Shown here: positions 1-64,000 of the stretch, in pieces | How positions within the stretch are numbered: position 1 is the stretch's first letter | How the letters are laid out: every line of letters starts with the position of its first letter | Source: Leisingera aquimarina DSM 24565 | Lineage (GTDB): Bacteria > Pseudomonadota > Alphaproteobacteria > Rhodobacterales > Rhodobacteraceae | Assembly: GCF_000473165.1 (NCBI RefSeq) | Contig: NZ_KI421504.1 | Span: 1,873,437 to 1,937,436 of the forward strand | Reading direction: 5' to 3' | Length of the DNA: 64,000 nucleotides | Translations under genes and position numbers: made by a program | The notes under the pieces: generated by a model | Database searches by the model: none | What the model saw: only the letters and a program-made list of their open reading frames with translations | What the model was told of the DNA's origin: nothing

Positions 1-209
1 AGGGCCGGGGGATCGCGGCGGAGGCGGTGCTGCGGACCCATGCCTGGGCGGATGCGGCCGGGCTTTGGACGGAAACTGTCTGCCTGCTGAACCCGGAGAA
101 TGCCGCGTCACGCAGGCTGGCGGCGAAGGCTGGTTACAAGCTGCGCCAGGAGGTGCAGTACCGGGGCGGCAAGTCGCTGGTGATGGCGCGTGCCGTTGGG
201 CAGCTTTAG
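1..209 (+). CDS. GNAT family N-acetyltransferase, 3' fragment
   Basis: Only the last ~68 residues are in the window; the frame is open to the left edge. The visible part reads GRGIAAEAV, the acetyl-CoA pyrophosphate-binding loop of GNAT enzymes, then the late motif LNPENAASRRLAAKAGY found in RimJ/RimL-type acetyltransferases (a neighbour residue block, then a gain-of-function strand). It would transfer acetyl from acetyl-CoA to an amine substrate that cannot be told from this fragment. A truncated repeat element (218-313) follows the stop codon directly. Confidence 0.8.
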   Translation, partial: GRGIAAEAVLRTHAWADAAGLWTETVCLLNPENAASRRLAAKAGYKLRQEVQYRGGKSLVMARAVGQL

Positions 210-217
210 CGGGGCAG

Positions 218-313
218 CGGCAGGCTCCCGCCCCTGAAGGCGCTACCAGAGGAAGCGCGTTACAGCGTTGGGCACAGCGCCGCGCGATGCGCGGCGCGGG
301 CCGGGAGCTGCCG
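218..313. repeat. Dispersed multi-hairpin element, copy F (short form)
   Basis: The terminal inverted repeats are CGGCAGGCTCCCGCCC at the left and GGGCCGGGAGCTGCCG at the right. The left half carries the block CAGCGTTGGGC that is shared with copy C at 55001. An internal hairpin has arms GCGCCGCGC and GCGCGGCGC around a GAT loop. The conserved GCCCAACGG block and the third hairpin of the full copies are missing, so this looks like an internally deleted member. It lies in the 3' flank of the GNAT gene. Confidence 0.6.
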
Positions 314-453
314 GTGTCAGCGTCCTTTGCAGAATCCGGCTGAACCTTGCTGGATTTTATTTGCGCCGGTTTTGCGAATTGCGGTGCGTCTCAACGGTTC
401 ATTAACGCCGGGCAGCCAAACTGGTCTCTTAACGCACGACGACTCTACGTAAA

Positions 454-480
454 GCACCGCGCGCCGGACGCGCGCGGTGC
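454..480 (+). promoter_or_regulatory. Perfect 10-bp hairpin just upstream of a ribosome-binding site
   Basis: Arms GCACCGCGCG (454-463) and CGCGCGGTGC (471-480) surround a 7-nt loop. The likely Shine-Dalgarno GGAAG (483-487) of the gene starting at 494 begins two bases after the stem. The hairpin could limit ribosome access or be a terminator or attenuator of upstream transcription; no T-run follows it. Confidence 0.5.
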
Positions 481-493
481 CTGGGAAGACCGC

Positions 494-1030
494 ATGACGA
501 ACCGTCGCAGATCTGTTTTGCAAATCACCCCGCTGATCGAGGACGCGGGCCTGTTCAAGCGCGAGGTGCGGGATGTGCCGTTGGAGCTGGTGCCGGTGAT
601 CAGCCGGAACAACCGCGGTGATCTGGTGGTGAAGGGGATTGTTCAGCCGGATGCGGAGATCGAGGTGGTCTTTGCCGGACGCCGCATGCGCGAGGCTGCG
701 GGGCTGGTGGCGCAATTGAAGAAGCTGCGGGTGCAGGGGGTGCGTACAGCGATGAACGGCCACGAGGCGATGAACAATATCCGGCGCCTGCGGCTGCCGG
801 TCCAGGTGCGCGGCACCTGGCGGCTGCGTTTCGATCGCGATGCGTCCGGCTGGGAGGTCAAGAGCTATCAGCTGCTGGCCGCGCAATGGGCCTTTGCCGA
901 TGCCGATGGGTATACTGTTCTGTGCGGCTGGCCGCCCGCCGAGCCGGAAGACAGATTGCAGGACCGCGCCCGCGCCGCGCGGGCCCAACTGGCCGCGGCA
1001 CGGGCTGCGCAGGCGGCGCGGACCGGCTAG
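494..1030 (+). CDS. Conserved hypothetical protein, 178 aa
   Basis: I do not recognise a named domain. The protein has a mixed alpha/beta-like core (residues ~15-140) with conserved-looking hydrophobic and Trp positions (GTWRLRF, WAFADADGY). It ends in an Ala/Arg-rich, probably helical tail (~145-178). There is no signal peptide or membrane segment. The start at 494 (MTNRRRS) is chosen because GGAAG lies 7 nt upstream; the open frame extends back to 347, but that part spans the 454-480 hairpin and looks non-coding. The gene converges on mscS, and codon use matches its neighbours. Confidence 0.65.
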   Translation: MTNRRRSVLQITPLIEDAGLFKREVRDVPLELVPVISRNNRGDLVVKGIVQPDAEIEVVFAGRRMREAAGLVAQLKKLRVQGVRTAMNGHEAMNNIRRLRLPVQVRGTWRLRFDRDASGWEVKSYQLLAAQWAFADADGYTVLCGWPPAEPEDRLQDRARAARAQLAAARAAQAARTG

Positions 1031-1062
1031 GCCTTCTGCAAACGGGGCTGCACCACACAAAC

Positions 1063-1129
1063 GCCCCGCCAGAGGCGGGGCGCCGGGCTCAACGGGATGA
1101 GGCCTGTCAGGGCCGAAGACGGGCGGGAG
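1063..1129. repeat. Dispersed multi-hairpin element, copy E (3' half) and terminator-like stem
   Basis: A perfect 8-bp hairpin (1063-1081: GCCCCGCC, AGA, GGCGGGGC) is followed by GGGCTCAACGGGATG, a small GGCC/GGCC stem and ACGGGCGGGAG. The second part aligns with the 3' half of copies A-C (GCCCAACGGGAG...ACGGGCGGGAG). The 5' half with CTCCCGC and TTGGGC is absent. It lies between convergent genes. Read on the minus strand the stem is followed by GTTTGTG, so it may also terminate mscS. Confidence 0.5.
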
Positions 1130-1133
1130 GGCC

Positions 1134-1940
1134 TCAGCCCGTCTTCTTGATTTCCACAGAATGCGGATAGGGAATAGAAATGCCCTTGGCGTCGAAAGCC
1201 TCTTTCACACCCTGTGTCAGGGCAAATTTCACTTCCCAGTAATCCGCCGCTTCACACCAGACACGGGCCGTCAGATCGACGGAACTGTCCCCCAGATTGG
1301 TCACCCGCACCCAAGGTTCCGGATCTTGCAGCACCCGCGCGTCGGTGCTGGCCTGTTCGAGTATAATCGACTTGGCAGTATCAGCGCTGTCGCCGTAATC
1401 GATGCCGAACACCATGTCGACACGGCGGGTGTCGTGATGCGAAAAATTGGTGATGATCGCGCCCCAGGCCTGGCCGTTCGGTACGATGATTTGCACGTTG
1501 TCCGGCGTGGCCAGTTCAGTAATGAACAGGTTCAGATCCTTCACCGTACCGGAGGTGCCGCCGATATCAACAAACTGGCCGATTTTGTAGGGGCGGAACA
1601 GGATCAGCATAAATCCAGCAGCCAGATCGCTGAGCGTGCCCTGCAGCGCCAGACCGATCGCCAGGGTCGCCGCACCCAGCATTGCGACCAGGCTGGTGGC
1701 CTCGATGCCGAAGATGCCAAGCACGGCGACCAGCACCACAAGCAGCAGCACCCAGCGCACGACGCTGGCGGCGAAATTGCCCAATGTCGGGTCGATCTGC
1801 GGCGTCTTGTTGATGCGGCGGCGCACCGCGCTGCTGATCCAGCCGGCAGCAATCCAGCCCAGGATCAGCACCACCAGCGCTTTGGCGCCGTTTACAATCA
1901 GCGGCCAATAGGCCCCCGCCTGCTCAATCATTTGTTCCAT
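1134..1940 (-). CDS. mscS: Small-conductance mechanosensitive channel, MscS family
   Basis: A 268-aa inner-membrane channel that opens under membrane tension to release solutes on hypo-osmotic shock. It has three N-terminal membrane helices (about residues 14-36, 57-80 and 84-115). The third is the Gly/Ala-rich pore helix, with MLGAATLAIGLALQGTLS the characteristic MscS TM3 pattern. A beta domain (~118-185, FRPYKIGQFVDIGG) and an alpha/beta C-terminal domain follow. Length is close to the usual ~280 aa. The start at 1940 (MEQMIEQ) was preferred to the longer frame from 2093, whose extra 51 residues look non-coding. The last codons overlap an imperfect hairpin (1115-1146). Confidence 0.9.
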   Translation of the reverse strand: MEQMIEQAGAYWPLIVNGAKALVVLILGWIAAGWISSAVRRRINKTPQIDPTLGNFAASVVRWVLLLVVLVAVLGIFGIEATSLVAMLGAATLAIGLALQGTLSDLAAGFMLILFRPYKIGQFVDIGGTSGTVKDLNLFITELATPDNVQIIVPNGQAWGAIITNFSHHDTRRVDMVFGIDYGDSADTAKSIILEQASTDARVLQDPEPWVRVTNLGDSSVDLTARVWCEAADYWEVKFALTQGVKEAFDAKGISIPYPHSVEIKKTG

Positions 1941-2148
1941 GTCCGTTGTCCCAACCGGTTTCTTTAAATGCGCCCGAATGTCCCGGAATCGGTGCGCTGT
2001 GGCAATAGCGCACAGCGGGGAAAGTTCCGGCGGTCGAGGCTCAACCTGAAGGGGAAAGCTGGTTTCGTGCCGTAGGATCGTGCGGACGTGCACGGAAATT
2101 GCCAGGCGGCTCAGAGGAGGAGCTGAGGTTTAACGCCCCGCCCTGGAT

Positions 2149-3081
2149 TCAAAAAACAAACAAATCAGCAGTCACATCTTCCACGTCAAAGTTGCGAAGG
2201 GTGATCGAAACGTTGGCAAAGGCAATTTCGGCGCCTGTGCCGGCATCGCTGATTTCCAGATCGGAGAATTTGGTTGCACCGCGTTGGATCTTGATCAGAT
2301 CTTCGCCGGCGTCAAAATTGCGGATCGTATCGTGGTCGTCGCCCCTTTTGAAGATAAACAGGTCAGCGCCGTCGCCGCCATCCAGCGTGTCTCTGCCCTT
2401 GTTGCCGCGCAAAACATCCTTGCCGCCGCCGCCAAGAAGGATGTCATTGCCTCCGCCACCCAGCAATTTGTCATTTCCGCGGCCACCCAGCAGCTTGTCA
2501 CTTCCGCCGCCGCCATCGAGCGTATCTCTGCCATTCTGTCCCTTTAGAACATCCTTGCCGCTGCCGCCGGAGATGGAATCGGCACCGGTTCCGCCTGCGA
2601 CAGTATCTGCGCCTTGCCCGGCTCTGATGGTCTCGCTTCCGGACATTGTGAAAAAGGCGCCGGGCCTTATGTCATCGTCTTCGCGCGAGCCTTTGATGGT
2701 CCAGTCTTCTCCGTTCACGAAGGACTTGAACGTTCCAAGATTGAGCTTTCCCGTTGCAGAGGTGGCCGAGCGGCTGGTCAGGTCAAAGATGCCCTCAGCG
2801 CTTACATCGACACCGTCCAGCACCAGCTTTTCGATGGTATGGAAAGAAGGGGTCAAGGAAATCTCGGCATACTGGAATTTTGTGATGTCGCCGGTGACAA
2901 AATAGCTGCCGGAGCCAGGAACCCGCAGATCATGGCCGTTGAGACTCACTGATTCTGGATAGTTGTAAATCAGCAAGAATGTTTCGGTGTCGTATTTATT
3001 GGTCAGCTGGGCCCCATTGAAGGTTTGAATAAGCCCGGTCATCTGAGTCGTCAGGGAACCTGTCACGGTCATAGTCGGCAT
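2149..3081 (-). CDS. RTX (haemolysin-type calcium-binding) secreted protein
   Basis: A 310-aa protein. The N-terminal ~130 residues form a beta-rich domain I cannot name. Residues ~150-245 carry tandem Gly/Asp-rich RTX nonapeptides (GGSGKDVLKG, GGRGNDKLLG, GGGGNDILLG types) that bind calcium in a parallel beta roll. The C-terminus ends in DLFVF, the hydrophobic tail typical of type I secretion substrates. There is no Sec signal peptide. No type I exporter genes lie nearby, so export must use a transporter encoded elsewhere. Function beyond extracellular calcium binding is unknown. A second RTX gene lies at 6247-7299. Confidence 0.85.
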   Translation of the reverse strand: MPTMTVTGSLTTQMTGLIQTFNGAQLTNKYDTETFLLIYNYPESVSLNGHDLRVPGSGSYFVTGDITKFQYAEISLTPSFHTIEKLVLDGVDVSAEGIFDLTSRSATSATGKLNLGTFKSFVNGEDWTIKGSREDDDIRPGAFFTMSGSETIRAGQGADTVAGGTGADSISGGSGKDVLKGQNGRDTLDGGGGSDKLLGGRGNDKLLGGGGNDILLGGGGKDVLRGNKGRDTLDGGDGADLFIFKRGDDHDTIRNFDAGEDLIKIQRGATKFSDLEISDAGTGAEIAFANVSITLRNFDVEDVTADLFVF

Positions 3082-3254
3082 GGATTTAACCTTTGAGAAG
3101 TTTCGCCTGTCTGTGGCCGAAGAGGGTATTGAGAAGGGGGCCTACACCACTGGTTGCGGTGCGTTCAAGCCGCGCCCGTGCCGCATGTTTCGGAGTTGAC
3201 GCTTGGTCACCTGACTGGCCCAGCAATGATGAGGGAAGCCGTTTGTGGCATTGG
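3082..3254. other. Intergenic spacer between ald terminator and RTX gene
   Basis: No credible ORF or RNA was seen. On the minus strand it should hold the promoter of the RTX gene that starts at 3081, but no clear -35/-10 pair stands out. Confidence 0.4.
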
Positions 3255-3281
3255 AAAAGCCCCGCCAATCTGGCGGGGCCT
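3255..3281 (-). terminator. Rho-independent terminator of ald
   Basis: Read on the minus strand: GGCCCCGCC, loop AGATT, GGCGGGGC, then TTTT. It lies about 30 nt downstream of the ald stop codon. Confidence 0.8.
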
Positions 3282-3312
3282 TCCTCAAGTCATTCTTCTG
3301 GGAGTGCTTTGC

Positions 3313-4431
3313 TTACTGCTTCAGCGCCAGTTTCGGTGACAGCACATCGAGACCCAGAGCTTCGCCAACCGCGTAATAGGTCAGCTGGCCTGCGTGCACG
3401 TTCAGGCCGTTCAGCAGGTGCGGGTCGTCCTCGCAGGCCTTGCGCCAGCCCTTGTTGGCCAGGTTCAGCATGAAGGGCAGGGTCGCGTTGCCCAGGGCCT
3501 GGGTTGAAGTGCGGGCCACGGCGCCGGGCATGTTGGCCACGCAGTAGTGCATGATGCCGTCAACTTCATAGATCGGGTCGGCGTGGGTGGTGGCTTTGGA
3601 GGTTTCAAAGCAGCCGCCTTGGTCGATGGCGACGTCCACCAGCACCGCGCCGGGTTTCATCTCAGACAGCTGGGCACGGGAGATCAGTTTCGGCGCTGCA
3701 GCACCGGGGATCAGAACAGCGCCGATCACCATGTCGGCGTCGCGCACCAGTTCGGCGGTGGCGCCGGCGGTGGAGTACTGGTTCTTGAAGGTGCGGCCGA
3801 ACACGTCGTCCAAATACTTCAGGCGGGTCAGCGAACGGTCGAGGATGGTGACATCCGCGCCCATGCCGGCCGCAATCTTGGCCGCGTGAGTGCCGACGAC
3901 ACCGCCGCCGATCACCACTACCTTGGCCGGGGCCACGCCGGGCACGCCGCCCATCAGCACACCGCGGCCGCCGTTGGCCTTTTGCAGGGTGTAGGCGCCC
4001 ACTTGCGGCGCCAGACGGCCGGCCACTTCGGACATCGGTGCCAGCAGCGGCAAGCCGCCGCGGTCGTCGGTCACGGTCTCGTAAGCGATTGCGGTACAGC
4101 CGGACGCCAGCAGGTCATGGGTCTGCTCCGGATCGGGGGCAAGGTGCAGGTAGGTGAACAGCAGCTGGCCTTCGCGCAGCATCTTGCGCTCAACCGCCTG
4201 GGGCTCCTTAACCTTGACGATCATGTCAGCGGTGGCAAAGATTTCCTCGGCGGTGTCGAGAATCTCGGCACCGGCGGACACATAGTCCTCGTCGGTGAAG
4301 CCGGCGCCCAGGCCGGCGCCTTTCTGGATCACAACGCCGTGGCCGTGGAACACAGCTTCGCGGGCAGCATCCGGGGTCATGCCAACACGGAATTCCTGGG
4401 GTTTAATCTCGGTGGGGCAGCCGATTTTCAT
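3313..4431 (-). CDS. ald: Alanine dehydrogenase
   Basis: A 372-aa NAD-dependent enzyme interconverting L-alanine and pyruvate plus ammonia; cytoplasmic, used for alanine catabolism or ammonia assimilation. The family's active-site residues are in place: R15 (EFRVGMTP), K75 (VKVKEP) and H96 (TYLHLAPD). The nucleotide-binding loop [13 protein letters not shown] follows at ~173-185. Length matches the family. The Lrp/AsnC gene at 4571 is divergent, an arrangement usual for ald, where the regulator responds to alanine. Termination is at the hairpin at 3255-3281. Confidence 0.96.
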
Positions 4432-4570
4432 GTGAGTATCTCCTCAAAACTCTCTGCGGGCATTTTGCCGCAGCCGCTGCAAAATGTGCTTCTTTTTTGG
4501 GCGGAAGAAAAACATGCCTTTCGAAGATTCTTCGCGTATACAGGTGAAGCACAGCAAGGATCTTCGCAAA

Positions 4571-5029
4571 ATGTCGCTGGACGAAACAGATCGTCGCATT
4601 CTCTCGGTGTTGCAAAAGCAGGGCCGCATCTCCAACGCCGACCTGTCGGAGCGGGTGAACCTGTCGGCCTCGGCCTGCCACCGCCGGGTGCAGCGGCTGG
4701 AGGCGGACGGGTACATCCGTGATTATGTCGCGCTGCTGGACGCGCGCAAGATGAACGTGCCGACCACGGTGTTTGTCGAGATCACTCTGTCAGGTCAGGC
4801 GGATGAAGTGCTGGACGCGTTTGAAAAAGCGGTGTCGCGGATCCCGGATGTGCTGGAGTGCCACCTGATGGCGGGCACAGCGGATTACATCCTTAAGGTG
4901 GTGGCGGAGAACACCGAGGATTTCGCCCGCATCCACCGCCAGCATCTGGCGCGGCTGCCGGGGGTGGCGCAGATGCAGTCGAGTTTTGCGCTGCGCACCG
5001 TGTTCAAGACCACGGCGCTGCCGGTTTGA
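4571..5029 (+). CDS. Lrp/AsnC family transcriptional regulator of ald
   Basis: A 152-aa DNA-binding regulator with an N-terminal winged helix-turn-helix (residues ~3-62; DLSERVNLSASACHRRVQRL) and a C-terminal RAM/AsnC ligand-binding domain (~70-145) that usually senses an amino acid and drives oligomerisation. It is divergent from ald, so alanine-responsive control of ald is the likely role (inference). The start at 4571 (MSLDETD) has AAGGA 10 nt upstream and gives the family length. An in-frame ATG at 4514 also has GGAAG upstream and would add 19 residues. The 139-bp shared intergenic region should hold the operator. Confidence 0.9.
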   Translation: MSLDETDRRILSVLQKQGRISNADLSERVNLSASACHRRVQRLEADGYIRDYVALLDARKMNVPTTVFVEITLSGQADEVLDAFEKAVSRIPDVLECHLMAGTADYILKVVAENTEDFARIHRQHLARLPGVAQMQSSFALRTVFKTTALPV

Positions 5030-5244
5030 TGCGGCTCTGATGCTTATCGCCGGGCCGGGGGCTTTTACTCTTGAACCACGCTGGAAATTCCGGTTGCCTT
5101 GGGGGAAGATGCAGCCAGGGCCGCAGGATGGACCCCATGCTGCAGCGGCTGCTAGCTGCTGCCTCGGCGCAGTGACATCAAACAGTCACATGCCGCCCGT
5201 ATAAGGCGGCGTTTGCACGACCTGACAAGGAAGGAACCCTGCCC

Positions 5245-6162
5245 GTGACCCGCGAATTTGAGACCGCATCCCTGGACTGGCTGGAAGCGGAGCTGCAGGA
5301 CACGCTGGACGAGGATATCGAGATTGAATTCTCGGAGCCGATGCTGAGCCAGGAGATCCGCAAGATTTACCGCGAGCAGCATCCGGAAATGCTCGACCGG
5401 CAGATCTATTTCCGCAATCTTCTGCGACTGCAGGCGGAGCTGATCAAGGTGCAGGACTGGGTGCAGAATTCCGGCGCCAAGGTTTGCATCCTGTTCGAGG
5501 GCCGCGATGCGGCGGGCAAGGGTGGGGTGATCAAGCGGATCACCCAGCGGCTGGACCCGCGGGTGGCGCGGGTGGTGGCACTGCCGGCACCGAACCGCCG
5601 CGAGCAAAGCCAATGGTATTTCCAGCGCTATGTACCGCATCTGCCGGCGGGGGGCGAGATCGTGCTGTTTGACCGCTCCTGGTACAACCGCGCGGGCGTC
5701 GAGCGGGTGATGGGCTTTGCCAGCGACGATCAGGTCGATCAGTTCTTCCAGGACGTTCCGGAATTTGAACGGATGCTGGTGCGGTCGGGAATCATCCTGC
5801 TGAAATACTGGTTCTCGATCACCGACGAGGAACAGCAGCTGCGGTTCATGATGCGCATTCACGATCCGATGAAGCAGTGGAAACTGTCGCCGATGGATCT
5901 GGAAAGCCGGATCCGCTGGGAGCAGTACACCAAAGCCAAGGAGCAGATGTTCAAGCGCACAAATATTCCAGAGGCGCCATGGTACATCGTTGAAGGCAAT
6001 GATAAAAAGCGTGAACGGCTGAATTGCATCGAGCACTTGCTGACCAAGATCCCGTATGACGAGGTGCAGCACGAGAAAGTGGATCTGCCGGATCGCAAGT
6101 ACAACCCCGACTACGAGCGCCAGGTGCTGCCGGACGAATTGTATGTGCCCAAAGTTTATTGA
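5245..6162 (+). CDS. ppk2: Polyphosphate kinase 2
   Basis: A 305-aa PPK2-family kinase that transfers phosphate between polyphosphate and nucleotides, usually favouring nucleotide synthesis from polyphosphate. The Walker A-like loop GRDAAGKGG (~86-94) and the Walker B/lid motif DRSWYNRAG (~143-151) are intact. So are the long N-terminal helix and the MRIHDPMKQWKLSPMD segment typical of one-domain class I PPK2. The start is GTG with a strong AAGGAAGGA upstream. It appears monocistronic, ending at the terminator at 6201-6226. Confidence 0.95.
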   Translation: MTREFETASLDWLEAELQDTLDEDIEIEFSEPMLSQEIRKIYREQHPEMLDRQIYFRNLLRLQAELIKVQDWVQNSGAKVCILFEGRDAAGKGGVIKRITQRLDPRVARVVALPAPNRREQSQWYFQRYVPHLPAGGEIVLFDRSWYNRAGVERVMGFASDDQVDQFFQDVPEFERMLVRSGIILLKYWFSITDEEQQLRFMMRIHDPMKQWKLSPMDLESRIRWEQYTKAKEQMFKRTNIPEAPWYIVEGNDKKRERLNCIEHLLTKIPYDEVQHEKVDLPDRKYNPDYERQVLPDELYVPKVY

Positions 6163-6200
6163 GGTCTGCGCAGGGCCTGGCTCCCGGTATTGAAATTGCG

Positions 6201-6226
6201 AAGGGGCGCGCCAAGGCGCGCCCTTT
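6201..6226. terminator. Bidirectional terminator between ppk2 and the CAP-RTX gene
   Basis: The stem is GGGCGCGCC/GGCGCGCCC with an AA loop. TTT follows on the plus strand; only two T residues and then CGC follow on the minus strand, so termination in that direction is weaker. It sits between convergent genes. Confidence 0.7.
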
Positions 6227-6246
6227 CCACGGTTGTCCGGTGAGGG

Positions 6247-7299
6247 TCAGAACAGGAAGTCGCTGGCCTGAAGCTCTTGCTCTGTGATACCGCTGAGCAG
6301 CAGGCTGTCGCCATCGCTGTCGCTGATCAGCAGGCCGGCATTGGTCTGGCTGGTGTGATTGTTCATCAGGTCGCTGAAGCCAGTGATGCCTGTCGCCGCG
6401 CTCAGATCAATGCGCTCGCCGCTGGCATCCGGGTTGAAATCACTCACGGTGTCATCGCCGCCGCTGAAGATGAAGAGGTCGCCGCCGCCCTTGCCGGCCA
6501 GCTTGTCGTTGCCGCTGCCGCCGTCCAGGGTGTCTTTGCCGCGGCCGCCGAACAGCTTGTCGTTGCCGCCGCCGCCATTCAGCTCATCCGCGCCGTTGTT
6601 GCCGCGCAGCGTGTCGTTGCCGGAGCCGCCATTCAACTCGTCGCCGCCGGCCTTGCCGTGCAGCTTATCCCGGCCTTCGCTGCCGTCGAGGCGGTCCTGG
6701 CCGCTGCTGCCGGTCAGCGTGTCATTGCCGCCGAGACCGTCCAGGCTGCCCGCGCTGGCAAGGGTCAGGGCGTCATTCCCGGAGGTGGCGCCGATACCGG
6801 TATTGCCGCCGGAGCCTCCGCCATTGCCGCCTCCGGACCCGGAGTCCAGCTGCAAGTCTGCGCTGGTCCTGGCAAAGTTCTGGGTGACCATCACCGCATC
6901 CCAGCCGTTGAAGTTGCCCTGCTCGATGCCGATGCCGATCACTTCGACATTGGCGTTGAGGATGTTGGCGCGGTGGCCGGGGCTGTTCATCAGCGATTCG
7001 TGCAGGTTGACGACGTCGTCGGCCAGCCCGGCGGCGCCGCGTTCGCTTTGCCAGGCGATGTTCTCGGCCCAGGTCCAGCTGCCGGAGAACTGAAAGCCGG
7101 CATCTTTCATCCGGTCGCCGGCACTGGAGCCGCCGGAGCCGGTGTGGGAGAAGACATCCTGCTGCAGCATCCATTCGCTATGGTCTTCTGCCGAATCGTT
7201 CAGGCGCAGCTCCAGCTGGACCGGGTTGAGACCGCGCGACGTACGCTCGGCGTTGATCAGGTCGAGCATCTGGCGCTCGAGTTGGCTTGCCTGTGACAT
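6247..7299 (-). CDS. CAP (SCP/PR-1)-domain protein with RTX repeats
   Basis: A 350-aa protein. Residues ~8-145 form a CAP/SCP domain: LINAERTSRGL at the start, HSEWMLQQDVFSHTG with the usual histidine pair, then ENIAW and HRANILNANVEVIGIG. Bacterial CAP domains are secreted and their activity is poorly defined. A Gly/Ser linker (~150-170) leads to RTX calcium-binding nonapeptides (~172-285). The C-terminus, ELQASDFLF, is a type I secretion tail. No Sec signal and no exporter nearby. A CGGAG-like site lies 10 nt upstream of the start at 7299. It converges on ppk2. Confidence 0.88.
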   Translation of the reverse strand: MSQASQLERQMLDLINAERTSRGLNPVQLELRLNDSAEDHSEWMLQQDVFSHTGSGGSSAGDRMKDAGFQFSGSWTWAENIAWQSERGAAGLADDVVNLHESLMNSPGHRANILNANVEVIGIGIEQGNFNGWDAVMVTQNFARTSADLQLDSGSGGGNGGGSGGNTGIGATSGNDALTLASAGSLDGLGGNDTLTGSSGQDRLDGSEGRDKLHGKAGGDELNGGSGNDTLRGNNGADELNGGGGNDKLFGGRGKDTLDGGSGNDKLAGKGGGDLFIFSGGDDTVSDFNPDASGERIDLSAATGITGFSDLMNNHTSQTNAGLLISDSDGDSLLLSGITEQELQASDFLF

Positions 7300-8019
7300 C
7301 AGTAACTGCTCCGTGAGTGTGCCGGTTGTGCGGCGGTGCTCCCCTCGGTTAACGGAAATTTAAGGCGCCGAAAGGGCCAGACGGTGCAGCAGCGGAAATG
7401 CGGCAAAGCTCTGCCCGTAGCATGGGAGCGGATACGCGGATTCCTGCGCGCGCGGCGGCCGCGGACAGTGCTGTGCAACTCCCGGCAGGGCACCGGCGCA
7501 ATCCCGCTGCGGGGCAACGGGCCGGGCGGCGCAGGATTCGGGGGCAGCTGCCGGCAGGAGACAGGTTTGCACCGCAGAATCATCCGAGGAAGGGGAGAGC
7601 AGGCCGGGCGCCGTCGGGGGGGGCTGTCGGCGCCCGGCAATATTGAAAACCCGGAGAGGCTATGCCTTGTTTGCAGGGACCAAGACAGGCGCCGGAGTCG
7701 TTTGGGGGGAGACGCGGCCTGCCCCGGATTTCAATGAACCGGGTGTTCCAATCCCGGACGGCGGGGCAGTGTTTAGGGAAACGCATCGGATTTGCCCTGC
7801 CGCACTCTCTGTATAGCAGAAGAAATCCAATAAATACATCCTAAAGATGTAATTCAGGCAAAGTTGCGGTATTTCTGTGCATCCCCTTAAGAAACGGGGT
7901 TTTCCCTTGGGGGTAGAAATGACAAACCCCCGGGGCGGGGCCGCGGGGGTCGTCTGAACTTAAGTTCCGGCTGGTCGCAAGACCGGCCCAGTGCTGTCCA
8001 AAGCTGGACGGCCTGCCGC
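7300..8019. other. 720-bp non-coding interval
   Basis: No ORF with convincing codon use was found on either strand. It holds a perfect 9-bp hairpin, CCGGGCGCC (7604-7612) with GGCGCCCGG (7629-7637), whose loop contains a run of eight G. An AT-rich island (~7813-7880) contains a small TACATC/GATGTA stem (7835-7851). A GC-rich stem at 7926-7950 could terminate rpsU. An sRNA or a decayed gene is possible; nothing proves either. Confidence 0.5.
7926..7950 (-). terminator. Possible rpsU terminator
   Basis: Minus-strand ACCCCCG/CGGGGGT stem with an 11-nt loop followed by TTGTCATTTC. It lies ~70 nt past the rpsU stop. The T-tract is weak. Confidence 0.4.
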
Positions 8020-8226
8020 TTAGAGCAAACCTTCGCGCTGGAGCTTCTTACGTGCCAGTTTACGGGCACGGCGGATCGCTTCAGCTTTCTCGCGCGCTTT
8101 TTTCTCGGACGGTTTCTCGAAATGTTGCTTGAGCTTCATTTCGCGGAATACGCCTTCACGCTGCAGCTTTTTCTTCAGGGCACGAAGCGCCTGATCGACG
8201 TTGTTGTCGCGAACACTAACCTGCAT
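8020..8226 (-). CDS. rpsU: 30S ribosomal protein S21
   Basis: A 68-aa small-subunit protein. It matches the family throughout: [20 protein letters not shown] at the start and a long Lys/Arg-rich helical tail ending [11 protein letters not shown]. It acts at the 30S platform near the anti-Shine-Dalgarno region. The divergent neighbour is COQ9, a pairing so common in alphaproteobacteria that COQ9-type proteins are also called rpsU-divergently transcribed proteins. Confidence 0.97.
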
Positions 8227-8280
8227 GTGGTTTTCACCACCTTTCTAAGTTTGAGTTGCAAGGAAATTGCAGGAAGTGGC

Positions 8281-8309
8281 CGTATAGCAAAGGCCGTCTA
8301 TTTTGTCTA
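8281..8309 (-). promoter_or_regulatory. Predicted rpsU promoter
   Basis: On the minus strand TAGACA (-35, 8309-8304), a 17-nt spacer and TATACG (-10, 8286-8281) lie ~55 nt upstream of the rpsU start. It fits a housekeeping sigma-70 pattern. Confidence 0.45.
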
Positions 8310-8344
8310 GTAGGGTATCAGGACGCTGAAAGCGGGAGGGTGAC

Positions 8345-9046
8345 ATGACCGAAAACCAGGATCACGCGCAGGACGATATCAAGGAAAAGCTGCTGGATGC
8401 GGCGTTGAATCACGTGCCCTTTGACGGTTGGTCCGAGGTGACATTCCGCGCCGCCTGCCAGGATGCGGATGTGCCCGAAGTGCTGGCCCATGCGGTTTGC
8501 CCGCGCGGCGGGGTGGATCTGGCTCTAGCCTATCATGCGCGTGGCGATTCGCGGATGCTGGCGCGGCTGGAAGCCGAGGATCTGTCCGGCTTGCGGTTCC
8601 GCGACAAAGTGGCAGCAGCGGTGCGGTTCCGGCTGGAAGCCGTGGACGACAAGGAAGCGGTGCGCCGCGGCACAACGCTGCTGACGCTGCCGCAATATGC
8701 AGGCGACGGCGTCAAGGCGATTTGGGGCACTTGCGATCTGATCTGGGAGGCGCTGGGCGACGGCTCGGATGATCTGAACTGGTATACAAAACGCGCCTCT
8801 CTGGCCGGGGTCTACTCCGCCACGGTGCTGTTTTGGCTGGGTGACGACAGTCTTGAGCATCAGGCGACCTGGGAGTTTCTCGATCGGCGCATCGGCAATG
8901 TGATGGATTTTGAGAAGCTGAAGGCGGGTCTGCAGAAAAATCCCCTGCTGAAACCGTTCCTCGTGGGGCCGAACTGGCTGGCCGGGCAAATCAAGCCGCC
9001 GAAAGGCCGCGATGACCTGCCAGGCACGCCGAACCCGCGCCGCTAA
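8345..9046 (+). CDS. COQ9 family protein (ubiquinone biosynthesis)
   Basis: A 233-aa protein of the COQ9 family. Mitochondrial COQ9 binds lipid and supports COQ7 hydroxylation in ubiquinone synthesis; the bacterial homologue is presumed to act likewise (inference). The N-terminus has a TetR-like helical fold (DIKEKLLDAALNHVPFDGWS). The family block WYTKRASLAGVYSATVLFWL, followed by acidic residues and a WEFLDRRI helix, sits at ~142-185. The start has GGGAGG upstream. It is divergent from rpsU and ends at the terminator at 9084-9118. Confidence 0.92.
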   Translation: MTENQDHAQDDIKEKLLDAALNHVPFDGWSEVTFRAACQDADVPEVLAHAVCPRGGVDLALAYHARGDSRMLARLEAEDLSGLRFRDKVAAAVRFRLEAVDDKEAVRRGTTLLTLPQYAGDGVKAIWGTCDLIWEALGDGSDDLNWYTKRASLAGVYSATVLFWLGDDSLEHQATWEFLDRRIGNVMDFEKLKAGLQKNPLLKPFLVGPNWLAGQIKPPKGRDDLPGTPNPRR

Positions 9047-9083
9047 AACAAGCCAGGACTGAACTTCGGGGCGGCGGTGCTCC

Positions 9084-9118
9084 GCAAAGGCGCCAGACTG
9101 CGGCGCCTTTGCTGTTTG
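9084..9118 (+). terminator. Terminator after COQ9
   Basis: An 11-bp stem GCAAAGGCGCC/GGCGCCTTTGC with a 7-nt loop, followed by TGTTTG. Confidence 0.65.
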
Positions 9119-9172
9119 CGCTCATCCGGACGGGTGCTAGGCAAGGGGCAAGGATCAGGAGGAGATATTCCC

Positions 9173-10156
9173 ATGACAGAGATGATGCGCGCGGTGGAGA
9201 TCAGCAAACCCGGCGGGCCGGAGGTGCTGCAGCTTTGCCAGCGCCCGGTGCCGCAACCGGGTCACGGTGAGGTGGTGATCAAGGTGGCCTATGCCGGGGT
9301 GAACCGGCCCGATGCGCTGCAGCGTGCGGGCGCCTATGATCCGCCCAAGGGCGCCAGCGACCTGCCGGGTCTGGAGGCCTCGGGCGAGGTGGTGGCAGTG
9401 GGCGCAGGCGTCAGCGGCATCAGCGCGGGCGATCAGGTTTGCGCGCTGCTGCCCGGCGGCGGTTACGCGGAATATGTGGCTACCCCGGCAGCACACTGCC
9501 TGCCGGTTCCCGCGGGCTTGGACCTGAAACAGGCGGCCTGCCTGCCGGAGACATTCTTTACCGTTTGGTCCAATGTCTTTACCCGCGGCGGCTTGAAAGC
9601 GGGGGAGCGGTTCCTGGTGCATGGCGGCTCGTCGGGCATCGGCACCACGGCCATCCAGCTGGCCAAGGCGTTTGGAGCGCGGGTATTTGCCACGGCCGGG
9701 TCGGACGCGAAATGCCAGGCCTGCCTGGATCTGGGCGCCGAGCGGGCTATCAACTACCGCGATGAGGATTTCGTGAAGGTGCTGCGCGAAGAGGGCGGCG
9801 CGGATCTGGTGCTGGACATGGTCGGTGGCGATTACATCCCGCGCAACGTCAAGGCGATGGCCGAGGACGGCCGCCTGGTGCAGATCGCCTTTTTGCAAGG
9901 GCCGAAGGTGGAGCTGAATTTTGCCCTGATGATGGTCAAGCGGCTGACGCTGACCGGCTCGACCCTGCGCCCGCAGAGCGACCTGGCCAAAGCGCAGATC
10001 GCCCAGGACCTGCGCGAAGCGGTCTGGCCCTTGATCGAGGCGGGCAAGGTGGCGCCGGTGATGGACAGCGAGTTTGCACTGGAGGACGCGGCAGCAGCGC
10101 ATGCCCGGATGGAAAGCTCTGGCCATATCGGCAAGATTGTCCTGAAGGTGGGCTGA
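9173..10156 (+). CDS. NAD(P)H-quinone oxidoreductase, zinc-free MDR family (PIG3-like)
   Basis: A 327-aa medium-chain dehydrogenase/reductase. It has an N-terminal GroES-like domain (YAGVNRPDALQRAG, ~40-54; GLEASGEVVAVG, ~66-77) and a Rossmann domain with HGGSSGIGTTAIQLAKAFGA (~150-170). It lacks the catalytic and structural zinc cysteines, as expected of quinone oxidoreductases of the TP53I3/PIG3 type that reduce quinones with NADPH. The start at 9173 is set by AGGAGGAG 8 nt upstream; the open frame from 9077 is too long. It ends at the terminator at 10181. Confidence 0.9.
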   Translation: MTEMMRAVEISKPGGPEVLQLCQRPVPQPGHGEVVIKVAYAGVNRPDALQRAGAYDPPKGASDLPGLEASGEVVAVGAGVSGISAGDQVCALLPGGGYAEYVATPAAHCLPVPAGLDLKQAACLPETFFTVWSNVFTRGGLKAGERFLVHGGSSGIGTTAIQLAKAFGARVFATAGSDAKCQACLDLGAERAINYRDEDFVKVLREEGGADLVLDMVGGDYIPRNVKAMAEDGRLVQIAFLQGPKVELNFALMMVKRLTLTGSTLRPQSDLAKAQIAQDLREAVWPLIEAGKVAPVMDSEFALEDAAAAHARMESSGHIGKIVLKVG

Positions 10157-10180
10157 CGTTTTTTGGGGGGGCACACAGAA

Positions 10181-10208
10181 GGGCCGGCGCTATTGCCGGC
10201 CCCTTTTT
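10181..10208 (+). terminator. Rho-independent terminator between convergent genes
   Basis: GGGCCGGC, loop GCTATT, GCCGGCCC, then CTTTTT. Serves the quinone oxidoreductase gene. Confidence 0.85.
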
Positions 10209-10225
10209 GTTGCTCAGTGTCCGAA

Positions 10226-11083
10226 TTAATCGACGGCGCGCCGGTACAGATGCCAGGTGGCGTGCCCCAGCACCGGCACCACGATGATCAGCCCGGCCAG
10301 GAAGGGAATTGCACCAACCACCAGCGCGGTGCCGACGATCACTCCCCAGGTCATGCAAATCACCGGGTTTTTGCGCAGCACCTTGATCGAGGTGGCCACC
10401 GCTACTGGCAGACCTACATGGCGGTCCAGCAAGAGTGGGAAGGACACCAGGCTCATTGCCAGCGCGGCAAAGGCAAAGACCGCGCCCACGATGCCGCCGC
10501 TGATGGCCATGATCCAGCCCTCGCGGGTGGTCACTACTTCCGCAGCAAAGCCCAGCATCGAAGCCGGCGGCTCCGGCCCCAGTGTGCGGCTGTAGATCAT
10601 GTCAGCCGCCACCAGCCAGATAATGAACAGCACCGCCAGGTACAGCCCCAGCACCAGAATGCCGCCAAAGGCAGGCGAGCGGATGACGCCGAATGCATCC
10701 ATCCAGCGCGGCTCGAACCCGGCTTCACGGCGCGAAGACATTTCATAGAGCCCGACCGCGGCCACCGGGCCAAGGATCGCAAACCCCATGATCATGGGCA
10801 CGATCAGGGGCAACAGATTCATTGACAGACTCATCACTATCAGCGTGATGCCGATCAGCGGATAAAACAGCACCAGAAACATGGCATCGCTGCGGCAGGC
10901 GGCAAAATCCTCCAGTCCGGCAGCCAATGAATGAATGATGTCGTCCATGGTGAGCGTGCGTGCTTTCGGCAGTTCCTTGACGCCGTCGCTGCCCATCTCT
11001 TCGACCGTCTGGCCGATATGCTGACCGGTTGTCTCTGCGCTTTGCAGAAGCCAGCTCAGCGGGTTGCCTATTGTTTTTGCCAT
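10226..11083 (-). CDS. DUF2189 integral membrane protein
   Basis: A 285-aa polytopic membrane protein of the DUF2189 family, function unknown. An amphipathic N-terminus (~1-60, including the family-like WMDAFGVIRSP block later at ~127) precedes about six hydrophobic segments (roughly 66-88, 90-112, 138-160, 186-212, 235-262). It lies alone between a quinone oxidoreductase and an RNase T2 gene, with no operon partner to suggest a role. The start at 11083 gives MAKTIGNP. Confidence 0.85.
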   Translation of the reverse strand: MAKTIGNPLSWLLQSAETTGQHIGQTVEEMGSDGVKELPKARTLTMDDIIHSLAAGLEDFAACRSDAMFLVLFYPLIGITLIVMSLSMNLLPLIVPMIMGFAILGPVAAVGLYEMSSRREAGFEPRWMDAFGVIRSPAFGGILVLGLYLAVLFIIWLVAADMIYSRTLGPEPPASMLGFAAEVVTTREGWIMAISGGIVGAVFAFAALAMSLVSFPLLLDRHVGLPVAVATSIKVLRKNPVICMTWGVIVGTALVVGAIPFLAGLIIVVPVLGHATWHLYRRAVD

Positions 11084-11310
11084 GCGCTTCCTCCTCCTCG
11101 CTGACCATACCGGAAGTGCCGTTCAGGCAGGGCCGGGTGCGGCACGTAACATAATACTAGCACAAATCCTGGCGAAGTGTGCGTCACAGGCCATTTATTG
11201 CCGCGTGAGCAGCAATGCGCCCTGCGGCTGCGGCCGCAGGCAGGTTTGTTTGAGGAAGAGGAAGAAGAGGCCGGCCCCGGGCTCACAGGGGCTGACAATT
11301 GCGCGCCAAT

Positions 11311-11376
11311 GGCTTCTTTCTGGTCCGAAATACCCCGGGGTGAATTGGCCGTGAGGCCAAGAGGGGCAGCGCCCCT
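11311..11376 (-). repeat. Dispersed repeat family 2 (GTATTT...CCAGAAAGAAG), copy 1
   Basis: Read on the minus strand: GGGGCGCTGCCCC hairpin, CTTGGCC/GGCCAA hairpin, TCACCCCGGGGTATTT, then ACCAGAAAGAAGCC. The same order of hairpin, hairpin, CACCCC, GTATTT and CCAGAAAGAAGCC recurs on the plus strand at 62491-62553. It lies in the 3' flank of the RNase T2 gene. Confidence 0.7.
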
Positions 11377-11422
11377 TCTCTTCTTCAACCCGCGGTGCAG
11401 CGCTCCTGCGCCAGTCTCCGCC

Positions 11423-12067
11423 TCAGCGTACCGGCGCGAGGCGGGCGTTTTTCAACGTGCAGTCCCGGATCGCATCCTGTCCGCAGGGCACCGGTTGCAG
11501 TGTTTTCGACAGGCAGATGCGGGCTTCCTGGATGGCGCCGTCCCGGCAGGTTATGGTCAGCGAATTGCGCGACAATGATGGGTTTTCCTTCAGGAAGGCC
11601 TCTTCCACCAGCGCAGCGGGCAGGGTGACGGGCTTGTCCAGCTTGCGGAAAACGGCGGGACGGGTCACGCGCCAATAGGCTTCGCGCATCAGCCCGTAAT
11701 AGGCGCGCGCGCTGAGACCGGAACAGGTGCCGTGTTTCTTCCACTGATGCCAGGCCAGGCCAGGGCTGCCCATGATATCCGCCATGTCCCGGCTCATGCG
11801 GCGGCTGGGCGATGCCGCGGTGGTGCGGCAATAACTGGGCCAGCCGCGGTGGAACTGCGGCCACAGCCCATGCAGAGTCCAGCCGTGATCCTGGCGCGCC
11901 GCACATTGCTCTGCGCCGCGCGCGTCGCCTTCCTGCTCGCACCAGTTCGGCGACCAGCTAAGCGCCAGCATGTAATAGTCGAATTCCCCGGCCGGCTCGC
12001 CCTCTGCCGCGGCAAAGGCGGCCCAACAGGTCAATACAGCCGCAAACCCCAGCAACAACTTGCGCAT
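11423..12067 (-). CDS. Ribonuclease T2 family protein
   Basis: A 214-aa periplasmic or secreted endoribonuclease that cuts RNA through 2',3'-cyclic phosphates. A signal peptide (~1-21, ending AFAAAEG) precedes the two catalytic boxes: CAS I as WTLHGLWP with H66, and CAS II as HQWKKHGTC with H112. Eight or more cysteines suggest disulfides. The usual catalytic glutamate of CAS II (HEWxKHG) is a glutamine here (Q108), which may lower activity. Length is normal for bacterial members. Confidence 0.9.
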   Translation of the reverse strand: MRKLLLGFAAVLTCWAAFAAAEGEPAGEFDYYMLALSWSPNWCEQEGDARGAEQCAARQDHGWTLHGLWPQFHRGWPSYCRTTAASPSRRMSRDMADIMGSPGLAWHQWKKHGTCSGLSARAYYGLMREAYWRVTRPAVFRKLDKPVTLPAALVEEAFLKENPSLSRNSLTITCRDGAIQEARICLSKTLQPVPCGQDAIRDCTLKNARLAPVR

Positions 12068-12197
12068 TGGCCTCTTTCCTTATGCAATGAAGCCGACTAT
12101 ATAGACCTGAAGTTCCCCGACAACGGAAACCAGACCCCGAATGCGGGGCAGCCTTGATCCAGGCGGCGGGGAAGATGTGTTTTAAGGAGATGAGCGC

Positions 12198-12965
12198 ATG
12201 GCAAAACCGTTGATGGCCAAGGCAACCGCCGTGTGGCTGGTGGACAATACCACGATCAGCTTCAAGCAGATCGCCGATTTCGTCGGCATGCACGAGCTGG
12301 AAATCCAGGGCATCGCCGATGGCGAAGTGGCCGCGGGAGTCAAAGGGTTCGACCCGATGGCTAACAACCAGCTGACCCAGGATGAGATCGACAAGGCGCA
12401 AGCCAATCCGCTGCACAAGCTGAAGCTCAAGTTCAACCCGGCTGCGGCGGGCGAGGAAAAGCGCCGCGGCCCGCGCTACACGCCGCTGTCCAAACGCCAG
12501 GACCGTCCGAATTCGATCCTGTGGCTGGTCAAGTTCCACCCGGAACTCAGCGATGGCCAGATCGCCAAGCTGGTCGGCACCACCAAGCCAACCATTCAGT
12601 CGATCCGCGAGCGCACCCATTGGAACATCTCCAGCATGCAGCCGATCGACCCGGTGGCGCTGGGCCTGTGCCGGCAGTCCGAGCTGGATGCCGTCGTGCA
12701 GAAGGCCGCGGCCAAGAAAGCCGCCGAAGGCGGCGTGATGAGCGATGACGAGCGCCGCAAGCTGGTTTCCACCGAACAATCGCTGGAGATGGACGCCGAG
12801 CCGAAGATCCCAAGCGCGATCGAAGGGCTGGAAACCTTTACCCTGGGCGGTGGCTTGAGCGGCGAAGACGAGAAAAAGGAAGAGGAAATCCCCGACGCGG
12901 ACAGCTTCTTCAACCTGCCCACAGGCGGGGATGACGAGGACGAAGACGAAGATCCCCGCTTCTGA
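12198..12965 (+). CDS. trcR: Cell-cycle transcriptional regulator TrcR (DUF1013)
   Basis: A 255-aa protein of the DUF1013/TrcR family, confined mainly to alphaproteobacteria and linked to cell-cycle transcription. The N-terminus (AKATAVWLVDNTTISFKQIA) and a second module (~85-150, NSILWLVKFHPELSDGQIAK) both look like helix-turn-helix units. The C-terminus is very acidic (a run of D/E after ~235). AAGGAG precedes the start at 12198. It ends at the strong terminator at 13005-13044. Confidence 0.92.
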   Translation: MAKPLMAKATAVWLVDNTTISFKQIADFVGMHELEIQGIADGEVAAGVKGFDPMANNQLTQDEIDKAQANPLHKLKLKFNPAAAGEEKRRGPRYTPLSKRQDRPNSILWLVKFHPELSDGQIAKLVGTTKPTIQSIRERTHWNISSMQPIDPVALGLCRQSELDAVVQKAAAKKAAEGGVMSDDERRKLVSTEQSLEMDAEPKIPSAIEGLETFTLGGGLSGEDEKKEEEIPDADSFFNLPTGGDDEDEDEDPRF

Positions 12966-13004
12966 TCCCGTCCCGCCCGGTGCGTGTGATTAAAGGAATT
13001 AATT

Positions 13005-13044
13005 AAAAAGCCGCAGATCCGACACTCCGGATTTGCGGCTTTTT
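13005..13044 (+). terminator. Rho-independent terminator after trcR
   Basis: AAAAAGCCGCA paired with TGCGGCTTTTT around an internal GATCCG/CCGGAT helix. Strong and A/T-flanked on both sides. Confidence 0.9.
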
Positions 13045-13274
13045 CTGATAGAATTGACTCTCTACGTTACAATATATTGACTATGTGCCCCTGATTTGCG
13101 CAGCATGATGTTGCGGGGCAGTTGTGTTCCAGATTGCCCGCAAAGACCGGGGTGCGGGAAATGCCTTTTGTTTCAGGGTGGTTTTCCAAAGTGTAAGGAA
13201 CGGGGAGTTACAGAGTTTTGCCAGCGGTCCGGCCTTGCAGGCCTGTCCGCACAGGGTTGGCAGGAGTACAAGCA

Positions 13275-15422
13275 ATGGACGCAGCAGGGGCCGCGGCGCT
13301 TGGGGAAAGCAGCCGTTTGGATCTGGAGGCACTGGCCCGTTTCAGCGGTCTGGAGTTCTGCCAGGAATTTGTGGATCAGCTGGCGCAGGCCTATGGGGCC
13401 GATCTGGTCACAGTGGGTGAGCTGAAGGTCATGGAGACCGAGCGCATCAAAGTGCTGGCAAGCTGGTTTGACGGGCTGCAACTGGGGGATTTCGAATACG
13501 AGTCTTGCGTGACGCCGTGCCATGATGTGGTGTTGAGCGGCGATCCGCATGTCTTTCCCTGCCGGGTGCAGGAGCTGTATCCGGATGACGAGATGTTCAT
13601 CGAGGAGGGCATCCAAAGCTACGTTGGCATTGCCCTGAAAAACGCCGATGGCGAGGCGATCGGCCTGGTCCAGGCTTCTTGGCGTTATGACATCGACGAC
13701 GCACTGGCGCAGCATATCGCGAATGTCATGCAACATTTCGCGCCCCGGCTCGGGGCGGAGATCGCCGGACTGCAGACGCTGACAACCCTGGCGGTGCTGG
13801 CCGAGGGCCCGGGCGGTATTTCACCGCGCGAGACTTTCCGGCAGCTGTCCGGGCAGCTGCAGGTCGCGCTTAAGGTGCGCTCGGCCTTTATTGCCGAATG
13901 CGTGGACGGCAAACCGGAATGTTTCCGGGTGCTGGCCTGTTGCTTTGAAGGGCGGCAGATGGAGGAGGCCGAAGACGCGGAGGTCCCTTATGACGGCACC
14001 CCTTGCGCGTTTTTGAAAGGCCGGGAGAAATTCCTGGTGCCGGAGGGGTTGCAGGAGGCATTTCCGGAGCAGGCTCATTTCCGGACCCGGAACCTGCACT
14101 CCTATTTGGGCATCCCTCTGACCGACGCGGAGGGCGCTGTGATTGGCCATTTTGCACTGCAGCACGACCGGGAAATCAAACAGCGCAAGCTGGAGACCGA
14201 TCTGATCGCGTTGTTTGCCGCACGGATCGGGCTGGAGCTGCGCCGCCGCAAGGCAGAGAGGCGCCGTGCGCGGGCGGAAGAGGCGCTGCTGATCAAGCGC
14301 AAGACCGAGAGCCTGGGGCTGCTGGCGGGCACCATCGCGCATGATTTCAACAACCTCCTGGCCTCAATGCAGGGCCGCGCCGAACTGGCGCTGGCGCATC
14401 TTGAAACCGCGCATCCGGCAGAAGAGCATCTGCAAGTGGTGGAACAGGGGCTGCAAGCCTCTGCCTTGCTGGTGCGGCAGCTGCTGAATTATGCCAAGGG
14501 CGGCGGCAGCCGGGAGCAGGTGCCGTGCGATTTGAACGGGATCGTGCAAGAGACCATGGCGCTGGTCCCGGTGGCGCGCAAAACCGGCAAGCATGTGGTG
14601 CTTGACCTGGAGGAGGCGGCGCTGACGGCGCAGATGGATCCGTCGCAGGTGAGCCAGCTTTTGCTGAACCTGGTCTTCAATGCGGCAGAGGCGATCGGAC
14701 CGGGTGCGGGCACTGTCACGGTGACCACCCGGAGGACCAGCCTTACCGATGCTGAGCGGCGCAAGCTGCTGAAAGGGCGGAACATGCCGGCCGGCGCCTG
14801 CCTGCTGCTGGAGGTGCGCGATACCGGCAGCGGCATGGGCCGCGAAACCGTGACCCGGATCTTTGACCCCTTCTTTACCACCAAGCCTGGCGGCCGCGGT
14901 CTCGGTATGGCAGCGGCGCTGGGGATCATCAGCCGCCATCAGGGCGGTCTGGCGGTGGAAAGCCGCGAAGGCGAAGGCAGTGCCTTCCGCTTCTACTTTC
15001 CTGTCTGCGCCGCTGCGCCGGTGGCGGAAGCGTGCGCGGCAGCGCCGCCGGCGCAGCGGCGCGGTGCGGAGATCCGGCGGATCCTGGTGGTGGATGACGA
15101 GGAAACCGTGCGTCGGGCGGTGGCGGGGCTGTTGCAGCTGCGCGGCTGCGAAGTGCTGCAGGCTGATGGTTATGACGCGGCGCTGGCGCAGTTGCAGGCG
15201 GAGGGGCCGTTTGATGGTGCGGTGATCGACATGAGCATGCCGGGCCGCGGCGGATGGGAGACTCTGGCGGGTCTGCGCAAGATCCAGCCCGGGCTGAATG
15301 CGGTGATGATGAGCGGGTTTGCCATCAGCGCGGTTGAGGCGGGATTTCCTGACCTGTCCGAGGTTCAAGTGCTGGATAAGCCGTTCACCAAGGAAAAACT
15401 GTACAAGGCGGTTTTCACCTAA
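13275..15422 (+). CDS. Hybrid sensor histidine kinase with two GAF domains and a receiver domain
   Basis: A 715-aa soluble signalling protein. Two GAF-like sensor domains occupy ~10-160 and ~185-320. They are followed by the HisKA segment with the phospho-acceptor H356 in the motif TIAHDFNNLL, an HATPase_c domain (N box LLNLVFNAAEA; G1 DTGSG; G2 GGRGLGM), and a C-terminal receiver domain with the acidic pocket VVDDEE, phospho-acceptor D652 (VIDMSMPG) and LDKPF lysine. No membrane helices, so the signal is cytoplasmic. The start at 13275 follows CAGGAG. No response regulator gene is adjacent. Confidence 0.92.
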   Translation: MDAAGAAALGESSRLDLEALARFSGLEFCQEFVDQLAQAYGADLVTVGELKVMETERIKVLASWFDGLQLGDFEYESCVTPCHDVVLSGDPHVFPCRVQELYPDDEMFIEEGIQSYVGIALKNADGEAIGLVQASWRYDIDDALAQHIANVMQHFAPRLGAEIAGLQTLTTLAVLAEGPGGISPRETFRQLSGQLQVALKVRSAFIAECVDGKPECFRVLACCFEGRQMEEAEDAEVPYDGTPCAFLKGREKFLVPEGLQEAFPEQAHFRTRNLHSYLGIPLTDAEGAVIGHFALQHDREIKQRKLETDLIALFAARIGLELRRRKAERRRARAEEALLIKRKTESLGLLAGTIAHDFNNLLASMQGRAELALAHLETAHPAEEHLQVVEQGLQASALLVRQLLNYAKGGGSREQVPCDLNGIVQETMALVPVARKTGKHVVLDLEEAALTAQMDPSQVSQLLLNLVFNAAEAIGPGAGTVTVTTRRTSLTDAERRKLLKGRNMPAGACLLLEVRDTGSGMGRETVTRIFDPFFTTKPGGRGLGMAAALGIISRHQGGLAVESREGEGSAFRFYFPVCAAAPVAEACAAAPPAQRRGAEIRRILVVDDEETVRRAVAGLLQLRGCEVLQADGYDAALAQLQAEGPFDGAVIDMSMPGRGGWETLAGLRKIQPGLNAVMMSGFAISAVEAGFPDLSEVQVLDKPFTKEKLYKAVFT

Positions 15423-15450
15423 GGGCGGGGCATTGGCGCTGCCGGAAGGC

Positions 15451-15530
15451 TCCCGTGCCCGCATGTGCCCCCGACGGGGCCCATTGGCCGCCTTGGGCCC
15501 GGCGCCGTGCTGGCGCGCGGCGCGGTGCAC
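15451..15530. repeat. Dispersed multi-hairpin element, copy D (5' half, decayed)
   Basis: CTCCCGTGCCCGCA, a CCCC/GGGG hairpin, then ATTGGCCGCCTTGGGC align with the 5' half of copy A at 37256 (CTCCCGCGCCCGCA...CTTGGCGGCCTTGGGC). The 3' half with GCCCAACGG and GGGCGGGAG is absent. It lies between convergent genes. Confidence 0.45.
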
Positions 15531-15569
15531 CCGGATGAAACCCAACATTTTATTGCGGGCAAAAGCTGG

Positions 15570-16475
15570 TCAGCCGCCACTCTGGCCGCTGGCGTCACGC
15601 AGGAGCCAGCGGCGGACCCGTTCGATCCGGCTGGTGCCCGCCTTGGCCTGCGGTGTCAGCAGGTAATAGGCGCTGGCCGGTGTGCAGCGGTGTGGATGGG
15701 CCTGAATCAGCGTTCCCTCGGCCAGCTCCCGGCGCACCAGAAGTTCCGGCAGAATGGCAACGCCATGGCCGTATTTCACGGCGTCGATCAGCATCTCGAA
15801 CTGGCTGAACAGCGGCCCGGTGGGACGGGCAGGCAGGGTTTCACCCAGATCCTCGAACCAGATCTGCCAGCTGAGCAGCCGGGTGGAGTGCTGCAGGGCC
15901 GGGAGGTCCAACAGACCGGCTGCTGACGGCATGGGGGCATCCAGCAGGCCGCGGGCAGCCACGGCGATCAGGGTTTCCGGCATCAGCAGATCCGCGCGAA
16001 AGCCCGGCCAGGGCGGATCGCCTTGCACGATAGCCAGATCGACCAGGCTGGCATCCACCTGGGCATTGTCCAGATAGGTTATGGTGTTGACCGTCAGCCG
16101 CGGCTGCGCCTGGGCCAGGTCTGCCAGCCGCGGCATCAGCCAGCGGCTGCCCAGTGTTGGGTAGGTGCCGATATTCAGCGCGCCATAAGGGTTATCGCGG
16201 GTGCGCAATCGGTAAAAGGTGGCCTCCAGCGCTTCCAGTTGCGGCGCCAGCTCCTCCAGCAGCATCCGTCCTGCGCCGCTGAGCTGCACCCGCTGGCGCT
16301 CGCGCTTGAACAGGGTTTGGCCAGTCAGCGCCTCCAGGCTTTGGATCTGCCGGCTGAAGGCGCTTTGCGACAGGTTCATCTCCCGCGCTCCTCCGGCAAA
16401 GCTGCCGGCCCGGGCGGCGGACTCGAAACACAGGAGGGCAGAGGTGGGCGGGATCTTGCGGCGCATGGCCTGCAC
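15570..16475 (-). CDS. LysR family transcriptional regulator
   Basis: A 301-aa regulator with an N-terminal winged helix-turn-helix (residues ~11-70; SFAGGAREMNLSQSAFSRQI) and a periplasmic-binding-like effector domain (~95-290). It is divergent from the hydroxylase/aldolase pair at 16605, so that pair is the probable target. Three TTGCAA sites (16487-16513) lie between them. M4 (16466) is an alternative start. Confidence 0.92.
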   Translation of the reverse strand: MQAMRRKIPPTSALLCFESAARAGSFAGGAREMNLSQSAFSRQIQSLEALTGQTLFKRERQRVQLSGAGRMLLEELAPQLEALEATFYRLRTRDNPYGALNIGTYPTLGSRWLMPRLADLAQAQPRLTVNTITYLDNAQVDASLVDLAIVQGDPPWPGFRADLLMPETLIAVAARGLLDAPMPSAAGLLDLPALQHSTRLLSWQIWFEDLGETLPARPTGPLFSQFEMLIDAVKYGHGVAILPELLVRRELAEGTLIQAHPHRCTPASAYYLLTPQAKAGTSRIERVRRWLLRDASGQSGG

Positions 16476-16486
16476 CCTGCCATATG

Positions 16487-16513
16487 TTGCAATTTTTGCA
16501 ATAAAGATTGCAA
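16487..16513. promoter_or_regulatory. Candidate LysR operator: three TTGCAA half-sites
   Basis: The self-palindromic hexamer TTGCAA occurs at 16487, 16496 and 16508 in the 129-bp divergent region. The clustering in an AT-rich patch suggests binding sites for the adjacent LysR protein. Confidence 0.5.
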
Positions 16514-16604
16514 AAGCCCGGCTTTTTCCTGGCCTCCTTGCCTGTCAGCATCGCATTCAAAGCATCACCCCTCGCGATCAGCACAAAGAATGGGAGCGCG
16601 CGAC

Positions 16605-17282
16605 ATGAGTTTTGAACCGCAAATCAACGACGCCGATGTGCAGGCTGTTGTCCAGGCCATGGGCAGCATGCCGGATTCAGCCAGGGTTGCAGAGTTTGTG
16701 CCCGGGCCAGGCATCCAGCGGCTGGAGCTGAAATTCGACATCGAAGCGCTGCAGGAGGCGCTGGAGGAGTGCCTGAAGCGCGAGGCCTTCATGGGCGGCT
16801 TGCAGGACCAGGGCTTTGCCGCGCTGCCGCTGACCCAGCGGCCGGGTCAGACCGAATGGACTGCCAATGACCTGTCGGGCCGCTACTGGCTGCGCGCCGA
16901 CGGCCGCTATGTCGAAGAACCGCGCGAGGATCTTGTGCCGGAGGTGGACTTTTCAGAATTCAATCCGAAGTTCGCAGGCACCTATTTCGAGCATGTGCAT
17001 AAAGAACTGTCCAAGCGTTTCCCGATCGGGCGCACCCGGGTGCTGTCCAAGGGGCTGTACAATTGCAACTCCTGGCACCGGGATCCGGAGCCGCGGCTGC
17101 ATATTCCGGTGGTCTCCAACCCCGGCTCATTGTTTATCGTGAATCATCACGTCACGCATTTGCCCGCGGATGGTTCGGTCTATTTCACCGACACCCGCGG
17201 TTACCACACCGCATTGAACGGCGGAGAAACCCGGCGCGTTCATGTCGTGGCGGCGCTGGCCTATGATCAGGTGACGGAATGA
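16605..17282 (+). CDS. Aspartyl/asparaginyl beta-hydroxylase-like 2OG-Fe(II) oxygenase
   Basis: A 225-aa predicted oxygenase. The C-terminal half has the double-stranded beta-helix pattern: NSWHRDPEPRLHIPV supplies a His-x-Asp-like iron ligand pair and a core strand. GYHTALNGGETRRVHVV supplies the distal His and the Arg that holds 2-oxoglutarate. It should hydroxylate an unactivated carbon, probably of an amino acid or amino-acid side chain. The start at 16605 (MSFEPQ) is used; the frame is open upstream to 16023 but that part overlaps the LysR gene. The stop codon overlaps the next ATG (ATGA), implying coupled translation with the aldolase. Confidence 0.75.
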   Translation: MSFEPQINDADVQAVVQAMGSMPDSARVAEFVPGPGIQRLELKFDIEALQEALEECLKREAFMGGLQDQGFAALPLTQRPGQTEWTANDLSGRYWLRADGRYVEEPREDLVPEVDFSEFNPKFAGTYFEHVHKELSKRFPIGRTRVLSKGLYNCNSWHRDPEPRLHIPVVSNPGSLFIVNHHVTHLPADGSVYFTDTRGYHTALNGGETRRVHVVAALAYDQVTE

Positions 17283-18328
17283 GCCAATACTCAGGGCTTG
17301 CAGGCGCAGGCAGCAATGCCGCCCAATGCGACCTGCGCAGCGATACGGTGACGCGGCCCGATGCGGGCATGATGCGGGCGATCCAGACAGCGGAGCTGGG
17401 CGATGATGTCTATGGCGAAGACCCGCAGGTAAACAGGTTGGAAGCGGTTCTGGCAGAGCGGCTGGGCAAGGAGGCCGCGCTGTTCCTGCCGACCGGCACG
17501 ATGAGCAACCTCGCCGGTCTGCTGGCCTATTGCCAGCGCGGCGAGGAGATCATCGTGGGCGCGGATTATCACATCTATGCCTATGAGGCTGCCGGCGCCT
17601 CGGTTCTGGGCGGCATTGCGCTGTGTCCGGTGCCGGTGCGGAGGGATGGCGCGCTGGATCCTGCGGCGATTGCCGGGGCCGTTAAGGAGGATGACAGCCA
17701 TCTGGCGGTCAGCCGGTTGCTGTCGCTGGAGAACACCCATAACGGACTGGCGGTGCCGCTGACCGATATGGCGGCAGCAGCGCAGGCCGGGCGGGATGCC
17801 GGGCTGTCGGTGCATCTGGATGGCGCGCGGTTCTTCAATGCAACCACGGCGCTGGGGTGCTCCGAAATGGATCTGGCCGGTCTGGCGGACAGCGTCTCAA
17901 TCTGCTTGTCCAAAGGGCTGGGAGCGTCAGCGGGGTCCGTTCTTGCAGGGCCGGGGGATCTGATTGCCAAGGCGCGGCGCTGGCGCAAGATGCTGGGCGG
18001 CGGCATGCGGCAGGCCGGGGTGCTGGCCGCGGCTGGGCTTTATGCGCTGGAGCATAACGTGGCGCGGCTGGCGGAGGATCACGCGCGGGCCGCGGAGTTG
18101 GCCGGGGTGCTGCACAGCCTGGGGACGGGCGAGGTGAGCCAGGCCACAAATATGGTGTTCTTCACACCGGAGGACGGGTGCAATGATGAATTGCGCAGGC
18201 ATCTGGCAGCAGAGGGTGTGGTGATTGGCGGCGGCAGTTCCGGCGCGATCCGCATGGTGCTGCACAAGGACGTCGGTGACGATGCTTTGGACCGCGCGGT
18301 CCAGGGGCTGAAAAGCTTCTACGGCTGA
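17279..18328 (+). CDS. ltaE: Low-specificity L-threonine aldolase-type PLP enzyme
   Basis: A 349-aa fold-type I PLP enzyme that cleaves beta-hydroxy-alpha-amino acids to glycine and an aldehyde. Markers: DLRSDTVTRPDAGM at the start, GDDVYGEDPQVNRLE, FLPTGTMSNLAGLLAYC, SLENTHNG, HLDGARFFNA with the cofactor Asp, and the Schiff-base lysine in ICLSKGLGA. It is translationally coupled to the upstream hydroxylase through ATGA. The pairing suggests the hydroxylase makes the beta-hydroxy amino acid this enzyme splits (inference). Confidence 0.93.
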   Translation: MSQYSGLAGAGSNAAQCDLRSDTVTRPDAGMMRAIQTAELGDDVYGEDPQVNRLEAVLAERLGKEAALFLPTGTMSNLAGLLAYCQRGEEIIVGADYHIYAYEAAGASVLGGIALCPVPVRRDGALDPAAIAGAVKEDDSHLAVSRLLSLENTHNGLAVPLTDMAAAAQAGRDAGLSVHLDGARFFNATTALGCSEMDLAGLADSVSICLSKGLGASAGSVLAGPGDLIAKARRWRKMLGGGMRQAGVLAAAGLYALEHNVARLAEDHARAAELAGVLHSLGTGEVSQATNMVFFTPEDGCNDELRRHLAAEGVVIGGGSSGAIRMVLHKDVGDDALDRAVQGLKSFYG

Positions 18329-18370
18329 CATGCAGAGGCAGGCCGCGCCTGCCCGTGGCGGGCGCGGTCC

Positions 18371-18413
18371 CGGAAAATTCGAATTTTCCGGCCAAAATTC
18401 TTCGAAGAATTTT
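18371..18413. repeat. Two tandem perfect palindromes between convergent genes
   Basis: The palindrome CGGAAAATTCGAATTTTCCG (18371-18390) and the palindrome AAAATTCTTCGAAGAATTTT (18394-18413) are each 20 nt and perfect. They separate ltaE (+) from recR (-) and probably act as a bidirectional terminator. A similar tandem set lies at 29220-29290. Confidence 0.7.
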
Positions 18414-18431
18414 ATGCGCCCGGATGCGCCG

Positions 18432-19031
18432 TCAGATGTCCTTCCGCGCCCTGAGCGCCGCAGAAATGGTGCCGTCATCCAGATAGTCCAGCTCGCCGCC
18501 GATCGGCACGCCCTGTGCCAGCGAGGTGAGCCTGACCTGCCCCTGCAGCTGGTCGGCGATGTAATGGGCAGTTGTCTGGCCGTCGATGGTGGCGTTCAGC
18601 GCCAGGATCACCTCGCTGACACTTTCGGTTGCCACCCGGTCCACGAGCCGGGGAATGCGCAGATCTTCCGGACCCACCGCATCCAGCGCCGACAGGGTGC
18701 CGCCCAGCACATGGTAGCGGCCCTTGAACACCGCCGCCCGTTCCATAGCCCAGAGGTCGGCGACATCCTCAACCACGCACAGCTCGCCATTGGCGCGCTC
18801 GGGGTCGGTGCAAAGCGGGCAGATCTCGCTGGTGCCGATATTGCCGCAGTTGAGGCACTCGCGCGCGGTTGCGGCGACCTCGGTCATCACATCGGCCAGG
18901 GGCGTCAGCAGCAGCGCCCGCTTGCGGATCAGATGCAGCACTGCGCGGCGGGCAGACCGCGGCCCCAGCCCCGGCAGCTTGGCCATCAGGGCAATCAGGT
19001 CTTCGATATCGCTGGTGGAGTTTCTGATCAT
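18432..19031 (-). CDS. recR: Recombination protein RecR
   Basis: A 199-aa RecFOR-pathway protein that helps load RecA at gaps. It has the helix-hairpin-helix ([20 protein letters not shown]), the C4 zinc finger ([16 protein letters not shown]), and a Toprim domain (~80-170, [13 protein letters not shown]). Length is exactly that of the family. The start at 19031 (MIRNSTSD) is used; a longer in-frame extension reads as non-coding. It shares orientation with ybaB and dnaX but a plus-strand GNAT gene intervenes. Confidence 0.96.
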
Positions 19032-19229
19032 GGCTCGGGCCTTTGTGTGCCGTGCTATATAGGCTGATTGCAGCAGGAAAGCGCAAGGGCAGGGCAGCAA
19101 AATGTTCGGGGTTTGTTTTGCAGCGGCAACTGCCAGGGTATGGGCAATTGAGCTGACGGACGGCAGGGCGTATCTGTAGCAGCACATCCTGCGCGGGCAC
19201 ATCTTGCGCGGGAAAGAAAAGGGGCGGCA

Positions 19230-19721
19230 ATGGAACGGCAGGGCAAAACCCAAAACTCAGTACGCTTCGTCCGGCTGACCGAGATCGCGCCGCTGGAGAT
19301 TGCCCGCCACATGTCAGATCCGCGGATGGCAGAGCACATGCCATTGCTGACAGGTGCCTGGGACGAAGAGGCCGCAAGGGCCTTTGTCGCCGCCAAGGAG
19401 AGATGCTGGCACAAGGACGGGCTGGGCCATTGGGCGTTTGTGCGGCAGGACCGCTATCTCGGCTGGGGAGGGTTTCAGAAAGAGGGGAGCGAGTGGGATT
19501 TCGGGCTTGTTCTGAGGCCCGGTTGCTTTGGCCTTGGTCCGGCCCTTGCGCGGCAGGCGCTGGAGTTTGCCCGCAGCGATCCGCGTATCCCTTATGTGAC
19601 TTTCCTGCTGCCGCCGAAGCGGCGCCATCTGCGCCCGCTGGCGCGGTTGGGCGCGGTACAGGCGGGTGAGGCACTGTGCGGCGGTCAGCGCTTTCTGAAG
19701 TTCCGGCTGGAGACGTGCTGA
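19230..19721 (+). CDS. GNAT family acetyltransferase
   Basis: A 163-aa protein resembling RimJ/RimL-type N-acetyltransferases: [20 protein letters not shown] at the start, [17 protein letters not shown] (strand with the family Gly), then [16 protein letters not shown] in the acetyl-CoA-binding position. The substrate is unknown. It is inserted on the opposite strand between recR and ybaB, genes that are adjacent and co-oriented in most bacteria. Confidence 0.8.
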
Positions 19722-19751
19722 GGCAGGAAAAGCAGCTGAGGCGCGAAGAAA

Positions 19752-19776
19752 AAGGCGGCTCCTGACGGGCCGCCTT
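19752..19776. terminator. Bidirectional terminator between GNAT gene and ybaB
   Basis: AAGGCGGC/GCCGCCTT stem. On the minus strand it is followed by TTTTTC, serving ybaB. Confidence 0.75.
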
Positions 19777-19799
19777 CTGACTTGCAGAGCTGACAGCGC

Positions 19800-20144
19800 T
19801 TAGAACGGCAGCTTGATATCCTTCGGCAGGCCCATGCTTTCGGTCAGCTTGGCCATCTCTTCCTGCGCCTTTTCCGCGGCCTTGGCCTGGGCGTCCTTGA
19901 TGGCGGCCAGGATCAGGTCTTCGACCACTTCCTTGTCGTCGCCGTTGAAGATTGAAGGATCGATGTCCAGGCCTTTGAGGTCGCCTTTGGCGGACGCGGT
20001 GGCCTTGACCAGGCCGGCGCCGGCCTCGCCGGTCACCATCACATTGTGCAGCTCTTCCTGCATCTGGGCCATTTTGCCCTGCAGTTCCTGTGCCGATTTC
20101 ATCATCTTGGCCATATCGCCAAGACCGCCGAGGCCTTTGAGCAT
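19800..20144 (-). CDS. YbaB/EbfC family nucleoid-associated protein
   Basis: A 114-aa DNA-binding protein that dimerises through a long N-terminal helix (MAKMMKSAQELQGKMAQMQE). The conserved core is VTGEAGAGLVKATASAKGDL. It lies downstream of dnaX, the usual dnaX-ybaB-recR order, with a 256-nt gap to dnaX and its own terminator. The gap holds a GCCCGGCC/GGCCGGGC hairpin at 20244-20263. Confidence 0.95.
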   Translation of the reverse strand: MLKGLGGLGDMAKMMKSAQELQGKMAQMQEELHNVMVTGEAGAGLVKATASAKGDLKGLDIDPSIFNGDDKEVVEDLILAAIKDAQAKAAEKAQEEMAKLTESMGLPKDIKLPF

Positions 20145-20400
20145 CTGTCATCTCCTGAGATTCCGGTTTGAGGCACAGATACGGGTCGCGAGGGCGTGAA
20201 ACAAGGGGAGGATTGCTTCGGCGCAAGAGTTTAGCACACTTCTGCCCGGCCGGCAGGCCGGGCCGCGCCAGACCCTCCTCCTCGGGAGATTGCATTGCAA
20301 GGTTACGACCAGCAGCGCCGGAGCTTTCCGGGCGGCTGCGGTGGCAAAATTAGAGTTGGCGGTTGCCCTCCCAGGCTCGAGCACGGCCTTCTGCGTGTAC
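20145..20400. other. dnaX-ybaB spacer
   Basis: 256 nt with no ORF of gene-like quality. It contains an 8-bp hairpin (GCCCGGCC, GGCA, GGCCGGGC; 20244-20263), possibly an end or processing signal for dnaX mRNA, and presumably the ybaB promoter on the minus strand. Confidence 0.4.
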
Positions 20401-22209
20401 TTACCCGTCCTCAAACGGATCCCATTCGTCCTCCACCTCGGGCAGAGCCTCGGCGGCGACCTCCGCCGCCAGTTCCTCAGCTGTGCGGATGCGGGTGATC
20501 TTCGCCTTGGGGAAGCTCTCCAGCACTGCCTGCACCAGGGGGTGCGCGGTGGCTTTTTCGCGCAGGGCGTTTTCCGCCGCGTCGCGGACCTCGGCAATGG
20601 TCGCTGCGTCGCCGTCGGGTGCGATGGAGACCACCCAGCGCGCACCGGTCCAGTTCTGCAGCGCCGAGCCGAGCCGGGCCGCCAGATCGCGCGGCGCCTG
20701 CGATGACGGGGTGAATTCGATGCGGCCTGGCTGGTAGGACACCAAACGCACGCCGCCTTCGACCTCGACCAGCAGTTTCACGTCGCGGTTGGTGCGGATC
20801 AGTTCGATCACATGCTCAAATGTCGGAAAGCGGGCCAGCGCGGAGCTGACCTGCGGTGCCAGGGCTGTCACCGTGCCGCCGCCGCCATGGGCTACAGGCG
20901 CGCTGCCAGCGGGGCCGCCTTGGGCGCCAGCGGGCGCGCTGCCGCCGAGCGCCTGGCCGCCCATGCCCTGCATCGCCACACCGCCGCCTGGCCCGCCGGG
21001 GCCGGGGGACGGCGGCGGGGGCGTGTCCTGCAGCTTGCGGATCAGCTCCTCCGGGCTGGGCAGATCGGCCACATGGGTGAGCCGGATCACCGCCATCTCG
21101 GCGGCCATCATTGCGTTTGGTGCTGCGGCGACTTCCTCCAGCGCTTTCAGCAGCATCTGCCACATCCGGGTGAGCACCCGCATCGGCAGGTTGCCGGCCA
21201 TAGCCTGGCCGCGGGCGCGCTCATCCGGGCTGACGGTCGGGTCCTCGGCCGCATCCGGCGTGATCTTCACCACCGAAACCCAATGGGTGATCTCGGCCAG
21301 ATCGCGCAGCACCGCCAGCGGGTCGGCGCCTTCAGCATACTGGCCGCTCAGCTCAGTCAGTGCAGCCGCCGCATCTCCGCGCAGGATCATGTCCATCAGA
21401 TCCAGAACCCGGCCCCGGTCGGCCAGCCCCAGCATGGCGCGGACCTGATCGGCAGAGGTTTCGCCGGCGCCATGGGAAATCGCCTGATCCAGCAGCGAGG
21501 TTGCATCCCGCGCCGAGCCTTCGGCGGCCCGGGTGATCAGCGCCAGCGCGTCCTCGGCGATCTGGGCATTTTCGGCGCCGGCAATCTTTTGCAGCAGAGC
21601 GATCATCACTTCGGGTTCAATCCGGCGCAGATCAAACCGCTGGCAGCGTGACAGAACCGTCACTGGCACCTTGCGGATTTCGGTGGTGGCAAAGATGAAC
21701 TTCACATGCGCGGGCGGCTCCTCCAGCGTCTTCAACAGCGCGTTGAAGGCGCTGGTCGACAGCATGTGGACTTCGTCGATGATGTAGATCTTGTAGCGGG
21801 CCGAAGCGGCGCGGTACTGCACGCTATCGATAATCTCGCGGATGTCGTTCACACCAGTGCGCGAGGCCGCGTCCATTTCCATCACGTCGACATGGCGGCC
21901 TTCCATGATCGCAGTACAATGCTCGCATGTGCCGCAAGGGTCGGTGGTGGGGCCGCCCTGGCCGTCGGCGCCGATGCAGTTCATGCCCTTTGCGATGATC
22001 CGCGCGGTGGTGGTTTTACCGGTGCCGCGGATGCCGGTCATGATAAAGGCCTGGGCGATGCGGTCGGCGGCAAAGGCGTTTTTCAGCGTCCGCACCATGG
22101 CGTCCTGCCCCACCAGATCGGCAAAGGTTTCGGGCCGGTATTTGCGGGCCAGAACCTGGTATTGGGATTGGCCGGATGCGCCGGGGGTGCCGCTGGGGGT
22201 ATCGTTCAT
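20401..22209 (-). CDS. dnaX: DNA polymerase III subunits gamma and tau
   Basis: A 602-aa clamp-loader ATPase. The AAA+ domain holds Walker A GIRGTGKTTTARI (~60-72), a zinc-binding cysteine cluster (CIGADG...CGTCEHC), Walker B YIIDEVHMLS, and the SRC arginine-finger motif (LSRCQRFDL). A Pro/Gly-rich linker (~395-450) leads to the tau C-terminal domain that binds the polymerase and helicase. No obvious slippery A-run for programmed frameshifting was seen. It heads the dnaX-ybaB direction. Confidence 0.96.
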   Translation of the reverse strand: MNDTPSGTPGASGQSQYQVLARKYRPETFADLVGQDAMVRTLKNAFAADRIAQAFIMTGIRGTGKTTTARIIAKGMNCIGADGQGGPTTDPCGTCEHCTAIMEGRHVDVMEMDAASRTGVNDIREIIDSVQYRAASARYKIYIIDEVHMLSTSAFNALLKTLEEPPAHVKFIFATTEIRKVPVTVLSRCQRFDLRRIEPEVMIALLQKIAGAENAQIAEDALALITRAAEGSARDATSLLDQAISHGAGETSADQVRAMLGLADRGRVLDLMDMILRGDAAAALTELSGQYAEGADPLAVLRDLAEITHWVSVVKITPDAAEDPTVSPDERARGQAMAGNLPMRVLTRMWQMLLKALEEVAAAPNAMMAAEMAVIRLTHVADLPSPEELIRKLQDTPPPPSPGPGGPGGGVAMQGMGGQALGGSAPAGAQGGPAGSAPVAHGGGGTVTALAPQVSSALARFPTFEHVIELIRTNRDVKLLVEVEGGVRLVSYQPGRIEFTPSSQAPRDLAARLGSALQNWTGARWVVSIAPDGDAATIAEVRDAAENALREKATAHPLVQAVLESFPKAKITRIRTAEELAAEVAAEALPEVEDEWDPFEDG

Positions 22210-22402
22210 GATGTCTCGTGCCGGATTCGGGATGCGGGGCGTCCGCGTTCCGCGCAGGGTATTGAAGCGCGCTGCATTCGTCCACCGGTGATGGGCCGGC
22301 CGAGGGCCGCAAAAGGGCTTTGGGATTGCCTGCTTAGCCGCTAGGCTGCGGAGGCAGGGGACTGCGGGGGAAAGGCAGGAACGCAGCGGCTAAGGAGGCG
22401 GT

Positions 22403-22933
22403 ATGCGATCTGAAGACATCCCGGAACCTGCGGCGCAGGACGGTGCAGCGCCGGCAGGTCTTATTATCCACGCGCTGTCAGCAGGCGGCGGCATTCTGGC
22501 GCTATGCCCGCTGCCCGGGGCGGGCGGCGATTACCGCGGTGACCTGATCCAGATCTATCAATGGAAGCCGGGGCTGGTCATCTCGATGACCACGGAGGCA
22601 GAGCACGCAGCCGCAGGCGTGCCGCGGCTGGGGATTGATCTTCAAAGCATGGCTTGCCGCTGGCTGCACCTGCCGGTGCCGGATTTCCAGGTGCCGCCGC
22701 CCACTGTGGCGGCGAAATGGGCGGCGGCCAGCCGGTCCGCACGGCAGGCGCTGGCAGGCGGCGGCCGGGTGCTGGTGCATTGCAAGGGCGGCTGCGGGCG
22801 TTCCGGCATGGCGGTGCTGCGGCTGATGATCGAATGCGGCGAAGCACCGGCGCAGGCGCTGGCGCGGCTGCGGGCAGTACGGCCTTGTGCCGTGGAGACC
22901 GAGGCGCAGATGGACTGGGCCTGTTCACTGTAG
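22403..22933 (+). CDS. Protein-tyrosine/dual-specificity phosphatase family protein
   Basis: A 176-aa cysteine phosphatase. The P-loop VHCKGGCGRSG (~129-139) contains the C(X)5R catalytic signature with the nucleophilic Cys and phosphate-binding Arg. The upstream LHLPVPDFQVPPP segment supplies the general-acid Asp. The start has GGAGG upstream. Substrate unknown; similar small phosphatases occur widely in alphaproteobacteria. It stands alone, converging on the DUF1636 gene. Confidence 0.85.
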   Translation: MRSEDIPEPAAQDGAAPAGLIIHALSAGGGILALCPLPGAGGDYRGDLIQIYQWKPGLVISMTTEAEHAAAGVPRLGIDLQSMACRWLHLPVPDFQVPPPTVAAKWAAASRSARQALAGGGRVLVHCKGGCGRSGMAVLRLMIECGEAPAQALARLRAVRPCAVETEAQMDWACSL

Positions 22934-23012
22934 AGCGGCCACCAGGGGCGCAACACAACGAGATACTGCACTGCCCGGCGATAAGCCGGGCAGCATTCTT
23001 TAGGTATTCAGT

Positions 23013-23417
23013 TCAAAGCGCCAGCATATGCTCCGTCTGCTGCGCCTCGGCGGTTTTCGGCAGCGCTTCCATCAGCGCGCAGGGGCGGGTGTCCAGCTTG
23101 GAGGCGGCAAAACCGGTGCCGTCACGGCTGAGGATGGCATCGGCAAAGCGGTCCAGCCCGTCGCGCGGCGCCTCTTCACCCACGCCGCAATACAGCCGGA
23201 TCCGGTCATGACCGGCGGCAAACTGCGCCGGGCAGCTGCGCGGGCAGCCGTCCAGAGCGGTGGTGCCGGTGATCTCGAAATCCTCCTGGGTCAGCGGTTT
23301 GGCCTTGGTCATCGCCTCGGCCAGTTTGGTGATCATCCGTTCCGCCGCGGGGCAGGGGCGCCCCAAATGTTTGCAATCTGTTGCCGCATAGAAATGCGTC
23401 TGGTCCGTCCACATCAT
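23013..23417 (-). CDS. DUF1636 putative metal-binding protein under a B12 riboswitch
   Basis: A 134-aa cytoplasmic protein of the DUF1636 family (COG5469-type, predicted metal-binding). Cysteines occur as C15-C22 (CKHLGRPC), DGCPRSCPA and YCGVG, an arrangement resembling thioredoxin-fold 2Fe-2S ferredoxins. A cobalamin riboswitch lies directly upstream in the same orientation, so expression should fall when B12 is sufficient and the role is probably in cobalt or cobalamin metabolism (inference). ATGATG start with GGAGGG ~8 nt upstream. No cob genes are adjacent. Confidence 0.8.
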   Translation of the reverse strand: MMWTDQTHFYAATDCKHLGRPCPAAERMITKLAEAMTKAKPLTQEDFEITGTTALDGCPRSCPAQFAAGHDRIRLYCGVGEEAPRDGLDRFADAILSRDGTGFAASKLDTRPCALMEALPKTAEAQQTEHMLAL

Positions 23418-23428
23418 ATTTGCGCCCT

Positions 23429-23502
23429 CCGCGCGTGGCGCGGGGGTTTAGGGGACAAGAGTTCGGATGAAAGACGGATCACAGCCGCCGCAGCCATCAG
23501 AC
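23429..23502 (-). promoter_or_regulatory. Riboswitch expression platform and Shine-Dalgarno hairpin
   Basis: The 23493-23502 segment is the exact reverse complement of 23538-23547, the 3' edge of the riboswitch, so the two can form a 10-bp helix that competes with riboswitch stem P1. Closer to the gene, CCGCGC/GCGCGG (23443-23429) forms a hairpin that covers the first bases of the GGAGGG ribosome-binding site. No U-tract follows, pointing to translational rather than terminator control. Confidence 0.6.
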
Positions 23503-23540
23503 CCTGTCCGGACACCCCGCCCGGGTTCGAGTTACACGTC

Positions 23541-23736
23541 TGATGGCAGGTCTCCTGACTTGCGGGTCGTCGCTCTCCCGATCCTTCCCGGCCTCTTGTT
23601 GGGCCAGTGGCTCTATCGGGGTCGCTCGCCGCTTACAGTTGCGGGGGCAGCCGCGGAATTGGCCTGTTTATGCGCAGGCCGCACCGTGTTCCCTTTTCAT
23701 CCCGGACACAAGATTCTGTGGCTCGGGAACCATCGA
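23541..23736 (-). ncRNA. Cobalamin riboswitch
   Basis: Read on the minus strand it has the class hallmarks in order: GATGGTTCCCG at the start, GGGATGAAAAGGGAACACGG, the CCCCCGCAACTGTAAGCGG core, GCCACTG, GGGAAGG, and the B12-box-like end GACCCGCAAGTCAGGAGACC. P1 pairs GATGG (23734-23730) with CCATC (23546-23542). The downstream gene is the DUF1636 protein. The upstream tetR gene reads in the same direction. Confidence 0.95.
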
Positions 23737-23767
23737 CACAAGCCGTAGCGGCTGGGTGCCCGAGTCG

Positions 23768-24358
23768 TCAATTGTTTTTCTGCATCTGCAAATACAGCCC
23801 CCGGATCACATCCGAATTCCGCCGCACCCGCGCCAGCTGCCAGCCGCCCTGCAGCAGGATATAGAAATTCTCCGCCGCCGCGCGGGCTTCGTTTTCTACC
23901 AGGCCCAAGCGCTGGCCATGGCGGGTGGTTTCAGTAATCCAGCCCTCGAACAGATGCGCGGCGTGCTGGTGGAACGCCTCGTTCTCCGGCCCTTCGAACA
24001 AGGTAGCCGAAACCGGGCAGCCGCTCCATTTACCCTGTTTGTCAAACAGCTTGGCCAGTTTGTAGCAGACCGTCTTGGCACCATCCCGGAAGGTTGGCGC
24101 CGGGGCGAAAGACGCCTCTATCAGCAGCAGCATCTGCGCTGACGCCCAATCCGCCGCGGCCAGCGCAAGGTCGGATTTGCCGTTTGGGAAATGGTGATAA
24201 AGCGAGCCCTTGGGGGCCCCTGCCTCTGCCAGCAGTTCCGCCAGCCCGGTGCCGCTGTAGCCCTTGTTGCGGAACAGGCGGGCAGCGGCGCGGATCAGCC
24301 GCTCGCGGGTGGGCGGCGGGCTGGTCCCGCCTGTCTCAGCTGTCGTCACGTCAGTCAT
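23768..24358 (-). CDS. TetR family transcriptional regulator
   Basis: A 196-aa repressor. The N-terminal helix-turn-helix (~17-62) has the family pattern TRERLIRAAARLFRNKGYSG...SLYHHFPNGK. The C-terminal ligand domain is of the AcrR/YxaF-like type. It is divergent from the alpha/beta hydrolase gene at 24429, and a 41-bp perfect inverted repeat lies between them, so it most likely represses both. The inducer is unknown. Confidence 0.93.
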   Translation of the reverse strand: MTDVTTAETGGTSPPPTRERLIRAAARLFRNKGYSGTGLAELLAEAGAPKGSLYHHFPNGKSDLALAAADWASAQMLLLIEASFAPAPTFRDGAKTVCYKLAKLFDKQGKWSGCPVSATLFEGPENEAFHQHAAHLFEGWITETTRHGQRLGLVENEARAAAENFYILLQGGWQLARVRRNSDVIRGLYLQMQKNN

Positions 24359-24377
24359 GGCGGCAGCTTGACAGCAT

Positions 24378-24418
24378 TAGACCGATTGGTCCAGATGTGG
24401 GCTGGACCAATCGGTCTA
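24378..24418. promoter_or_regulatory. TetR operator: 16-bp perfect inverted repeat
   Basis: TAGACCGATTGGTCCA (24378-24393) and TGGACCAATCGGTCTA (24403-24418) are perfect complements around a 9-nt spacer. Each arm is itself a near-palindrome (ACC-GATT-GGT), so the site may bind two TetR dimers. It is 20 nt from the tetR start and 11 nt from the hydrolase start. Confidence 0.8.
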
Positions 24419-24428
24419 GGAGGCTGCC

Positions 24429-25307
24429 ATGCTGGACAAAAGTGCAGAACATACCGCGGTTTTCCGCGAGGAAGCCCTGCGGTTCGCCTCGGGCGGCCAC
24501 ATGCTTGCGGGGCGGCTGTATCATCCGGCGGGGCAGGCGCGGGCGGCGGTGGTGCTGAATGGCGCAACCGGCGTGCCGCAGCGCTATTACCGGTATTTCG
24601 CGCGCTGGCTGGCAGCAGAGCAACAGGTGGCCTGCCTGACCTATGACTGCCGGGATTTCGGAGACTCGGCGCAGAGGCATCCGCGCCATTCCGATGCGAC
24701 AATGGCCCAATGGGCGCTGGAAGATCAGCCAGCTGCCCGGGTTGAAATGCAGCGGCACTATGCGGGCGTGCCGTTGTGGGTTATCGGCCACTCGCTGGGG
24801 GCAATGCTGATGCCCCTGCAGGATGGCCTGAAGGACGTCGCCCGCATGATCGTGGTTGCGGGCGGCTTGGTGCATCACCACGATCATCCCTGGCCCTACC
24901 GCGCGCTGGCGCTGGCTTTCTGGTTCGGCCATGTGCCGCCATTGGTCCGTGCCTTGGGCTATCTGCCCGGGCGCGCGGTGGGGTTCGGGGCCGATTTGCC
25001 CGCCGGGGTTTACTGGCAATGGCGGCGCTGGTGCACCACGCCCGGCAGCTACCTGCCGGAAACCGGCTCGGCCTTGCCGTTGCCCAAATGGGAAGATACC
25101 GGTGCGCCGGTGGATCTGTTTGCGATGGCGGATGACGATGTTGTGCCGCCAGCGGCCGTTTGGCGTTTGGGAGACGTCTTTGGCGGCAGCAGGCAGCGTC
25201 GGACGGTGCTGGTACCGCAGGAGGCTGGTGTGCAGAAAATCGGCCACCTGGGCGCCTTTGCCCGCGCCAATGCAGCCCTGTGGCCGCGGCTTCTGCCGCA
25301 GCAATAG
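24429..25307 (+). CDS. Alpha/beta hydrolase
   Basis: A 292-aa serine hydrolase. The nucleophile elbow GHSLGAML (~119-126) and the oxyanion region VVLNGATGVPQRYYRYFARW (~41-60) are clear. An acid in MADDDVVPP and a late His in IGHLGAFA complete the probable triad. A lid-like helical insert rich in aromatic residues (~150-205) suggests a hydrophobic ester or amide substrate. It is divergent from and probably controlled by the TetR regulator. No signal peptide. Confidence 0.88.
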   Translation: MLDKSAEHTAVFREEALRFASGGHMLAGRLYHPAGQARAAVVLNGATGVPQRYYRYFARWLAAEQQVACLTYDCRDFGDSAQRHPRHSDATMAQWALEDQPAARVEMQRHYAGVPLWVIGHSLGAMLMPLQDGLKDVARMIVVAGGLVHHHDHPWPYRALALAFWFGHVPPLVRALGYLPGRAVGFGADLPAGVYWQWRRWCTTPGSYLPETGSALPLPKWEDTGAPVDLFAMADDDVVPPAAVWRLGDVFGGSRQRRTVLVPQEAGVQKIGHLGAFARANAALWPRLLPQQ

Positions 25308-25329
25308 CGCGCCCCGCCAAATCTTGGGG

Positions 25330-25797
25330 TCAGGCGGTGCGGTTCAGCCGTTCCTCGGTGATCCGGGCATAGTCGGCCAGCCGCAGCTTGAACCGGCGGG
25401 TGAGGTTGCTGCGGGCCAGTTTCAGCGACTGCACTAGCAGCCGGCCGGTCAGGGTGGTGGGGGCCAGTTTCAGTTGCACCGACATCCGGGTCCGCCGCGG
25501 CGACAGCGCCAGCAGCTCAACCTCCAGCTGGCCGTCCAGGCCGCTGCCGCCGCCCGTCAGCGCCAGCCCGGTGACCGGGGTGTAGGACGCCAGCGTCAGC
25601 CGGATGTCGCGCTGTTTGCCGCGAAACCGAAAGCCGATATCCCAGGCCAGGCCGTTTTCCGGGTGGGCGGTATCGCCGGTCCGCTGCACGTCGATGCCGC
25701 GCCGCAGGGCCGAGCGCTCCAGCAGGCCGAAATCAGAGATCGCGCCAAAGACGTCGGCAATCGGGGCTTCGATATCTTCTTTGCTTTGAAATTCCAT
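25330..25797 (-). CDS. SRPBCC superfamily (START-like) protein
   Basis: A 155-aa protein with the helix-grip fold pattern: MEFQSKEDIEAPIADVFGAISDF at the start, a strand series around LTLASYTPVTGLALTGG, and a C-terminal helix (SLKLARSNLTRRFKLRLADYA). Such proteins bind hydrophobic ligands; the ligand here is unknown. It sits 57 nt beyond nudC in the same direction and may be co-transcribed. Confidence 0.8.
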   Translation of the reverse strand: MEFQSKEDIEAPIADVFGAISDFGLLERSALRRGIDVQRTGDTAHPENGLAWDIGFRFRGKQRDIRLTLASYTPVTGLALTGGGSGLDGQLEVELLALSPRRTRMSVQLKLAPTTLTGRLLVQSLKLARSNLTRRFKLRLADYARITEERLNRTA

Positions 25798-25854
25798 GCG
25801 CGCCTGCCTTGGTTGCGCTGCCGTGCCGGCGCGCCGTTTTCGGCAATATGCGAT

Positions 25855-26838
25855 TTAGTCCAGGGTGTCCGCAAGCCAGTTCTTGAGTAGAAAATGCGCA
25901 ATTGCCCCCTGACGTGACGGCTTTAGGATCGGGTGTTCACCGGCAAAGACCGTCATCATGTCCTGGCGGCTGACCCACAGCGCGTCTTCGATCTCAGCCG
26001 GGTCGATGGTGATCTCCGTGCTCAGCGCCTCGCCTGCGCAGCCGAACATCAGCGACATCGGAAAGGCCCAGGGCTGGCTGGACAGGTAGCTGACGGGCCC
26101 GACCTGCACACCGGTTTCTTCAAATGTTTCGCGGCGCACGGCTGCTTCCAGCGTCTCACCCGGTTCGACAAAACCTGCGAGCAGCGAATACATCCCCTCG
26201 GGCCAGCCGGGCGAGCGCCCCATCAGCACAGCATCGTCATGGGTGATCAGCATGATCACCACCGGGTCGGTGCGCGGGAAATGCGGTGTCTTGCAGGCGG
26301 GGCAGATCCGCTGCCAGCCGGCCTGCGCCAAATCGCTGGGGGCGCCGCAAGCTGCGCAATACTGATGGCTGCGGTGCCAGGCCAGCAGCGCCTTGGCGGT
26401 GGCGGCCAGTTCCGCTTCCAGCGGCGTGAGGCGGGTCATCACCCGGCGCAGCTCGGCAAAGGCATGGGAAGCGGGCAGGTCCGGATGCTGCTGCTCGCTG
26501 GCATCGGCAAAACTGTTGAGCGCCTCCTGATCCAGGCCTTCGGGCTGCCAGCCGCTGATATCACAGGCAAAGCACGGCGCGCCGCCGGGTGCCAGGCCAA
26601 GAAACAGTGCGGCATCCTTGCAATCAGCGGCCAGCGGATGCACCGGACCGGTCCAGCCCAGCCCGCAAGGCAGATCCGCCGCCGCGCCGCGCCGGGTCAG
26701 CGGCTTGCCGCGCCACATCAGCAGCACCTGGGCCTCCGCACTGTTCCAGGCCGCTTCCAACGCTGCGGTATCCGTGCGCAGATGGGCCGCTCGCTCCAGC
26801 CCGCCGCCGCCGAATGTCACTTGTTCTGCGTGTTTCAT
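25855..26838 (-). CDS. nudC: NADH pyrophosphatase (Nudix hydrolase)
   Basis: A 327-aa enzyme that hydrolyses NADH to NMNH and AMP and can remove NAD caps from RNA. The zinc ribbon (YCAACGAPSDL...ICPACKTPHFPR, ~175-208), the Nudix box (GFVEPGETLEAAVRRETFEETG, ~227-248, described by its key residues G, E, R-E, E-E-x-G) and the SQPWAFPMSLM motif of NudC are all present. The start at 26838 (MKHAEQ) has AGGAGAG upstream; the open frame to 26970 is not needed. Confidence 0.94.
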   Translation of the reverse strand: MKHAEQVTFGGGGLERAAHLRTDTAALEAAWNSAEAQVLLMWRGKPLTRRGAAADLPCGLGWTGPVHPLAADCKDAALFLGLAPGGAPCFACDISGWQPEGLDQEALNSFADASEQQHPDLPASHAFAELRRVMTRLTPLEAELAATAKALLAWHRSHQYCAACGAPSDLAQAGWQRICPACKTPHFPRTDPVVIMLITHDDAVLMGRSPGWPEGMYSLLAGFVEPGETLEAAVRRETFEETGVQVGPVSYLSSQPWAFPMSLMFGCAGEALSTEITIDPAEIEDALWVSRQDMMTVFAGEHPILKPSRQGAIAHFLLKNWLADTLD

Positions 26839-27172
26839 TGCGGCTCTCCTCTGGCTGGCTGCGGTTTCATTGGGTGTCATGGATGGAATAGCGCCATCCA
26901 TGGCAGTGTGCCGCAGGCGTTGCCAGCAATCGGCATCGATCTGCGCTTGCCTGTCACTGCACCGCCACACCTGCCGGGCGGGAATTGCGGCTTTTCACTG
27001 CTGGATAGGGTGCGCCTGCCCCTTTGCAGCCTCGGCAGCAGGAAAAAATCAAATGCAGCAAAAAGGGTTCTTTGCAAATCGTTAAAACGCTGATTCAAAT
27101 AGCCGCAAAACAAGAACGGCACCGAATGGTGCGAAAGGAGCAGCGGCAGTCGGTGTCAGCGGAATTTCGGAC
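26839..27172. other. Divergent intergenic region, nudC and CpdB-like gene
   Basis: 334 nt with no credible gene. The AT-rich part (27050-27120) is the likeliest place for divergent promoters. AAAGGAG at ~27135 is not spaced for the start at 27173. Confidence 0.35.
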
Positions 27173-29032
27173 ATGACAAGCGGGGCGCGGGTCTCGCAAT
27201 CCCGGACCACAATCGGGCAATTGCACGTGCTGGCCACTACGGACCTGCACTGCAATCTGCTGAGCCACGACTACTATGCCGATCGCCCCGGCGGGGCCAT
27301 CGGCCTGTCCCGGGCTGCCACTTTGATCACCCGTGCGCGCGCAGAGGCTGACCGATTGGGCGCGGCCTGTCTGCTGGTCGACAATGGCGATGGCTTCCAG
27401 GGGGCGCCGCTGGGGGACATCGTACCGGGTGCCAAAGGCCCCCATCCTCTGGCGCGCGCATTCCGGTTTTTGAAATATGATGCCGTTGGTCTTGGCAATC
27501 ATGACTTCGATTTCGGCCTGGAGGCGCTGGCAGGCGTTCTGAAAGACGTGGCATGTCCAGTGCTGTGCTCAAGCCTGACGGCGCGGCAGCCTGATCTTCG
27601 GCTGCCCTTCGTGCCCTCGGCGGTGCTGGAGCGGGCGGTGCCTGGCTGCCCCGGTTTGCCGCCGGTCCGGATCGGGCTGTTTTCGGTGCTGCCGCCGCAA
27701 ACCCTGATTTGGTGCGGCAAGGCGCTGCAGGCGCAACTGGCCGCAGGCGCCATCGTTGAAACCGCCGCGGCCCAAGCCAGGCGGCTGAAGGCGCAGGGCT
27801 GTGATCTGGTGCTGGCGCTGGCCCATACCGGAATTGACGGCAAGGGCGGGGCGGGCCGCGGCGAAAATGAACTGGTGCAGCTTGCGAGGCTCCCGGAGAT
27901 CGATGCGGTTGTGGGCGGCCACACGCATCTGACGCTGCCGGATCCCGCGCACCCCTTTGACAAGCCCGTCGTGATGCCCGGTGCGCATGGCTCGCATCTG
28001 GGTGTTCTTAGGCTGGATCTGGAGCATCGCAGCGGAGCTTGGCATCCTGCCGGCGGCTCTGCTAGCCTGCAGCCGGTGGCCCCGTGCCGGGAGGCCGGCG
28101 CTGCCCAGTTGCTGGTGCCGGAGGAACCTGGCTTTACGGGGGCACTGGCAGAAGACCACGCCCGCACTTTGCAACGTATGCGCCAGCCCGCGGGCTACAG
28201 TTCGGTGGCGATGCATTCGTACTTTACTTTCTTCGCGCCTGATCGCGGCCTGGCACTGGTGGGCAGTGCCCAGGCCGCTGCGGTGCGGCCTTTGCTTGAG
28301 GGGGCCGGAAGACAAGGCCTGCCGCTGTTGTCGGCTGTTGCACCGTGCAAATTCGGCGGCCGCTCCGGACCGCATTTTTATACCGACATTGCGGCCGGGG
28401 ATCTTTGTGCCCGCAATATTTCTGATCTGCAGGTCTTCCCCAACGAATTGCGGGTGGTCGAGGTCACCGGTGCACAGCTTTTGGACTGGCTGGAAATGTC
28501 GGCAGGGTTGTTCAGCCGGATCGCCCCGGGCAGCTCCGGGCAGCTGCTGGCCGACCCGCAGCGGGCAGGGCATAATTTCGATGTGATCTTCGGGCTGAGT
28601 TATCAGATAGATCCTGCCCAGCCGCCGCGGTTCTCGGCCGCGGGCGTGCAGATCAATCCCAGCGCCCGGCGGATCCGCAACCTGTGCTGGAACGGCCGGC
28701 CGGTGGATCCTGCCCAGCGTTTTGCGGTTGCGGCCAACAGCTACCGGGTCAGCGGCGGCGGCAGCTTCAGCATGCTGCGCGAGGCCAAAGAACTGCCATT
28801 GCCTCCGATGCGGATCCGCCAGGCAATCCGCGATTACATCGCCGGACGGCTGCCCGCTGATCCGCTGGCAGAGGCACCTTATCCCTGGCAGCTGGCGCCG
28901 ATGCCCGGCACCAGCGCGGTTGCCGTTACCGGGCCGGGAGCCGTCGGATACCTGAAGGAACTGCCTGCCGGGCTGGCTCAGCCGCGAGGCCGCAGCAGCG
29001 GCGGCTTTCTGGAGTTGGAGCTGGAGCTTTAG
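27173..29032 (+). CDS. 2',3'-cyclic-nucleotide 2'-phosphodiesterase/5'-nucleotidase family protein (CpdB-like)
   Basis: A 619-aa two-domain metallophosphatase. The N-terminal calcineurin-like domain shows ATTDLHCNLLSHDYY, VDNGDGFQGAPLGD, GLGNHDFDFGL and VGGHTHLTLP, all metal ligands intact; the NLL-x-DYY wording is typical of CpdB. The C-terminal nucleotide-binding domain (~330-560) has NELRVVEVTGAQLLDWLE and FAVAANSYRVSGGG. CpdB proteins are normally periplasmic, but no signal peptide is visible here, so it may be cytoplasmic or start elsewhere. It precedes the SRP RNA gene. Confidence 0.85.
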   Translation: MTSGARVSQSRTTIGQLHVLATTDLHCNLLSHDYYADRPGGAIGLSRAATLITRARAEADRLGAACLLVDNGDGFQGAPLGDIVPGAKGPHPLARAFRFLKYDAVGLGNHDFDFGLEALAGVLKDVACPVLCSSLTARQPDLRLPFVPSAVLERAVPGCPGLPPVRIGLFSVLPPQTLIWCGKALQAQLAAGAIVETAAAQARRLKAQGCDLVLALAHTGIDGKGGAGRGENELVQLARLPEIDAVVGGHTHLTLPDPAHPFDKPVVMPGAHGSHLGVLRLDLEHRSGAWHPAGGSASLQPVAPCREAGAAQLLVPEEPGFTGALAEDHARTLQRMRQPAGYSSVAMHSYFTFFAPDRGLALVGSAQAAAVRPLLEGAGRQGLPLLSAVAPCKFGGRSGPHFYTDIAAGDLCARNISDLQVFPNELRVVEVTGAQLLDWLEMSAGLFSRIAPGSSGQLLADPQRAGHNFDVIFGLSYQIDPAQPPRFSAAGVQINPSARRIRNLCWNGRPVDPAQRFAVAANSYRVSGGGSFSMLREAKELPLPPMRIRQAIRDYIAGRLPADPLAEAPYPWQLAPMPGTSAVAVTGPGAVGYLKELPAGLAQPRGRSSGGFLELELEL

Positions 29033-29060
29033 AGCATCGAAGGCAGGGTTAGCGGGGCAC

Positions 29061-29088
29061 TTGCCAATCCCGGCGGGGGCGCTTATAT
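29061..29088 (+). promoter_or_regulatory. Predicted promoter of the SRP RNA gene
   Basis: TTGCCA (29061-29066), a 16-nt spacer and TTATAT (29083-29088) place a start site at about 29095-29097, exactly where the RNA's terminal stem begins. Confidence 0.6.
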
Positions 29089-29096
29089 CGGGATTC

Positions 29097-29190
29097 GAGA
29101 GGTTGGCGCGGGCAGGCGCCTCGCCAACCTGGTCAGGTCCGGAAGGAAGCAGCCACAACGAGCCCCGCTTGGGTCGATGTCCAGCCTCTC
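29097..29190 (+). ncRNA. ffs: Signal recognition particle RNA (4.5S-type)
   Basis: About 94 nt. The terminal helix pairs GAGAGGTTGG (29097-29106) with CCAGCCTCTC (29181-29190). The conserved apical domain reads GGTCAGGTCCGGAAGGAAGC, with the GGAA tetraloop and symmetric loop that bind Ffh. It guides membrane proteins to the Sec translocon with Ffh and FtsY. Confidence 0.95.
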
Positions 29191-29219
29191 ACTTTTATCT
29201 TCAAATGCCGATGTGATCA

Positions 29220-29290
29220 GCCGTTTTCCTACGAGGAAAACGGCCAGGAAAAATCGATTTTTCCTGGCCGGAATTCGCGCCGAATTCCGG
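29220..29290. repeat. Three tandem perfect palindromes between ffs and pheA
   Basis: Hairpin 1: GCCGTTTTCCT, ACG, AGGAAAACGGC (29220-29244). Hairpin 2: a 28-nt perfect palindrome centred on ATCGAT (29242-29269; arms GGCCAGGAAAAATC). Hairpin 3: CCGGAATTCG, CGC, CGAATTCCGG (29268-29290). Neighbours share bases, so only alternate helices can form fully. They separate a plus-strand RNA gene from the minus-strand pheA. Confidence 0.75.
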
Positions 29291-29306
29291 CGCCTTTCAG
29301 AACCGC

Positions 29307-30140
29307 TCAGAACCGCCCGTTGTTGGCCGGGTAAACGCCGAGGATTTCCACATTGGTGGTGAAATAGCTCAGCTCATCCATCGCCAGCTGCACATTCGGA
29401 TCTTCCGGGTGGCCTTCGATATCCGCATAGAACTGGGTAGCGGTGAAGGAGCCGTCCACCATATAGCTTTCCAGCTTGGTCATGTTGATGCCGTTGGTGG
29501 CAAAGCCACCCATCGCCTTATAGAGCGCCGCCGGAATGTTGCGGACCTGGAACACAAAGCTGGTGATCATGCAGTGGGCACCGCGGCGGCGGTAGTCCGG
29601 CTCCGGTGACATGATCACAAAACGGGTGGTGTTGTCGCCGTTGTCCTCGATGTGGCGGGCCAGCACCTCCAGCCCGTAGATTTCACCTGCCAGCTCGCTG
29701 GCCAGCGCCGCCACGTGCTTGTTGCCGGCCTCTGCCACATCCCGCGCCGCGCGGGCGTTGTCGGGGCTGACCCGGCCGGTGATGCCATGCTCCTGCAGGA
29801 ATGTTCCGCACTGCGGCAGCAGCACCAGATGCGAGCGGGCCTCGCGGATGTCCTCCAGCATGGCTCCCGGCACCCCCAGCACATTGATATGCACCCGTAC
29901 AAAGGCCTCATCGATAATGTGCAGCCCGCTGTGCGGCAGCAGTCTATGAATATCCGCCACCCGGCCATAGGTGGAGTTCTCAACCGGCAGCATCGCCTGT
30001 TCGGCTTCGCCGCTTTTGACCGCTGCAATGGCGTCCTCGAAGGTGCGGCAGGGCAGCACCTCCAGATCACGCCGGGCACTGCGGCAGGCTTCGTGGCTGT
30101 AGGAGCCAAGCTCCCCCTGAATGGCGATTTTGCGGCTCAT
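29307..30140 (-). CDS. pheA: Prephenate dehydratase
   Basis: A 277-aa monofunctional enzyme converting prephenate to phenylpyruvate in phenylalanine synthesis. The catalytic domain has IAIQGELGSYSHEA at the start, LPVENSTYGRV, and the NTTRFVIMS motif with the active-site Thr. The C-terminal ACT domain (~195-270) binds Phe. Its usual ESRP regulatory motif reads ESYM here, so feedback sensitivity may differ. No chorismate mutase domain. The start at 30140 (MSRKIAIQ) is used. Confidence 0.94.
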   Translation of the reverse strand: MSRKIAIQGELGSYSHEACRSARRDLEVLPCRTFEDAIAAVKSGEAEQAMLPVENSTYGRVADIHRLLPHSGLHIIDEAFVRVHINVLGVPGAMLEDIREARSHLVLLPQCGTFLQEHGITGRVSPDNARAARDVAEAGNKHVAALASELAGEIYGLEVLARHIEDNGDNTTRFVIMSPEPDYRRRGAHCMITSFVFQVRNIPAALYKAMGGFATNGINMTKLESYMVDGSFTATQFYADIEGHPEDPNVQLAMDELSYFTTNVEILGVYPANNGRF

Positions 30141-30258
30141 GGGTGTGTTCCCCGTGCAAAACTTCAATAATTGGGCGTTTCGTCGCGCTGTCTATACCTT
30201 GCCACTTTGAAGGGGAAGCCTTAGACACCCACGCAGACAGCTAAATGGACACGCGATC

Positions 30259-30765
30259 ATGTTTGACACGATGACCCTCACCAAAGCGACCGCAGGCGTT
30301 TGCGGCGCGTTCCTGGTTCTTCTTCTGGGCAAATGGGGCGCAGAAGCACTGTATCACATGGACAGCCAGGGTGAGGCGTCCTATGTGATCGAAGTTGCCA
30401 CCGCCGAAGATGCCGCCAGCGACGAGCCGGAAGTCAGCTTTGAAGAGCTGATGGCCTCCGCTGACGCCGCCAAAGGTGCCAAGGTGTTCAAGAAATGCTC
30501 CGCCTGCCACAAGCTGGAAGATGGCGCAAATGCCACCGGCCCGTATCTCTACGGTGTTGTCGGCCGCGAAATCGCCGCCGCACCGGGATTTGGCTATTCC
30601 GGCGCCCTGACCGGCCTGGACGGCGACTGGACCGCCGAGGCGCTGGACGCCTTCCTGGCCAAGCCGTCCGCCTATGCGTCGGGCACCACCATGTCGTTCT
30701 CCGGCCTGAAAAAGCAAAAAGACCGGGTGAACCTCATCGCCTATCTGGACAGCCTGGACGGCTGA
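30259..30765 (+). CDS. cycM: Membrane-anchored c-type cytochrome (CycM/c552-like)
   Basis: A 168-aa protein. An N-terminal uncleaved anchor (~8-33) is followed by an acidic Ala/Glu linker and one class I cytochrome c domain with haem motif CSACH (~79-83), axial Met in GTTMSFSGLKKQKDR, and the usual closing helix LIAYLDSLDG. It carries electrons in the periplasm from the bc1 complex to terminal oxidases such as the aa3 or cbb3 oxidase. Ends at the terminator at 30794. Confidence 0.93.
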   Translation: MFDTMTLTKATAGVCGAFLVLLLGKWGAEALYHMDSQGEASYVIEVATAEDAASDEPEVSFEELMASADAAKGAKVFKKCSACHKLEDGANATGPYLYGVVGREIAAAPGFGYSGALTGLDGDWTAEALDAFLAKPSAYASGTTMSFSGLKKQKDRVNLIAYLDSLDG

Positions 30766-30793
30766 TCCGGACCGCTGTCCCGGCAATTCAAAG

Positions 30794-30823
30794 AAAAGCC
30801 GCTGCGAATTGCAGCGGCTTTTT
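30794..30823. terminator. Terminator after cycM, bidirectional
   Basis: AAAAGCCGCTGC, loop GAATT, GCAGCGGCTTTTT. A and T tracts on both sides serve cycM and the convergent lipoprotein gene. Confidence 0.9.
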
Positions 30824-30847
30824 GATGTTCGCATGCGTGATGCCGGC

Positions 30848-31084
30848 TCAGGCCGGATTGTTTTCCCGGTAATAGGCCAGCGCATCGCGCTCTGTGCCGT
30901 CGGGCAGGATGCAGACGCCGATGGTGCCGGCCTTGCCGCTGCGCAGCACGTAGCTGCCGCCGGTCTGCACGCAATAGGCCTCTTCCGGGCTGCTGTAGAC
31001 CACTTCCTCTTCCTGCTGGGCACAGGCGCTGAGCGCGGCAGCTCCGGCCATTGCGAGGGCGGCGAGAATTCTGGTTTTCGGCAT
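30848..31084 (-). CDS. Small DUF333-type lipoprotein
   Basis: A 78-aa lipoprotein. The signal peptide ends in the lipobox LSAC, so Cys20 would be lipidated and the protein anchored in the envelope. The mature part has EAYCVQTGGSYVLRSGKAG and GVCILPDG, the Cys-Gly-Gly...Cys-x-LPDG pattern of DUF333 domains; function unknown. The start at 31084 (MPKTRIL) gives a proper signal peptide; the frame continues to 31150. Confidence 0.8.
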   Translation of the reverse strand: MPKTRILAALAMAGAAALSACAQQEEEVVYSSPEEAYCVQTGGSYVLRSGKAGTIGVCILPDGTERDALAYYRENNPA

Positions 31085-31300
31085 CTGCTGACTCCTGACT
31101 TGGTAACGCAATTGTGAGGTGAGGCTGGCAGGCAATTTTATTGCGCGCAAGCGCCGCCTTGAAAATGCGCGCTTTTCGGCTGCTTTGTGCCCAGAGACAC
31201 GCTGAAATCACTTAATCTCAACTTGAATGTTACCGCCCCCGGCCATTAGCTTGGCAGCAGAAATCCGGGCCCGAATTCCGGACAAAGGAGGTCATGGCAG

Positions 31301-33214
31301 ATGAACACCGCTCGAGCTGCGGCGCGCGTGCGCGCAAAGGACAGAGTGAACCCGCTGCAAGCCGCGGCGGCGCTTGCCGTGGGGCTGGTCCTGGCACTGG
31401 CGGCAGCAACATTGGCACGGGCGGAAGAGACCATCATCAAGGCGCATGGCTTTGCCGAATTCGGGGCGTTGAAGTACGCCGAAGGCTTTGCCCATTTCGA
31501 TTACGTCAATCCGGACGCGCCCAAGGGCGGTGAGTTGTCGATCTCTGCCGTCGGCACCTTTGACAGCATGAACCCCTATACCCGCAACGGCCGCGCCGGG
31601 GCGTTGTCCTCGGATCAGTTCGAAAGCCTGCTGGTGGAATCCTACGATGAACCCGGCTCCTATTACGGGCTGATCGCCGAAAGCCTGGAATATCCCGAAA
31701 ACCAGGATTGGGTGATCTTCAACCTGCGGCCGGAAGCGACGTTTTCAGATGGCAGCGCGGTCACCGCTGATGACGTGGTATTTTCCCACAACATCCTGCT
31801 GGATCAGGGACTGAAGTCCTACGCCGAGGCGGTGCGCAAGCGCATCCCCAAGGCCGAGGCACTGGACCCGCACCAGGTCAAATTCCACTTCTCGCCGGAC
31901 TTTCCGCGCCGCGCGATGATCACTCAGGTGGGGGGCACGCCGGTGTTCTCAAAGGCCTGGTTCGAGGCCGACCCGGAAAACCGCCGCCTTGACGAGCCGC
32001 GGCTGGACCCGGGCATCGGCTCCGGCCCTTATGTTCTGGAAAGTGCCGAGGTGAACCAGCGCATCACCTACCGCCGCAACCCGGATTACTGGGGCGCGGG
32101 CCTGAATGTGAACATCGGCCGTCACAACTATGACCGCATCCGGGTTGAATATTTCGGCGATGCCATCGCCGCGATGGAGGGGTTTAAGGCCGGTGTCTAT
32201 ACTCTGCGCCCCGAGAACAACTCGAAAAGCTGGGCCACGTCTTATGACTTTGCCGCGGTGGATAAGGGCCAGGTGATCAAGGGCGAAATCCCCGACGGCA
32301 ACGTGCCCGCTGCCAATGGCTTTGTGATGAACCTGCTGAAGCCCGAATTTCAGGACATCCGTGTCCGCGAGGCGCTGCAGCTGGCCTTCAACTTTGAATG
32401 GACCAACGAGAGCCTGCAATACGGGCTGTTCCGCCATCGCTCCTCCTTCTGGCAGGATTCGCCGCTGGCCGCGCAGGGCCTGCCCGAGGGCCGCGAGAAA
32501 GAGGTGCTGGAGGCGCTGGGCGATCTGATCGACCCCGCGCTGCTGACCTCGGAACCGGTAATGGCACATAGATCCAAGGCGTCGCGTCCCGGCGACCGCA
32601 AAAATCTGCGCCGGGCGATGAAACTGCTGGATGAGGCCGACTGGGCTGTCGGCGATGACGGGTTGCGCCGCAATGCGCAAGGCGAAGTGCTGAAGCTGGA
32701 GTTTCTGGCCGACAGCCCGACCATTGAACGCATCGTGCAGCCCTATGTCACCAACCTGCGCACCATGGGCATCGATGCGGTGGTGAACCGGGTCGATTAC
32801 GCCCAATACACCAGCCGCCGCCGGGAGAAGGAGTTCGACATGATCTCCTCGGCCTACCGGATGTCGCTGGAGCCTTCGACCGGCCTCTATCAGTATTTTG
32901 GCTCCGAGGCGCATGAATATTCGGTGTTCAACCCGGCAGGGCTGGCAGACCCGGCGGTGGATGCGCTGATCGGCAACATCGTCAACGCCAAGACGCAAGA
33001 TGAACTGCGCGCCAATGCCCGCGCACTGGACCGGGTGCTGCGGGCCAAGCGGTTCATGGTGCCGGCCTGGTATCTGGATGTCAGCTGGATCGCCTATTGG
33101 GACATGTACCGTCAGCCGGAAACCCTGCCGCCCTATGACACCGGCATGCTGGATCTGTGGTGGATCGATGCTTCCCGCGAGGCTGAGCTCAAAGCGGCCG
33201 GCGCGCTTCGGTAA
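31301..33214 (+). CDS. yejA: Peptide ABC transporter substrate-binding protein (YejA-like)
   Basis: A 637-aa periplasmic binding protein of solute-binding family 5. A signal peptide (~1-41, ending LARAEE) precedes HGFAEFGALKYAEGFAHFDY and PDAPKGGELSISAVG, the signature of YejA rather than OppA or DppA. YejA captures peptides, including microcin C in enterobacteria, for the YejBEF permease. AAGGAGG lies 9 nt upstream. First gene of yejABEF. Confidence 0.93.
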   Translation: MNTARAAARVRAKDRVNPLQAAAALAVGLVLALAAATLARAEETIIKAHGFAEFGALKYAEGFAHFDYVNPDAPKGGELSISAVGTFDSMNPYTRNGRAGALSSDQFESLLVESYDEPGSYYGLIAESLEYPENQDWVIFNLRPEATFSDGSAVTADDVVFSHNILLDQGLKSYAEAVRKRIPKAEALDPHQVKFHFSPDFPRRAMITQVGGTPVFSKAWFEADPENRRLDEPRLDPGIGSGPYVLESAEVNQRITYRRNPDYWGAGLNVNIGRHNYDRIRVEYFGDAIAAMEGFKAGVYTLRPENNSKSWATSYDFAAVDKGQVIKGEIPDGNVPAANGFVMNLLKPEFQDIRVREALQLAFNFEWTNESLQYGLFRHRSSFWQDSPLAAQGLPEGREKEVLEALGDLIDPALLTSEPVMAHRSKASRPGDRKNLRRAMKLLDEADWAVGDDGLRRNAQGEVLKLEFLADSPTIERIVQPYVTNLRTMGIDAVVNRVDYAQYTSRRREKEFDMISSAYRMSLEPSTGLYQYFGSEAHEYSVFNPAGLADPAVDALIGNIVNAKTQDELRANARALDRVLRAKRFMVPAWYLDVSWIAYWDMYRQPETLPPYDTGMLDLWWIDASREAELKAAGALR

Positions 33215-33223
33215 GACAGAGAC

Positions 33224-34309
33224 ATGGCAGCCTATATCTTCAGACGCCTGCTTTTGGTGATCCCGACGCTGTTCGGCATCCTGCTGGTGAACTTTGCCCT
33301 GGTGCAGTTTGTGCCCGGCGGCCCGGTGGAGCAGATCATCGCCCAGCTCGAAGGCGGCGGCGACGTGTTCGAGGGCTTTGCGGGCGGCGGCGGCGATACC
33401 GGCACCGAGGCGATCAGCGCCAATGAAAACTACGCTGGCCGTCAGGGCCTGCCGCCGGAGCTGATCGAGGAATTGCAGCAGCAGTTCGGCCTTGACAAGC
33501 CGCCGCTGGAGCGCTTCCTGACGATGCTCGGCAACTACGCGCGCTTTGATTTCGGCGAAAGCTATTTCCGCAAGATCGACGTGACTGACCTGGTGCTGGA
33601 AAAAATGCCTGTCTCGATCTCGCTGGGCCTGTGGTCCACACTCATCGCCTATCTGATTTCAATCCCGATGGGCATCCGCAAGGCGCTGCGGGACGGCTCA
33701 CGTTTTGACACCTGGACCAGCGGTTTCATCATCGCCGCCTATGCGATCCCGTCTTTCCTGTTTGCCATCATGCTCTTGGTGCTGTTAGCCGGCGGCTCCT
33801 ACTGGCAGATCTTCCCCTTGCGCGGCCTCACCTCGGACAACTGGGAGCAGCTGAGCCTCTTGGGCAAGATTGGCGATTACTTCTGGCACATCACGCTGCC
33901 AGTGCTGGCCTCGACGATCGGCGCCTTTGCCACGCTGACGCTCTTGACCAAGAACTCCTTCCTGGATGAGATCAAGAAGCAATATGTGATGACTGCCCGC
34001 GCCAAGGGCCTCAGCGAGAACCGGGTGCTGTACGGCCATGTGTTCCGCAACGCGATGCTGATTGTGATTGCCGGCTTTCCTTCCGTCTTCATTGGCGTGT
34101 TCTTTTCCGGCTCGCTGATCATCGAGACGATCTTCTCGCTCGACGGCCTTGGCCGCCTGGGGTTTGAGGCCGCGGTGGCGCGCGATTACCCGGTGATCTT
34201 CGGCACCCTGTTCATTTTTGGTCTGATGAGCCTGGTTGTCGGCATCGTCTCGGACCTGATGTATGTGCTGGTCGACCCGCGCATCGACTTTGAAAAGCGG
34301 GAGGGCTGA
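33224..34309 (+). CDS. yejB: Peptide ABC transporter permease (YejB-like)
   Basis: A 361-aa inner-membrane permease. It has an N-terminal helix ([21 protein letters not shown]), a periplasmic loop (~35-130), and five C-terminal helices. The loop that docks on the ATPase is the EAA-like [20 protein letters not shown] (~262-281). Located 9 nt after yejA and 3 nt before yejE, so co-translated in the operon. Slightly longer than OppB types, as usual for YejB. Confidence 0.94.
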
Positions 34310-34312
34310 CCG

Positions 34313-35419
34313 ATGGCGCTTTCCCCCCTGAACCAGCGCCGCTGGAACAATTTCCGCAAGAACAAGCGCGCCTTCTGGTCGCTGATCCTTTTCACCGTGC
34401 TGTTCACACTGTCACTGTTTGCCGAGTTCATCGCCAACGACAAACCGATTCTGGTGAGCTACCGTGGTGAACTTCACACACCGGTGTTCAAGTTTTACCC
34501 GGAAACCCGTTTCGGCGGCGATTTCCAGACCGAGGCGATTTACAGCGATCCGGAGGTCGAATGCCTGATCCGCTCCGGCGGCATCGAGGATTGCTTTGAC
34601 GAACCCGAAACCATCCTGGAGGAGATCGCCGCGGGCACCTATGCCGCGGAGGGGTTCGAGGCGGGCTGGACCCTCTGGCCGCCGATCCCCTACAGCTTCA
34701 ACACCACCGTGGACCGCCCCGGCGCGGCACCGTTGCCGCCCAACGGGCAGAACCTCTTGGGCACCGACGATACCAAACGCGACGTGCTGGCGCGGGTGAT
34801 CCATGGCTTCCGCTTGTCGATCCTGTTCACCCTGATCGTGACCGGCGCTGCTACGGTGCTGGGCATCCTGGCCGGCGCCGTGCAGGGCTTTTTCGGCGGC
34901 TGGCTGGATCTGGTGTTCCAGCGGGTGATCGAGATCTGGAGCTCGACCCCGACGCTCTATGTGATCATCATCATGTTTGCGATCCTGGGCCGCAGTTTCT
35001 GGCTCTTGGTCTTCCTGATGGTACTGTTCGGCTGGACTGCGCTGGTGGGTGTGGTCAGGGCCGAATTCCTGCGCGCCCGCAATCTGGAATACGTCCGCGC
35101 CGCCAAAGCGCTCGGGGTGGGCAATATGACCATCATGTTCCGCCACATGCTGCCCAACGCGATGGTGGCGACGCTGACCATGCTGCCTTTCATCGTGACC
35201 GGCACCATCTCGGCGCTGGCGGGGCTTGATTTCCTCGGTTTCGGCCTGCCGTCCTCGGCGCCGTCACTGGGAGAGCTGACCCTGCAGGCCAAGCAGAATC
35301 TGGAAGCGCCCTGGCTGGCCTTCACCGCCTTCTTCACCTTCGCGATCATGCTGTCGCTGCTGGTCTTCATCTTCGAAGGCGTGCGCGATGCCTTCGACCC
35401 GCGGAAGACGTTTTCATGA
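34313..35419 (+). CDS. yejE: Peptide ABC transporter permease (YejE-like)
   Basis: A 368-aa permease partner of YejB. It opens with the family's LNQRRWNNFRKNKRAFWSL, one N-terminal helix, a long periplasmic insert (~45-150) characteristic of YejE, then five helices. The coupling loop is VRAAKALGVGNMTIMFRHML. Both halves form the translocation path driven by YejF. Two hairpins lie between it and yejF. Confidence 0.94.
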   Translation: MALSPLNQRRWNNFRKNKRAFWSLILFTVLFTLSLFAEFIANDKPILVSYRGELHTPVFKFYPETRFGGDFQTEAIYSDPEVECLIRSGGIEDCFDEPETILEEIAAGTYAAEGFEAGWTLWPPIPYSFNTTVDRPGAAPLPPNGQNLLGTDDTKRDVLARVIHGFRLSILFTLIVTGAATVLGILAGAVQGFFGGWLDLVFQRVIEIWSSTPTLYVIIIMFAILGRSFWLLVFLMVLFGWTALVGVVRAEFLRARNLEYVRAAKALGVGNMTIMFRHMLPNAMVATLTMLPFIVTGTISALAGLDFLGFGLPSSAPSLGELTLQAKQNLEAPWLAFTAFFTFAIMLSLLVFIFEGVRDAFDPRKTFS

Positions 35420-35441
35420 TCGCGCGGAAAACGAGGGGCGT

Positions 35442-35490
35442 GCCTGCCGGGGGGCAGGCAGGCGCGACCCGGGCCGCAAGCGACCCGGGT
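35442..35490 (+). promoter_or_regulatory. Two intercistronic hairpins between yejE and yejF
   Basis: Hairpin 1: GCCTGCC, GGGG, GGCAGGC (35442-35459). Hairpin 2: ACCCGGG (35467-35473) with CCCGGGT (35484-35490). No T-run follows. They may be mRNA-processing or stability signals that set the YejF level relative to the permeases. Confidence 0.45.
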
Positions 35491-35519
35491 ATTGATTGCG
35501 GCACCGAAGGCAAAGAGTA

Positions 35520-37115
35520 ATGAACAAAACAATTTCCTCCCCCCTCCTGAACGTCCAGAACCTCCGCGTCTCGTTCCGCCAAGACGGCAAGATCACCGAA
35601 GCCGTGCGCGACGTCTCCTTCTCGGTCGGCCGCGGCGAAACCGTGGCGCTGGTGGGGGAGAGCGGATCCGGCAAATCCGTCTCGGCGCTCTCCACCGTGT
35701 CTCTCCTGGGCGACAGTGCCATGGTCGAGGGCTCGGTCACCTATGACGGCACCGAAATGGTCGGCGCCGATGAGAAGCACCTGATGGATGTGCGCGGCAA
35801 TGACATCAGCTTCATCTTTCAGGAGCCGATGACATCGCTCAATCCGCTGCACACCATTGAGCGGCAGCTGGAGGAATCGCTGGCGTTACATCAGGGACTG
35901 GCCGGCAAGGCGGCCCGCGCGCGCATTCTGGAACTCTTGAACAAAGTTGGCATCCGTGACGCCGAAAACCGGCTGACGTCCTATCCGCATCAGCTCTCGG
36001 GCGGGCAGCGCCAGCGGGTGATGATCGCCATGGCGCTGGCCAACAAGCCCGACATCCTGATCGCGGACGAACCCACAACGGCGCTGGATGTGACCATCCA
36101 GGCGCAGATCCTCGACCTTTTGGCGGACCTGAAGAAAAGCGAGGGCATGGGGCTGCTGTTCATCACACATGACCTCGGCATCGTGCGCCGCATAGCCGAC
36201 CGGGTCTGCGTGATGAAGGACGGCGAGATCGTCGAGGAAGGCCCGGCGGCAGAGATCTTCGCCAATCCGCAGCACGCTTACACGCAGAAACTGCTGGCTG
36301 CAGAGCCTTCGGGCCAGCCGCAGCCGGTTGCCCCGGATGCGCAGGAATTGGTGGCGGTCAAGGACCTCAAGGTCTGGTTCCCGATCCAGCGCGGCCTTTT
36401 GAAACGCACCGTGGGCCATGTGAAGGCAGTGAACCCGATGTCGGTCGCGGTGCGCGCAGGCGAGACGCTTGGCATCGTCGGAGAGAGCGGCTCAGGCAAG
36501 ACCACTCTGGCTCTGGCGATCATGCGGCTGATTGCATCCGAGGGTGCGGTGACCTTCCAGGGCCAGGATTTGCGCAAATGGTCCACCCGTGATCTGCGCA
36601 AACTGCGCAAGGACATGCAGATCGTGTTCCAGGATCCCTTCGGCTCGCTCAGTCCGCGGATGACCTGCGCCCAGATCATCTCCGAAGGCCTGGCGATCCA
36701 CAAGGTCGACCAGCACCGCAAGCCGCGTGAGCTGGTGGCGGAGGTGATGCAGGAGGTGGGGTTGGATCCGGCAGCGATGGACCGCTACCCTCATGAGTTC
36801 TCCGGCGGTCAACGTCAGCGTATCGCCATTGCCCGCGCCATGGTGTTGCGTCCCAAGCTGGTGGTGCTGGATGAGCCGACCTCGGCGCTGGACATGACGG
36901 TGCAGGTTCAGATCGTCGAGCTGCTGCGCGATCTGCAGACCCGCTATGGGCTGGCCTTTCTGTTCATCAGCCACGACCTGAATGTGGTGCGGGCTATGTC
37001 GCACAATGTGGTTGTGATGAACCAAGGCGATGTGGTGGAGACCGGATCGGCCGAGGACTTATTCACCAACCCTCGGGCGGACTACACCCGCAGGCTGCTG
37101 GCGGCGGCGGGTTAA
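35520..37115 (+). CDS. yejF: Peptide ABC transporter ATP-binding protein, duplicated (YejF-like)
   Basis: A 531-aa protein with two fused ATPase domains. First domain: Walker A GESGSGKS, signature LSGGQRQRV, Walker [13 protein letters not shown]. Second (~270-525): [29 protein letters not shown]. Both look catalytically complete, powering YejBE. The start at 35520 (MNKTISS) is used; the frame extends 8 codons upstream. The Shine-Dalgarno is weak (AAGAG). Confidence 0.94.
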
Positions 37116-37255
37116 TACTCTGGCAGACTTTGCTGCATCTATGCGCGCGCAGCCTGCGCAACGCCCATAAGTTGCGGCAGCAGGTTTGACCAAATGTTTC
37201 GCGCGCGAAACATTGCGGCAGAAATGCTGACCTATCTGACGCACCCCGGAACAGG

Positions 37256-37402
37256 CGGAAATCTCCCGCGCCCGCAGGCCCGCCCGGCTGATGCCGGACG
37301 GGCCTTGGCGGCCTTGGGCCAGGCTCAGCGCCAACGGCGCTGAGCCTGGCCCAACGGGAGCGCCGCGCCTTGGCGCTGCAGCGACGGGCGGGAGAATTTC
37401 CG
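37256..37402. repeat. Dispersed multi-hairpin element, copy A (full length)
   Basis: The ends are CGGAAATCTCCCGC and GGGCGGGAGAATTTCCG. Arm 1: GGCCCG/CGGGCC (37277-37304) with an inner CCGGC/GCCGG. Arm 2: a perfect 19-bp stem beginning TTGGGCCAGG (37314-37332) and ending CCTGGCCCAA (37336-37354), loop AAC. Arm 3: AGCGCC/GGCGCT (37359-37377). It lies between convergent yejF and hemN and could end transcription from both sides. Confidence 0.75.
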
Positions 37403-37418
37403 GTGGCAGGAGAAAGGC

Positions 37419-38774
37419 TCAGAACGCAGTGCTGTGGGTGGCCTTGTTGAGGTCATAGGTGTCGAAACTGCGGGCAATCATCCGGGCCAGGGGGCGGGCC
37501 TCGTCGCGGATAGCAAGGCCGTTGGCGGTGACCGACAGCATGCCGGGAAAGGCGGCCTCTGCCTCTGCAAACATCCTGTCCAGCCCTGCATCGGTCACGG
37601 CAAAGCGGGACAGGATCTCCTCCCGGCTGATGCTGAAATCGCACATCAGCGCCTCAATGAGCCGGGCCCGCAACAGGTCCTCACCGCCAAAAGCATGGCC
37701 GCGGGCGGTGGCAAAGCGGCCCTCGCGAATGCTGCGGATATAGTCCGAAGTGCCCGGCGCATTCTGCGCATAGCCCTGCGGAAAACGCGAGACCGCCGAA
37801 GCACCGATGCCGATCAGCACCTCTGCGGGATCGTCGGTGCAGCCCTGGAAAGTGCGCCGCAGCCGGCCCGTCCGCTGTGCCGCTGCCAGCCCGTCATCAG
37901 GCCGTGCAAAGTGATCGATGCCGATTTCCCGGTAGCCGTCCCACAGGAACAGCCGGCGGGCGGTTTCAAACAGCTCCAGCCGTGCCTCGGGCGTTGGCAG
38001 CGCGTCGGAGCGGATCATGCATTGCCGCCCCGCCATCCAAGGCACATGGGCATAGCCATAGACCGCCACCCGGTCGGGGGTCAGGGAGACGAGCTTTTGC
38101 ACGCTTTCAGTCATCTGCGCCGGTGTCTGATGCGGCAGTCCGAACAGGATATCTGCACTGAGGCTGGCAATCCCATGGGCGCGCAGCTGTTCGATGGCAG
38201 TCCGGGTCGACTCAAAACTTTGGATACGGCCAATCGCCTGCTGAATGGCCGTGTCGAAATCCTGCACCCCGATCGAAGCCCGGGTCATGCCGGCCTCCGC
38301 CAGAGCTTCCAGCCGCCGGTCTCCGATCTCGTTCGGATCGATTTCAACCGAAAACTCTGCCTGGGGCGCCAGCGGAAAGGCCGCTGTGATGGTGCTGGCC
38401 AAACCGCGGATCAACGCAGCGCTCAGGATCGTCGGGGTGCCGCCGCCCCAATGCAGGCGCGACAGGGTCACGCCCTCAGGCAGCTGCTGCCGCAGCAGCG
38501 CAATTTCGGCCTTCAGAACCTGAACATAGGCTACGACCGGCGCGTCCGAATGGGTGCCCTGGGTGCGGCAGGCGCAGAACCAGCACAATCTGCGGCAGAA
38601 CGGCACATGCACGTACAATGAGATACTGCTGCCGGGGGCAACTTTTGACACCCAGCTGGAAAACCGGGCGGGATCCACCGCGTCTCCGAAATGCGGAGCG
38701 GTCGGGTAACTTGTATAGCGCGGCACTTTGGCGTCGAATAATCCGAGTTCGGCCAATTGAGGTTTCTGATCCAT
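37419..38774 (-). CDS. hemN: Oxygen-independent coproporphyrinogen III oxidase
   Basis: A 451-aa radical-SAM enzyme that decarboxylates coproporphyrinogen III to protoporphyrinogen IX without oxygen. PFCRRLCWFCACRT gives the CX3CX2C ligands of the 4Fe-4S cluster and the extra Cys of HemN. YTSYPTAPHF near the N-terminus, GGGTPT (SAM), and SADILFGLPHQT are also present. It is divergent from fnrL with an FNR box between, so it is presumably induced at low oxygen. The aerobic counterpart hemF is at 60586. Confidence 0.95.
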   Translation of the reverse strand: MDQKPQLAELGLFDAKVPRYTSYPTAPHFGDAVDPARFSSWVSKVAPGSSISLYVHVPFCRRLCWFCACRTQGTHSDAPVVAYVQVLKAEIALLRQQLPEGVTLSRLHWGGGTPTILSAALIRGLASTITAAFPLAPQAEFSVEIDPNEIGDRRLEALAEAGMTRASIGVQDFDTAIQQAIGRIQSFESTRTAIEQLRAHGIASLSADILFGLPHQTPAQMTESVQKLVSLTPDRVAVYGYAHVPWMAGRQCMIRSDALPTPEARLELFETARRLFLWDGYREIGIDHFARPDDGLAAAQRTGRLRRTFQGCTDDPAEVLIGIGASAVSRFPQGYAQNAPGTSDYIRSIREGRFATARGHAFGGEDLLRARLIEALMCDFSISREEILSRFAVTDAGLDRMFAEAEAAFPGMLSVTANGLAIRDEARPLARMIARSFDTYDLNKATHSTAF

Positions 38775-38809
38775 TCCTTTAGTTTTAAGTACGCCAGCTT
38801 AGGCAAGCC

Positions 38810-38823
38810 TTGACCCAGATCAA
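38810..38823. promoter_or_regulatory. FNR box in the hemN-fnrL divergent region
   Basis: TTGACCCAGATCAA matches TTGAT-N4-ATCAA with one change. It is 36 nt from the hemN start and 13 nt from the fnrL start, which suits activation of hemN and autorepression of fnrL. Confidence 0.75.
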
Positions 38824-38836
38824 CCGGGATCCCCTG

Positions 38837-39577
38837 ATGAATGCTCCAGTAACGTCACAGTCCAGATGCGGCGACTGCCCGATCCGCCACCGCGCCGTCT
38901 GCGCGCGGTGCAACGCGGATGAGTTGGATGAGCTGGACGGTATCAAATACTACCGCACCTATGAGGCGGGCCAGCCGATCATCTGGTCCGGCGATGTGAT
39001 GACCTTTGTCGGTTCGGTTGTATCGGGCATCGCCTCGCTGACCCAGACGATGGAGGACGGGCGCACCCAGATGGTGGGGCTTTTGCTGCCCAGCGACTTT
39101 GTCGGCCGTCCGGGGCGTGAAGGGGCAGCCTATGATGTGGCAGCGACCACGGATGTGGTGATGTGCTGTTTTCGCAAGAAACCGTTTGAAGAGCTGATGG
39201 AGCGCACCCCGCATATCGCGCACCGCCTGCTGGAAATGACCCTGGACGAGCTGGACGCGGCCCGCGAATGGATGCTGGTGCTGGGCCGCAAGACCGCGCG
39301 CGAAAAAATTGCCAGCCTGCTGGCCATAATTGCACGCCGTGACGCCACGCTGACACCGGGCGGCGCCACCAACCGGATGGTGTTTGACCTGCCGCTGACC
39401 CGCGAGGCGATGGCGGACTATCTTGGCCTGACACTGGAAACTGTGAGCCGTCAGATTTCCGCGCTGCGGAAGGACGGCATCATTGAACTGGAAGGCAAGC
39501 GGCATGTGACCGTGCCCGACATGCGCCTGCTGATGGAAGAGGCAGGCGACGACAGTGACGGCGGCTTCCTGGGCTGA
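38837..39577 (+). CDS. fnrL: FNR-type anaerobic transcriptional regulator FnrL
   Basis: A 246-aa Crp/Fnr regulator that activates low-oxygen genes when it carries a 4Fe-4S cluster. N-terminal cysteines CGDCPIRHRAVCARC (~9-23), with a further Cys near residue 110, are the probable ligands. A cyclic-nucleotide-like barrel and a C-terminal winged helix with MADYLGLTLETVSRQISAL (recognition E--SR) follow. The start at 38837 (MNAPVTS) is preferred because the longer TTG-initiated frame from 38810 would begin inside the FNR box. Confidence 0.94.
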   Translation: MNAPVTSQSRCGDCPIRHRAVCARCNADELDELDGIKYYRTYEAGQPIIWSGDVMTFVGSVVSGIASLTQTMEDGRTQMVGLLLPSDFVGRPGREGAAYDVAATTDVVMCCFRKKPFEELMERTPHIAHRLLEMTLDELDAAREWMLVLGRKTAREKIASLLAIIARRDATLTPGGATNRMVFDLPLTREAMADYLGLTLETVSRQISALRKDGIIELEGKRHVTVPDMRLLMEEAGDDSDGGFLG

Positions 39578-39597
39578 GGCCGCTTTCCCGAAATCGT

Positions 39598-40470
39598 CTA
39601 ACCGTTTTCAACCAACCAGCGTGCGACCCGCGCCGCAGGGCTGCGGGGGCCGGAGGCGCGCAGACTCCACAGCCGCAGGTCCCGCGGCAGGTTGGCCCGG
39701 ATGTCAAACGGCGCCACCAGCTTGCGGCTGGCCAGTAGCGGAGCCACCAAAGCCTGATGGCCGATCAGCACTCCGGCGCCATTGACGGCCTCTTCTACCG
39801 CCAAGGAGTAGAGCGAATATTCCGGACCCCTAATGTGCGGGGGTTTGCCCGGGCAGGCTGCCTGCAGCCACGTACCCCAGTCCTGCGACCAGACTGCATC
39901 TGACAGGCAGGGCACGTTCAGCAAATCCGCGGGGGAGTGCAGCTTCTCGGCTACTGCGGGCGCACAAACCGGGAAGATTGTATCCTGTTCGATCACCGTC
40001 CCCTGATCACCGCCATAGAACAGACAGAGGTCATAAGGCGTGCGTTTAAGGTTCGGGGGGGCCTCAAGGGCGGTGACCGATACTGCCATATCCGGTATCG
40101 CGGCGCGCAGGGCGGGCAGCCGCGGGGACAGCCAGAACTGCGCAATTGCGGGCAGGGTGGCGATATGCACGGTGCCGGGCTGTGCCTCTGCCCGCAGGTG
40201 GCGGACAGCGGCGTTGAGCTGGTCAAAGGCATCCGTGAACTCCGGCAGCACCCGCGCGCCCAGGGCCGTGAGTGCTACCTGCTTGGGGCGGCGGTCGAAC
40301 AGTGGCGCCTGCAGCGCGTCTTCCAGCGCCTTGACATGGGCCGAGACCGCGCCGGGCGTCACGCCCAGCTCCTGCGCGGCGGCGGCAAATCCGCCCAGAC
40401 GCGCGGCGGCCTCAAAGGCGCGCAAGGCGGTCGGCGGCAGGGATTTGGCGGGGGGCGGGGAAACTGCCAT
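39598..40470 (-). CDS. LysR family regulator (GcvA-like)
   Basis: A 290-aa LysR protein: helix-turn-helix at ~12-70 (GGFAAAAQELGVTPGAVSAHV) and effector domain with GcvA-type features (LPAIAQFWLSPRLPAL, ~105-120). It is divergent from the SHMT-like gene at 40584, its likely target. The 113-bp gap holds an AGTTTT-CTGT-AAAACT palindrome. Confidence 0.92.
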   Translation of the reverse strand: MAVSPPPAKSLPPTALRAFEAAARLGGFAAAAQELGVTPGAVSAHVKALEDALQAPLFDRRPKQVALTALGARVLPEFTDAFDQLNAAVRHLRAEAQPGTVHIATLPAIAQFWLSPRLPALRAAIPDMAVSVTALEAPPNLKRTPYDLCLFYGGDQGTVIEQDTIFPVCAPAVAEKLHSPADLLNVPCLSDAVWSQDWGTWLQAACPGKPPHIRGPEYSLYSLAVEEAVNGAGVLIGHQALVAPLLASRKLVAPFDIRANLPRDLRLWSLRASGPRSPAARVARWLVENG

Positions 40471-40496
40471 GGCTTAGCCTCAATTTTTCTAGCCCT

Positions 40497-40512
40497 AGTT
40501 TTCTGTAAAACT
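40497..40512. promoter_or_regulatory. Candidate operator between LysR and SHMT-like genes
   Basis: Perfect inverted repeat AGTTTT (40497-40502), CTGT, AAAACT (40507-40512), in an AT-rich patch of the divergent region. Confidence 0.45.
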
Positions 40513-40583
40513 GATTTGCGGGCAAGGGGGCAGGGACGCTTTGATAGGGCAGAGAAACCCGCCTCAGCGTGAAGGAGACAGAG

Positions 40584-41909
40584 ATGACAGAGCTTGCCCG
40601 CCGCAATTGGGTGCCCGCCGCTTGCGAGGATTACGTGCAAACGGTGGCCGCCGAAACCGCCGCTGCCAGCAGCGCAGAGACCGCCGCACGGCTGAGCGCG
40701 CTGGCTGCACGCAATACAGAGATCCACGACCGCGACTGCTTCAACCTGAACCCCGCCACCAATGTTATGAACCCGGCGGCGGAAGCGCTGATGGCAAGCG
40801 GCCTCGGCAGCCGTCCGTCGCTGGGCTATCCTGGTGATAAATACGAGATGGGGCTGGAAGCAATCGAAGAGATCGAGGTCATCGCCGCCGAGCTGGCCGC
40901 GCAGGTGTTCAAAGCACGTTATGCCGAGATCCGGGTCGGGTCCGGCGCGCTGGCCAACCTTTATGGTTTCATGGCGCTGACTAGGCCGGGCGATGCGATC
41001 ATCGCGCCGCCCGCCGCGGTGGGCGGCCATGTCACCCATCACGCGGATGGCTGTGCCGGGCTTTATGGGCTGCAGACCCACGCGGCGCCAGTTGATGCGG
41101 ATGGCTATACGGTGGATCTAGGCGCGCTTCGTGCATTGGCGCAGGAGGTGCGTCCCAAACTGATCACCATTGGCGGCAGCCTCAACCTGTTCCCGCATCC
41201 GGTGCCGGAAATCCGGGAAATTGCCGATGGGGTTGGTGCCAAGGTGCTGTTCGATGCCGCCCACCAATGCGGCATGATCGCGGGCGGGCATTGGGCCAAC
41301 CCGCTGCAGCAGGGCGCGCATCTGATGACGATGAGCACCTACAAAAGCCTGGGCGGCCCCGCAGGCGGGCTGATCGTCACCAATGACGCGGAGATTGCCG
41401 AGCGGCTGGATGCCATTGCCTTTCCCGGCATGACGGCGAATTTCGACGCCGCCAAATCGGCAGCGCTGGCATCGAGCCTGCTGGACTGGGTGGAGCACGG
41501 CGCGCAGTATGCCCGCGCGATGGCGGAGCTTTCGCTGGTGCTGGCGCAGGAACTGGCAAGGCTGGGCCTGCCTGTCTTTGCAGCTGAGCACGGCATGACA
41601 CAATCGCATCAGTTCGCGCTGGAGGCGGCAGCGTTCGGCGGCGGTCAGGCGGCCTCAAAACATCTGCGCAAGGCCGGGTTTCTGGCTTGCGGCATCGGCC
41701 TGCCGCTCGCGCAGGTGCCTGGCGACATGAACGGGCTGCGCATCGGAACCCCGGAGCTGGTGCGCCGCGGGGTGGAGCCTAAGCACGCACCGCGGCTTGC
41801 AGAGCTGATTGCTCGTGGCCTGCGGGCAGAGGACCCGGCGGAGCTGGCGGCGGAAACCGCAGAATTCCGCGCAGCTTTCCAAGGGATGCACTACGTCCGC
41901 CAGATTTAA
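40584..41909 (+). CDS. Serine hydroxymethyltransferase-like PLP enzyme lacking the folate Glu
   Basis: A 441-aa fold-type I PLP protein of the SHMT superfamily. GYPGDKYEMG, VGSGALANLYGFMAL, GGHVTHH, VLFDAAHQCGMIAGG (cofactor Asp) and the Schiff-base lysine in STYKSLGGPAGG match GlyA. However, the N-LIASEN segment of GlyA reads NLNPATN here, so the catalytic Glu (E57 in E. coli) is Thr. That residue is needed for folate-dependent hydroxymethyl transfer, so this enzyme probably acts as a folate-independent aldolase or similar (inference). The start at 40584 follows GAAGGAG; a GTG at 40569 overlaps that site. Confidence 0.8.
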   Translation: MTELARRNWVPAACEDYVQTVAAETAAASSAETAARLSALAARNTEIHDRDCFNLNPATNVMNPAAEALMASGLGSRPSLGYPGDKYEMGLEAIEEIEVIAAELAAQVFKARYAEIRVGSGALANLYGFMALTRPGDAIIAPPAAVGGHVTHHADGCAGLYGLQTHAAPVDADGYTVDLGALRALAQEVRPKLITIGGSLNLFPHPVPEIREIADGVGAKVLFDAAHQCGMIAGGHWANPLQQGAHLMTMSTYKSLGGPAGGLIVTNDAEIAERLDAIAFPGMTANFDAAKSAALASSLLDWVEHGAQYARAMAELSLVLAQELARLGLPVFAAEHGMTQSHQFALEAAAFGGGQAASKHLRKAGFLACGIGLPLAQVPGDMNGLRIGTPELVRRGVEPKHAPRLAELIARGLRAEDPAELAAETAEFRAAFQGMHYVRQI

Positions 41910-41926
41910 GAGTGGAAAGCAGGGGC

Positions 41927-42064
41927 GGCGCTCTCCCGCGCCAGCGCGTGCCCGGCTGGGCCGGACCCGCTGGCAGACTTGGGCGTGGCACCGCAAAGCG
42001 GTGCCACGCCCAACGGGAGGATGCCCTTCTGCAAGAAGGGTGGACGACGGGCGGGAGCGGCGCC
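41927..42064. repeat. Dispersed multi-hairpin element, copy B (full length)
   Basis: The ends are GGCGCTCTCCCGC and GCGGGAGCGGCGCC. Arm 1: CCGGC/GCCGG (41952-41964). Arm 2: a perfect 16-bp stem, TTGGGCGTGGCACCGC (41979-41994), loop AAA, and its complement (41998-42013). Arm 3: CCCTTCT, GCA, AGAAGGG (42024-42040). It is the only full copy not between convergent genes: both neighbours read plus. Confidence 0.75.
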
Positions 42065-42088
42065 GGTTTGCAATGCTCGCCGTCAGGT

Positions 42089-42130
42089 CCCGCGGGGCTT
42101 GCGGGTGACCCCGCGGGGCTTGCGGGTGAC
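42089..42130. repeat. Two copies of a 21-nt tandem repeat
   Basis: CCCGCGGGGCTTGCGGGTGA recurs with a 21-nt period (42089-42108 and 42110-42129), followed by a broken third start. It lies 50 nt upstream of the GlsB-like gene. Confidence 0.6.
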
Positions 42131-42182
42131 CCCGTGCGGCGGTTGTGGTCTACTGGCGCAACAATAACACTCGGAGGCTGGA

Positions 42183-42440
42183 ATGCAGTTTGGAAGCTTG
42201 ATCGGGATGCTGATCGTCGGGGCGCTGGCGGGTTGGCTGTCAGGCAAGATCATGCAGGGGCGCGGCTTCGGCATCCTCGGCAATATCATCGTCGGCGTGG
42301 TTGGCGCCTTTCTGGCCGGAACAATCTTTCCGGCGCTGGGCTTTGCTGCGGGCGGAGGCTTCTTCTGGTCGCTGATCCACGCCACTATCGGTGCGGTGAT
42401 CCTGCTGTTCCTGATCGGCCTGATCCGCAAGGCGGGATAG
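42183..42440 (+). CDS. GlsB/YeaQ/YmgE family stress-response membrane protein
   Basis: An 85-aa, almost wholly hydrophobic inner-membrane protein with about three helices. The family's Gly-rich pattern is clear: GALAGWLSGKIMQGRGFGILGNIIVG and a closing AVILLFLIGLIRK. Members are transglycosylase-associated proteins linked to stress, with no defined activity. GGAGG lies just upstream. Ends at the terminator at 42459. Confidence 0.9.
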   Translation: MQFGSLIGMLIVGALAGWLSGKIMQGRGFGILGNIIVGVVGAFLAGTIFPALGFAAGGGFFWSLIHATIGAVILLFLIGLIRKAG

Positions 42441-42458
42441 GGCACAGAGCAAGACACG

Positions 42459-42488
42459 AAAAAGGCGCCTTGCTGGGCGCCCTTTTTA
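42459..42488. terminator. Bidirectional terminator between GlsB-like gene and usp
   Basis: AAAAAGGCGCC, loop TTGCTG, GGCGCCCTTTTT, with A and T tracts suited to both convergent genes. Confidence 0.85.
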
Positions 42489-42520
42489 CTATCCGGCAGA
42501 GTTGCTGCCTGACCGGGTTG

Positions 42521-43360
42521 TCAATGCGCCATCAGCACCGGCACTTTGGCTTGCTCCAGCATGTTGCGGGTGGCACCGCCAAGGATTGCTTCGCGGAAGC
42601 GGGAATGCCCGTAGGCGCCCATCACGATCAGATCGGCGGCGGTATCGGCGGCATGGCGGTTCAGCACATCCGACACCCGGGTCAGCGTCTTGCTGAGCAC
42701 ATCGATTTCGCAGGTCACGCCGTGCCGGGACAGCATCTGTGCCAGCAATCCGCCGGGATCCGAACGCTCCGGCCCGTGCTGCGGCGGGTCGATCACCGCG
42801 ATGCGCACCAGGTCGGCGCCCTTCATAAACGGCAGTGCCCTGCGAATCGCGGTCATTGCCTCGATGCTTTCGTTCCAGGCCACCAGAACGGTTTTGGGCT
42901 GGCGCATCGGCGCGGCCTTGCCGGGCACGACCAGCACCGGCGCACGGCCCTCGAACAGCGCGGCTTCGACAATCGGTTCGGCTTCGGCGCGAGTGCCCGG
43001 GCCATAAGGTTTGCCCAGCACCACCAAGTCCGAAAACCGTGCCTGACGCGCCACATGGCGGCCGAGGTCCGCGATCTGGGCAACACCGCTGTCGGTGGCA
43101 AACGGCACGCCGGCCTGCTGCAGCGCGGTTTCGGCCAGGGCTTCGACCTGTTCTGCTTCTTCCTGGGCGCGGGCCAGGGTTTCCTGCAGCACCATCGCAT
43201 TGGCGCCGGCATAGTAGTATCCAGTCTGGGTGCGGTCGACACCCAGGCAGAGCGCATTGGCGTGGGCGCCAAAGTCTTCGGCCAGGGCCGTAATCTGCGC
43301 CAAAGGCGCCGCTGCGGTTTCTGCAGCTGTGAGAATCGTAAGCAAGGACTTGTAGGACAT
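42521..43360 (-). CDS. uspA: Universal stress protein, tandem Usp domains
   Basis: A 279-aa cytoplasmic protein with two Usp-like domains. The second (~150-279) keeps the ATP-binding signature GAYGHSRFREAILGGATRNML. The first is degenerate at that site. It is divergent from ccoN across a 204-bp region with a perfect FNR box, matching the uspA-ccoN arrangement of Rhodobacter relatives, so low-oxygen induction is likely. The start at 43360 (MSYKSLL) follows AGAGGT. Confidence 0.9.
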   Translation of the reverse strand: MSYKSLLTILTAAETAAAPLAQITALAEDFGAHANALCLGVDRTQTGYYYAGANAMVLQETLARAQEEAEQVEALAETALQQAGVPFATDSGVAQIADLGRHVARQARFSDLVVLGKPYGPGTRAEAEPIVEAALFEGRAPVLVVPGKAAPMRQPKTVLVAWNESIEAMTAIRRALPFMKGADLVRIAVIDPPQHGPERSDPGGLLAQMLSRHGVTCEIDVLSKTLTRVSDVLNRHAADTAADLIVMGAYGHSRFREAILGGATRNMLEQAKVPVLMAH

Positions 43361-43458
43361 TGGCACCTCTCGGCGGATGATGCGGCGCAGCCCGGATAGC
43401 TGCGGTGCGAAGAATTTCGTGACACGGGCAGAAGTGTCACATGTTGCTTGGAAATGTC

Positions 43459-43472
43459 TTGATGCAGATCAA
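43459..43472. promoter_or_regulatory. FNR box of ccoN / uspA
   Basis: TTGATGCAGATCAA is a perfect TTGAT-N4-ATCAA site, 92 nt upstream of ccoN and 98 nt upstream of uspA. Confidence 0.88.
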
Positions 43473-43564
43473 GGCAGCAAAGATGCGCCTTTTGCATGAA
43501 GGGCGCGGTCTAATAACGTCCCCGTATTCGCAGGATTCGCGGGGGCATGGCAAAGGGACGCAAG

Positions 43565-45175
43565 ATGTCTAACTATATCAAGCTGATAGCGCTTGGTCTG
43601 GTCACGCTGTTTGCGATGATCGGTTCCAATTACGCGCGGGATCTGGCTTACCAGGTGCATGCGATCATCGTGATGATCGTGGCTGGCGGCCTGTTCCTTT
43701 ATACTTTGCGCCACACCAACGAGCCGAAACCGGCAGTTGTTGGTCTGGAAAATGAGTATTTCGACAGCGTCGTGCGCGCTGGCACAATTGCAACCGCCTT
43801 TTGGGGCGTGGTCGGATTTCTGGCGGGGACTTTCATTGCGTTCCAGCTGGCCTTTCCGGCGTTGAATTTCGAGTGGGCGCAAGGGTTTGCCAATTTCGGC
43901 CGCCTGCGCCCGCTGCACACCTCGGCAGTGATCTTTGCCTTTGGCGGCAACGCGCTGATCGCAACCTCCTTTTATGTGGTGCAGCGGACTTCCGCGGCGC
44001 GGTTGTGGGGCGGCAACCTGGCGTGGTTCGTGTTCTGGGGCTATCAGCTGTTCATCGTGCTGGCGGCGACCGGCTATCTGTTCGGCTCGACCCAGTCCAA
44101 GGAATATGCGGAACCCGAATGGCACGTCGATCTGTGGCTGACGGTGGTCTGGGTGGCTTATCTGGCCGTGTTCCTGGGCACTGTGATCAAGCGCAAGGAG
44201 CCGCATATCTATGTGGCCAACTGGTTCTACCTGGCGTTCATCGTCACCGTGGCGATGCTGCACCTGGTCAACAACATGACCATTCCGGTCTCCATCTGGG
44301 GCTCCAAGTCGGTGATCGTCTGGCCGGGTGTGCAGGATGCGATGATCCAGTGGTGGTACGGCCATAACGCCGTGGGCTTCTTCCTGACTGCGGGCTTCCT
44401 TGGGATGATGTACTACTTCATTCCAAAGCAGGCTGAGCGTCCAGTGTTCTCCTACAAGCTGTCGATCATCCACTTCTGGGCGCTGATCTTCCTCTATATC
44501 TGGGCCGGTCCGCACCACCTGCATTACACCGCGCTGCCGGATTGGGCATCGACCCTGGGCATGGTGATGTCGATCATCCTGTGGATGCCCAGCTGGGGCG
44601 GCATGATCAACGGTCTGATGACGCTCTCGGGCGCCTGGGACAAGCTGCGCACCGATCCGGTGATCCGGATGATGGTGATCTCGGTCGGCTTTTACGGCAT
44701 GTCCACATTCGAGGGTCCGATGATGTCGATCCGCGCGGTGAACTCGCTGTCGCATTACACCGACTGGACCATTGGCCACGTGCACTCCGGCGCACTCGGC
44801 TGGAACGGCATGATCACCTTTGGCGCCCTCTATTATCTGGTACCGGTGCTGTGGAAGCGTGAGCGTCTGTATTCGCTGTCGCTGGTCTCCTGGCATTTCT
44901 GGCTCGCCACCATCGGCATCGTTCTCTATGCCGCGTCGATGTGGGTGACCGGTATCATGGAAGGCCTGATGTGGCGCGAAGTGGACGCCAACGGCTTCCT
45001 GGTGAACTCCTTTGCCGACACCGTGGCAGCGAAGTTCCCGATGTATGTGGTGCGCGGTCTGGGTGGGGTCATGTTCCTCGCTGGTGCGCTTGTCATGTGC
45101 TACAACCTGTGGATGACTGTCCGTAAGGCCCCGGCAAAAGAAGCCAGCCTGACGGTTCCGGTCCCGGCTGAATAA
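43565..45175 (+). CDS. ccoN: cbb3-type cytochrome c oxidase subunit I
   Basis: A 536-aa, twelve-helix catalytic subunit holding haem b and the haem b3-CuB oxygen-reducing centre; high-affinity respiration at low oxygen. Ligand regions visible: [51 protein letters not shown], and [20 protein letters not shown]. The start at 43565 (MSNYIKL) has AAGGGA 7 nt upstream; an ATG at 43547 is less well placed. First gene of ccoNOQP. Confidence 0.97.
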
Positions 45176-45189
45176 GGAGCCAGGCAGCT

Positions 45190-45918
45190 ATGTCCATTCT
45201 CGACAAACATAAGATCCTCGAGACCAACGCGACCCTTTTGCTGGTGTGCAGCTTCCTGGTCGTGACCATCGGCGGCCTGGTGCAGATCGCACCGCTGTTC
45301 TACCTGGAAAACACCATTGAGAAGGTGGAGGGCATGCGCCCTTACACCCCTCTCGAACTGGCGGGCCGGGATATCTACATCCGTGAGGGTTGCTATGTCT
45401 GCCACAGCCAGATGATCCGCCCGATGCGCGATGAGGTCGAACGCTACGGCCACTACTCGCTGGCGGCAGAGTCGATGTACGACCGTCCGTTCCAGTGGGG
45501 CTCCAAGCGGACCGGGCCGGATCTGGCCCGTGTTGGCGGCCGCTACTCGGACGAGTGGCACGTCGATCACTTGCGCAACCCGCAGGCCGTGGTGCCGGAA
45601 TCGGTGATGCCGAAATACGGCTTCCTCGAGGAGAAGCGGGTCGATGGCAAATACATCGGCGACGTGATGGCCACCAATGCGATGCTGGGCACCCCCTATA
45701 CGGACGGGATGATCGAGGCCGCGCAGGCCGACTTCCGCGCCCAGGCAGATCCCGACAGCGACTTTGACGGGCTGCTGGAGCGTTACGGCGAGAAGGTCAA
45801 TGTGCGCAACTTCGACGGCCAGCCGGGTGTGTCCGAGGCCGATGCGCTGATCGCCTACTTGCAGATGATGGGCACGCTGGTCGACTTCTCGACCTTCACC
45901 CCGGACGCAAGCCGTTAA
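45190..45918 (+). CDS. ccoO: cbb3-type cytochrome c oxidase subunit II
   Basis: A 242-aa membrane-anchored monohaem cytochrome c. One N-terminal helix (~14-36) precedes the haem motif [12 protein letters not shown] (~69). [21 protein letters not shown] and the distal Met in [11 protein letters not shown] are typical. It passes electrons to CcoN. 14 nt after ccoN. Confidence 0.97.
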
Positions 45919-45928
45919 GGAGGGAAAG

Positions 45929-46141
45929 ATGGAATTCTACACGCTCCTCAGGCAATTCGCGGACAGCTGGATGCTGCTGTTCCTGTTCACCTTCTTCATC
46001 GGTGTTGTGGTCTGGGCGTTCCGCCCGGGCAGCACCAAGGTTTACAAGGATACCGCAGACATCCCGTTCCGGCATGATGATGCACCGGCGCCTGCCGCAG
46101 GTGCTGACGAACCCGCCGAGACCAAGGAGGCGAGGGCATGA
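45929..46141 (+). CDS. ccoQ: cbb3-type cytochrome c oxidase subunit CcoQ
   Basis: A 70-aa single-helix protein ([22 protein letters not shown], ~10-31, followed by RPGS) with an acidic cytoplasmic tail. CcoQ stabilises the oxidase. GGAGGG precedes it; its stop overlaps the ccoP start. Confidence 0.93.
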
Positions 46142-47007
46142 GCAAAAAATCGCAAAAGTTCGAAGGCGATCCGAACACCACCGGCCATGAGTGGGACGGG
46201 ATCGAGGAATTCGACAACCCTATGCCGCGCTGGTGGCTGTGGACCTTCTACGCCACCATCATCTGGGGCGTGCTCTATACCATCGCCTATCCGGCCTGGC
46301 CGTTGATCAACGGCGCCACTGCCGGGGTGCTGGGCTGGTCGACCCGCGCCGATGTGGCGGCTGAGATCACCGCGGTGGAAGAAGCCAACGCGCCGGTCAA
46401 CGCCAAGCTGGAGGCAACCGAGCTGACCGCCATTGCGGCAGATCCTGAGCTGAACTCCTACGCGGTGTCCGCCGGGTCCGCGGTGTTCAAGACCTGGTGC
46501 GCCCAGTGCCACGGCTCTGGTGCTGCGGGCGCCAAGGGCTATCCGAACCTGTTGGATGACGATTGGCTGTGGGGCGGCTCGGTGGAGGATATCCACGCCA
46601 CCGTCGCCCACGGCATCCGCAATGAGGACAGCGATGATGCGCGCTATTCCGAGATGCCTGCATTCGGCCGCGACGAGCTGCTTGAGAAAGAAGAGATTTC
46701 CCAGGTGGTCAACTACGTGATGTCGCTGTCGGGCGAGGCGCAGGATGCGTCGAAGGTTGAGGCCGGATCGGTTGTCTTTGCTGACAACTGCGCTTCCTGC
46801 CACGCCGAGGACGGCACCGGCGACCGTGAACAAGGCGCGCCGAACCTGGCGGATGCAATCTGGCTTTACGGCGGCGACTACGCCACCCTGAGCGAGACCG
46901 TGACCAACTCGCGCTATGGTGTGATGCCGGCCTGGAACACCCGCCTCACCGAGGCGCAGATCCGGGCGGTTTCGTCCTATGTTCACCAGCTTGGCGGCGG
47001 CGAATAA
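46138..47007 (+). CDS. ccoP: cbb3-type cytochrome c oxidase subunit III (dihaem)
   Basis: A 289-aa membrane-anchored dihaem cytochrome c that takes electrons from the bc1 complex or soluble cytochromes. The N-terminus has the family's [19 protein letters not shown] and one helix (~38-60). Two haem motifs follow, CAQCHGSG (~121) and CASCHAED (~219), each with a downstream Met. The start overlaps ccoQ by ATGA, coupling translation. Confidence 0.97.
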
Positions 47008-47034
47008 GCCGGATCCGGTTTTGCAAGAATAGCG

Positions 47035-47063
47035 AAAGGGCTGCCCTCGGGCGGCCCTTTTTT
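47035..47063 (+). terminator. Terminator after ccoNOQP
   Basis: AAAGGGCTGCCC, loop TCG, GGCGGCCCTTTTTT. The long T-run makes it strong. Confidence 0.85.
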
Positions 47064-47432
47064 GCGGATGAGGGGGGAGCTAGCCCGAAGCCGCTCCTCA
47101 AGCTAGGAGCATCGTTCGCTAAAACCTAGCCAGTTTCTGTCGGTTGCAAAGGTGCCGTACTCGGGGTCCTAGACAAGACTGGAGAAGAAGCAGATTTACA
47201 GCGGTTCCTAGGCGATGAAACTGCAAGAACGGCTGGTTGTGTTGTTCGGCGGTTGAACACTCCCGACTTGGCTGGCCGTGCCTGCAGGCGAAGAGTGCAT
47301 TATTGTAGAAAGTGCTTGGCTGGTACTAGTCTGGCTTTCGGGGACAGAGTTGAATTTGTCCGTTTCACAGCATTGATGCCGCTGTGTTCTTGGACGATGG
47401 CGCCGGAGTTCCAAATTCAGAAGGCCGGCACA
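47064..47432. other. AT-richer, probably non-coding interval
   Basis: One plus-strand frame is open from 47130 into the next gene but lacks a start with a ribosome-binding site and matches no family I know. Composition is visibly AT-richer than the flanking cco genes, as in the gene at 47433. It is probably part of an acquired segment. Confidence 0.4.
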
Positions 47433-48278
47433 ATGTCCGAGAATATTCACCATGAACTGCTTCGCATCTTGGAGGGCGAGATGGCATTGTGGATACGGGC
47501 CAGGATCGGCGACCTGCCAGATGAAGCTAAGTTTCGTGCAAACAACGCTTTGAGTGCGTTGTATTGGGCGGGCGGCATTTCGACGCTCCACTCTTCATTG
47601 GATAGAAAATACAGGTTCAGCGTTCCGGCCACGTTCTGCCTGTCACATGCGCTCGAAGAGGCGGTGGTGGCATTTGTTGGCTGCGCGTCCGTTGGTGAAT
47701 ACAAAAGCCTCACCGACAAATTCAGCATCGGCAACCACAGATACAAGTCCGCACTGAGCTGGGTAATAACGGAGATTACCAATCTAGTAAGTGACGAATT
47801 CGCACTCGCACTGACGTACTCCAAGGACCATGATCAGATCATTGCCCGATTTGTTGACGAAGGCAAAACTAATTACGCACCTGCGTCCTTGAAACTTCTG
47901 AATATGAAAAATGCAGACGGTGAACGGACCAAGTCGTTCGTCGAAGACATTTATGCGAACTATGCAAATGAGGGCGCGGCACTCAGATATCTTCAAGATA
48001 TGGCTAACGGACGAAACATACTGATGTATGCAACCGGTGAAGGCTACCTGACTGGTCCCGACGACATGACGTACAATCTCCGCGAGCTCTCCAAGACGAC
48101 GCTCGGGGTGCTTTGGGCCACCATTGATCTCTGGGAAAACAAGGGTGAGCGGCTACAGCTGGTTGAGATCTTTCTTCAAACAGCTGTGGATCTGGCGAAG
48201 AGTGCCAGCCGCCTGCGGAACAAAGAAGAACAGGAACGCAAGAAAGCGAAGGGTGCGGCTGCTGGCCCGGGGTTCTGA
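47433..48278 (+). CDS. AbiV/HEPN-like hypothetical protein in an AT-richer island
   Basis: A 281-aa soluble, mainly helical protein. AlEE-type segment CLSHALEEAVVAF (~75), GNHRYK, and a late RNILMYATGEGYLTGPDD (~198) resemble the AlEE, H-x-x-K and R...LY...P features of AbiV-type HEPN abortive-infection proteins. The match is by eye only. The C-terminus is a charged helix. The start at 47433 (MSENIHH) is a guess; 47397 is in frame too. Base composition is unlike its neighbours, and it splits two cbb3 operons, so transfer is likely. Confidence 0.45.
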   Translation: MSENIHHELLRILEGEMALWIRARIGDLPDEAKFRANNALSALYWAGGISTLHSSLDRKYRFSVPATFCLSHALEEAVVAFVGCASVGEYKSLTDKFSIGNHRYKSALSWVITEITNLVSDEFALALTYSKDHDQIIARFVDEGKTNYAPASLKLLNMKNADGERTKSFVEDIYANYANEGAALRYLQDMANGRNILMYATGEGYLTGPDDMTYNLRELSKTTLGVLWATIDLWENKGERLQLVEIFLQTAVDLAKSASRLRNKEEQERKKAKGAAAGPGF

Positions 48279-48347
48279 AACCCTGCCGCCTCGTGAGGCT
48301 CAGCTTCCTGCGCAAAATCGGCTGTTGTGGTCATTTTCCACCTGACC

Positions 48348-49040
48348 CTAACCCATCGAAGTCATCGAACTGCGTTTGCGGGCGCGGGCGGCGTCGGTTC
48401 TGGTGCTCCACCAGGCGATGCCGCCCCAAAGCAGCACATAGAAAAGACCGGTTCCAAGCACCAGCTCGCCCGGGAACGGGCCGATGTCGGCGCGGGCGAC
48501 CGCTTGCTGCAATGAGGTGACGCCAGTGGGGTGCACCGCGATCTTGCCCGCATAGGCGAGGGATTGGATCAGCAGGATCCAAAAGTAGTTTCGCCGGATC
48601 CGCCGCCCGATCGCGGTCATCACGCCGACATGGTACTCCGGCCGCAAATAGTCGGCGGCCAGCACATCCTGCCAGTGTTCCTCCAGATGCAGGTCGCCCT
48701 CTTTCAGCATGGGGGTGTAAAAATGCGTCTCCATCCAACGGGCGCGGGCGCGAAACACGTTGAAATACCGGTAGCGGCGTGCCTCAAGCATCAGGAAGAA
48801 AATGATCAGCACCCCCACCAGGATCAGCGGCAGGGGCGAGGCGCCGGGCGAGGAAAAGGAAATCGACAGTGCCACGCCCAGCGTGACTACCGACCAGTTG
48901 GTGGTGGTGTCCAGCCGGGTGCGCCAGACGGTGCTGCGGTAGATCTCGCCCCTGTACAAATGCGCCAGTGCGCCGATTTCGGCTGCCGTCAACGGTGCGC
49001 GGTCTTTGGCGGCTGTCTGCTCGGTCTCGTTTTTTGCCAT
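48348..49040 (-). CDS. DUF2270 integral membrane protein with an FNR box
   Basis: A 230-aa membrane protein of the DUF2270 family, function unknown. The N-terminal soluble part has LAHLYRGEIYRSTVWRTRLD; two close helices follow (~49-85), then a cytoplasmic-looking segment FNVFRARARWMETHFYTPML with HLEEHWQDVLAADYLRPEY. Two more helices (~150-170, ~190-212) complete it. An FNR box lies 52 nt upstream of the start at 49040. Position between the two cco operons and the FNR box suggest a role in low-oxygen respiration. Confidence 0.85.
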   Translation of the reverse strand: MAKNETEQTAAKDRAPLTAAEIGALAHLYRGEIYRSTVWRTRLDTTTNWSVVTLGVALSISFSSPGASPLPLILVGVLIIFFLMLEARRYRYFNVFRARARWMETHFYTPMLKEGDLHLEEHWQDVLAADYLRPEYHVGVMTAIGRRIRRNYFWILLIQSLAYAGKIAVHPTGVTSLQQAVARADIGPFPGELVLGTGLFYVLLWGGIAWWSTRTDAARARKRSSMTSMG

Positions 49041-49091
49041 AAAAACGAGCGTAGATTTTTTCCCGGGACCGGGCAATTAATTTGCGCCTTT

Positions 49092-49105
49092 TTGATCCGT
49101 GTCAA
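49092..49105 (-). promoter_or_regulatory. FNR box upstream of the DUF2270 gene
   Basis: TTGATCCGTGTCAA is a TTGAC/TTGAT-type FNR site. It is placed as an activator site for the minus-strand DUF2270 gene; no plus-strand gene follows within 400 nt. Confidence 0.75.
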
Positions 49106-49301
49106 ACTCTGAGGGCCGCAAACCGGGTAAAACCGCAGGTGAAAGAGATTGCTGCTTGGCTTAACAGCCCTCCTGGGCAGCATGATATCCCGCAAGGCCG
49201 ACGTGCAGGCTGAACGGGTCATGCGCCGGTTTTCCGATCTGTTCGCGCGTTTCCTGGAAAACCGGCGCTTTTTCTTTCTTCCCCAATGTCAGGGTCTCAG
49301 G

Positions 49302-49481
49302 TCAGATGTTCTGCGGATGAATGCAGCGCGTTTTCGGCGGCTTAGAAGCCAGCCAGCGCAGCAGCCGGGTGAACCTGCCTGCAGGGCGTGGCAAGGGCTT
49401 GGGTGTGGGCAGATCCCGCAGCCTTAAACAGTCCTGCCGCGTGGCGGTCATCATCGATCGGGCATAGATATCAATCAGCAT
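49302..49481 (-). CDS. Small basic hypothetical protein, 59 aa
   Basis: Reads MLIDIYARSMMTATRQDCLR, then a Pro/Arg-rich stretch with a short hydrophobic-basic helix (RFTRLLRWLASK). No family recognised. A good GGAGG lies 7 nt upstream of the start at 49481, which is the main support. It is divergent from the LysR gene at 49580 and could be its target. Confidence 0.5.
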   Translation of the reverse strand: MLIDIYARSMMTATRQDCLRLRDLPTPKPLPRPAGRFTRLLRWLASKPPKTRCIHPQNI

Positions 49482-49579
49482 TTCAGTGCCTCCTATCCTG
49501 GCGTCTGATACCGATGCTTGCCTGAAACGGTGATTCCTGCGAGTTAATACGAATGACACTATGTAAGGCAGGGTTACAT

Positions 49580-50458
49580 ATGGATTGGTTGCACATGCCG
49601 CCGCTTGCCGCGCTGAGGGCGTTTAGTGCCTTTGCTGAGGCAGGAAATGTAGTGCAGGCGGGGGCGGCTTTGAATGTCAGCCACGCTGCCATCAGCCAGC
49701 AGCTGCGCGCACTGGAAGCGCATCTGGGCGCGGCATTGCTGGACCGCAGCGGCAGGGCGCTGGCCCTGACTGCGGACGGCGAACATCTGGCCCGAGCACT
49801 GCAGCTGGGGTTCGGGGCGATCGAGGCGGCGGTGCAGGAGATATCTGCTGCAGGTGCCACCCGGCCGCTGCATGTGACCTGTACGCCGATGTTTGCCGCG
49901 CACTGGCTGATGCCGCGGCTGGCCGGGTTTCAGGCGGAGCATCCGGAGATTGATCTGGTTCTGGACCCGCGGGGCGAGATTGTCGAGCTGAAGCCGGGCG
50001 GTGTGGATATCGCCATCCGGTACGGAGACGGCAACTGGCCGGGCCTGGAGACCGGGATGCTGCTTCAGTCGCCGATGGTGGTCATCGCGGCCGGCAGTCT
50101 TCTGGACGGGCGGCAGGTGACGGTCCCGGAGGACCTGCTGGATCTGCCCTGGCTGGAGGAACTGGGCACCTCGGAGGCCTCGCGCTGGCTGGAATCGCGC
50201 GGTGTCACCGAGGCTTTGCGCGGGCCGCGCACCCGGCTGCCTGGAAATTTGCTGATGCAAGCGGTGCGGGCAGGCCAGGGGGTGGCCGTCAGCGTGCGGG
50301 AATTTGTTGTCGAGGATCTGCACAGCGGGCGGTTGCTGGAATTGTTCACCGAAGGCGCAGACCGGGGATATCACATCGTGACCCGCCCCGGCGTGCTGCG
50401 TCCGGAGGCACGCAAGCTGATTGGCTGGCTGCTGCGGCAGCAGCAGAAGGAGCGGTGA
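49580..50458 (+). CDS. LysR family regulator (GcvA-like)
   Basis: A 292-aa LysR protein. The DNA-binding domain opens MPPLAALRAFSAFAEAGNVV and has LNVSHAAISQQLRALE; the effector domain has the GcvA-type CTPMFAAHWLMPRLAGF. The start at 49580 has GGCAGGG upstream. It lies between DUF2270 and ccoG; the divergent small gene at 49481 is a possible target. Confidence 0.9.
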   Translation: MDWLHMPPLAALRAFSAFAEAGNVVQAGAALNVSHAAISQQLRALEAHLGAALLDRSGRALALTADGEHLARALQLGFGAIEAAVQEISAAGATRPLHVTCTPMFAAHWLMPRLAGFQAEHPEIDLVLDPRGEIVELKPGGVDIAIRYGDGNWPGLETGMLLQSPMVVIAAGSLLDGRQVTVPEDLLDLPWLEELGTSEASRWLESRGVTEALRGPRTRLPGNLLMQAVRAGQGVAVSVREFVVEDLHSGRLLELFTEGADRGYHIVTRPGVLRPEARKLIGWLLRQQQKER

Positions 50459-50616
50459 AGCCGCTGGCTTTCTGACAGAGTTCATCTTTGCAGCGCCGCA
50501 ATCGCTGCGCTGCGGCAACTTGCCTCTGGCGGCGTTGGGCGGGCAGGCATAGTTGGCGTTTTGCCTTCACAATGCGCGGAGACGGTGCCTAAAAACATGA
50601 TTGTGCGATGCGCTTT

Positions 50617-50630
50617 TTGATCCACGTCAA
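50617..50630 (+). promoter_or_regulatory. FNR box of ccoGHIS
   Basis: TTGATCCACGTCAA, 60 nt upstream of the ccoG GTG start. One base off the perfect inverted repeat. Confidence 0.85.
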
Positions 50631-50690
50631 TGTTCTTGCACTATGCATCTGTGACAACGGCGCGAGACAGCCACAAGACGGAGAGAGTCC

Positions 50691-52124
50691 GTGAGCGATT
50701 CCAACCCAGCCCCCAGCCTGTACGCCGCCCGGGAGCCGATTTATCCGCGGCGCGTGTCCGGCCCGTTCCGGAACCTGAAATGGTACATCATGGTGGTGAC
50801 GCTGGGGATCTACTATCTGACGCCGTGGATCCGCTGGGACCGCGGGCCGTCATTGCCGGATCAGGCGGTGCTTTTGGATCTGGCAGGACGGCGGTTCTAT
50901 TTCTTCTGGATCGAAATCTGGCCGCATGAGTTTTACTTCGTGGCCGGATTGCTGATCATGGCCGGGCTGGGGCTGTTCCTGTTCACCTCTGCCTTGGGCC
51001 GGGTCTGGTGCGGCTATACCTGTCCGCAGACGGTCTGGACCGACCTGTTCATCCTGGTGGAGCGCTGGATCGAGGGCGACCGCAACGCGCGTCTGCGCCT
51101 GCACCGGCAGAAAAAGATGGATTTCCGCAAGGCGCGGCTGCGGCTGACCAAATGGGTGTCCTGGTTCCTGATCGGCCTGGCGACCGGCGGCGCCTGGGTG
51201 TTCTATTTCGCCGATGCGCCGACGCTGGCCTATGATCTGGTGACATTGAACGCGCATCCCGTTGCCTATACCACCATGCTGGTGCTGACCGGCACGACCT
51301 TTCTGTTCGGCGGTTTCGCACGCGAGCAGATCTGCATCTACGCCTGCCCCTGGCCGCGCATTCAGGCGGCAATGATGGACGAGGACACGCTGACCGTCGG
51401 TTACCGCGAGTGGCGGGGCGAGCCGCGCGGCAAACCGCGCAAGACCGACGAACCGGGGACCGTGCATGGCGACTGCATCGACTGCATGGCCTGTGTCAAC
51501 GTCTGCCCGATGGGGATTGATATCCGTGACGGACAGCAGATGGAATGCATCACCTGTGCGCTGTGCATCGACGCCTGCGACGACGTGATGGCCAAGATCG
51601 GCAAGCCGCGCGGGCTGATCGACTATATGGCGCTGTCGGATGAGGCAGAGGAGCGTGCAGGCAAACCGCCCAAGAACATCTGGAAGCATATCCTGCGGCC
51701 GCGCACCATCATGTACACCAGCCTGTGGTCGCTGGTCGGTGTGGGGCTGCTGTTTGCCCTGTTCATCCGCTCGGACATCGAATTGACCGTCGCGCCCGAA
51801 CGCAACCCGACCTTTGTGACACTGTCCGATGGCGCCATCCGCAACACTTATGACGTGCGGCTGCGTAACAAGCACGGCGAGGACCGGGTGTTCAAACTGT
51901 CAATCAAGGGCGACCCGGCGATGCGGCTGCAACTGGAAGGCACGGTGTATCACTCAGTCAATGTGCCTGCCGATACCGCGCTGCTGCAGCGGGTTTATAT
52001 CGTCTCTGCCAAGGGGTCGGCACCGTCGCAGGCCGCCTCCAGCCCGGTTCGCATCTGGGCCGAGGATCTGATAAACGGGGAACGGGCCCATAAGGACACC
52101 AGCTTTAACGGCAAGGGGAACTGA
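50691..52124 (+). CDS. ccoG: cbb3 oxidase assembly protein CcoG (RdxB/FixG)
   Basis: A 477-aa membrane ferredoxin-like protein that reduces Cu(II) to Cu(I) for cbb3 assembly. Five or so helices hold the loop GRVWCGYTCPQTVWTDLF. The 4Fe-4S motifs CIDCMACVNVCPMG and CITCALCIDACDD (~260-300) are complete. The C-terminal domain has an Ig-like fold. GTG start with GGAGAG upstream. First gene of ccoGHIS. Confidence 0.96.
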   Translation: MSDSNPAPSLYAAREPIYPRRVSGPFRNLKWYIMVVTLGIYYLTPWIRWDRGPSLPDQAVLLDLAGRRFYFFWIEIWPHEFYFVAGLLIMAGLGLFLFTSALGRVWCGYTCPQTVWTDLFILVERWIEGDRNARLRLHRQKKMDFRKARLRLTKWVSWFLIGLATGGAWVFYFADAPTLAYDLVTLNAHPVAYTTMLVLTGTTFLFGGFAREQICIYACPWPRIQAAMMDEDTLTVGYREWRGEPRGKPRKTDEPGTVHGDCIDCMACVNVCPMGIDIRDGQQMECITCALCIDACDDVMAKIGKPRGLIDYMALSDEAEERAGKPPKNIWKHILRPRTIMYTSLWSLVGVGLLFALFIRSDIELTVAPERNPTFVTLSDGAIRNTYDVRLRNKHGEDRVFKLSIKGDPAMRLQLEGTVYHSVNVPADTALLQRVYIVSAKGSAPSQAASSPVRIWAEDLINGERAHKDTSFNGKGN

Positions 52125-52127
52125 GCC

Positions 52128-52592
52128 ATGGCCAAGCGCGAACGCGAATTCACCGGTAAGCATGCCTTGATGCTGTTCTGCGGCGCCTTTGCGGTGATCA
52201 TCGGGGTGAACATCGCCCTGGCGGTCAATGCGGTGAAGACCTTTCCAGGGCTGGAGGTGAAGAACTCCTATGTTGCCAGCCAGGAGTTCGATCTGCGCCG
52301 TTCTGCGCAGGAGGCCTTGGGCTGGTCGGTCTATGCGTCTTCGCAGGGTGATCAGGTCAAGCTGGAGATCACCGATGCCGGCGGCGCCCCGGTGGAGGTC
52401 GCCAAGTTGAGCGCAACGCTGGGCCGGGCCACCCATGTGCAGGATGACCAGCAGCCGGAGTTCACCTTTGACGGCCAGGCCTATGTGGCGCCGGCCGAGC
52501 TGGGGCCGGGCAATTGGAACATCCGCATGGTTGCGCGGGCCAAGGACGGCACCGAATTCACCCAGCGCGTGATCCTGCATGTGAAAGGCTGA
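52128..52592 (+). CDS. ccoH: cbb3 oxidase assembly protein CcoH/FixH
   Basis: A 154-aa protein with one N-terminal helix (ALMLFCGAFAVIIGVNIALA, ~11-30) and a periplasmic domain with the FixH motifs NSYVASQEFD and GNWNIRM. It helps assemble the oxidase complex. Only 3 nt separate it from ccoG. Confidence 0.95.
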   Translation: MAKREREFTGKHALMLFCGAFAVIIGVNIALAVNAVKTFPGLEVKNSYVASQEFDLRRSAQEALGWSVYASSQGDQVKLEITDAGGAPVEVAKLSATLGRATHVQDDQQPEFTFDGQAYVAPAELGPGNWNIRMVARAKDGTEFTQRVILHVKG

Positions 52593-52597
52593 TTGCC

Positions 52598-54775
52598 ATG
52601 ACTGCCCAGCTCCGCCCTTCGCTTGCGGCTTGCCCGGCCTGTGTCGCAGCCCCGCATGACAGCGCTGAACAGGCCCCGACAGAGGCACGGCTGGCGCTGT
52701 CCTTGCCGGGCATTCACTGCCAGGCCTGTATTTCAGCGGTGGAGCGCGAGCTGAGCGCACATCCCGGCATTCATTCCGCACGGGTCAATCTGACACTTAA
52801 GCGGGCGTTGATCGAGGCGGAGCCGGATTTGCGCGCTGCCGATCTGATCCCGGTGCTGGAAAGCATTGGCTACGAGGCGCACGAACTGGATCTGGCAGCG
52901 CTGGCTGCCACCCAGAACGACAAGGCGGGACGCGATCTCTTGATGCGGCTGGCGGTGGCTTTCTTTGCCTCCATGAATGTGATGCTGCTGTCGGTTTCCG
53001 TCTGGTCCGGGGCATCGGATGCGACACGGGACATGTTCCACTGGATTTCTGCCGCGATCACCTTCCCCGCGATCATCTTTGCGGCACAGCCGTTTTTTGC
53101 CAATGCCTGGACGGCGTTGCGGGTCGGGCGCCTGAACATGGATGTGCCGATTGTGCTGGCGCTTGTGTTGGCGCTGGCCACCTCGCTATGGGAGACCTCG
53201 CTGTCGGGTGAGCACGCCTATTTTGATGCCGCGCTGACGCTGACCTTTTTCCTGCTGGCAGGCCGTTATCTGGACTACCGCACCCGCGCTGTGGCGCGTT
53301 CCGCCGCCGAGGAGCTGGCCGCACTGGAGGTGCCTCGCGCGATCCGGTTGCTGGACGGGGATGAGTACGAAGTGCCGGTGGCGGATCTGGCGATTGGCGA
53401 CCTGATCCTTGTGCGCCCCGGCGGACGGATGCCGGTGGACGGCGAGATTATTGAGGGGCGGTCGGAACTGGACCGGTCGCTGCTGACCGGCGAGACGCTG
53501 CCGGTGTTTGCGGAACCCGGCCTGGCGGTGTCAGCCGGCGAAGTGAACCTGACCGGCCCGCTCACCATCCGGGCGACTGCGGTGGGGGAGGATACCTCGC
53601 TGCACCGGATGACCGATCTGGTCGCCATCGCCGAATCCGGCCGCTCCCGCTACACCTCGCTGGCAGACAGCGCTGCCAAGCTTTATGCGCCCGGCGTTCA
53701 TATCTTGTCGGCTCTCGCATTCGCGGGCTGGTATCTTTACACTTTCGACCTCCGCATGGCGCTGAACATCGCCGCGGCGGTGTTGATCATCACCTGTCCC
53801 TGCGCGCTGGGCCTTGCGGTGCCTGCGGTGACCACCGCGGCCTCAGGCAGGCTGTTCAAACGCGGTATGCTGATCAAACATGCCACTGCGCTGGAGCGTC
53901 TGGCGGAGGTCGATACCGTGGTGTTCGACAAAACCGGCACGCTGACTGCCGGCGCGCCGCAGGTGACCAACCTGGGGGATCATGCCCGGGGCGATTTGGA
54001 GATTGCACTGGCGCTGGCCGAAGGGTCTTCGCATCCGTTGTCAGTGGCGCTGACACGCGCCGCGCGCACAGCCGGGGTCAAACCGGCCGGCGTGCAGGAC
54101 ATCACCGAGGTGCCGGGTTATGGCGCAGAAGGACTGTTCCGCGGCCAGCGGGTGCGGCTGGGACGTGCAGCCTGGGTCGGCGCCGAGCAGGACAGCCAGA
54201 CAGCCGCTTGGCTGGACAGCGGGTCGGGGGAGGCGCAGGCGTTCCTGTTCACCGATGCCTTGCGTCCCGGTGCTGCGGAAGCGGTGCAGGCGCTGAAGGA
54301 CGCAGGCAAGGATGTGCTGTTGATCTCCGGCGACAGCACTGGCGCGGTGGAGGATCTGGCCGGACGGCTGGGCATCGCCAAGTGGGTGGCCGAGGCGCTG
54401 CCAGCGGACAAATCCGCCCGGGTGCAGATGCTGACGGAGCAAGGCAAAAAGGTTCTGATGGTCGGTGATGGCCTCAATGACACAGCGGCGCTGGCAGCGG
54501 CGCATGTGTCAATCTCACCAGCCTCGGCGCTGGATGCCGCGCGGGTGGCCTCGGATATCGTGCTGCTGGGGCAAGATCTTTCCCCGATTGCAGAGGCCTG
54601 TGCCGTGGCGCAGAAGGCAACCCGCCGGATCCGCGAAAACTTCCGCATTGCCACGCTGTACAACGTGATCGCGGTGCCCCTGGCGATAGCCGGGCTGGCG
54701 ACGCCCTTGATTGCGGCGCTGGCGATGTCTACCTCTTCCATCACAGTCTCCCTCAACGCGCTGCGGCTGCGATAA
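52598..54775 (+). CDS. ccoI: Copper-translocating P-type ATPase CcoI/FixI
   Basis: A 725-aa P1B-type ATPase supplying copper for the CcoN CuB centre. An N-terminal Cys pair (CPACVAAP) and HMA domain with GIHCQAC (~43-49) precede eight helices. The transport motif CPCALG, the TGE loop (LLTGETLP), the phosphorylation site DKTGTLT, SHPLS, and the hinge GDGLND are all intact. The start at 52598, 5 nt after ccoH, is preferred to the longer frame from 52514. Confidence 0.96.
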   Translation: MTAQLRPSLAACPACVAAPHDSAEQAPTEARLALSLPGIHCQACISAVERELSAHPGIHSARVNLTLKRALIEAEPDLRAADLIPVLESIGYEAHELDLAALAATQNDKAGRDLLMRLAVAFFASMNVMLLSVSVWSGASDATRDMFHWISAAITFPAIIFAAQPFFANAWTALRVGRLNMDVPIVLALVLALATSLWETSLSGEHAYFDAALTLTFFLLAGRYLDYRTRAVARSAAEELAALEVPRAIRLLDGDEYEVPVADLAIGDLILVRPGGRMPVDGEIIEGRSELDRSLLTGETLPVFAEPGLAVSAGEVNLTGPLTIRATAVGEDTSLHRMTDLVAIAESGRSRYTSLADSAAKLYAPGVHILSALAFAGWYLYTFDLRMALNIAAAVLIITCPCALGLAVPAVTTAASGRLFKRGMLIKHATALERLAEVDTVVFDKTGTLTAGAPQVTNLGDHARGDLEIALALAEGSSHPLSVALTRAARTAGVKPAGVQDITEVPGYGAEGLFRGQRVRLGRAAWVGAEQDSQTAAWLDSGSGEAQAFLFTDALRPGAAEAVQALKDAGKDVLLISGDSTGAVEDLAGRLGIAKWVAEALPADKSARVQMLTEQGKKVLMVGDGLNDTAALAAAHVSISPASALDAARVASDIVLLGQDLSPIAEACAVAQKATRRIRENFRIATLYNVIAVPLAIAGLATPLIAALAMSTSSITVSLNALRLR

Positions 54776-54805
54776 GCCGGCGCCAGCCACACCGGACCTG
54801 AAGCC

Positions 54806-54964
54806 ATGAGTGTCCTTGCCTATCTGATCCCGATTTCACTGATCCTCGGCTCGGTCGGACTGGCGGCGTTTTTCTATACGCTGCGCAGCAACCAGTACGA
54901 CGACCCGGAAGGCGATTCCCGCCGGATCCTGAGCGATGAGTGGGACGACAAGCCCAAGCCGTGA
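54806..54964 (+). CDS. ccoS: cbb3 oxidase maturation protein CcoS
   Basis: A 52-aa protein: one helix (VLAYLIPISLILGSVGLAAF) then the family's FYTLRSNQYDDPEGDSRRIL and a charged end DEWDDKPKP. CcoS is needed to insert haem and copper into CcoN. Closes the ccoGHIS operon, 30 nt after ccoI. Confidence 0.95.
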   Translation: MSVLAYLIPISLILGSVGLAAFFYTLRSNQYDDPEGDSRRILSDEWDDKPKP

Positions 54965-55000
54965 TGCGGGCGGCCTGCGCCTGTGTGAAAATGCCTATCC

Positions 55001-55132
55001 CTCCCGCCCCTGCAGTTGCCCTGGCTGGCGCCAGAGCCCCTTGGCAGCGTTGGGCGTGGCACCGCGCAAAGCGCGGTGCCACGCCCAACGGAAGGAAGTC
55101 TTTTCGCAGAAAAGGCTGACGACGGGCGGGAG
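55001..55132. repeat. Dispersed multi-hairpin element, copy C (full length)
   Basis: The ends are CTCCCGCCC (55001-55009) and GGGCGGGAG (55124-55132). Arm 1: CTGGC/GCCAG (55021-55034). Arm 2: a perfect 18-bp stem, TTGGGCGTGGCACCGCGC (55050-55067), loop AAA, complement (55071-55088). Arm 3: CTTTTC, GCA, GAAAAG (55100-55114). It lies between convergent ccoS and the DD-carboxypeptidase gene. Confidence 0.75.
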
Positions 55133-55140
55133 CGTTTGAT

Positions 55141-55172
55141 CGGGTCCTGGCCGGGTCCTGGCCGGGTCCTGG
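55141..55172. repeat. Three copies of an 11-nt tandem repeat
   Basis: CGGGTCCTGGC repeats at 55141, 55152 and 55163 (the last one base short), directly after element copy C. A likely site of replication slippage. Confidence 0.7.
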
Positions 55173-55183
55173 AGGCGGTCATG

Positions 55184-55206
55184 AAAAAGGCGCCGCTGGG
55201 GCGCCT
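55184..55206 (-). terminator. Terminator of the DD-carboxypeptidase gene
   Basis: Minus strand AGGCGCC, CCAGC, GGCGCCT followed by TTTT. Confidence 0.8.
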
Positions 55207-55233
55207 CTTGTTCTGGTTCGGAAAACACTTGGC

Positions 55234-56850
55234 TCAGGATGGGCCGATCGGCTTGCAGGTCACGTTGCGGGCGTTCAGGCGGCGGCAGGCCAGTTCCGCC
55301 TGATCTTGGCTCATACCGAGGAAATTGGCTTCGAACCCGCGCCGGGTCTTGGCCACCTTGCGCAAGGAGCCGTCCAGCGTTTCCAGCTCAGACAAGGCCG
55401 TGCGCAACAGAACCTTTTCGGCCTGGTAACGGCTGGTGTAGAGGCCGACATTGACTCCCCAATAACGCCCGCCGGAAGTGGAAAGCCGGGTCACAACCAC
55501 TGGTTCCGGTTCGGGTGAAGCGTTTGCAAGGGCCAGGCTGGCCGGGCGGGCAACGGGCCGCAGGCCGGTGAAGGGCACCTTTTGCACTGCAGCGATGACC
55601 GTGGCTGTTGCGGTCTGTGCTGCCGGCGCGGGTTCCGCCTCGGCTTCGGCGAGGGCGACGGCTATGCTGTTGCGGATGGCATCCCCCCGCAGCGCACCTT
55701 CGGCACTGACGGACTGGACATTTTCGATCTGCTCCGCTGGCGGTGCGGTTTGTGCAGTGTCCTCAACAGCTTCGGCGGGCGGTGTCTGCAGTGCTTCCTC
55801 AAGTGCGGCCACCAGCACCGGCGACTCGCTGCGGCCGGGGCGCGTTTTGGGCCGCAGGCTGGTGTTCACCTGGCCGCTGACCCGGATGGTCTTGCCGGCA
55901 GCACCTGCGCTGCCGCCGCTGTCCCCGGCGTCCGCTATCACGACGCCGGCGCCTTGGTACGCGGGCCGGCGCGGTTTGCGCAGGGCGGCACGCGAAGGGG
56001 CGCGGCGGAAGCCGAGATCCAGCAGTTCCGCCACCTTGGCATTGCGTGCGGTAGAGGATTTTCCGCCGAACACCGTGGCGATGATGCGTTCATTGCCGCG
56101 CTTGGCCGAGGCCACCAGGTTGGAGCCTGCAGCACGGGTATAGCCGGTCTTGATGCCGTCGGCGCCGCGGTAACTGGCCAGCAGGCGGCGGTTGGTGTTG
56201 GGCACTTCGCGCACGCCGGCATGGGTCGTGCGGCGAGAGAACAGGTTGTAGTATTCCGGGTAGTCATAGAGCAGATGGCGGCCCAGGGTGGTCATATCGC
56301 GCGCCGTCGACAGATGCCCGCTGGCCGTCAGGCCATGGGCATTCTTGAAGGTTGTGCGGCTCATCCCCAGTGCTTTGGCGGTGCGGTTCATCCGCCGGGC
56401 AAAGGCAGCCTCGGAGCCAGACAGCGTCTCGCCGATGGCGGTGGCCGCGTCATTGGCGGATTTTACAGCTGCGGCTCGGATCAGGTAGCGAAAAGCAATC
56501 CGCTGGCCGGAGCGCAGCCCCAGTTTCGAGGGCGGCTCGGCAGCAGCATTGCGGCTGATCTTGACCTTGGTCTCAAGCGAGATTTCTCCGTTCCGCACCG
56601 CCTCAAATGCGATGTAGAGGGTCATCATCTTGGTCAGGGAGGCCGGGTGCAGCCGGGTGTCGGCATTGCGCGAATGCAGTACCTCGCCGGTGCGGGAATC
56701 GATGACCATCGCAGCATAGGGCGCCGCAGCGGCCCGGTGCGGCTGGAGCGCCAGCACAATTGCTGCGATAAGAAATACCGCGGCTGCCCTCAGGAACCGG
56801 GTACAAGAATCCCGGCCTGACGCCGGATTGACCTGCGTGATCACTGCCAT
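55234..56850 (-). CDS. D-alanyl-D-alanine carboxypeptidase with C-terminal SPOR domain
   Basis: A 538-aa periplasmic enzyme that trims D-Ala from peptidoglycan stem peptides. Signal peptide ~1-43. The penicillin-binding motifs are SxxK in PASLTKMM, SxN in VKSANDA, and KTG in GIKTGYTRA. A long Ala/Pro/Glu-rich linker (~290-450) leads to a SPOR domain (~455-535; RYWGVNVGLYTSRYQAE), which binds denuded glycan and targets the septum. That suggests a role in division. Confidence 0.94.
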   Translation of the reverse strand: MAVITQVNPASGRDSCTRFLRAAAVFLIAAIVLALQPHRAAAAPYAAMVIDSRTGEVLHSRNADTRLHPASLTKMMTLYIAFEAVRNGEISLETKVKISRNAAAEPPSKLGLRSGQRIAFRYLIRAAAVKSANDAATAIGETLSGSEAAFARRMNRTAKALGMSRTTFKNAHGLTASGHLSTARDMTTLGRHLLYDYPEYYNLFSRRTTHAGVREVPNTNRRLLASYRGADGIKTGYTRAAGSNLVASAKRGNERIIATVFGGKSSTARNAKVAELLDLGFRRAPSRAALRKPRRPAYQGAGVVIADAGDSGGSAGAAGKTIRVSGQVNTSLRPKTRPGRSESPVLVAALEEALQTPPAEAVEDTAQTAPPAEQIENVQSVSAEGALRGDAIRNSIAVALAEAEAEPAPAAQTATATVIAAVQKVPFTGLRPVARPASLALANASPEPEPVVVTRLSTSGGRYWGVNVGLYTSRYQAEKVLLRTALSELETLDGSLRKVAKTRRGFEANFLGMSQDQAELACRRLNARNVTCKPIGPS

Positions 56851-57112
56851 GTTTGCCTCATGCCGCCGGTTTTCCGGCTGACGTTTTTGCCTGTGAGCAA
56901 AAGCCTAACACAGGGTTGATAAGGAATAAACCGCGGCGAAAAGGGGTGTTAGGCGCTATGTGCGCCATTCTGCCGGCATCTTGTGGGGATGTCCGGCGGC
57001 CCCTCTAGATGCGGTAAATGCTAACAGAAGGTTACCGGAAAAAGTTGTGTTTTCCAGATCGCTGTGCAGCTGATTTCCAGCCCTGCAGGCCGCATAGAGC
57101 GGGTTCGGACCG

Positions 57113-57439
57113 TTAACCCGCGTGAAAATTGGTCACGTAGAAGGGTGTGGAATAGCTGAGGCCGAGCGAGAATTCGCAAGGTTGGCCGAGCCGCGCCTTG
57201 ATGCGGGATTCGAGGTCCGCAAGCAAGGCGCGGGAAAATGCCTCGTCCCGGTGCGGCTTGGTCAGCAGGGCGACAGTGATGGCAATGTGGCTGTGATGGA
57301 ACTGTGCCACCGGATAGGCCCGGCCCTTGCAGGCGCCGGCACCGCTGTCGTGGTCCAGGATCACGGCTTCGATCTCGGCCAGGATGGATTTGGCGTCGAT
57401 GTCCAGATCGCTGGAGTATTTCAGTTCGGCATGCGGCAT
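57113..57439 (-). CDS. 5-carboxymethyl-2-hydroxymuconate isomerase-like protein
   Basis: A 108-aa protein opening MPHAELKYS, so Pro1 after Met removal could be the catalytic base of a tautomerase-superfamily CHMI. AYPVAQFHHSHIAITVALL fits the second half of the family. No aromatic-catabolic genes are nearby, so the physiological substrate is unknown. The start at 57439 is chosen for the MPH end; no good ribosome-binding site is seen, and the frame continues to 57502. Confidence 0.55.
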   Translation of the reverse strand: MPHAELKYSSDLDIDAKSILAEIEAVILDHDSGAGACKGRAYPVAQFHHSHIAITVALLTKPHRDEAFSRALLADLESRIKARLGQPCEFSLGLSYSTPFYVTNFHAG

Positions 57440-57518
57440 CTTCCGGCGTCTCCGCTTTGGGTCGGCAAAGCGATAGCTGGCCGGGGCAGGCCCGTCCAGC
57501 ATCCAATGCCCTCGACTG

Positions 57519-58232
57519 TCAGCAAAGACTGTTCACCAAATCTGCCAGTCCGCTCAGATCGGGAATCTCGGTATAGCGGGGGCTGTGCTCAGGGGCTTCG
57601 GCGTGTTCGACCTCCCAGACCAGCCCGTGCGGCACATAGGTGCCCCAGCCGCCGGCCTCGATCACCGGAACCACGTCCGAGCGCATCGAGTTGCCGACCA
57701 TCATCGCGCGCACAGCACCGTCGCCGTGGCGGGTGAAGATGTCCAGATAGACTTCTGGTGTTTTCTCGGAGACAACCTCGACGCCGTCGAACAAATCGCC
57801 CAGGCCCGATTGCGCCAGCTTGCGTTCCTGGTCCAGAAGATCCCCCTTGGTGATCAGCACGACCTTGTATCGGCCCGCCACCGCCTCTACCGCTTCGCGC
57901 GCATGGGGCAGCAGTTCGATGGGATACGACAGCATCATCTGGCCTGCAGTGATCAGTTCCTTGATCACAGAGGCAGGAACCTGTTCTTGTGTCACCTCGA
58001 TCGCGGTTTCAATCATCGAGAGCGTGAACCCCTTCACCCCGTAGCCATAGCGCCCCAGATTGCGCTTTTCGGCGTCCAGCAGCAGCCGTTCCAGCTGCTC
58101 CGGACCGATGTCGGCAGGGGTGTGATCCATCAGCAATTCGGCGAATCTTTCCTGGGTGACGCGGAAGAACCGTTCGTTGTGCCAAAGGGTATCGTCGGCA
58201 TCAAAGCCGATTGTTGTCAAATTACGTATCAA
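57519..58232 (-). CDS. HAD family hydrolase
   Basis: A 237-aa phosphatase-like protein. Motif I is [11 protein letters not shown] (nucleophile Asp10-Asp12 region), motif II/III are [15 protein letters not shown], and motif IV is [13 protein letters not shown] helical cap lies at ~20-95. Substrate unknown; DADDTLW types include phosphoglycolate- and nucleotide-like phosphatases. It is divergent from clpS. Confidence 0.88.
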
Positions 58233-58320
58233 TCTGCGGGTCTCAGTCTCTTTTCCTAAACTGTATAGAGGCTATATAAGCCTCACAGGAAATTCCACGT
58301 ATCAACGGATCAAATTGCTT

Positions 58321-58662
58321 ATGCCGCTGCAGCACATCATGATGACCGACCATTCAGACGACGATATCGAATCTGGCGTCCTGACCAAGACGCGGCCGAA
58401 AACCAAACGTCCGCCGCGCTATAAGGTGCTGCTGCTGAATGACGACTACACGCCGATGGAATTCGTGGTGATGGTGCTGGAACGGTTCTTTGGCATGACC
58501 CACGCGCAGGCGTTTGAGATCATGCTGACAGTGCATAAGAAAGGCGTTGCCGTGGTTGGCGTGTTCAGCCATGAGGTGGCTGAGACCAAGGTGGGACAAG
58601 TGATGGACTTCGCCCGCCGCCAGCAGCACCCGCTGCAATGCACCATGGAAAAAGAAGAATAA
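58321..58662 (+). CDS. clpS: ATP-dependent Clp protease adaptor ClpS
   Basis: A 113-aa adaptor delivering N-degron substrates to Clp[22 protein letters not shown] with the substrate-pocket Asn-Asp-Asp, [20 protein letters not shown], and a disordered basic N-terminus are typical. The start could be 58321, 58339 or 58342; none has a strong ribosome-binding site. It precedes the RsmC-like gene by 12 nt. Confidence 0.94.
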
Positions 58663-58674
58663 AGAGGCCCTTAG

Positions 58675-59664
58675 ATGTCCGTTCGCCTGTCATTGGCCGC
58701 CCAATCGGGCGGCTTTGCTGTTCCGTCAGAGGGCCGCATTGCCGTGTTCCATCCGCGCGCCGATCACGATCTTTCGGCGCTGCCCAAGGATCAGCTGCTG
58801 ATCGTCCAGCCGCTGCGCCCTGACCACGATCACTTTTCCGCACAGGGTTATGCCTGCACCCCGGTACTGCAGGCAGATGAGGCGCTGGCCGCTGCCGTCG
58901 TGTTCATCCCGCGGGCCAAGGCGCTGGCACGGATGCTGATCGCACAGGCAGCGGCGGCAACGCAGGGGCAGGTGCTGATTGATGGCGCCAAGGTCGAGGG
59001 CATTGATTCGGTTCTGAAGGACCTGCGCAAGCGCTGTGAGCCCTCGGCGCCGGTCTCCAAGGCGCATGGCAAGGTGTTCTGGATCGACGGCGGCACCGAT
59101 CTGTCCGAGTGGCTGCCCGCGCAGCCGCAGCAGGTTGAAGGCTTCACCACAGCGCCGGGCGTGTTTTCGGCGGATGGTATCGACCCGGCTTCCCGGATGC
59201 TGGCAGCGGCGCTGCCGCAGAAGCTGGGCCGTAGCGTCGCCGATCTGGGTGCGGGCTGGGGGTATCTGTCGGCGGAGGTTCTGAAACGCGAAAGCGTCGA
59301 GGAGCTGCATCTGGCCGAGGCCGATTACAACGCGCTGGCCTGCGCGCGGCAGAATGTTGCGGACAGCCGGGCGCAGTTTCATTGGGCAGACGCCCGGACA
59401 TGGAAGGCGCCGGGCACCGTGAACACCGTGGTGATGAACCCGCCGTTCCACACCGGCCGCACGGCGGAACCGTCGCTGGGGCAGGCGTTCATCGGTGCGG
59501 CGGCGGCAATGCTGGCGCCGTCGGGCAGCCTGTGGATGGTGGCCAACCGGCATCTTCCTTATGAGGTGGCGCTGGGCGAACGCTTTGCCCAGGTGCGTGA
59601 GGAGGGCGGCGACAACCGCTTTAAGATCCTGCATGCGTCCCGGCCAAAGCGCCGGCGCAAGTAA
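58675..59664 (+). CDS. RsmC-like class I methyltransferase
   Basis: A 329-aa SAM-dependent methyltransferase. The C-terminal half has motif I VADLGAGWGYLSAEVL and the catalytic NPPFHTG, as in RsmC/RlmG enzymes that make m2G in rRNA. The N-terminal half is the degenerate methyltransferase-like domain of that family (LIVQPLRPDHDHF). Substrate probably 16S rRNA (inference). Likely co-transcribed with clpS. Confidence 0.88.
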   Translation: MSVRLSLAAQSGGFAVPSEGRIAVFHPRADHDLSALPKDQLLIVQPLRPDHDHFSAQGYACTPVLQADEALAAAVVFIPRAKALARMLIAQAAAATQGQVLIDGAKVEGIDSVLKDLRKRCEPSAPVSKAHGKVFWIDGGTDLSEWLPAQPQQVEGFTTAPGVFSADGIDPASRMLAAALPQKLGRSVADLGAGWGYLSAEVLKRESVEELHLAEADYNALACARQNVADSRAQFHWADARTWKAPGTVNTVVMNPPFHTGRTAEPSLGQAFIGAAAAMLAPSGSLWMVANRHLPYEVALGERFAQVREEGGDNRFKILHASRPKRRRK

Positions 59665-59763
59665 CCGCGGACAGGTGCAATGCCGGTTTCCAAACCGGCG
59701 GGCGCGGTCTAACGTGCGGTCCAGATTGCCACAGGCCAGACTGCCACAAGGGAGTGCCCTTAC

Positions 59764-60570
59764 ATGTCCTTTTCGATCTCCGGTAAAACCGCCATCGTGA
59801 CCGGTGCCTCCAGCGGCATCGGCCTGGCGATCGGCAAGCAGTTTGCCGATGCCGGTGCCAATGTGATGTTTGCCGACACCCAGGAGGCGCAGCTGGTTGC
59901 CGAGCTGGGCGAACAGGCCGAGGAAAGCAATATCCGCTATTTCGCAGGCGATCTGCGCGAGCGGCTGACCATTGCCAATCTGCTGTCTGCTACCATTGAC
60001 GCCTTTGACGGGGTGGACATCCTGGTAAACGGTGCGCGCCAAATGGTGGCAACCGATCCGCTGGATCCCGCCGATGACACCCTGGACCAGCTGCTGATGC
60101 AAAGCCTGCTGCCCGCCGTGCGCCTGTCGCAGCAGGTGGCCAAACGGATGATCCGGCAGGGTGAGGAAGACGAGGACAGCAGCGGCCCGCTGGGCAGCAT
60201 CATCAATCTGTCCTCCATTGCCGCGCGCCGCACCCACCCCGAGCTGATGGCCTATTCGGTTGCATCCGCCGCGCTGGATCAGGCCACCCGGTCCTTGTCT
60301 GTGGCGCTGGCGCCGCACAAGATCCGGGTGAACTCGATTGCCTTCGGCTCGGTGATGAGCGCGTCCATGCGGACCACCCTCAAGGACAACCGCAGCTATC
60401 GCCATGACATCGAGGCGCACACGCCGCTGGGCCGTATTGCCTCGCCCACTGAACTGACCGAGACGGCACAGTATCTGGCTTCCGACGCCTCCGGTTTCAT
60501 GACCGGCCAGGTTCTGACGCTGGACGGTGGCCGCACGCTGCTGGACCCGGTGGCGGCACCGGTCCACTGA
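59764..60570 (+). CDS. Short-chain dehydrogenase/reductase with an altered active site
   Basis: A 268-aa SDR. The NAD(P) motif TGASSGIG (~15-22) and ILVNGAR are present, and the Ser of the triad is in NLSSIAARR. The YxxxK motif reads YSVAS, so the catalytic Lys is Ser. Activity may be lost or changed. It ends 15 nt before hemF and is probably in the same transcript. Confidence 0.88.
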   Translation: MSFSISGKTAIVTGASSGIGLAIGKQFADAGANVMFADTQEAQLVAELGEQAEESNIRYFAGDLRERLTIANLLSATIDAFDGVDILVNGARQMVATDPLDPADDTLDQLLMQSLLPAVRLSQQVAKRMIRQGEEDEDSSGPLGSIINLSSIAARRTHPELMAYSVASAALDQATRSLSVALAPHKIRVNSIAFGSVMSASMRTTLKDNRSYRHDIEAHTPLGRIASPTELTETAQYLASDASGFMTGQVLTLDGGRTLLDPVAAPVH

Positions 60571-60585
60571 TCAGAAAGACCCCGC

Positions 60586-61479
60586 ATGACTGCTGAGATG
60601 AAGACTGAGAAGGCCCAGGCTGCCGCCTGGTTCCGGGACCTGCGCAACCAGATCGTTGCGGCGTTCGAGGGCCTGGAGGACGGCCACAGCGACGGCCCGT
60701 TTTCGGACATGGCGCCGGGCCGGTTCGAGGTGACAGAGACCGCGCGCAGCTCGGATGACGGCTCGGATGCAGGCGGCGGGCTGATGAGCGTGATGCGCGG
60801 CGGCCGGGTGTTCGAAAAGGTCGGGGTCAATATCTCCGTGGTTTACGGCACCCTGGGCGAACGTGCGCAAAACGCGATGGCGGCGCGCAAGGGCATTCCG
60901 GGGATGAAAGATGATCCGCGGTTCTGGGCCTCGGGCATTTCGCTGGTGGCGCATATGCGCAATCCGCATGTGCCTGCGGTGCATATGAACACCCGCATGT
61001 TTTGGACCCCGCACGCCTGGTGGTTCGGCGGCGGTTCCGACCTGAACCCTTGTATTGAGTACGATGAGGACACTGCGCATTTTCACCGAACTCAGAAGCA
61101 GCATCTGGATCCGCATGGGGAAGACCAGTACCCGCGGCTGAAAGAATGGGCGGATGAGTATTTCTACATCCCGCACCGCAAGCGCGCCCGCGGGGTGGGT
61201 GGCATCTTCATGGATGACCGCAACTCCGGCGACTGGGCTGCGGATTTTGCTCTGACTCAGGATATCGGCCGTGCCTTCCTGCCGGCCTTTGTGCCGCTGG
61301 TCGAAAAACGCCGGGTGCAAAACTTCGATGAGGCCGACAAGGACGCCCAGCTGATCCACCGGGGCCTCTATGCGGAATACAATCTGGTCTATGACCGCGG
61401 CACCAAATTCGGCCTGGAGACCGGCCACGACGCCAACGCGGTGCTGATGAGCTTGCCGCCCTTGGCCAAATGGGTCTGA
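60586..61479 (+). CDS. hemF: Oxygen-dependent coproporphyrinogen III oxidase
   Basis: A 297-aa cytoplasmic enzyme that uses O2 to convert coproporphyrinogen III to protoporphyrinogen IX. The family block WWFGGGSDLNPCIEYDEDT (~141-159) and the conserved PHRKRARGVGGIF are intact. It is the aerobic equivalent of hemN at 37419. Confidence 0.95.
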   Translation: MTAEMKTEKAQAAAWFRDLRNQIVAAFEGLEDGHSDGPFSDMAPGRFEVTETARSSDDGSDAGGGLMSVMRGGRVFEKVGVNISVVYGTLGERAQNAMAARKGIPGMKDDPRFWASGISLVAHMRNPHVPAVHMNTRMFWTPHAWWFGGGSDLNPCIEYDEDTAHFHRTQKQHLDPHGEDQYPRLKEWADEYFYIPHRKRARGVGGIFMDDRNSGDWAADFALTQDIGRAFLPAFVPLVEKRRVQNFDEADKDAQLIHRGLYAEYNLVYDRGTKFGLETGHDANAVLMSLPPLAKWV

Positions 61480-61661
61480 ACAGCCCGCAAACGTGACACT
61501 CTGAACGCGCAGCCCCCCCAACAGTGGCGCATTTTTTGTCGGCGGATTTATGCTGATCCGCTGCCGCTGGACGCGACTTTGCACCCGCCTGCGCTAGAGT
61601 GAAAGGCAACAGGCAAGAAACAAGAGCAGTTGACAACACATCGCGGCAGGGAGCACATCAC

Positions 61662-62477
61662 ATGCGCAGACTGGTTCTGGGGGTATTGGCACTGGCACTG
61701 GCAACAGGGTGCGGGCGCCCGCCGGACAGGGCCGTCAGCACGCCCGAAGTCACCCGCACTGAGCCTGCCAATGCGCGGTTGTCCGGGGTGCGGACCTACC
61801 CCCGGTTCGGCGACCGTGATCCGCATGATTGGGAGGGGCGCAAGCCTTGGTCTTATCCTGTTCACGGCATCGATGTCTCGCGCTATCAGGGAGAGATCGA
61901 CTGGCGCAAGGTGCGCCGGTCAGGGGTGTCCTTTGTCTATATCAAGGCAACCGAAGGCGGCGATCATACGGACGCCAGGTTCCGAGATAACTGGCGCGGG
62001 GCACTTGCAGCGGGGCTCAAACGCGGCGCCTATCATTACTATTACTTCTGCCGCCCGGCAGCGGAGCAGGCCCGCTGGTTCATCCGCAATGTGCCAAGGG
62101 ATCCGAACGCGCTGCCGCCGGTGCTGGACATGGAGTGGAATCACCGCTCCCGCACCTGCAAGCTGCGCCCTGACGGCGCTAAGGTGCGGGCCGAGGCACG
62201 CAAGTTCCTGAACATCCTGGAGCGCTATTATGGCAAGCGCCCGGTGGTCTATACGACGGTGGATTTCTACCGCGACACCGGCATCGGCCGTCTCAGCGGC
62301 ACCGAATTCTGGCTGCGCTCCGTGGCGAGCCATCCGCGCAAGGTCTACCCGGGCGAAAACTGGAGTTTCTGGCAATACTCCGGCACCGGAGAGGTGCCGG
62401 GGGTTGCGGGCGACGTGGACCTCAATACCTTCCGCGGCAGCCAGGAGAGCTGGATGAGGTGGTCGGGGCAGATCTAG
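61662..62477 (+). CDS. GH25 lysozyme-type lipoprotein
   Basis: A 271-aa muramidase-like protein. The lipobox ATGC (Cys18) makes it a lipoprotein. The GH25 domain (~65-265) has GIDVSRYQGEIDW, FVYIKATEGG, PVLDMEW with the catalytic Asp/Glu pair, and the closing FWQYSGTGEVPG. It cleaves the glycan backbone of peptidoglycan in the periplasm. The start at 61662 follows AGGGAG; the frame continues to 61599. Confidence 0.92.
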   Translation: MRRLVLGVLALALATGCGRPPDRAVSTPEVTRTEPANARLSGVRTYPRFGDRDPHDWEGRKPWSYPVHGIDVSRYQGEIDWRKVRRSGVSFVYIKATEGGDHTDARFRDNWRGALAAGLKRGAYHYYYFCRPAAEQARWFIRNVPRDPNALPPVLDMEWNHRSRTCKLRPDGAKVRAEARKFLNILERYYGKRPVVYTTVDFYRDTGIGRLSGTEFWLRSVASHPRKVYPGENWSFWQYSGTGEVPGVAGDVDLNTFRGSQESWMRWSGQI

Positions 62478-62490
62478 AGCAGGAAGGAAT

Positions 62491-62553
62491 GGGGCTTCGC
62501 CCCCTCGCGCCTTGGGCGCTCACCCCCAGAGTATTTGAAACCAGAAAGAAGCC
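62491..62553 (+). repeat. Dispersed repeat family 2, copy 2
   Basis: GGGGCTTCGCCCC, a GCGCC/GGCGC hairpin, CACCCCCAGAGTATTT, then ACCAGAAAGAAGCC. Same architecture as the minus-strand copy at 11311-11376. It lies 13 nt past the GH25 stop. Confidence 0.7.
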
Positions 62554-62704
62554 TGCTTCTTCTGGCTGCAAATATCTACCGTGTTGCTTCGGTCAATACC
62601 TTGCACACCTTGAGCCTGGGCAAGGAGCGTGAAGACCTCAGATATCGGAACGCTCTTTGTCCAGGTGATTTCTGTAGAGCTGTCGTTCGTCTCTTGCACG
62701 GAGA

Positions 62705-63070
62705 ATGCCGACGAGAGCCCAACCTGTGAATTGGATACGCGCGCTGAACCAGTTCATCGAATGGCGCGGCGCACCCAGGACAATTCGAGTCGATAACGGC
62801 CCGGAGCATGTCAGCGGAACGCTCATGGAGTGGGCTGAGAACAGGGGCATCACCCTGGCCTATATCCAGCCTGGCAAGCCCCAGCACAACGCCTATGTCG
62901 AGCGCTGCAACCGGACGGTCCGGCACGAATGGCTTGGTCTCTACATCTTCGAAAGCATCGAGGAGGTGCGGCAGATTGCCACCGAGTGGCTGTGGTCCTG
63001 CAACAACGAACGCCCCAACATGGGCAACGGAGGGATGACACCTGCACAGAAACTAAGATTGGCCGCGTAA
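62705..63070 (+). pseudogene. IS3-family transposase, C-terminal remnant
   Basis: About 120 codons of the integrase core's second half: IRALNQFIEWRGAPRTIRVD with the middle Asp, then PQHNAYVERCNRTVRHEW with the catalytic Glu, and the closing NNERPNMGNGGMTPAQKLRLA. The first Asp, the rest of OrfB, and OrfA are missing, so it is a 5'-truncated, dead copy. GGGGGGATTACC after the stop may be the right end of the element. Confidence 0.85.
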
Positions 63071-63242
63071 AATTCTATGACCAAGCCCCCGCAAAAATGG
63101 GGGGATTACCATGCCAAAGGTGGTCGTCAAGAAAAAGCGCGGGTTGATTTCGTCGCTCTGTGCCGAAGCCTAGGTGCTTTAGTATGGCTAGAGACAGAGT
63201 TTTCGAGCCAATTTCAGGGCTGAGCTGATGCTTTACTGGCAT

Positions 63243-63608
63243 TCAGGATGTTGCTGATGTGCAGAACATATACCAAAGGTCGTGCTGCCAATCGCCGTTG
63301 GGTGTAGCTGTGTTGATCATGTATCTTTTCAGACCTGTGTCGACATAAGCTGGTTCTCGACATTTGACCCGAACCGGGTGTTTCCCGGTGTCGTTGTAGA
63401 GAACTGTTCCGTTCGCATCTGTTTCAACCAGTTTGATGACCACTTCAAAGTCGAAATCTTCCTCTCTGGCGACCTGATACTGGGTCGCGCTCAATCGAAC
63501 CATGGTGGCGTCCGGGAAACTGGCAGTGTGGAAGATTATCTGTTGGGCCGCACTAGGCGCAGCAACAAGAAGAAGGCCAACCACTATTGGAAGGATATAC
63601 ATATCCAA
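63243..63608 (-). CDS. Hypothetical secreted protein, 121 aa
   Basis: A signal peptide (YILPIVVGLLLVAAPSAAQQ, ~4-23) with a likely cut after AAQ. The mature ~98 residues are beta-rich with two Cys that could bridge (VKCREP, MFCTS). No family recognised. It is AT-richer than the core genes to the left, which, with the IS remnant, marks an accessory region. Confidence 0.6.
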   Translation of the reverse strand: MDMYILPIVVGLLLVAAPSAAQQIIFHTASFPDATMVRLSATQYQVAREEDFDFEVVIKLVETDANGTVLYNDTGKHPVRVKCREPAYVDTGLKRYMINTATPNGDWQHDLWYMFCTSATS

Positions 63609-64000
63609 ACTCCCGCAGCGCTCGCCTCATGGCAACAATAGCACAAACTGCCGCTGCGCACGATTCATAAATTCGAAACTTAAGGAGCTATTCCTATTTC
63701 ACGTGCGCCCGCGCTGGAGCCAGATGCCGCAGGTAGGTGCCAGATTGCTCAACAAACGGAGTACTTTCGGAGCTGTTGCGCCGGCAGTGCGGCTGAGCCA
63801 TCCGAAAAGACGTGGCGGCTGGTAATCTGCTCCGAGGTCCACCGGGAGCACGCACAGCAGCTGCGTGTTTGCCTGTGGGCGGAATCGGCGCGACTGCATT
63901 ATTTGCTTAACCGACATAGGTACAGCTATGGGGCGAGAAAAGGGATCTGAGCTACCCCCGAATTTCGGACACTGACGTGAGCTACGATTTGCTGTCTGCT
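63609..64000. other. Right-edge interval without a supported gene
   Basis: Short open frames only, none with a ribosome-binding site or recognisable product. TGAGCTAC occurs twice near the edge (about 63947 and 63973) next to GAATTTC, which could be the start of another mobile element beyond the window; unproven. Confidence 0.35.

Follow-up and report, generated by a model that had tools for sequence, protein, structure and literature searches.

The 64,000-nucleotide stretch of Leisingera aquimarina DSM 24565 DNA analysed here (the window) holds three copies, A, B and C, of an extragenic sequence whose long hairpin arms differ from copy to copy and are each self-complementary. What kind of element is this, and what might it do for the genes beside it? 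The first-pass annotation described one architecture for the three copies, and all three match that description. It also gave each a perfect second arm (arm 2) of 19, 16 and 18 bp, which agrees with the coordinates of the pairing strands (37314-37332/37336-37354 in A, 41979-41994/41998-42013 in B and, counted from TTGGGC, 55050-55067/55071-55088 in C); the stem of C reaches 20 bp. Compared with shuffles, folding of the copies gave z-scores of -8.0 (A), -6.8 (B) and -9.3 (C). The limits first drawn around C can be kept: BLAST pieces at other loci start mostly near query position 900-902 and stop near 1033-1035 of a query spanning window 54100-56200, which corresponds to 55001 to about 55132. 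Those drawn around A and B were too wide and took in copy-specific flanks that lengthen the closing stem.

Two features were absent from that earlier description: the single-unit forms, copies D and E, and the inverted-repeat relation between the halves of the longer copies. A, B and C each consist of two units head to head, the 5' half being an inverted copy of the 3' half. Read on the opposite strand, the 5' half of the dimer starts GCCCAA and ends GGGAG as the M unit does, and the long arm 2 forms the junction. The element constitutes a new REP/BIME-like family of extragenic palindromic repeats, present as single units or head-to-head dimers behind stop codons, an assignment that is well supported by the comparisons below.

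Table 1 Copies of the element, their cores and a neighbouring hairpin, in window coordinates; scores are those of the covariance model.
Feature	Position	Strand	Details
Copy A, head-to-head dimer: inverted unit and M unit joined by a 19-bp arm 2	37263-37394	+	M unit 37307-37394; 70.3 bits
Copy B, dimer, 16-bp arm 2	41933-42057	+	M unit 41972-42057; 68.4 bits
Copy C, dimer, 18-20-bp arm 2	55001-55132	+	M unit 55043-55132 (+), 78.2 bits; inverted unit 55001-55095 (-), 45.9 bits
Copy D, single unit	225-312	-	47.5 bits; M end 15 bp from the stop of a called + gene ending at 209
Copy E, single unit	1045-1129	+	54.4 bits; M end 4 bp from the end of a called - gene, 1134-1940
Core of copy A	37349-37394	+	Box 1 GCCCAACGG from 37349, variable hairpin, box 2 CGGGCGGGAG at 37385-37394
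Core of copy B	42008-42057	+	Box 1 from 42008; box 2 at 42048-42057
Core of copy C	55083-55132	+	Box 1 from 55083; box 2 at 55123-55132
A-tract/T-tract hairpin adjoining copy C, separate, terminator-like by eye	55183-55209		Strand not assigned; persists in orthologs with the element lost or reduced

Copies compared genome-wide define the M unit as a palindromic hairpin (hp1), GCCCAAC[N]G (box 1), a hairpin of variable sequence (hp2) and C[N]GGCGGGAG (box 2). Its structure can be written as CCC-AA-C[N]G ... variable hairpin ... C[N]G-GC-GGG-AG, with a second hairpin before it and a pyrimidine-rich, A-poor stretch after it. The core measures about 40-55 nt, to which the second hairpin is added. 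When units are anchored on their boxes, with no structure fitting, the CCC/GGG foot is nearly invariant, an internal AA/GC loop (a mismatch) is retained in 80 of 87 units and an AG tail at the foot is present in 85 of 87. Hand-anchoring left 86 units from 91 matches, five having been dropped (two without box 1, two duplicates and one short). Among these, the pair next inward from the AA/GC loop is C-G in 78, G-C in 5, T-A in 1 and broken in 2; the centre position is G.G in 43 and otherwise paired, with 34 Watson-Crick and 2 wobble pairs; the third pair is standard in 84 and of four types, C-G accounting for 12. From about the third to the ninth base after GGGAG, pyrimidines abound and A is scarce, both in this genome and in two relatives. 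For the third to eighth bases in this genome, A occupies 22 of 534 positions, against 193 of 890 further on (89 of the 91 matches used), and from this A-poor stretch the conserved unit may be longer than our covariance model. A CCCGC-type motif downstream of GGGAG is scarcely above shuffles (44 versus 35.5 of 123).

The divergent arms had originally been read as compensatory change, and the alignments support that reading. Across 93 distinct rows of a model-fitted alignment, which is by construction fitted to its own structure, 368 double-change cells stand against 112.8 ± 10.3 in shuffled controls, and the structure score is 0.468 against 0.130, with slid partners reaching at most 0.081. Orthologs of copy C (12 sequences) show double changes at six pairs, compared with 3.1 after shuffling, and a structure score of 0.080 (shuffled 0.049; slid at most 0.046). 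Covariation thus exceeds both the shuffled and the slid controls, except for further pair types at site C, which are not above control (15 versus 14.0 shuffled). Arm 2 is nearly invariant among the site C orthologs, with one compensated pair.

Template switching that perfects quasi-palindromes could produce covariation without selection, and correction of this kind would be expected to leave arms that are perfect over a great length but variable in sequence, as seen here. This mutational explanation is already disfavoured, and we consider it extremely improbable. The retained AA/GC mismatch argues against pure palindrome-correcting mutation, which should have removed it; half of the units keep a central G.G between two covarying pairs; and at site C the flanks diverge while the element does not.

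The family is large and extends well beyond the window. With a covariance model built from 29 sequences, the genome gave at least 91 matches at E ≤ 0.01, forming at least 82 sites; 150 of 8138 candidates were scored, so that both counts are lower bounds. The 4.25-Mb main contig carries 88 of the 91 matches and 79 of the 82 sites (binomial p 1.2e-5 under even spread), a distribution that is chromosomal rather than plasmid. The pattern ACGGGCGGGAG has 33 matches in the genome, not all of them elements, compared with 11 for the reversed pattern, and a pattern of the boxes only finds 1272 units in 21 genomes of the genus, compared with 4 when reversed. All 21 genus genomes carry the element, with 25-94 matches each at E ≤ 1e-4. 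Beyond the genus, matches at E ≤ 1e-5 occur in at least 16 of 159 genomes of a family sample with one genome per genus (15 of 158 other genera, plus the window's own genome), a lower bound given strict filters and 27 candidates scored per genome. The further copies in relatives on which the original proposal depended are therefore abundant.

At the level of single loci, the radical-SAM protein beside copy A, which we take to be HemN, has its nearest named relatives in Leisingera (82-85% identity). Ten of 80 named loci of its gene have matches at E ≤ 0.01: seven of the eight from Leisingera and one each from Tritonibacter, Phaeobacter and an unclassified member of the Rhodobacteraceae. Among plasmid records, copy C is matched only by two from Parasedimentitalea, at the same convergent gene pair. 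At E ≤ 1e-3, copy C matched no phage record, and phage carriage was rejected on this basis. The strand counts in the two halves of the main contig are 26-/22+ and 24-/16+; with the origin not located, there is no clear replichore pattern, and a replication-strand signal was likewise rejected.

The position of the element relative to genes is strongly skewed. By gene calls from a home-made finder, which make the contexts approximate, the 82 sites of this genome comprise 48 convergent, 17 tandem-opposite, 15 tandem-same and 1 divergent site, and the remaining site overlaps a called gene. For background, gaps of 100 bp or more were drawn from the window (its own element sites included) and seven 20-kb stretches; of these 84, 16 are convergent, 42 tandem and 26 divergent. 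Two further species (G001 and G002; 124 units listed, the 116 loci fetched giving 123) show 72 convergent, 24 tandem-opposite, 21 tandem-same and 4 divergent units, 1 at a locus end and 1 overlapping. Within this genome the distance from the M end to the facing stop has a median of 23 bp and is at most 40 bp in 53 of 66 stop-facing sites, a set made up of all convergent and tandem-opposite sites and the one overlapping a gene call, so that facing a stop follows from the class. For convergent units of the two further species, the M end is the end nearer to a gene in 64 of 72 cases (p 6e-12). REPs show the same gene-end placement according to Di Nocera et al. (PMC3733652).

Dimers, called by a loose motif match, account for 36 of the 72 convergent units in the two further species, and 6 of these 36 receive a negative distance. 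Measured over all but 6 of the 123 units (those that are divergent, at a locus end or overlapping), the outer end of the dimer has a median distance of 25 bp to the stop of the other gene in convergent gaps, and of 28 bp to a stop in tandem-same gaps. The outer ends of tandem-opposite dimers lie at a median of 93 bp from the start of the facing gene. Of the single units in tandem gaps, 12 face the upstream stop and 5 do not, a difference that is not significant (p 0.14). A crude scan upstream of the units in the M direction showed no promoter-like excess, and an independent sRNA gene with its own promoter was rejected on these grounds.

One strand of the element is distinguished from the other. 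In hp2 of the 123 units found with the boxes-only pattern, which leaves the arms free, G.T outnumbers A.C 48 to 8 on the M strand (p 2e-6 against composition-matched shuffles, which give 56% G.T). Split by context, the counts are 25:5 for convergent units, 4:1 for tandem-same units and 18:2 (p 0.001) for tandem-opposite units, whose M strand runs antisense to the genes on either side. The set from the window's own genome, which is model-selected and may be biased, gives 35:6 overall and 3:2 for its tandem-opposite subset. There is no such bias in hp1 (G.T:A.C 21:27). Because the G.T excess in hp2 follows the M strand irrespective of how the genes are oriented, one strand of hp2 seems to be important in single-stranded form, as either RNA or DNA. 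This signature separates RNA or single-stranded DNA action from action as duplex DNA.

For E. coli REPs, a role as a 3' structure of the sense mRNA has been proposed, either as a block to decay or in end trimming, and E. coli BIMEs have been described as DNA-level sites for gyrase, a nucleoid protein or cruciform formation. A sense-mRNA structure of the gene faced by the M end would suit the position of that end about 20 bp behind the stop codon and the very stable hairpins, which mostly lack a U-tract. However, a G.T pair on the M strand reads as an A.C mismatch in the mRNA of the facing gene, so that the bias runs the wrong way, as in the tandem-opposite units. The G.T excess where the M strand is antisense argues against the facing gene's sense mRNA as the favoured molecule; 3' mRNA protection, one of the roles first suggested, is hard to reconcile with this bias, and we regard it as improbable. 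A DNA-level site between convergent genes would account for the convergent placement and for the chromosomal rather than plasmid location. Yet a duplex predicts neither the one-strand wobble bias nor freely varying arms, and the replichore pattern is not clear, making such a site very unlikely.

Termination, another suggested role, is not generally supported. For 59 stop-facing units, a U-tract terminator is predicted inside the unit in 12, after it in 10, before it in 3 and not at all in 34. The resulting share of 25 of 59 is similar to the 40 of 110 counted at background gene ends. A general intrinsic terminator was rejected, as there is no general U-tract; a minority of units may act as intrinsic terminators, judging from these predictions.

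Orthologous sites give a view of the element's history. At site C, the ten orthologs with an intact element have a median identity to the window copy of 0.88, higher than the 0.83 of the last 200 coding bases; the 5' flank is at random level (0.44 versus 0.40 shuffled) and the 3' flank, including the terminator-like hairpin, reaches 0.57 versus 0.48 shuffled, with the locus L249, which has an insertion beside the element, omitted from the comparison. Between species, the resident element at site C has changed far less than its flanks. Recombination between copies could be behind part of this conservation. At site A, the element is intact in four of eight Leisingera loci (L060-L063), with its own arm-2 sequence, and reduced or nearly gone in the other four; such locus-specific arms argue against homogenisation between loci. 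Of 19 readable genomes, site C is intact in 12 (L241-L246 and L248-L253, the window's own included) and reduced or gone in 7 (L247, L254 and L256-L260), where the neighbouring A/T-tract hairpin stays. Behind the same gene as copy A, Tritonibacter (L067) and Phaeobacter (L133) have a single unit in the opposite direction.

Clean empty sites were not encountered at A or C, where most loci lacking a copy keep remnants, or at the ffs site near 29.2 kb of the window. At the latter, five of seven compared relatives (L056, L058, L061, L062 and L063) have an M unit, and the window has stacked palindromes beside the SRP RNA gene instead (29195-29300). An insertion of about 1.3 kb in genome G017 (about 193-1500 of L249) ends a few bases outside the copy-C ortholog; by eye, we take it to be IS3-like.

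The first-pass annotation knew of no named family that fits. This holds for Rfam and for the papers searched (subscription journals being thinly covered), but the placement and the dimer habit match REP/BIME. Searches of Rfam with the whole window and with copies A and C gave no match at the gathering score, only sub-threshold ones, many to miRNA hairpin models, and a known Rfam family was rejected. The element belongs to the broad REP/BIME kind in consisting of many dispersed intergenic palindromes, often in inverted pairs, and in lying between convergent or tandem genes near 3' ends. According to Di Nocera et al. (PMC3733652), REPs/BIMEs are dispersed extragenic palindromes with head-to-head dimers and structured spacers, close behind the stops of convergent or tandem genes, and the dispersed palindromes, the dimers and the gaps near stops are common to both. 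In contrast, the arms of our element are variable, its boxes conserved and its loop AA/GC, and its core with second hairpin compares with a REP length of 20-40 bp in the same paper (PMC3733652).

GTAG REPs are regarded as mobilised by RAYTs. Our element has no GTAG tag; it has instead the AG foot tail and the boxes GCCCAAC/GGCGGGAG. Of 15 genomes that bear the element, 9 had no match to Y1_Tnp (PF01797) at E ≤ 0.001. Three Y1 transposases, which by eye we take to be IS200-like, match in the window's own genome, and the 3.4 kb surrounding them yielded no element. A RAYT-mobilised REP was rejected for these reasons together. CGTC REPs, as described by Di Nocera et al. (2013, PMC3733652), resemble the element in being mostly alphaproteobacterial, often dimeric, without a dedicated transposase and placed at gene ends. 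Their stems are 8-9 bp long and begin with A-T pairs, their loops have 4-5 nt and their tail is mostly CCA (PMC3733652), whereas the element has a CCC/GGG foot, an AA/GC loop and an AG tail. Since foot, loop and tail all differ in this comparison by description, membership of the CGTC REPs was rejected. CGTC does occur on the complementary strand of some copies, where it is internal and variable.

Integron attC sites end in RYYYAAC and GTTRRRY. Box 1 (GCCCAAC) fits the first of these, and the element shares with attC the conservation of structure over sequence and a preferred strand. Its other end is GGCGGGA, not GTTRRRY, and its copies are dispersed singles and dimers. An attC identity was rejected on the 3' end, GGCGGGAG, and on the absence of an integron integrase over the cut-off in 12 genomes.

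A non-autonomous mobile element had also been suggested; such an origin is plausible, but a mobilising enzyme was not found. The fuller form of this idea is a REP-type element whose M-strand hairpin is copied as single-stranded DNA by a putative enzyme, with most copies old residents and any function secondary. It draws on copies that are scattered but share their ends (pieces of 73-89% identity lie at unrelated loci), on the patchy distribution among sampled genera, on head-to-head dimers, which known REPs also form (PMC3733652), and on the G.T excess on one strand independent of gene direction. Against it are the lack of Y1_Tnp matches in most element-bearing genomes and of elements near the three in this one, the remnants in place of clean empty sites at A and C and the greater conservation of a resident copy than of its flanks. 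With regard to a MITE, which would combine terminal inverted repeats and a target duplication with a parent IS, the dimer ends, CTCCCGC/GCGGGAG, are inverted, and no target duplication was seen by eye at A, B or C. Mobility of this kind is possible as the principal explanation, albeit on balance unlikely.

Our preferred reading, to which we assign a probability of roughly 40%, is that the element is a single-stranded M-strand hairpin, most likely RNA, at gene 3' boundaries. In its favour stand the covarying structure, the conservation of the element at site C, the placement close to facing stops and the one-strand wobble bias of hp2. The M-strand hairpin would work single-stranded where transcription nears the 3' end of an adjacent gene. 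Each unit would define or shield the 3' end of an incoming M-strand transcript and so keep it from running antisense into that gene; a dimer would do so in both directions. A more specific proposal, which we consider doubtful, is that hairpins acting on one strand and recognised by shape end or block antisense transcripts about 20 nt before the stop, with dimers insulating convergent pairs and with no need for a U-tract or a known REP transposase.

Several findings count against a boundary role. Any M-strand transcript at tandem-opposite sites is necessarily antisense, no promoter excess lies upstream of the units, and 34 of the 59 stop-facing units have no predicted U-tract terminator nearby. 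The element is dispensable, as its reduction or loss in 7 of the 19 site C genomes indicates, and the own-genome tandem-opposite wobble count is just 3:2. The facing of upstream stops by single tandem units and the distance of tandem-opposite dimers from gene starts also speak against it. The wobble bias itself would fit a single-stranded DNA hairpin too. A boundary element is probably the most likely function, with the mobile single-stranded DNA hairpin as its main rival; the two are not exclusive, as one could account for origin and the other for retention. This family opens the role of REP-like repeats at gene ends to testing in culturable marine bacteria: it offers 21 species that share it, a resident copy conserved against random flanks and natural deletions at the same locus.

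Other repeats were noted as well. Short tandem repeats adjoin copies C (55140-55172, GGGTCCTGGCC-type) and B (42088-42130, CCCGCGGGGCTTGCGGGTGAC-type). A second palindromic repeat, TGTTTCGCGCGCGAAACA, with TCAGCA/TGCTGA arms nearby, is present at window 37197-37235 and upstream of the copies in L011, where it has a one-base variant, and L017; it recurs near some copies and at site A orthologs. Another dispersed repeat, of the GAGTATTT...ACCAGAAAGAA type, is found at window 11319-11376, near 62490-62560 and beside units in L001 and L038, and six relatives have a sequence resembling window 11319-11376 in their ffs gap.
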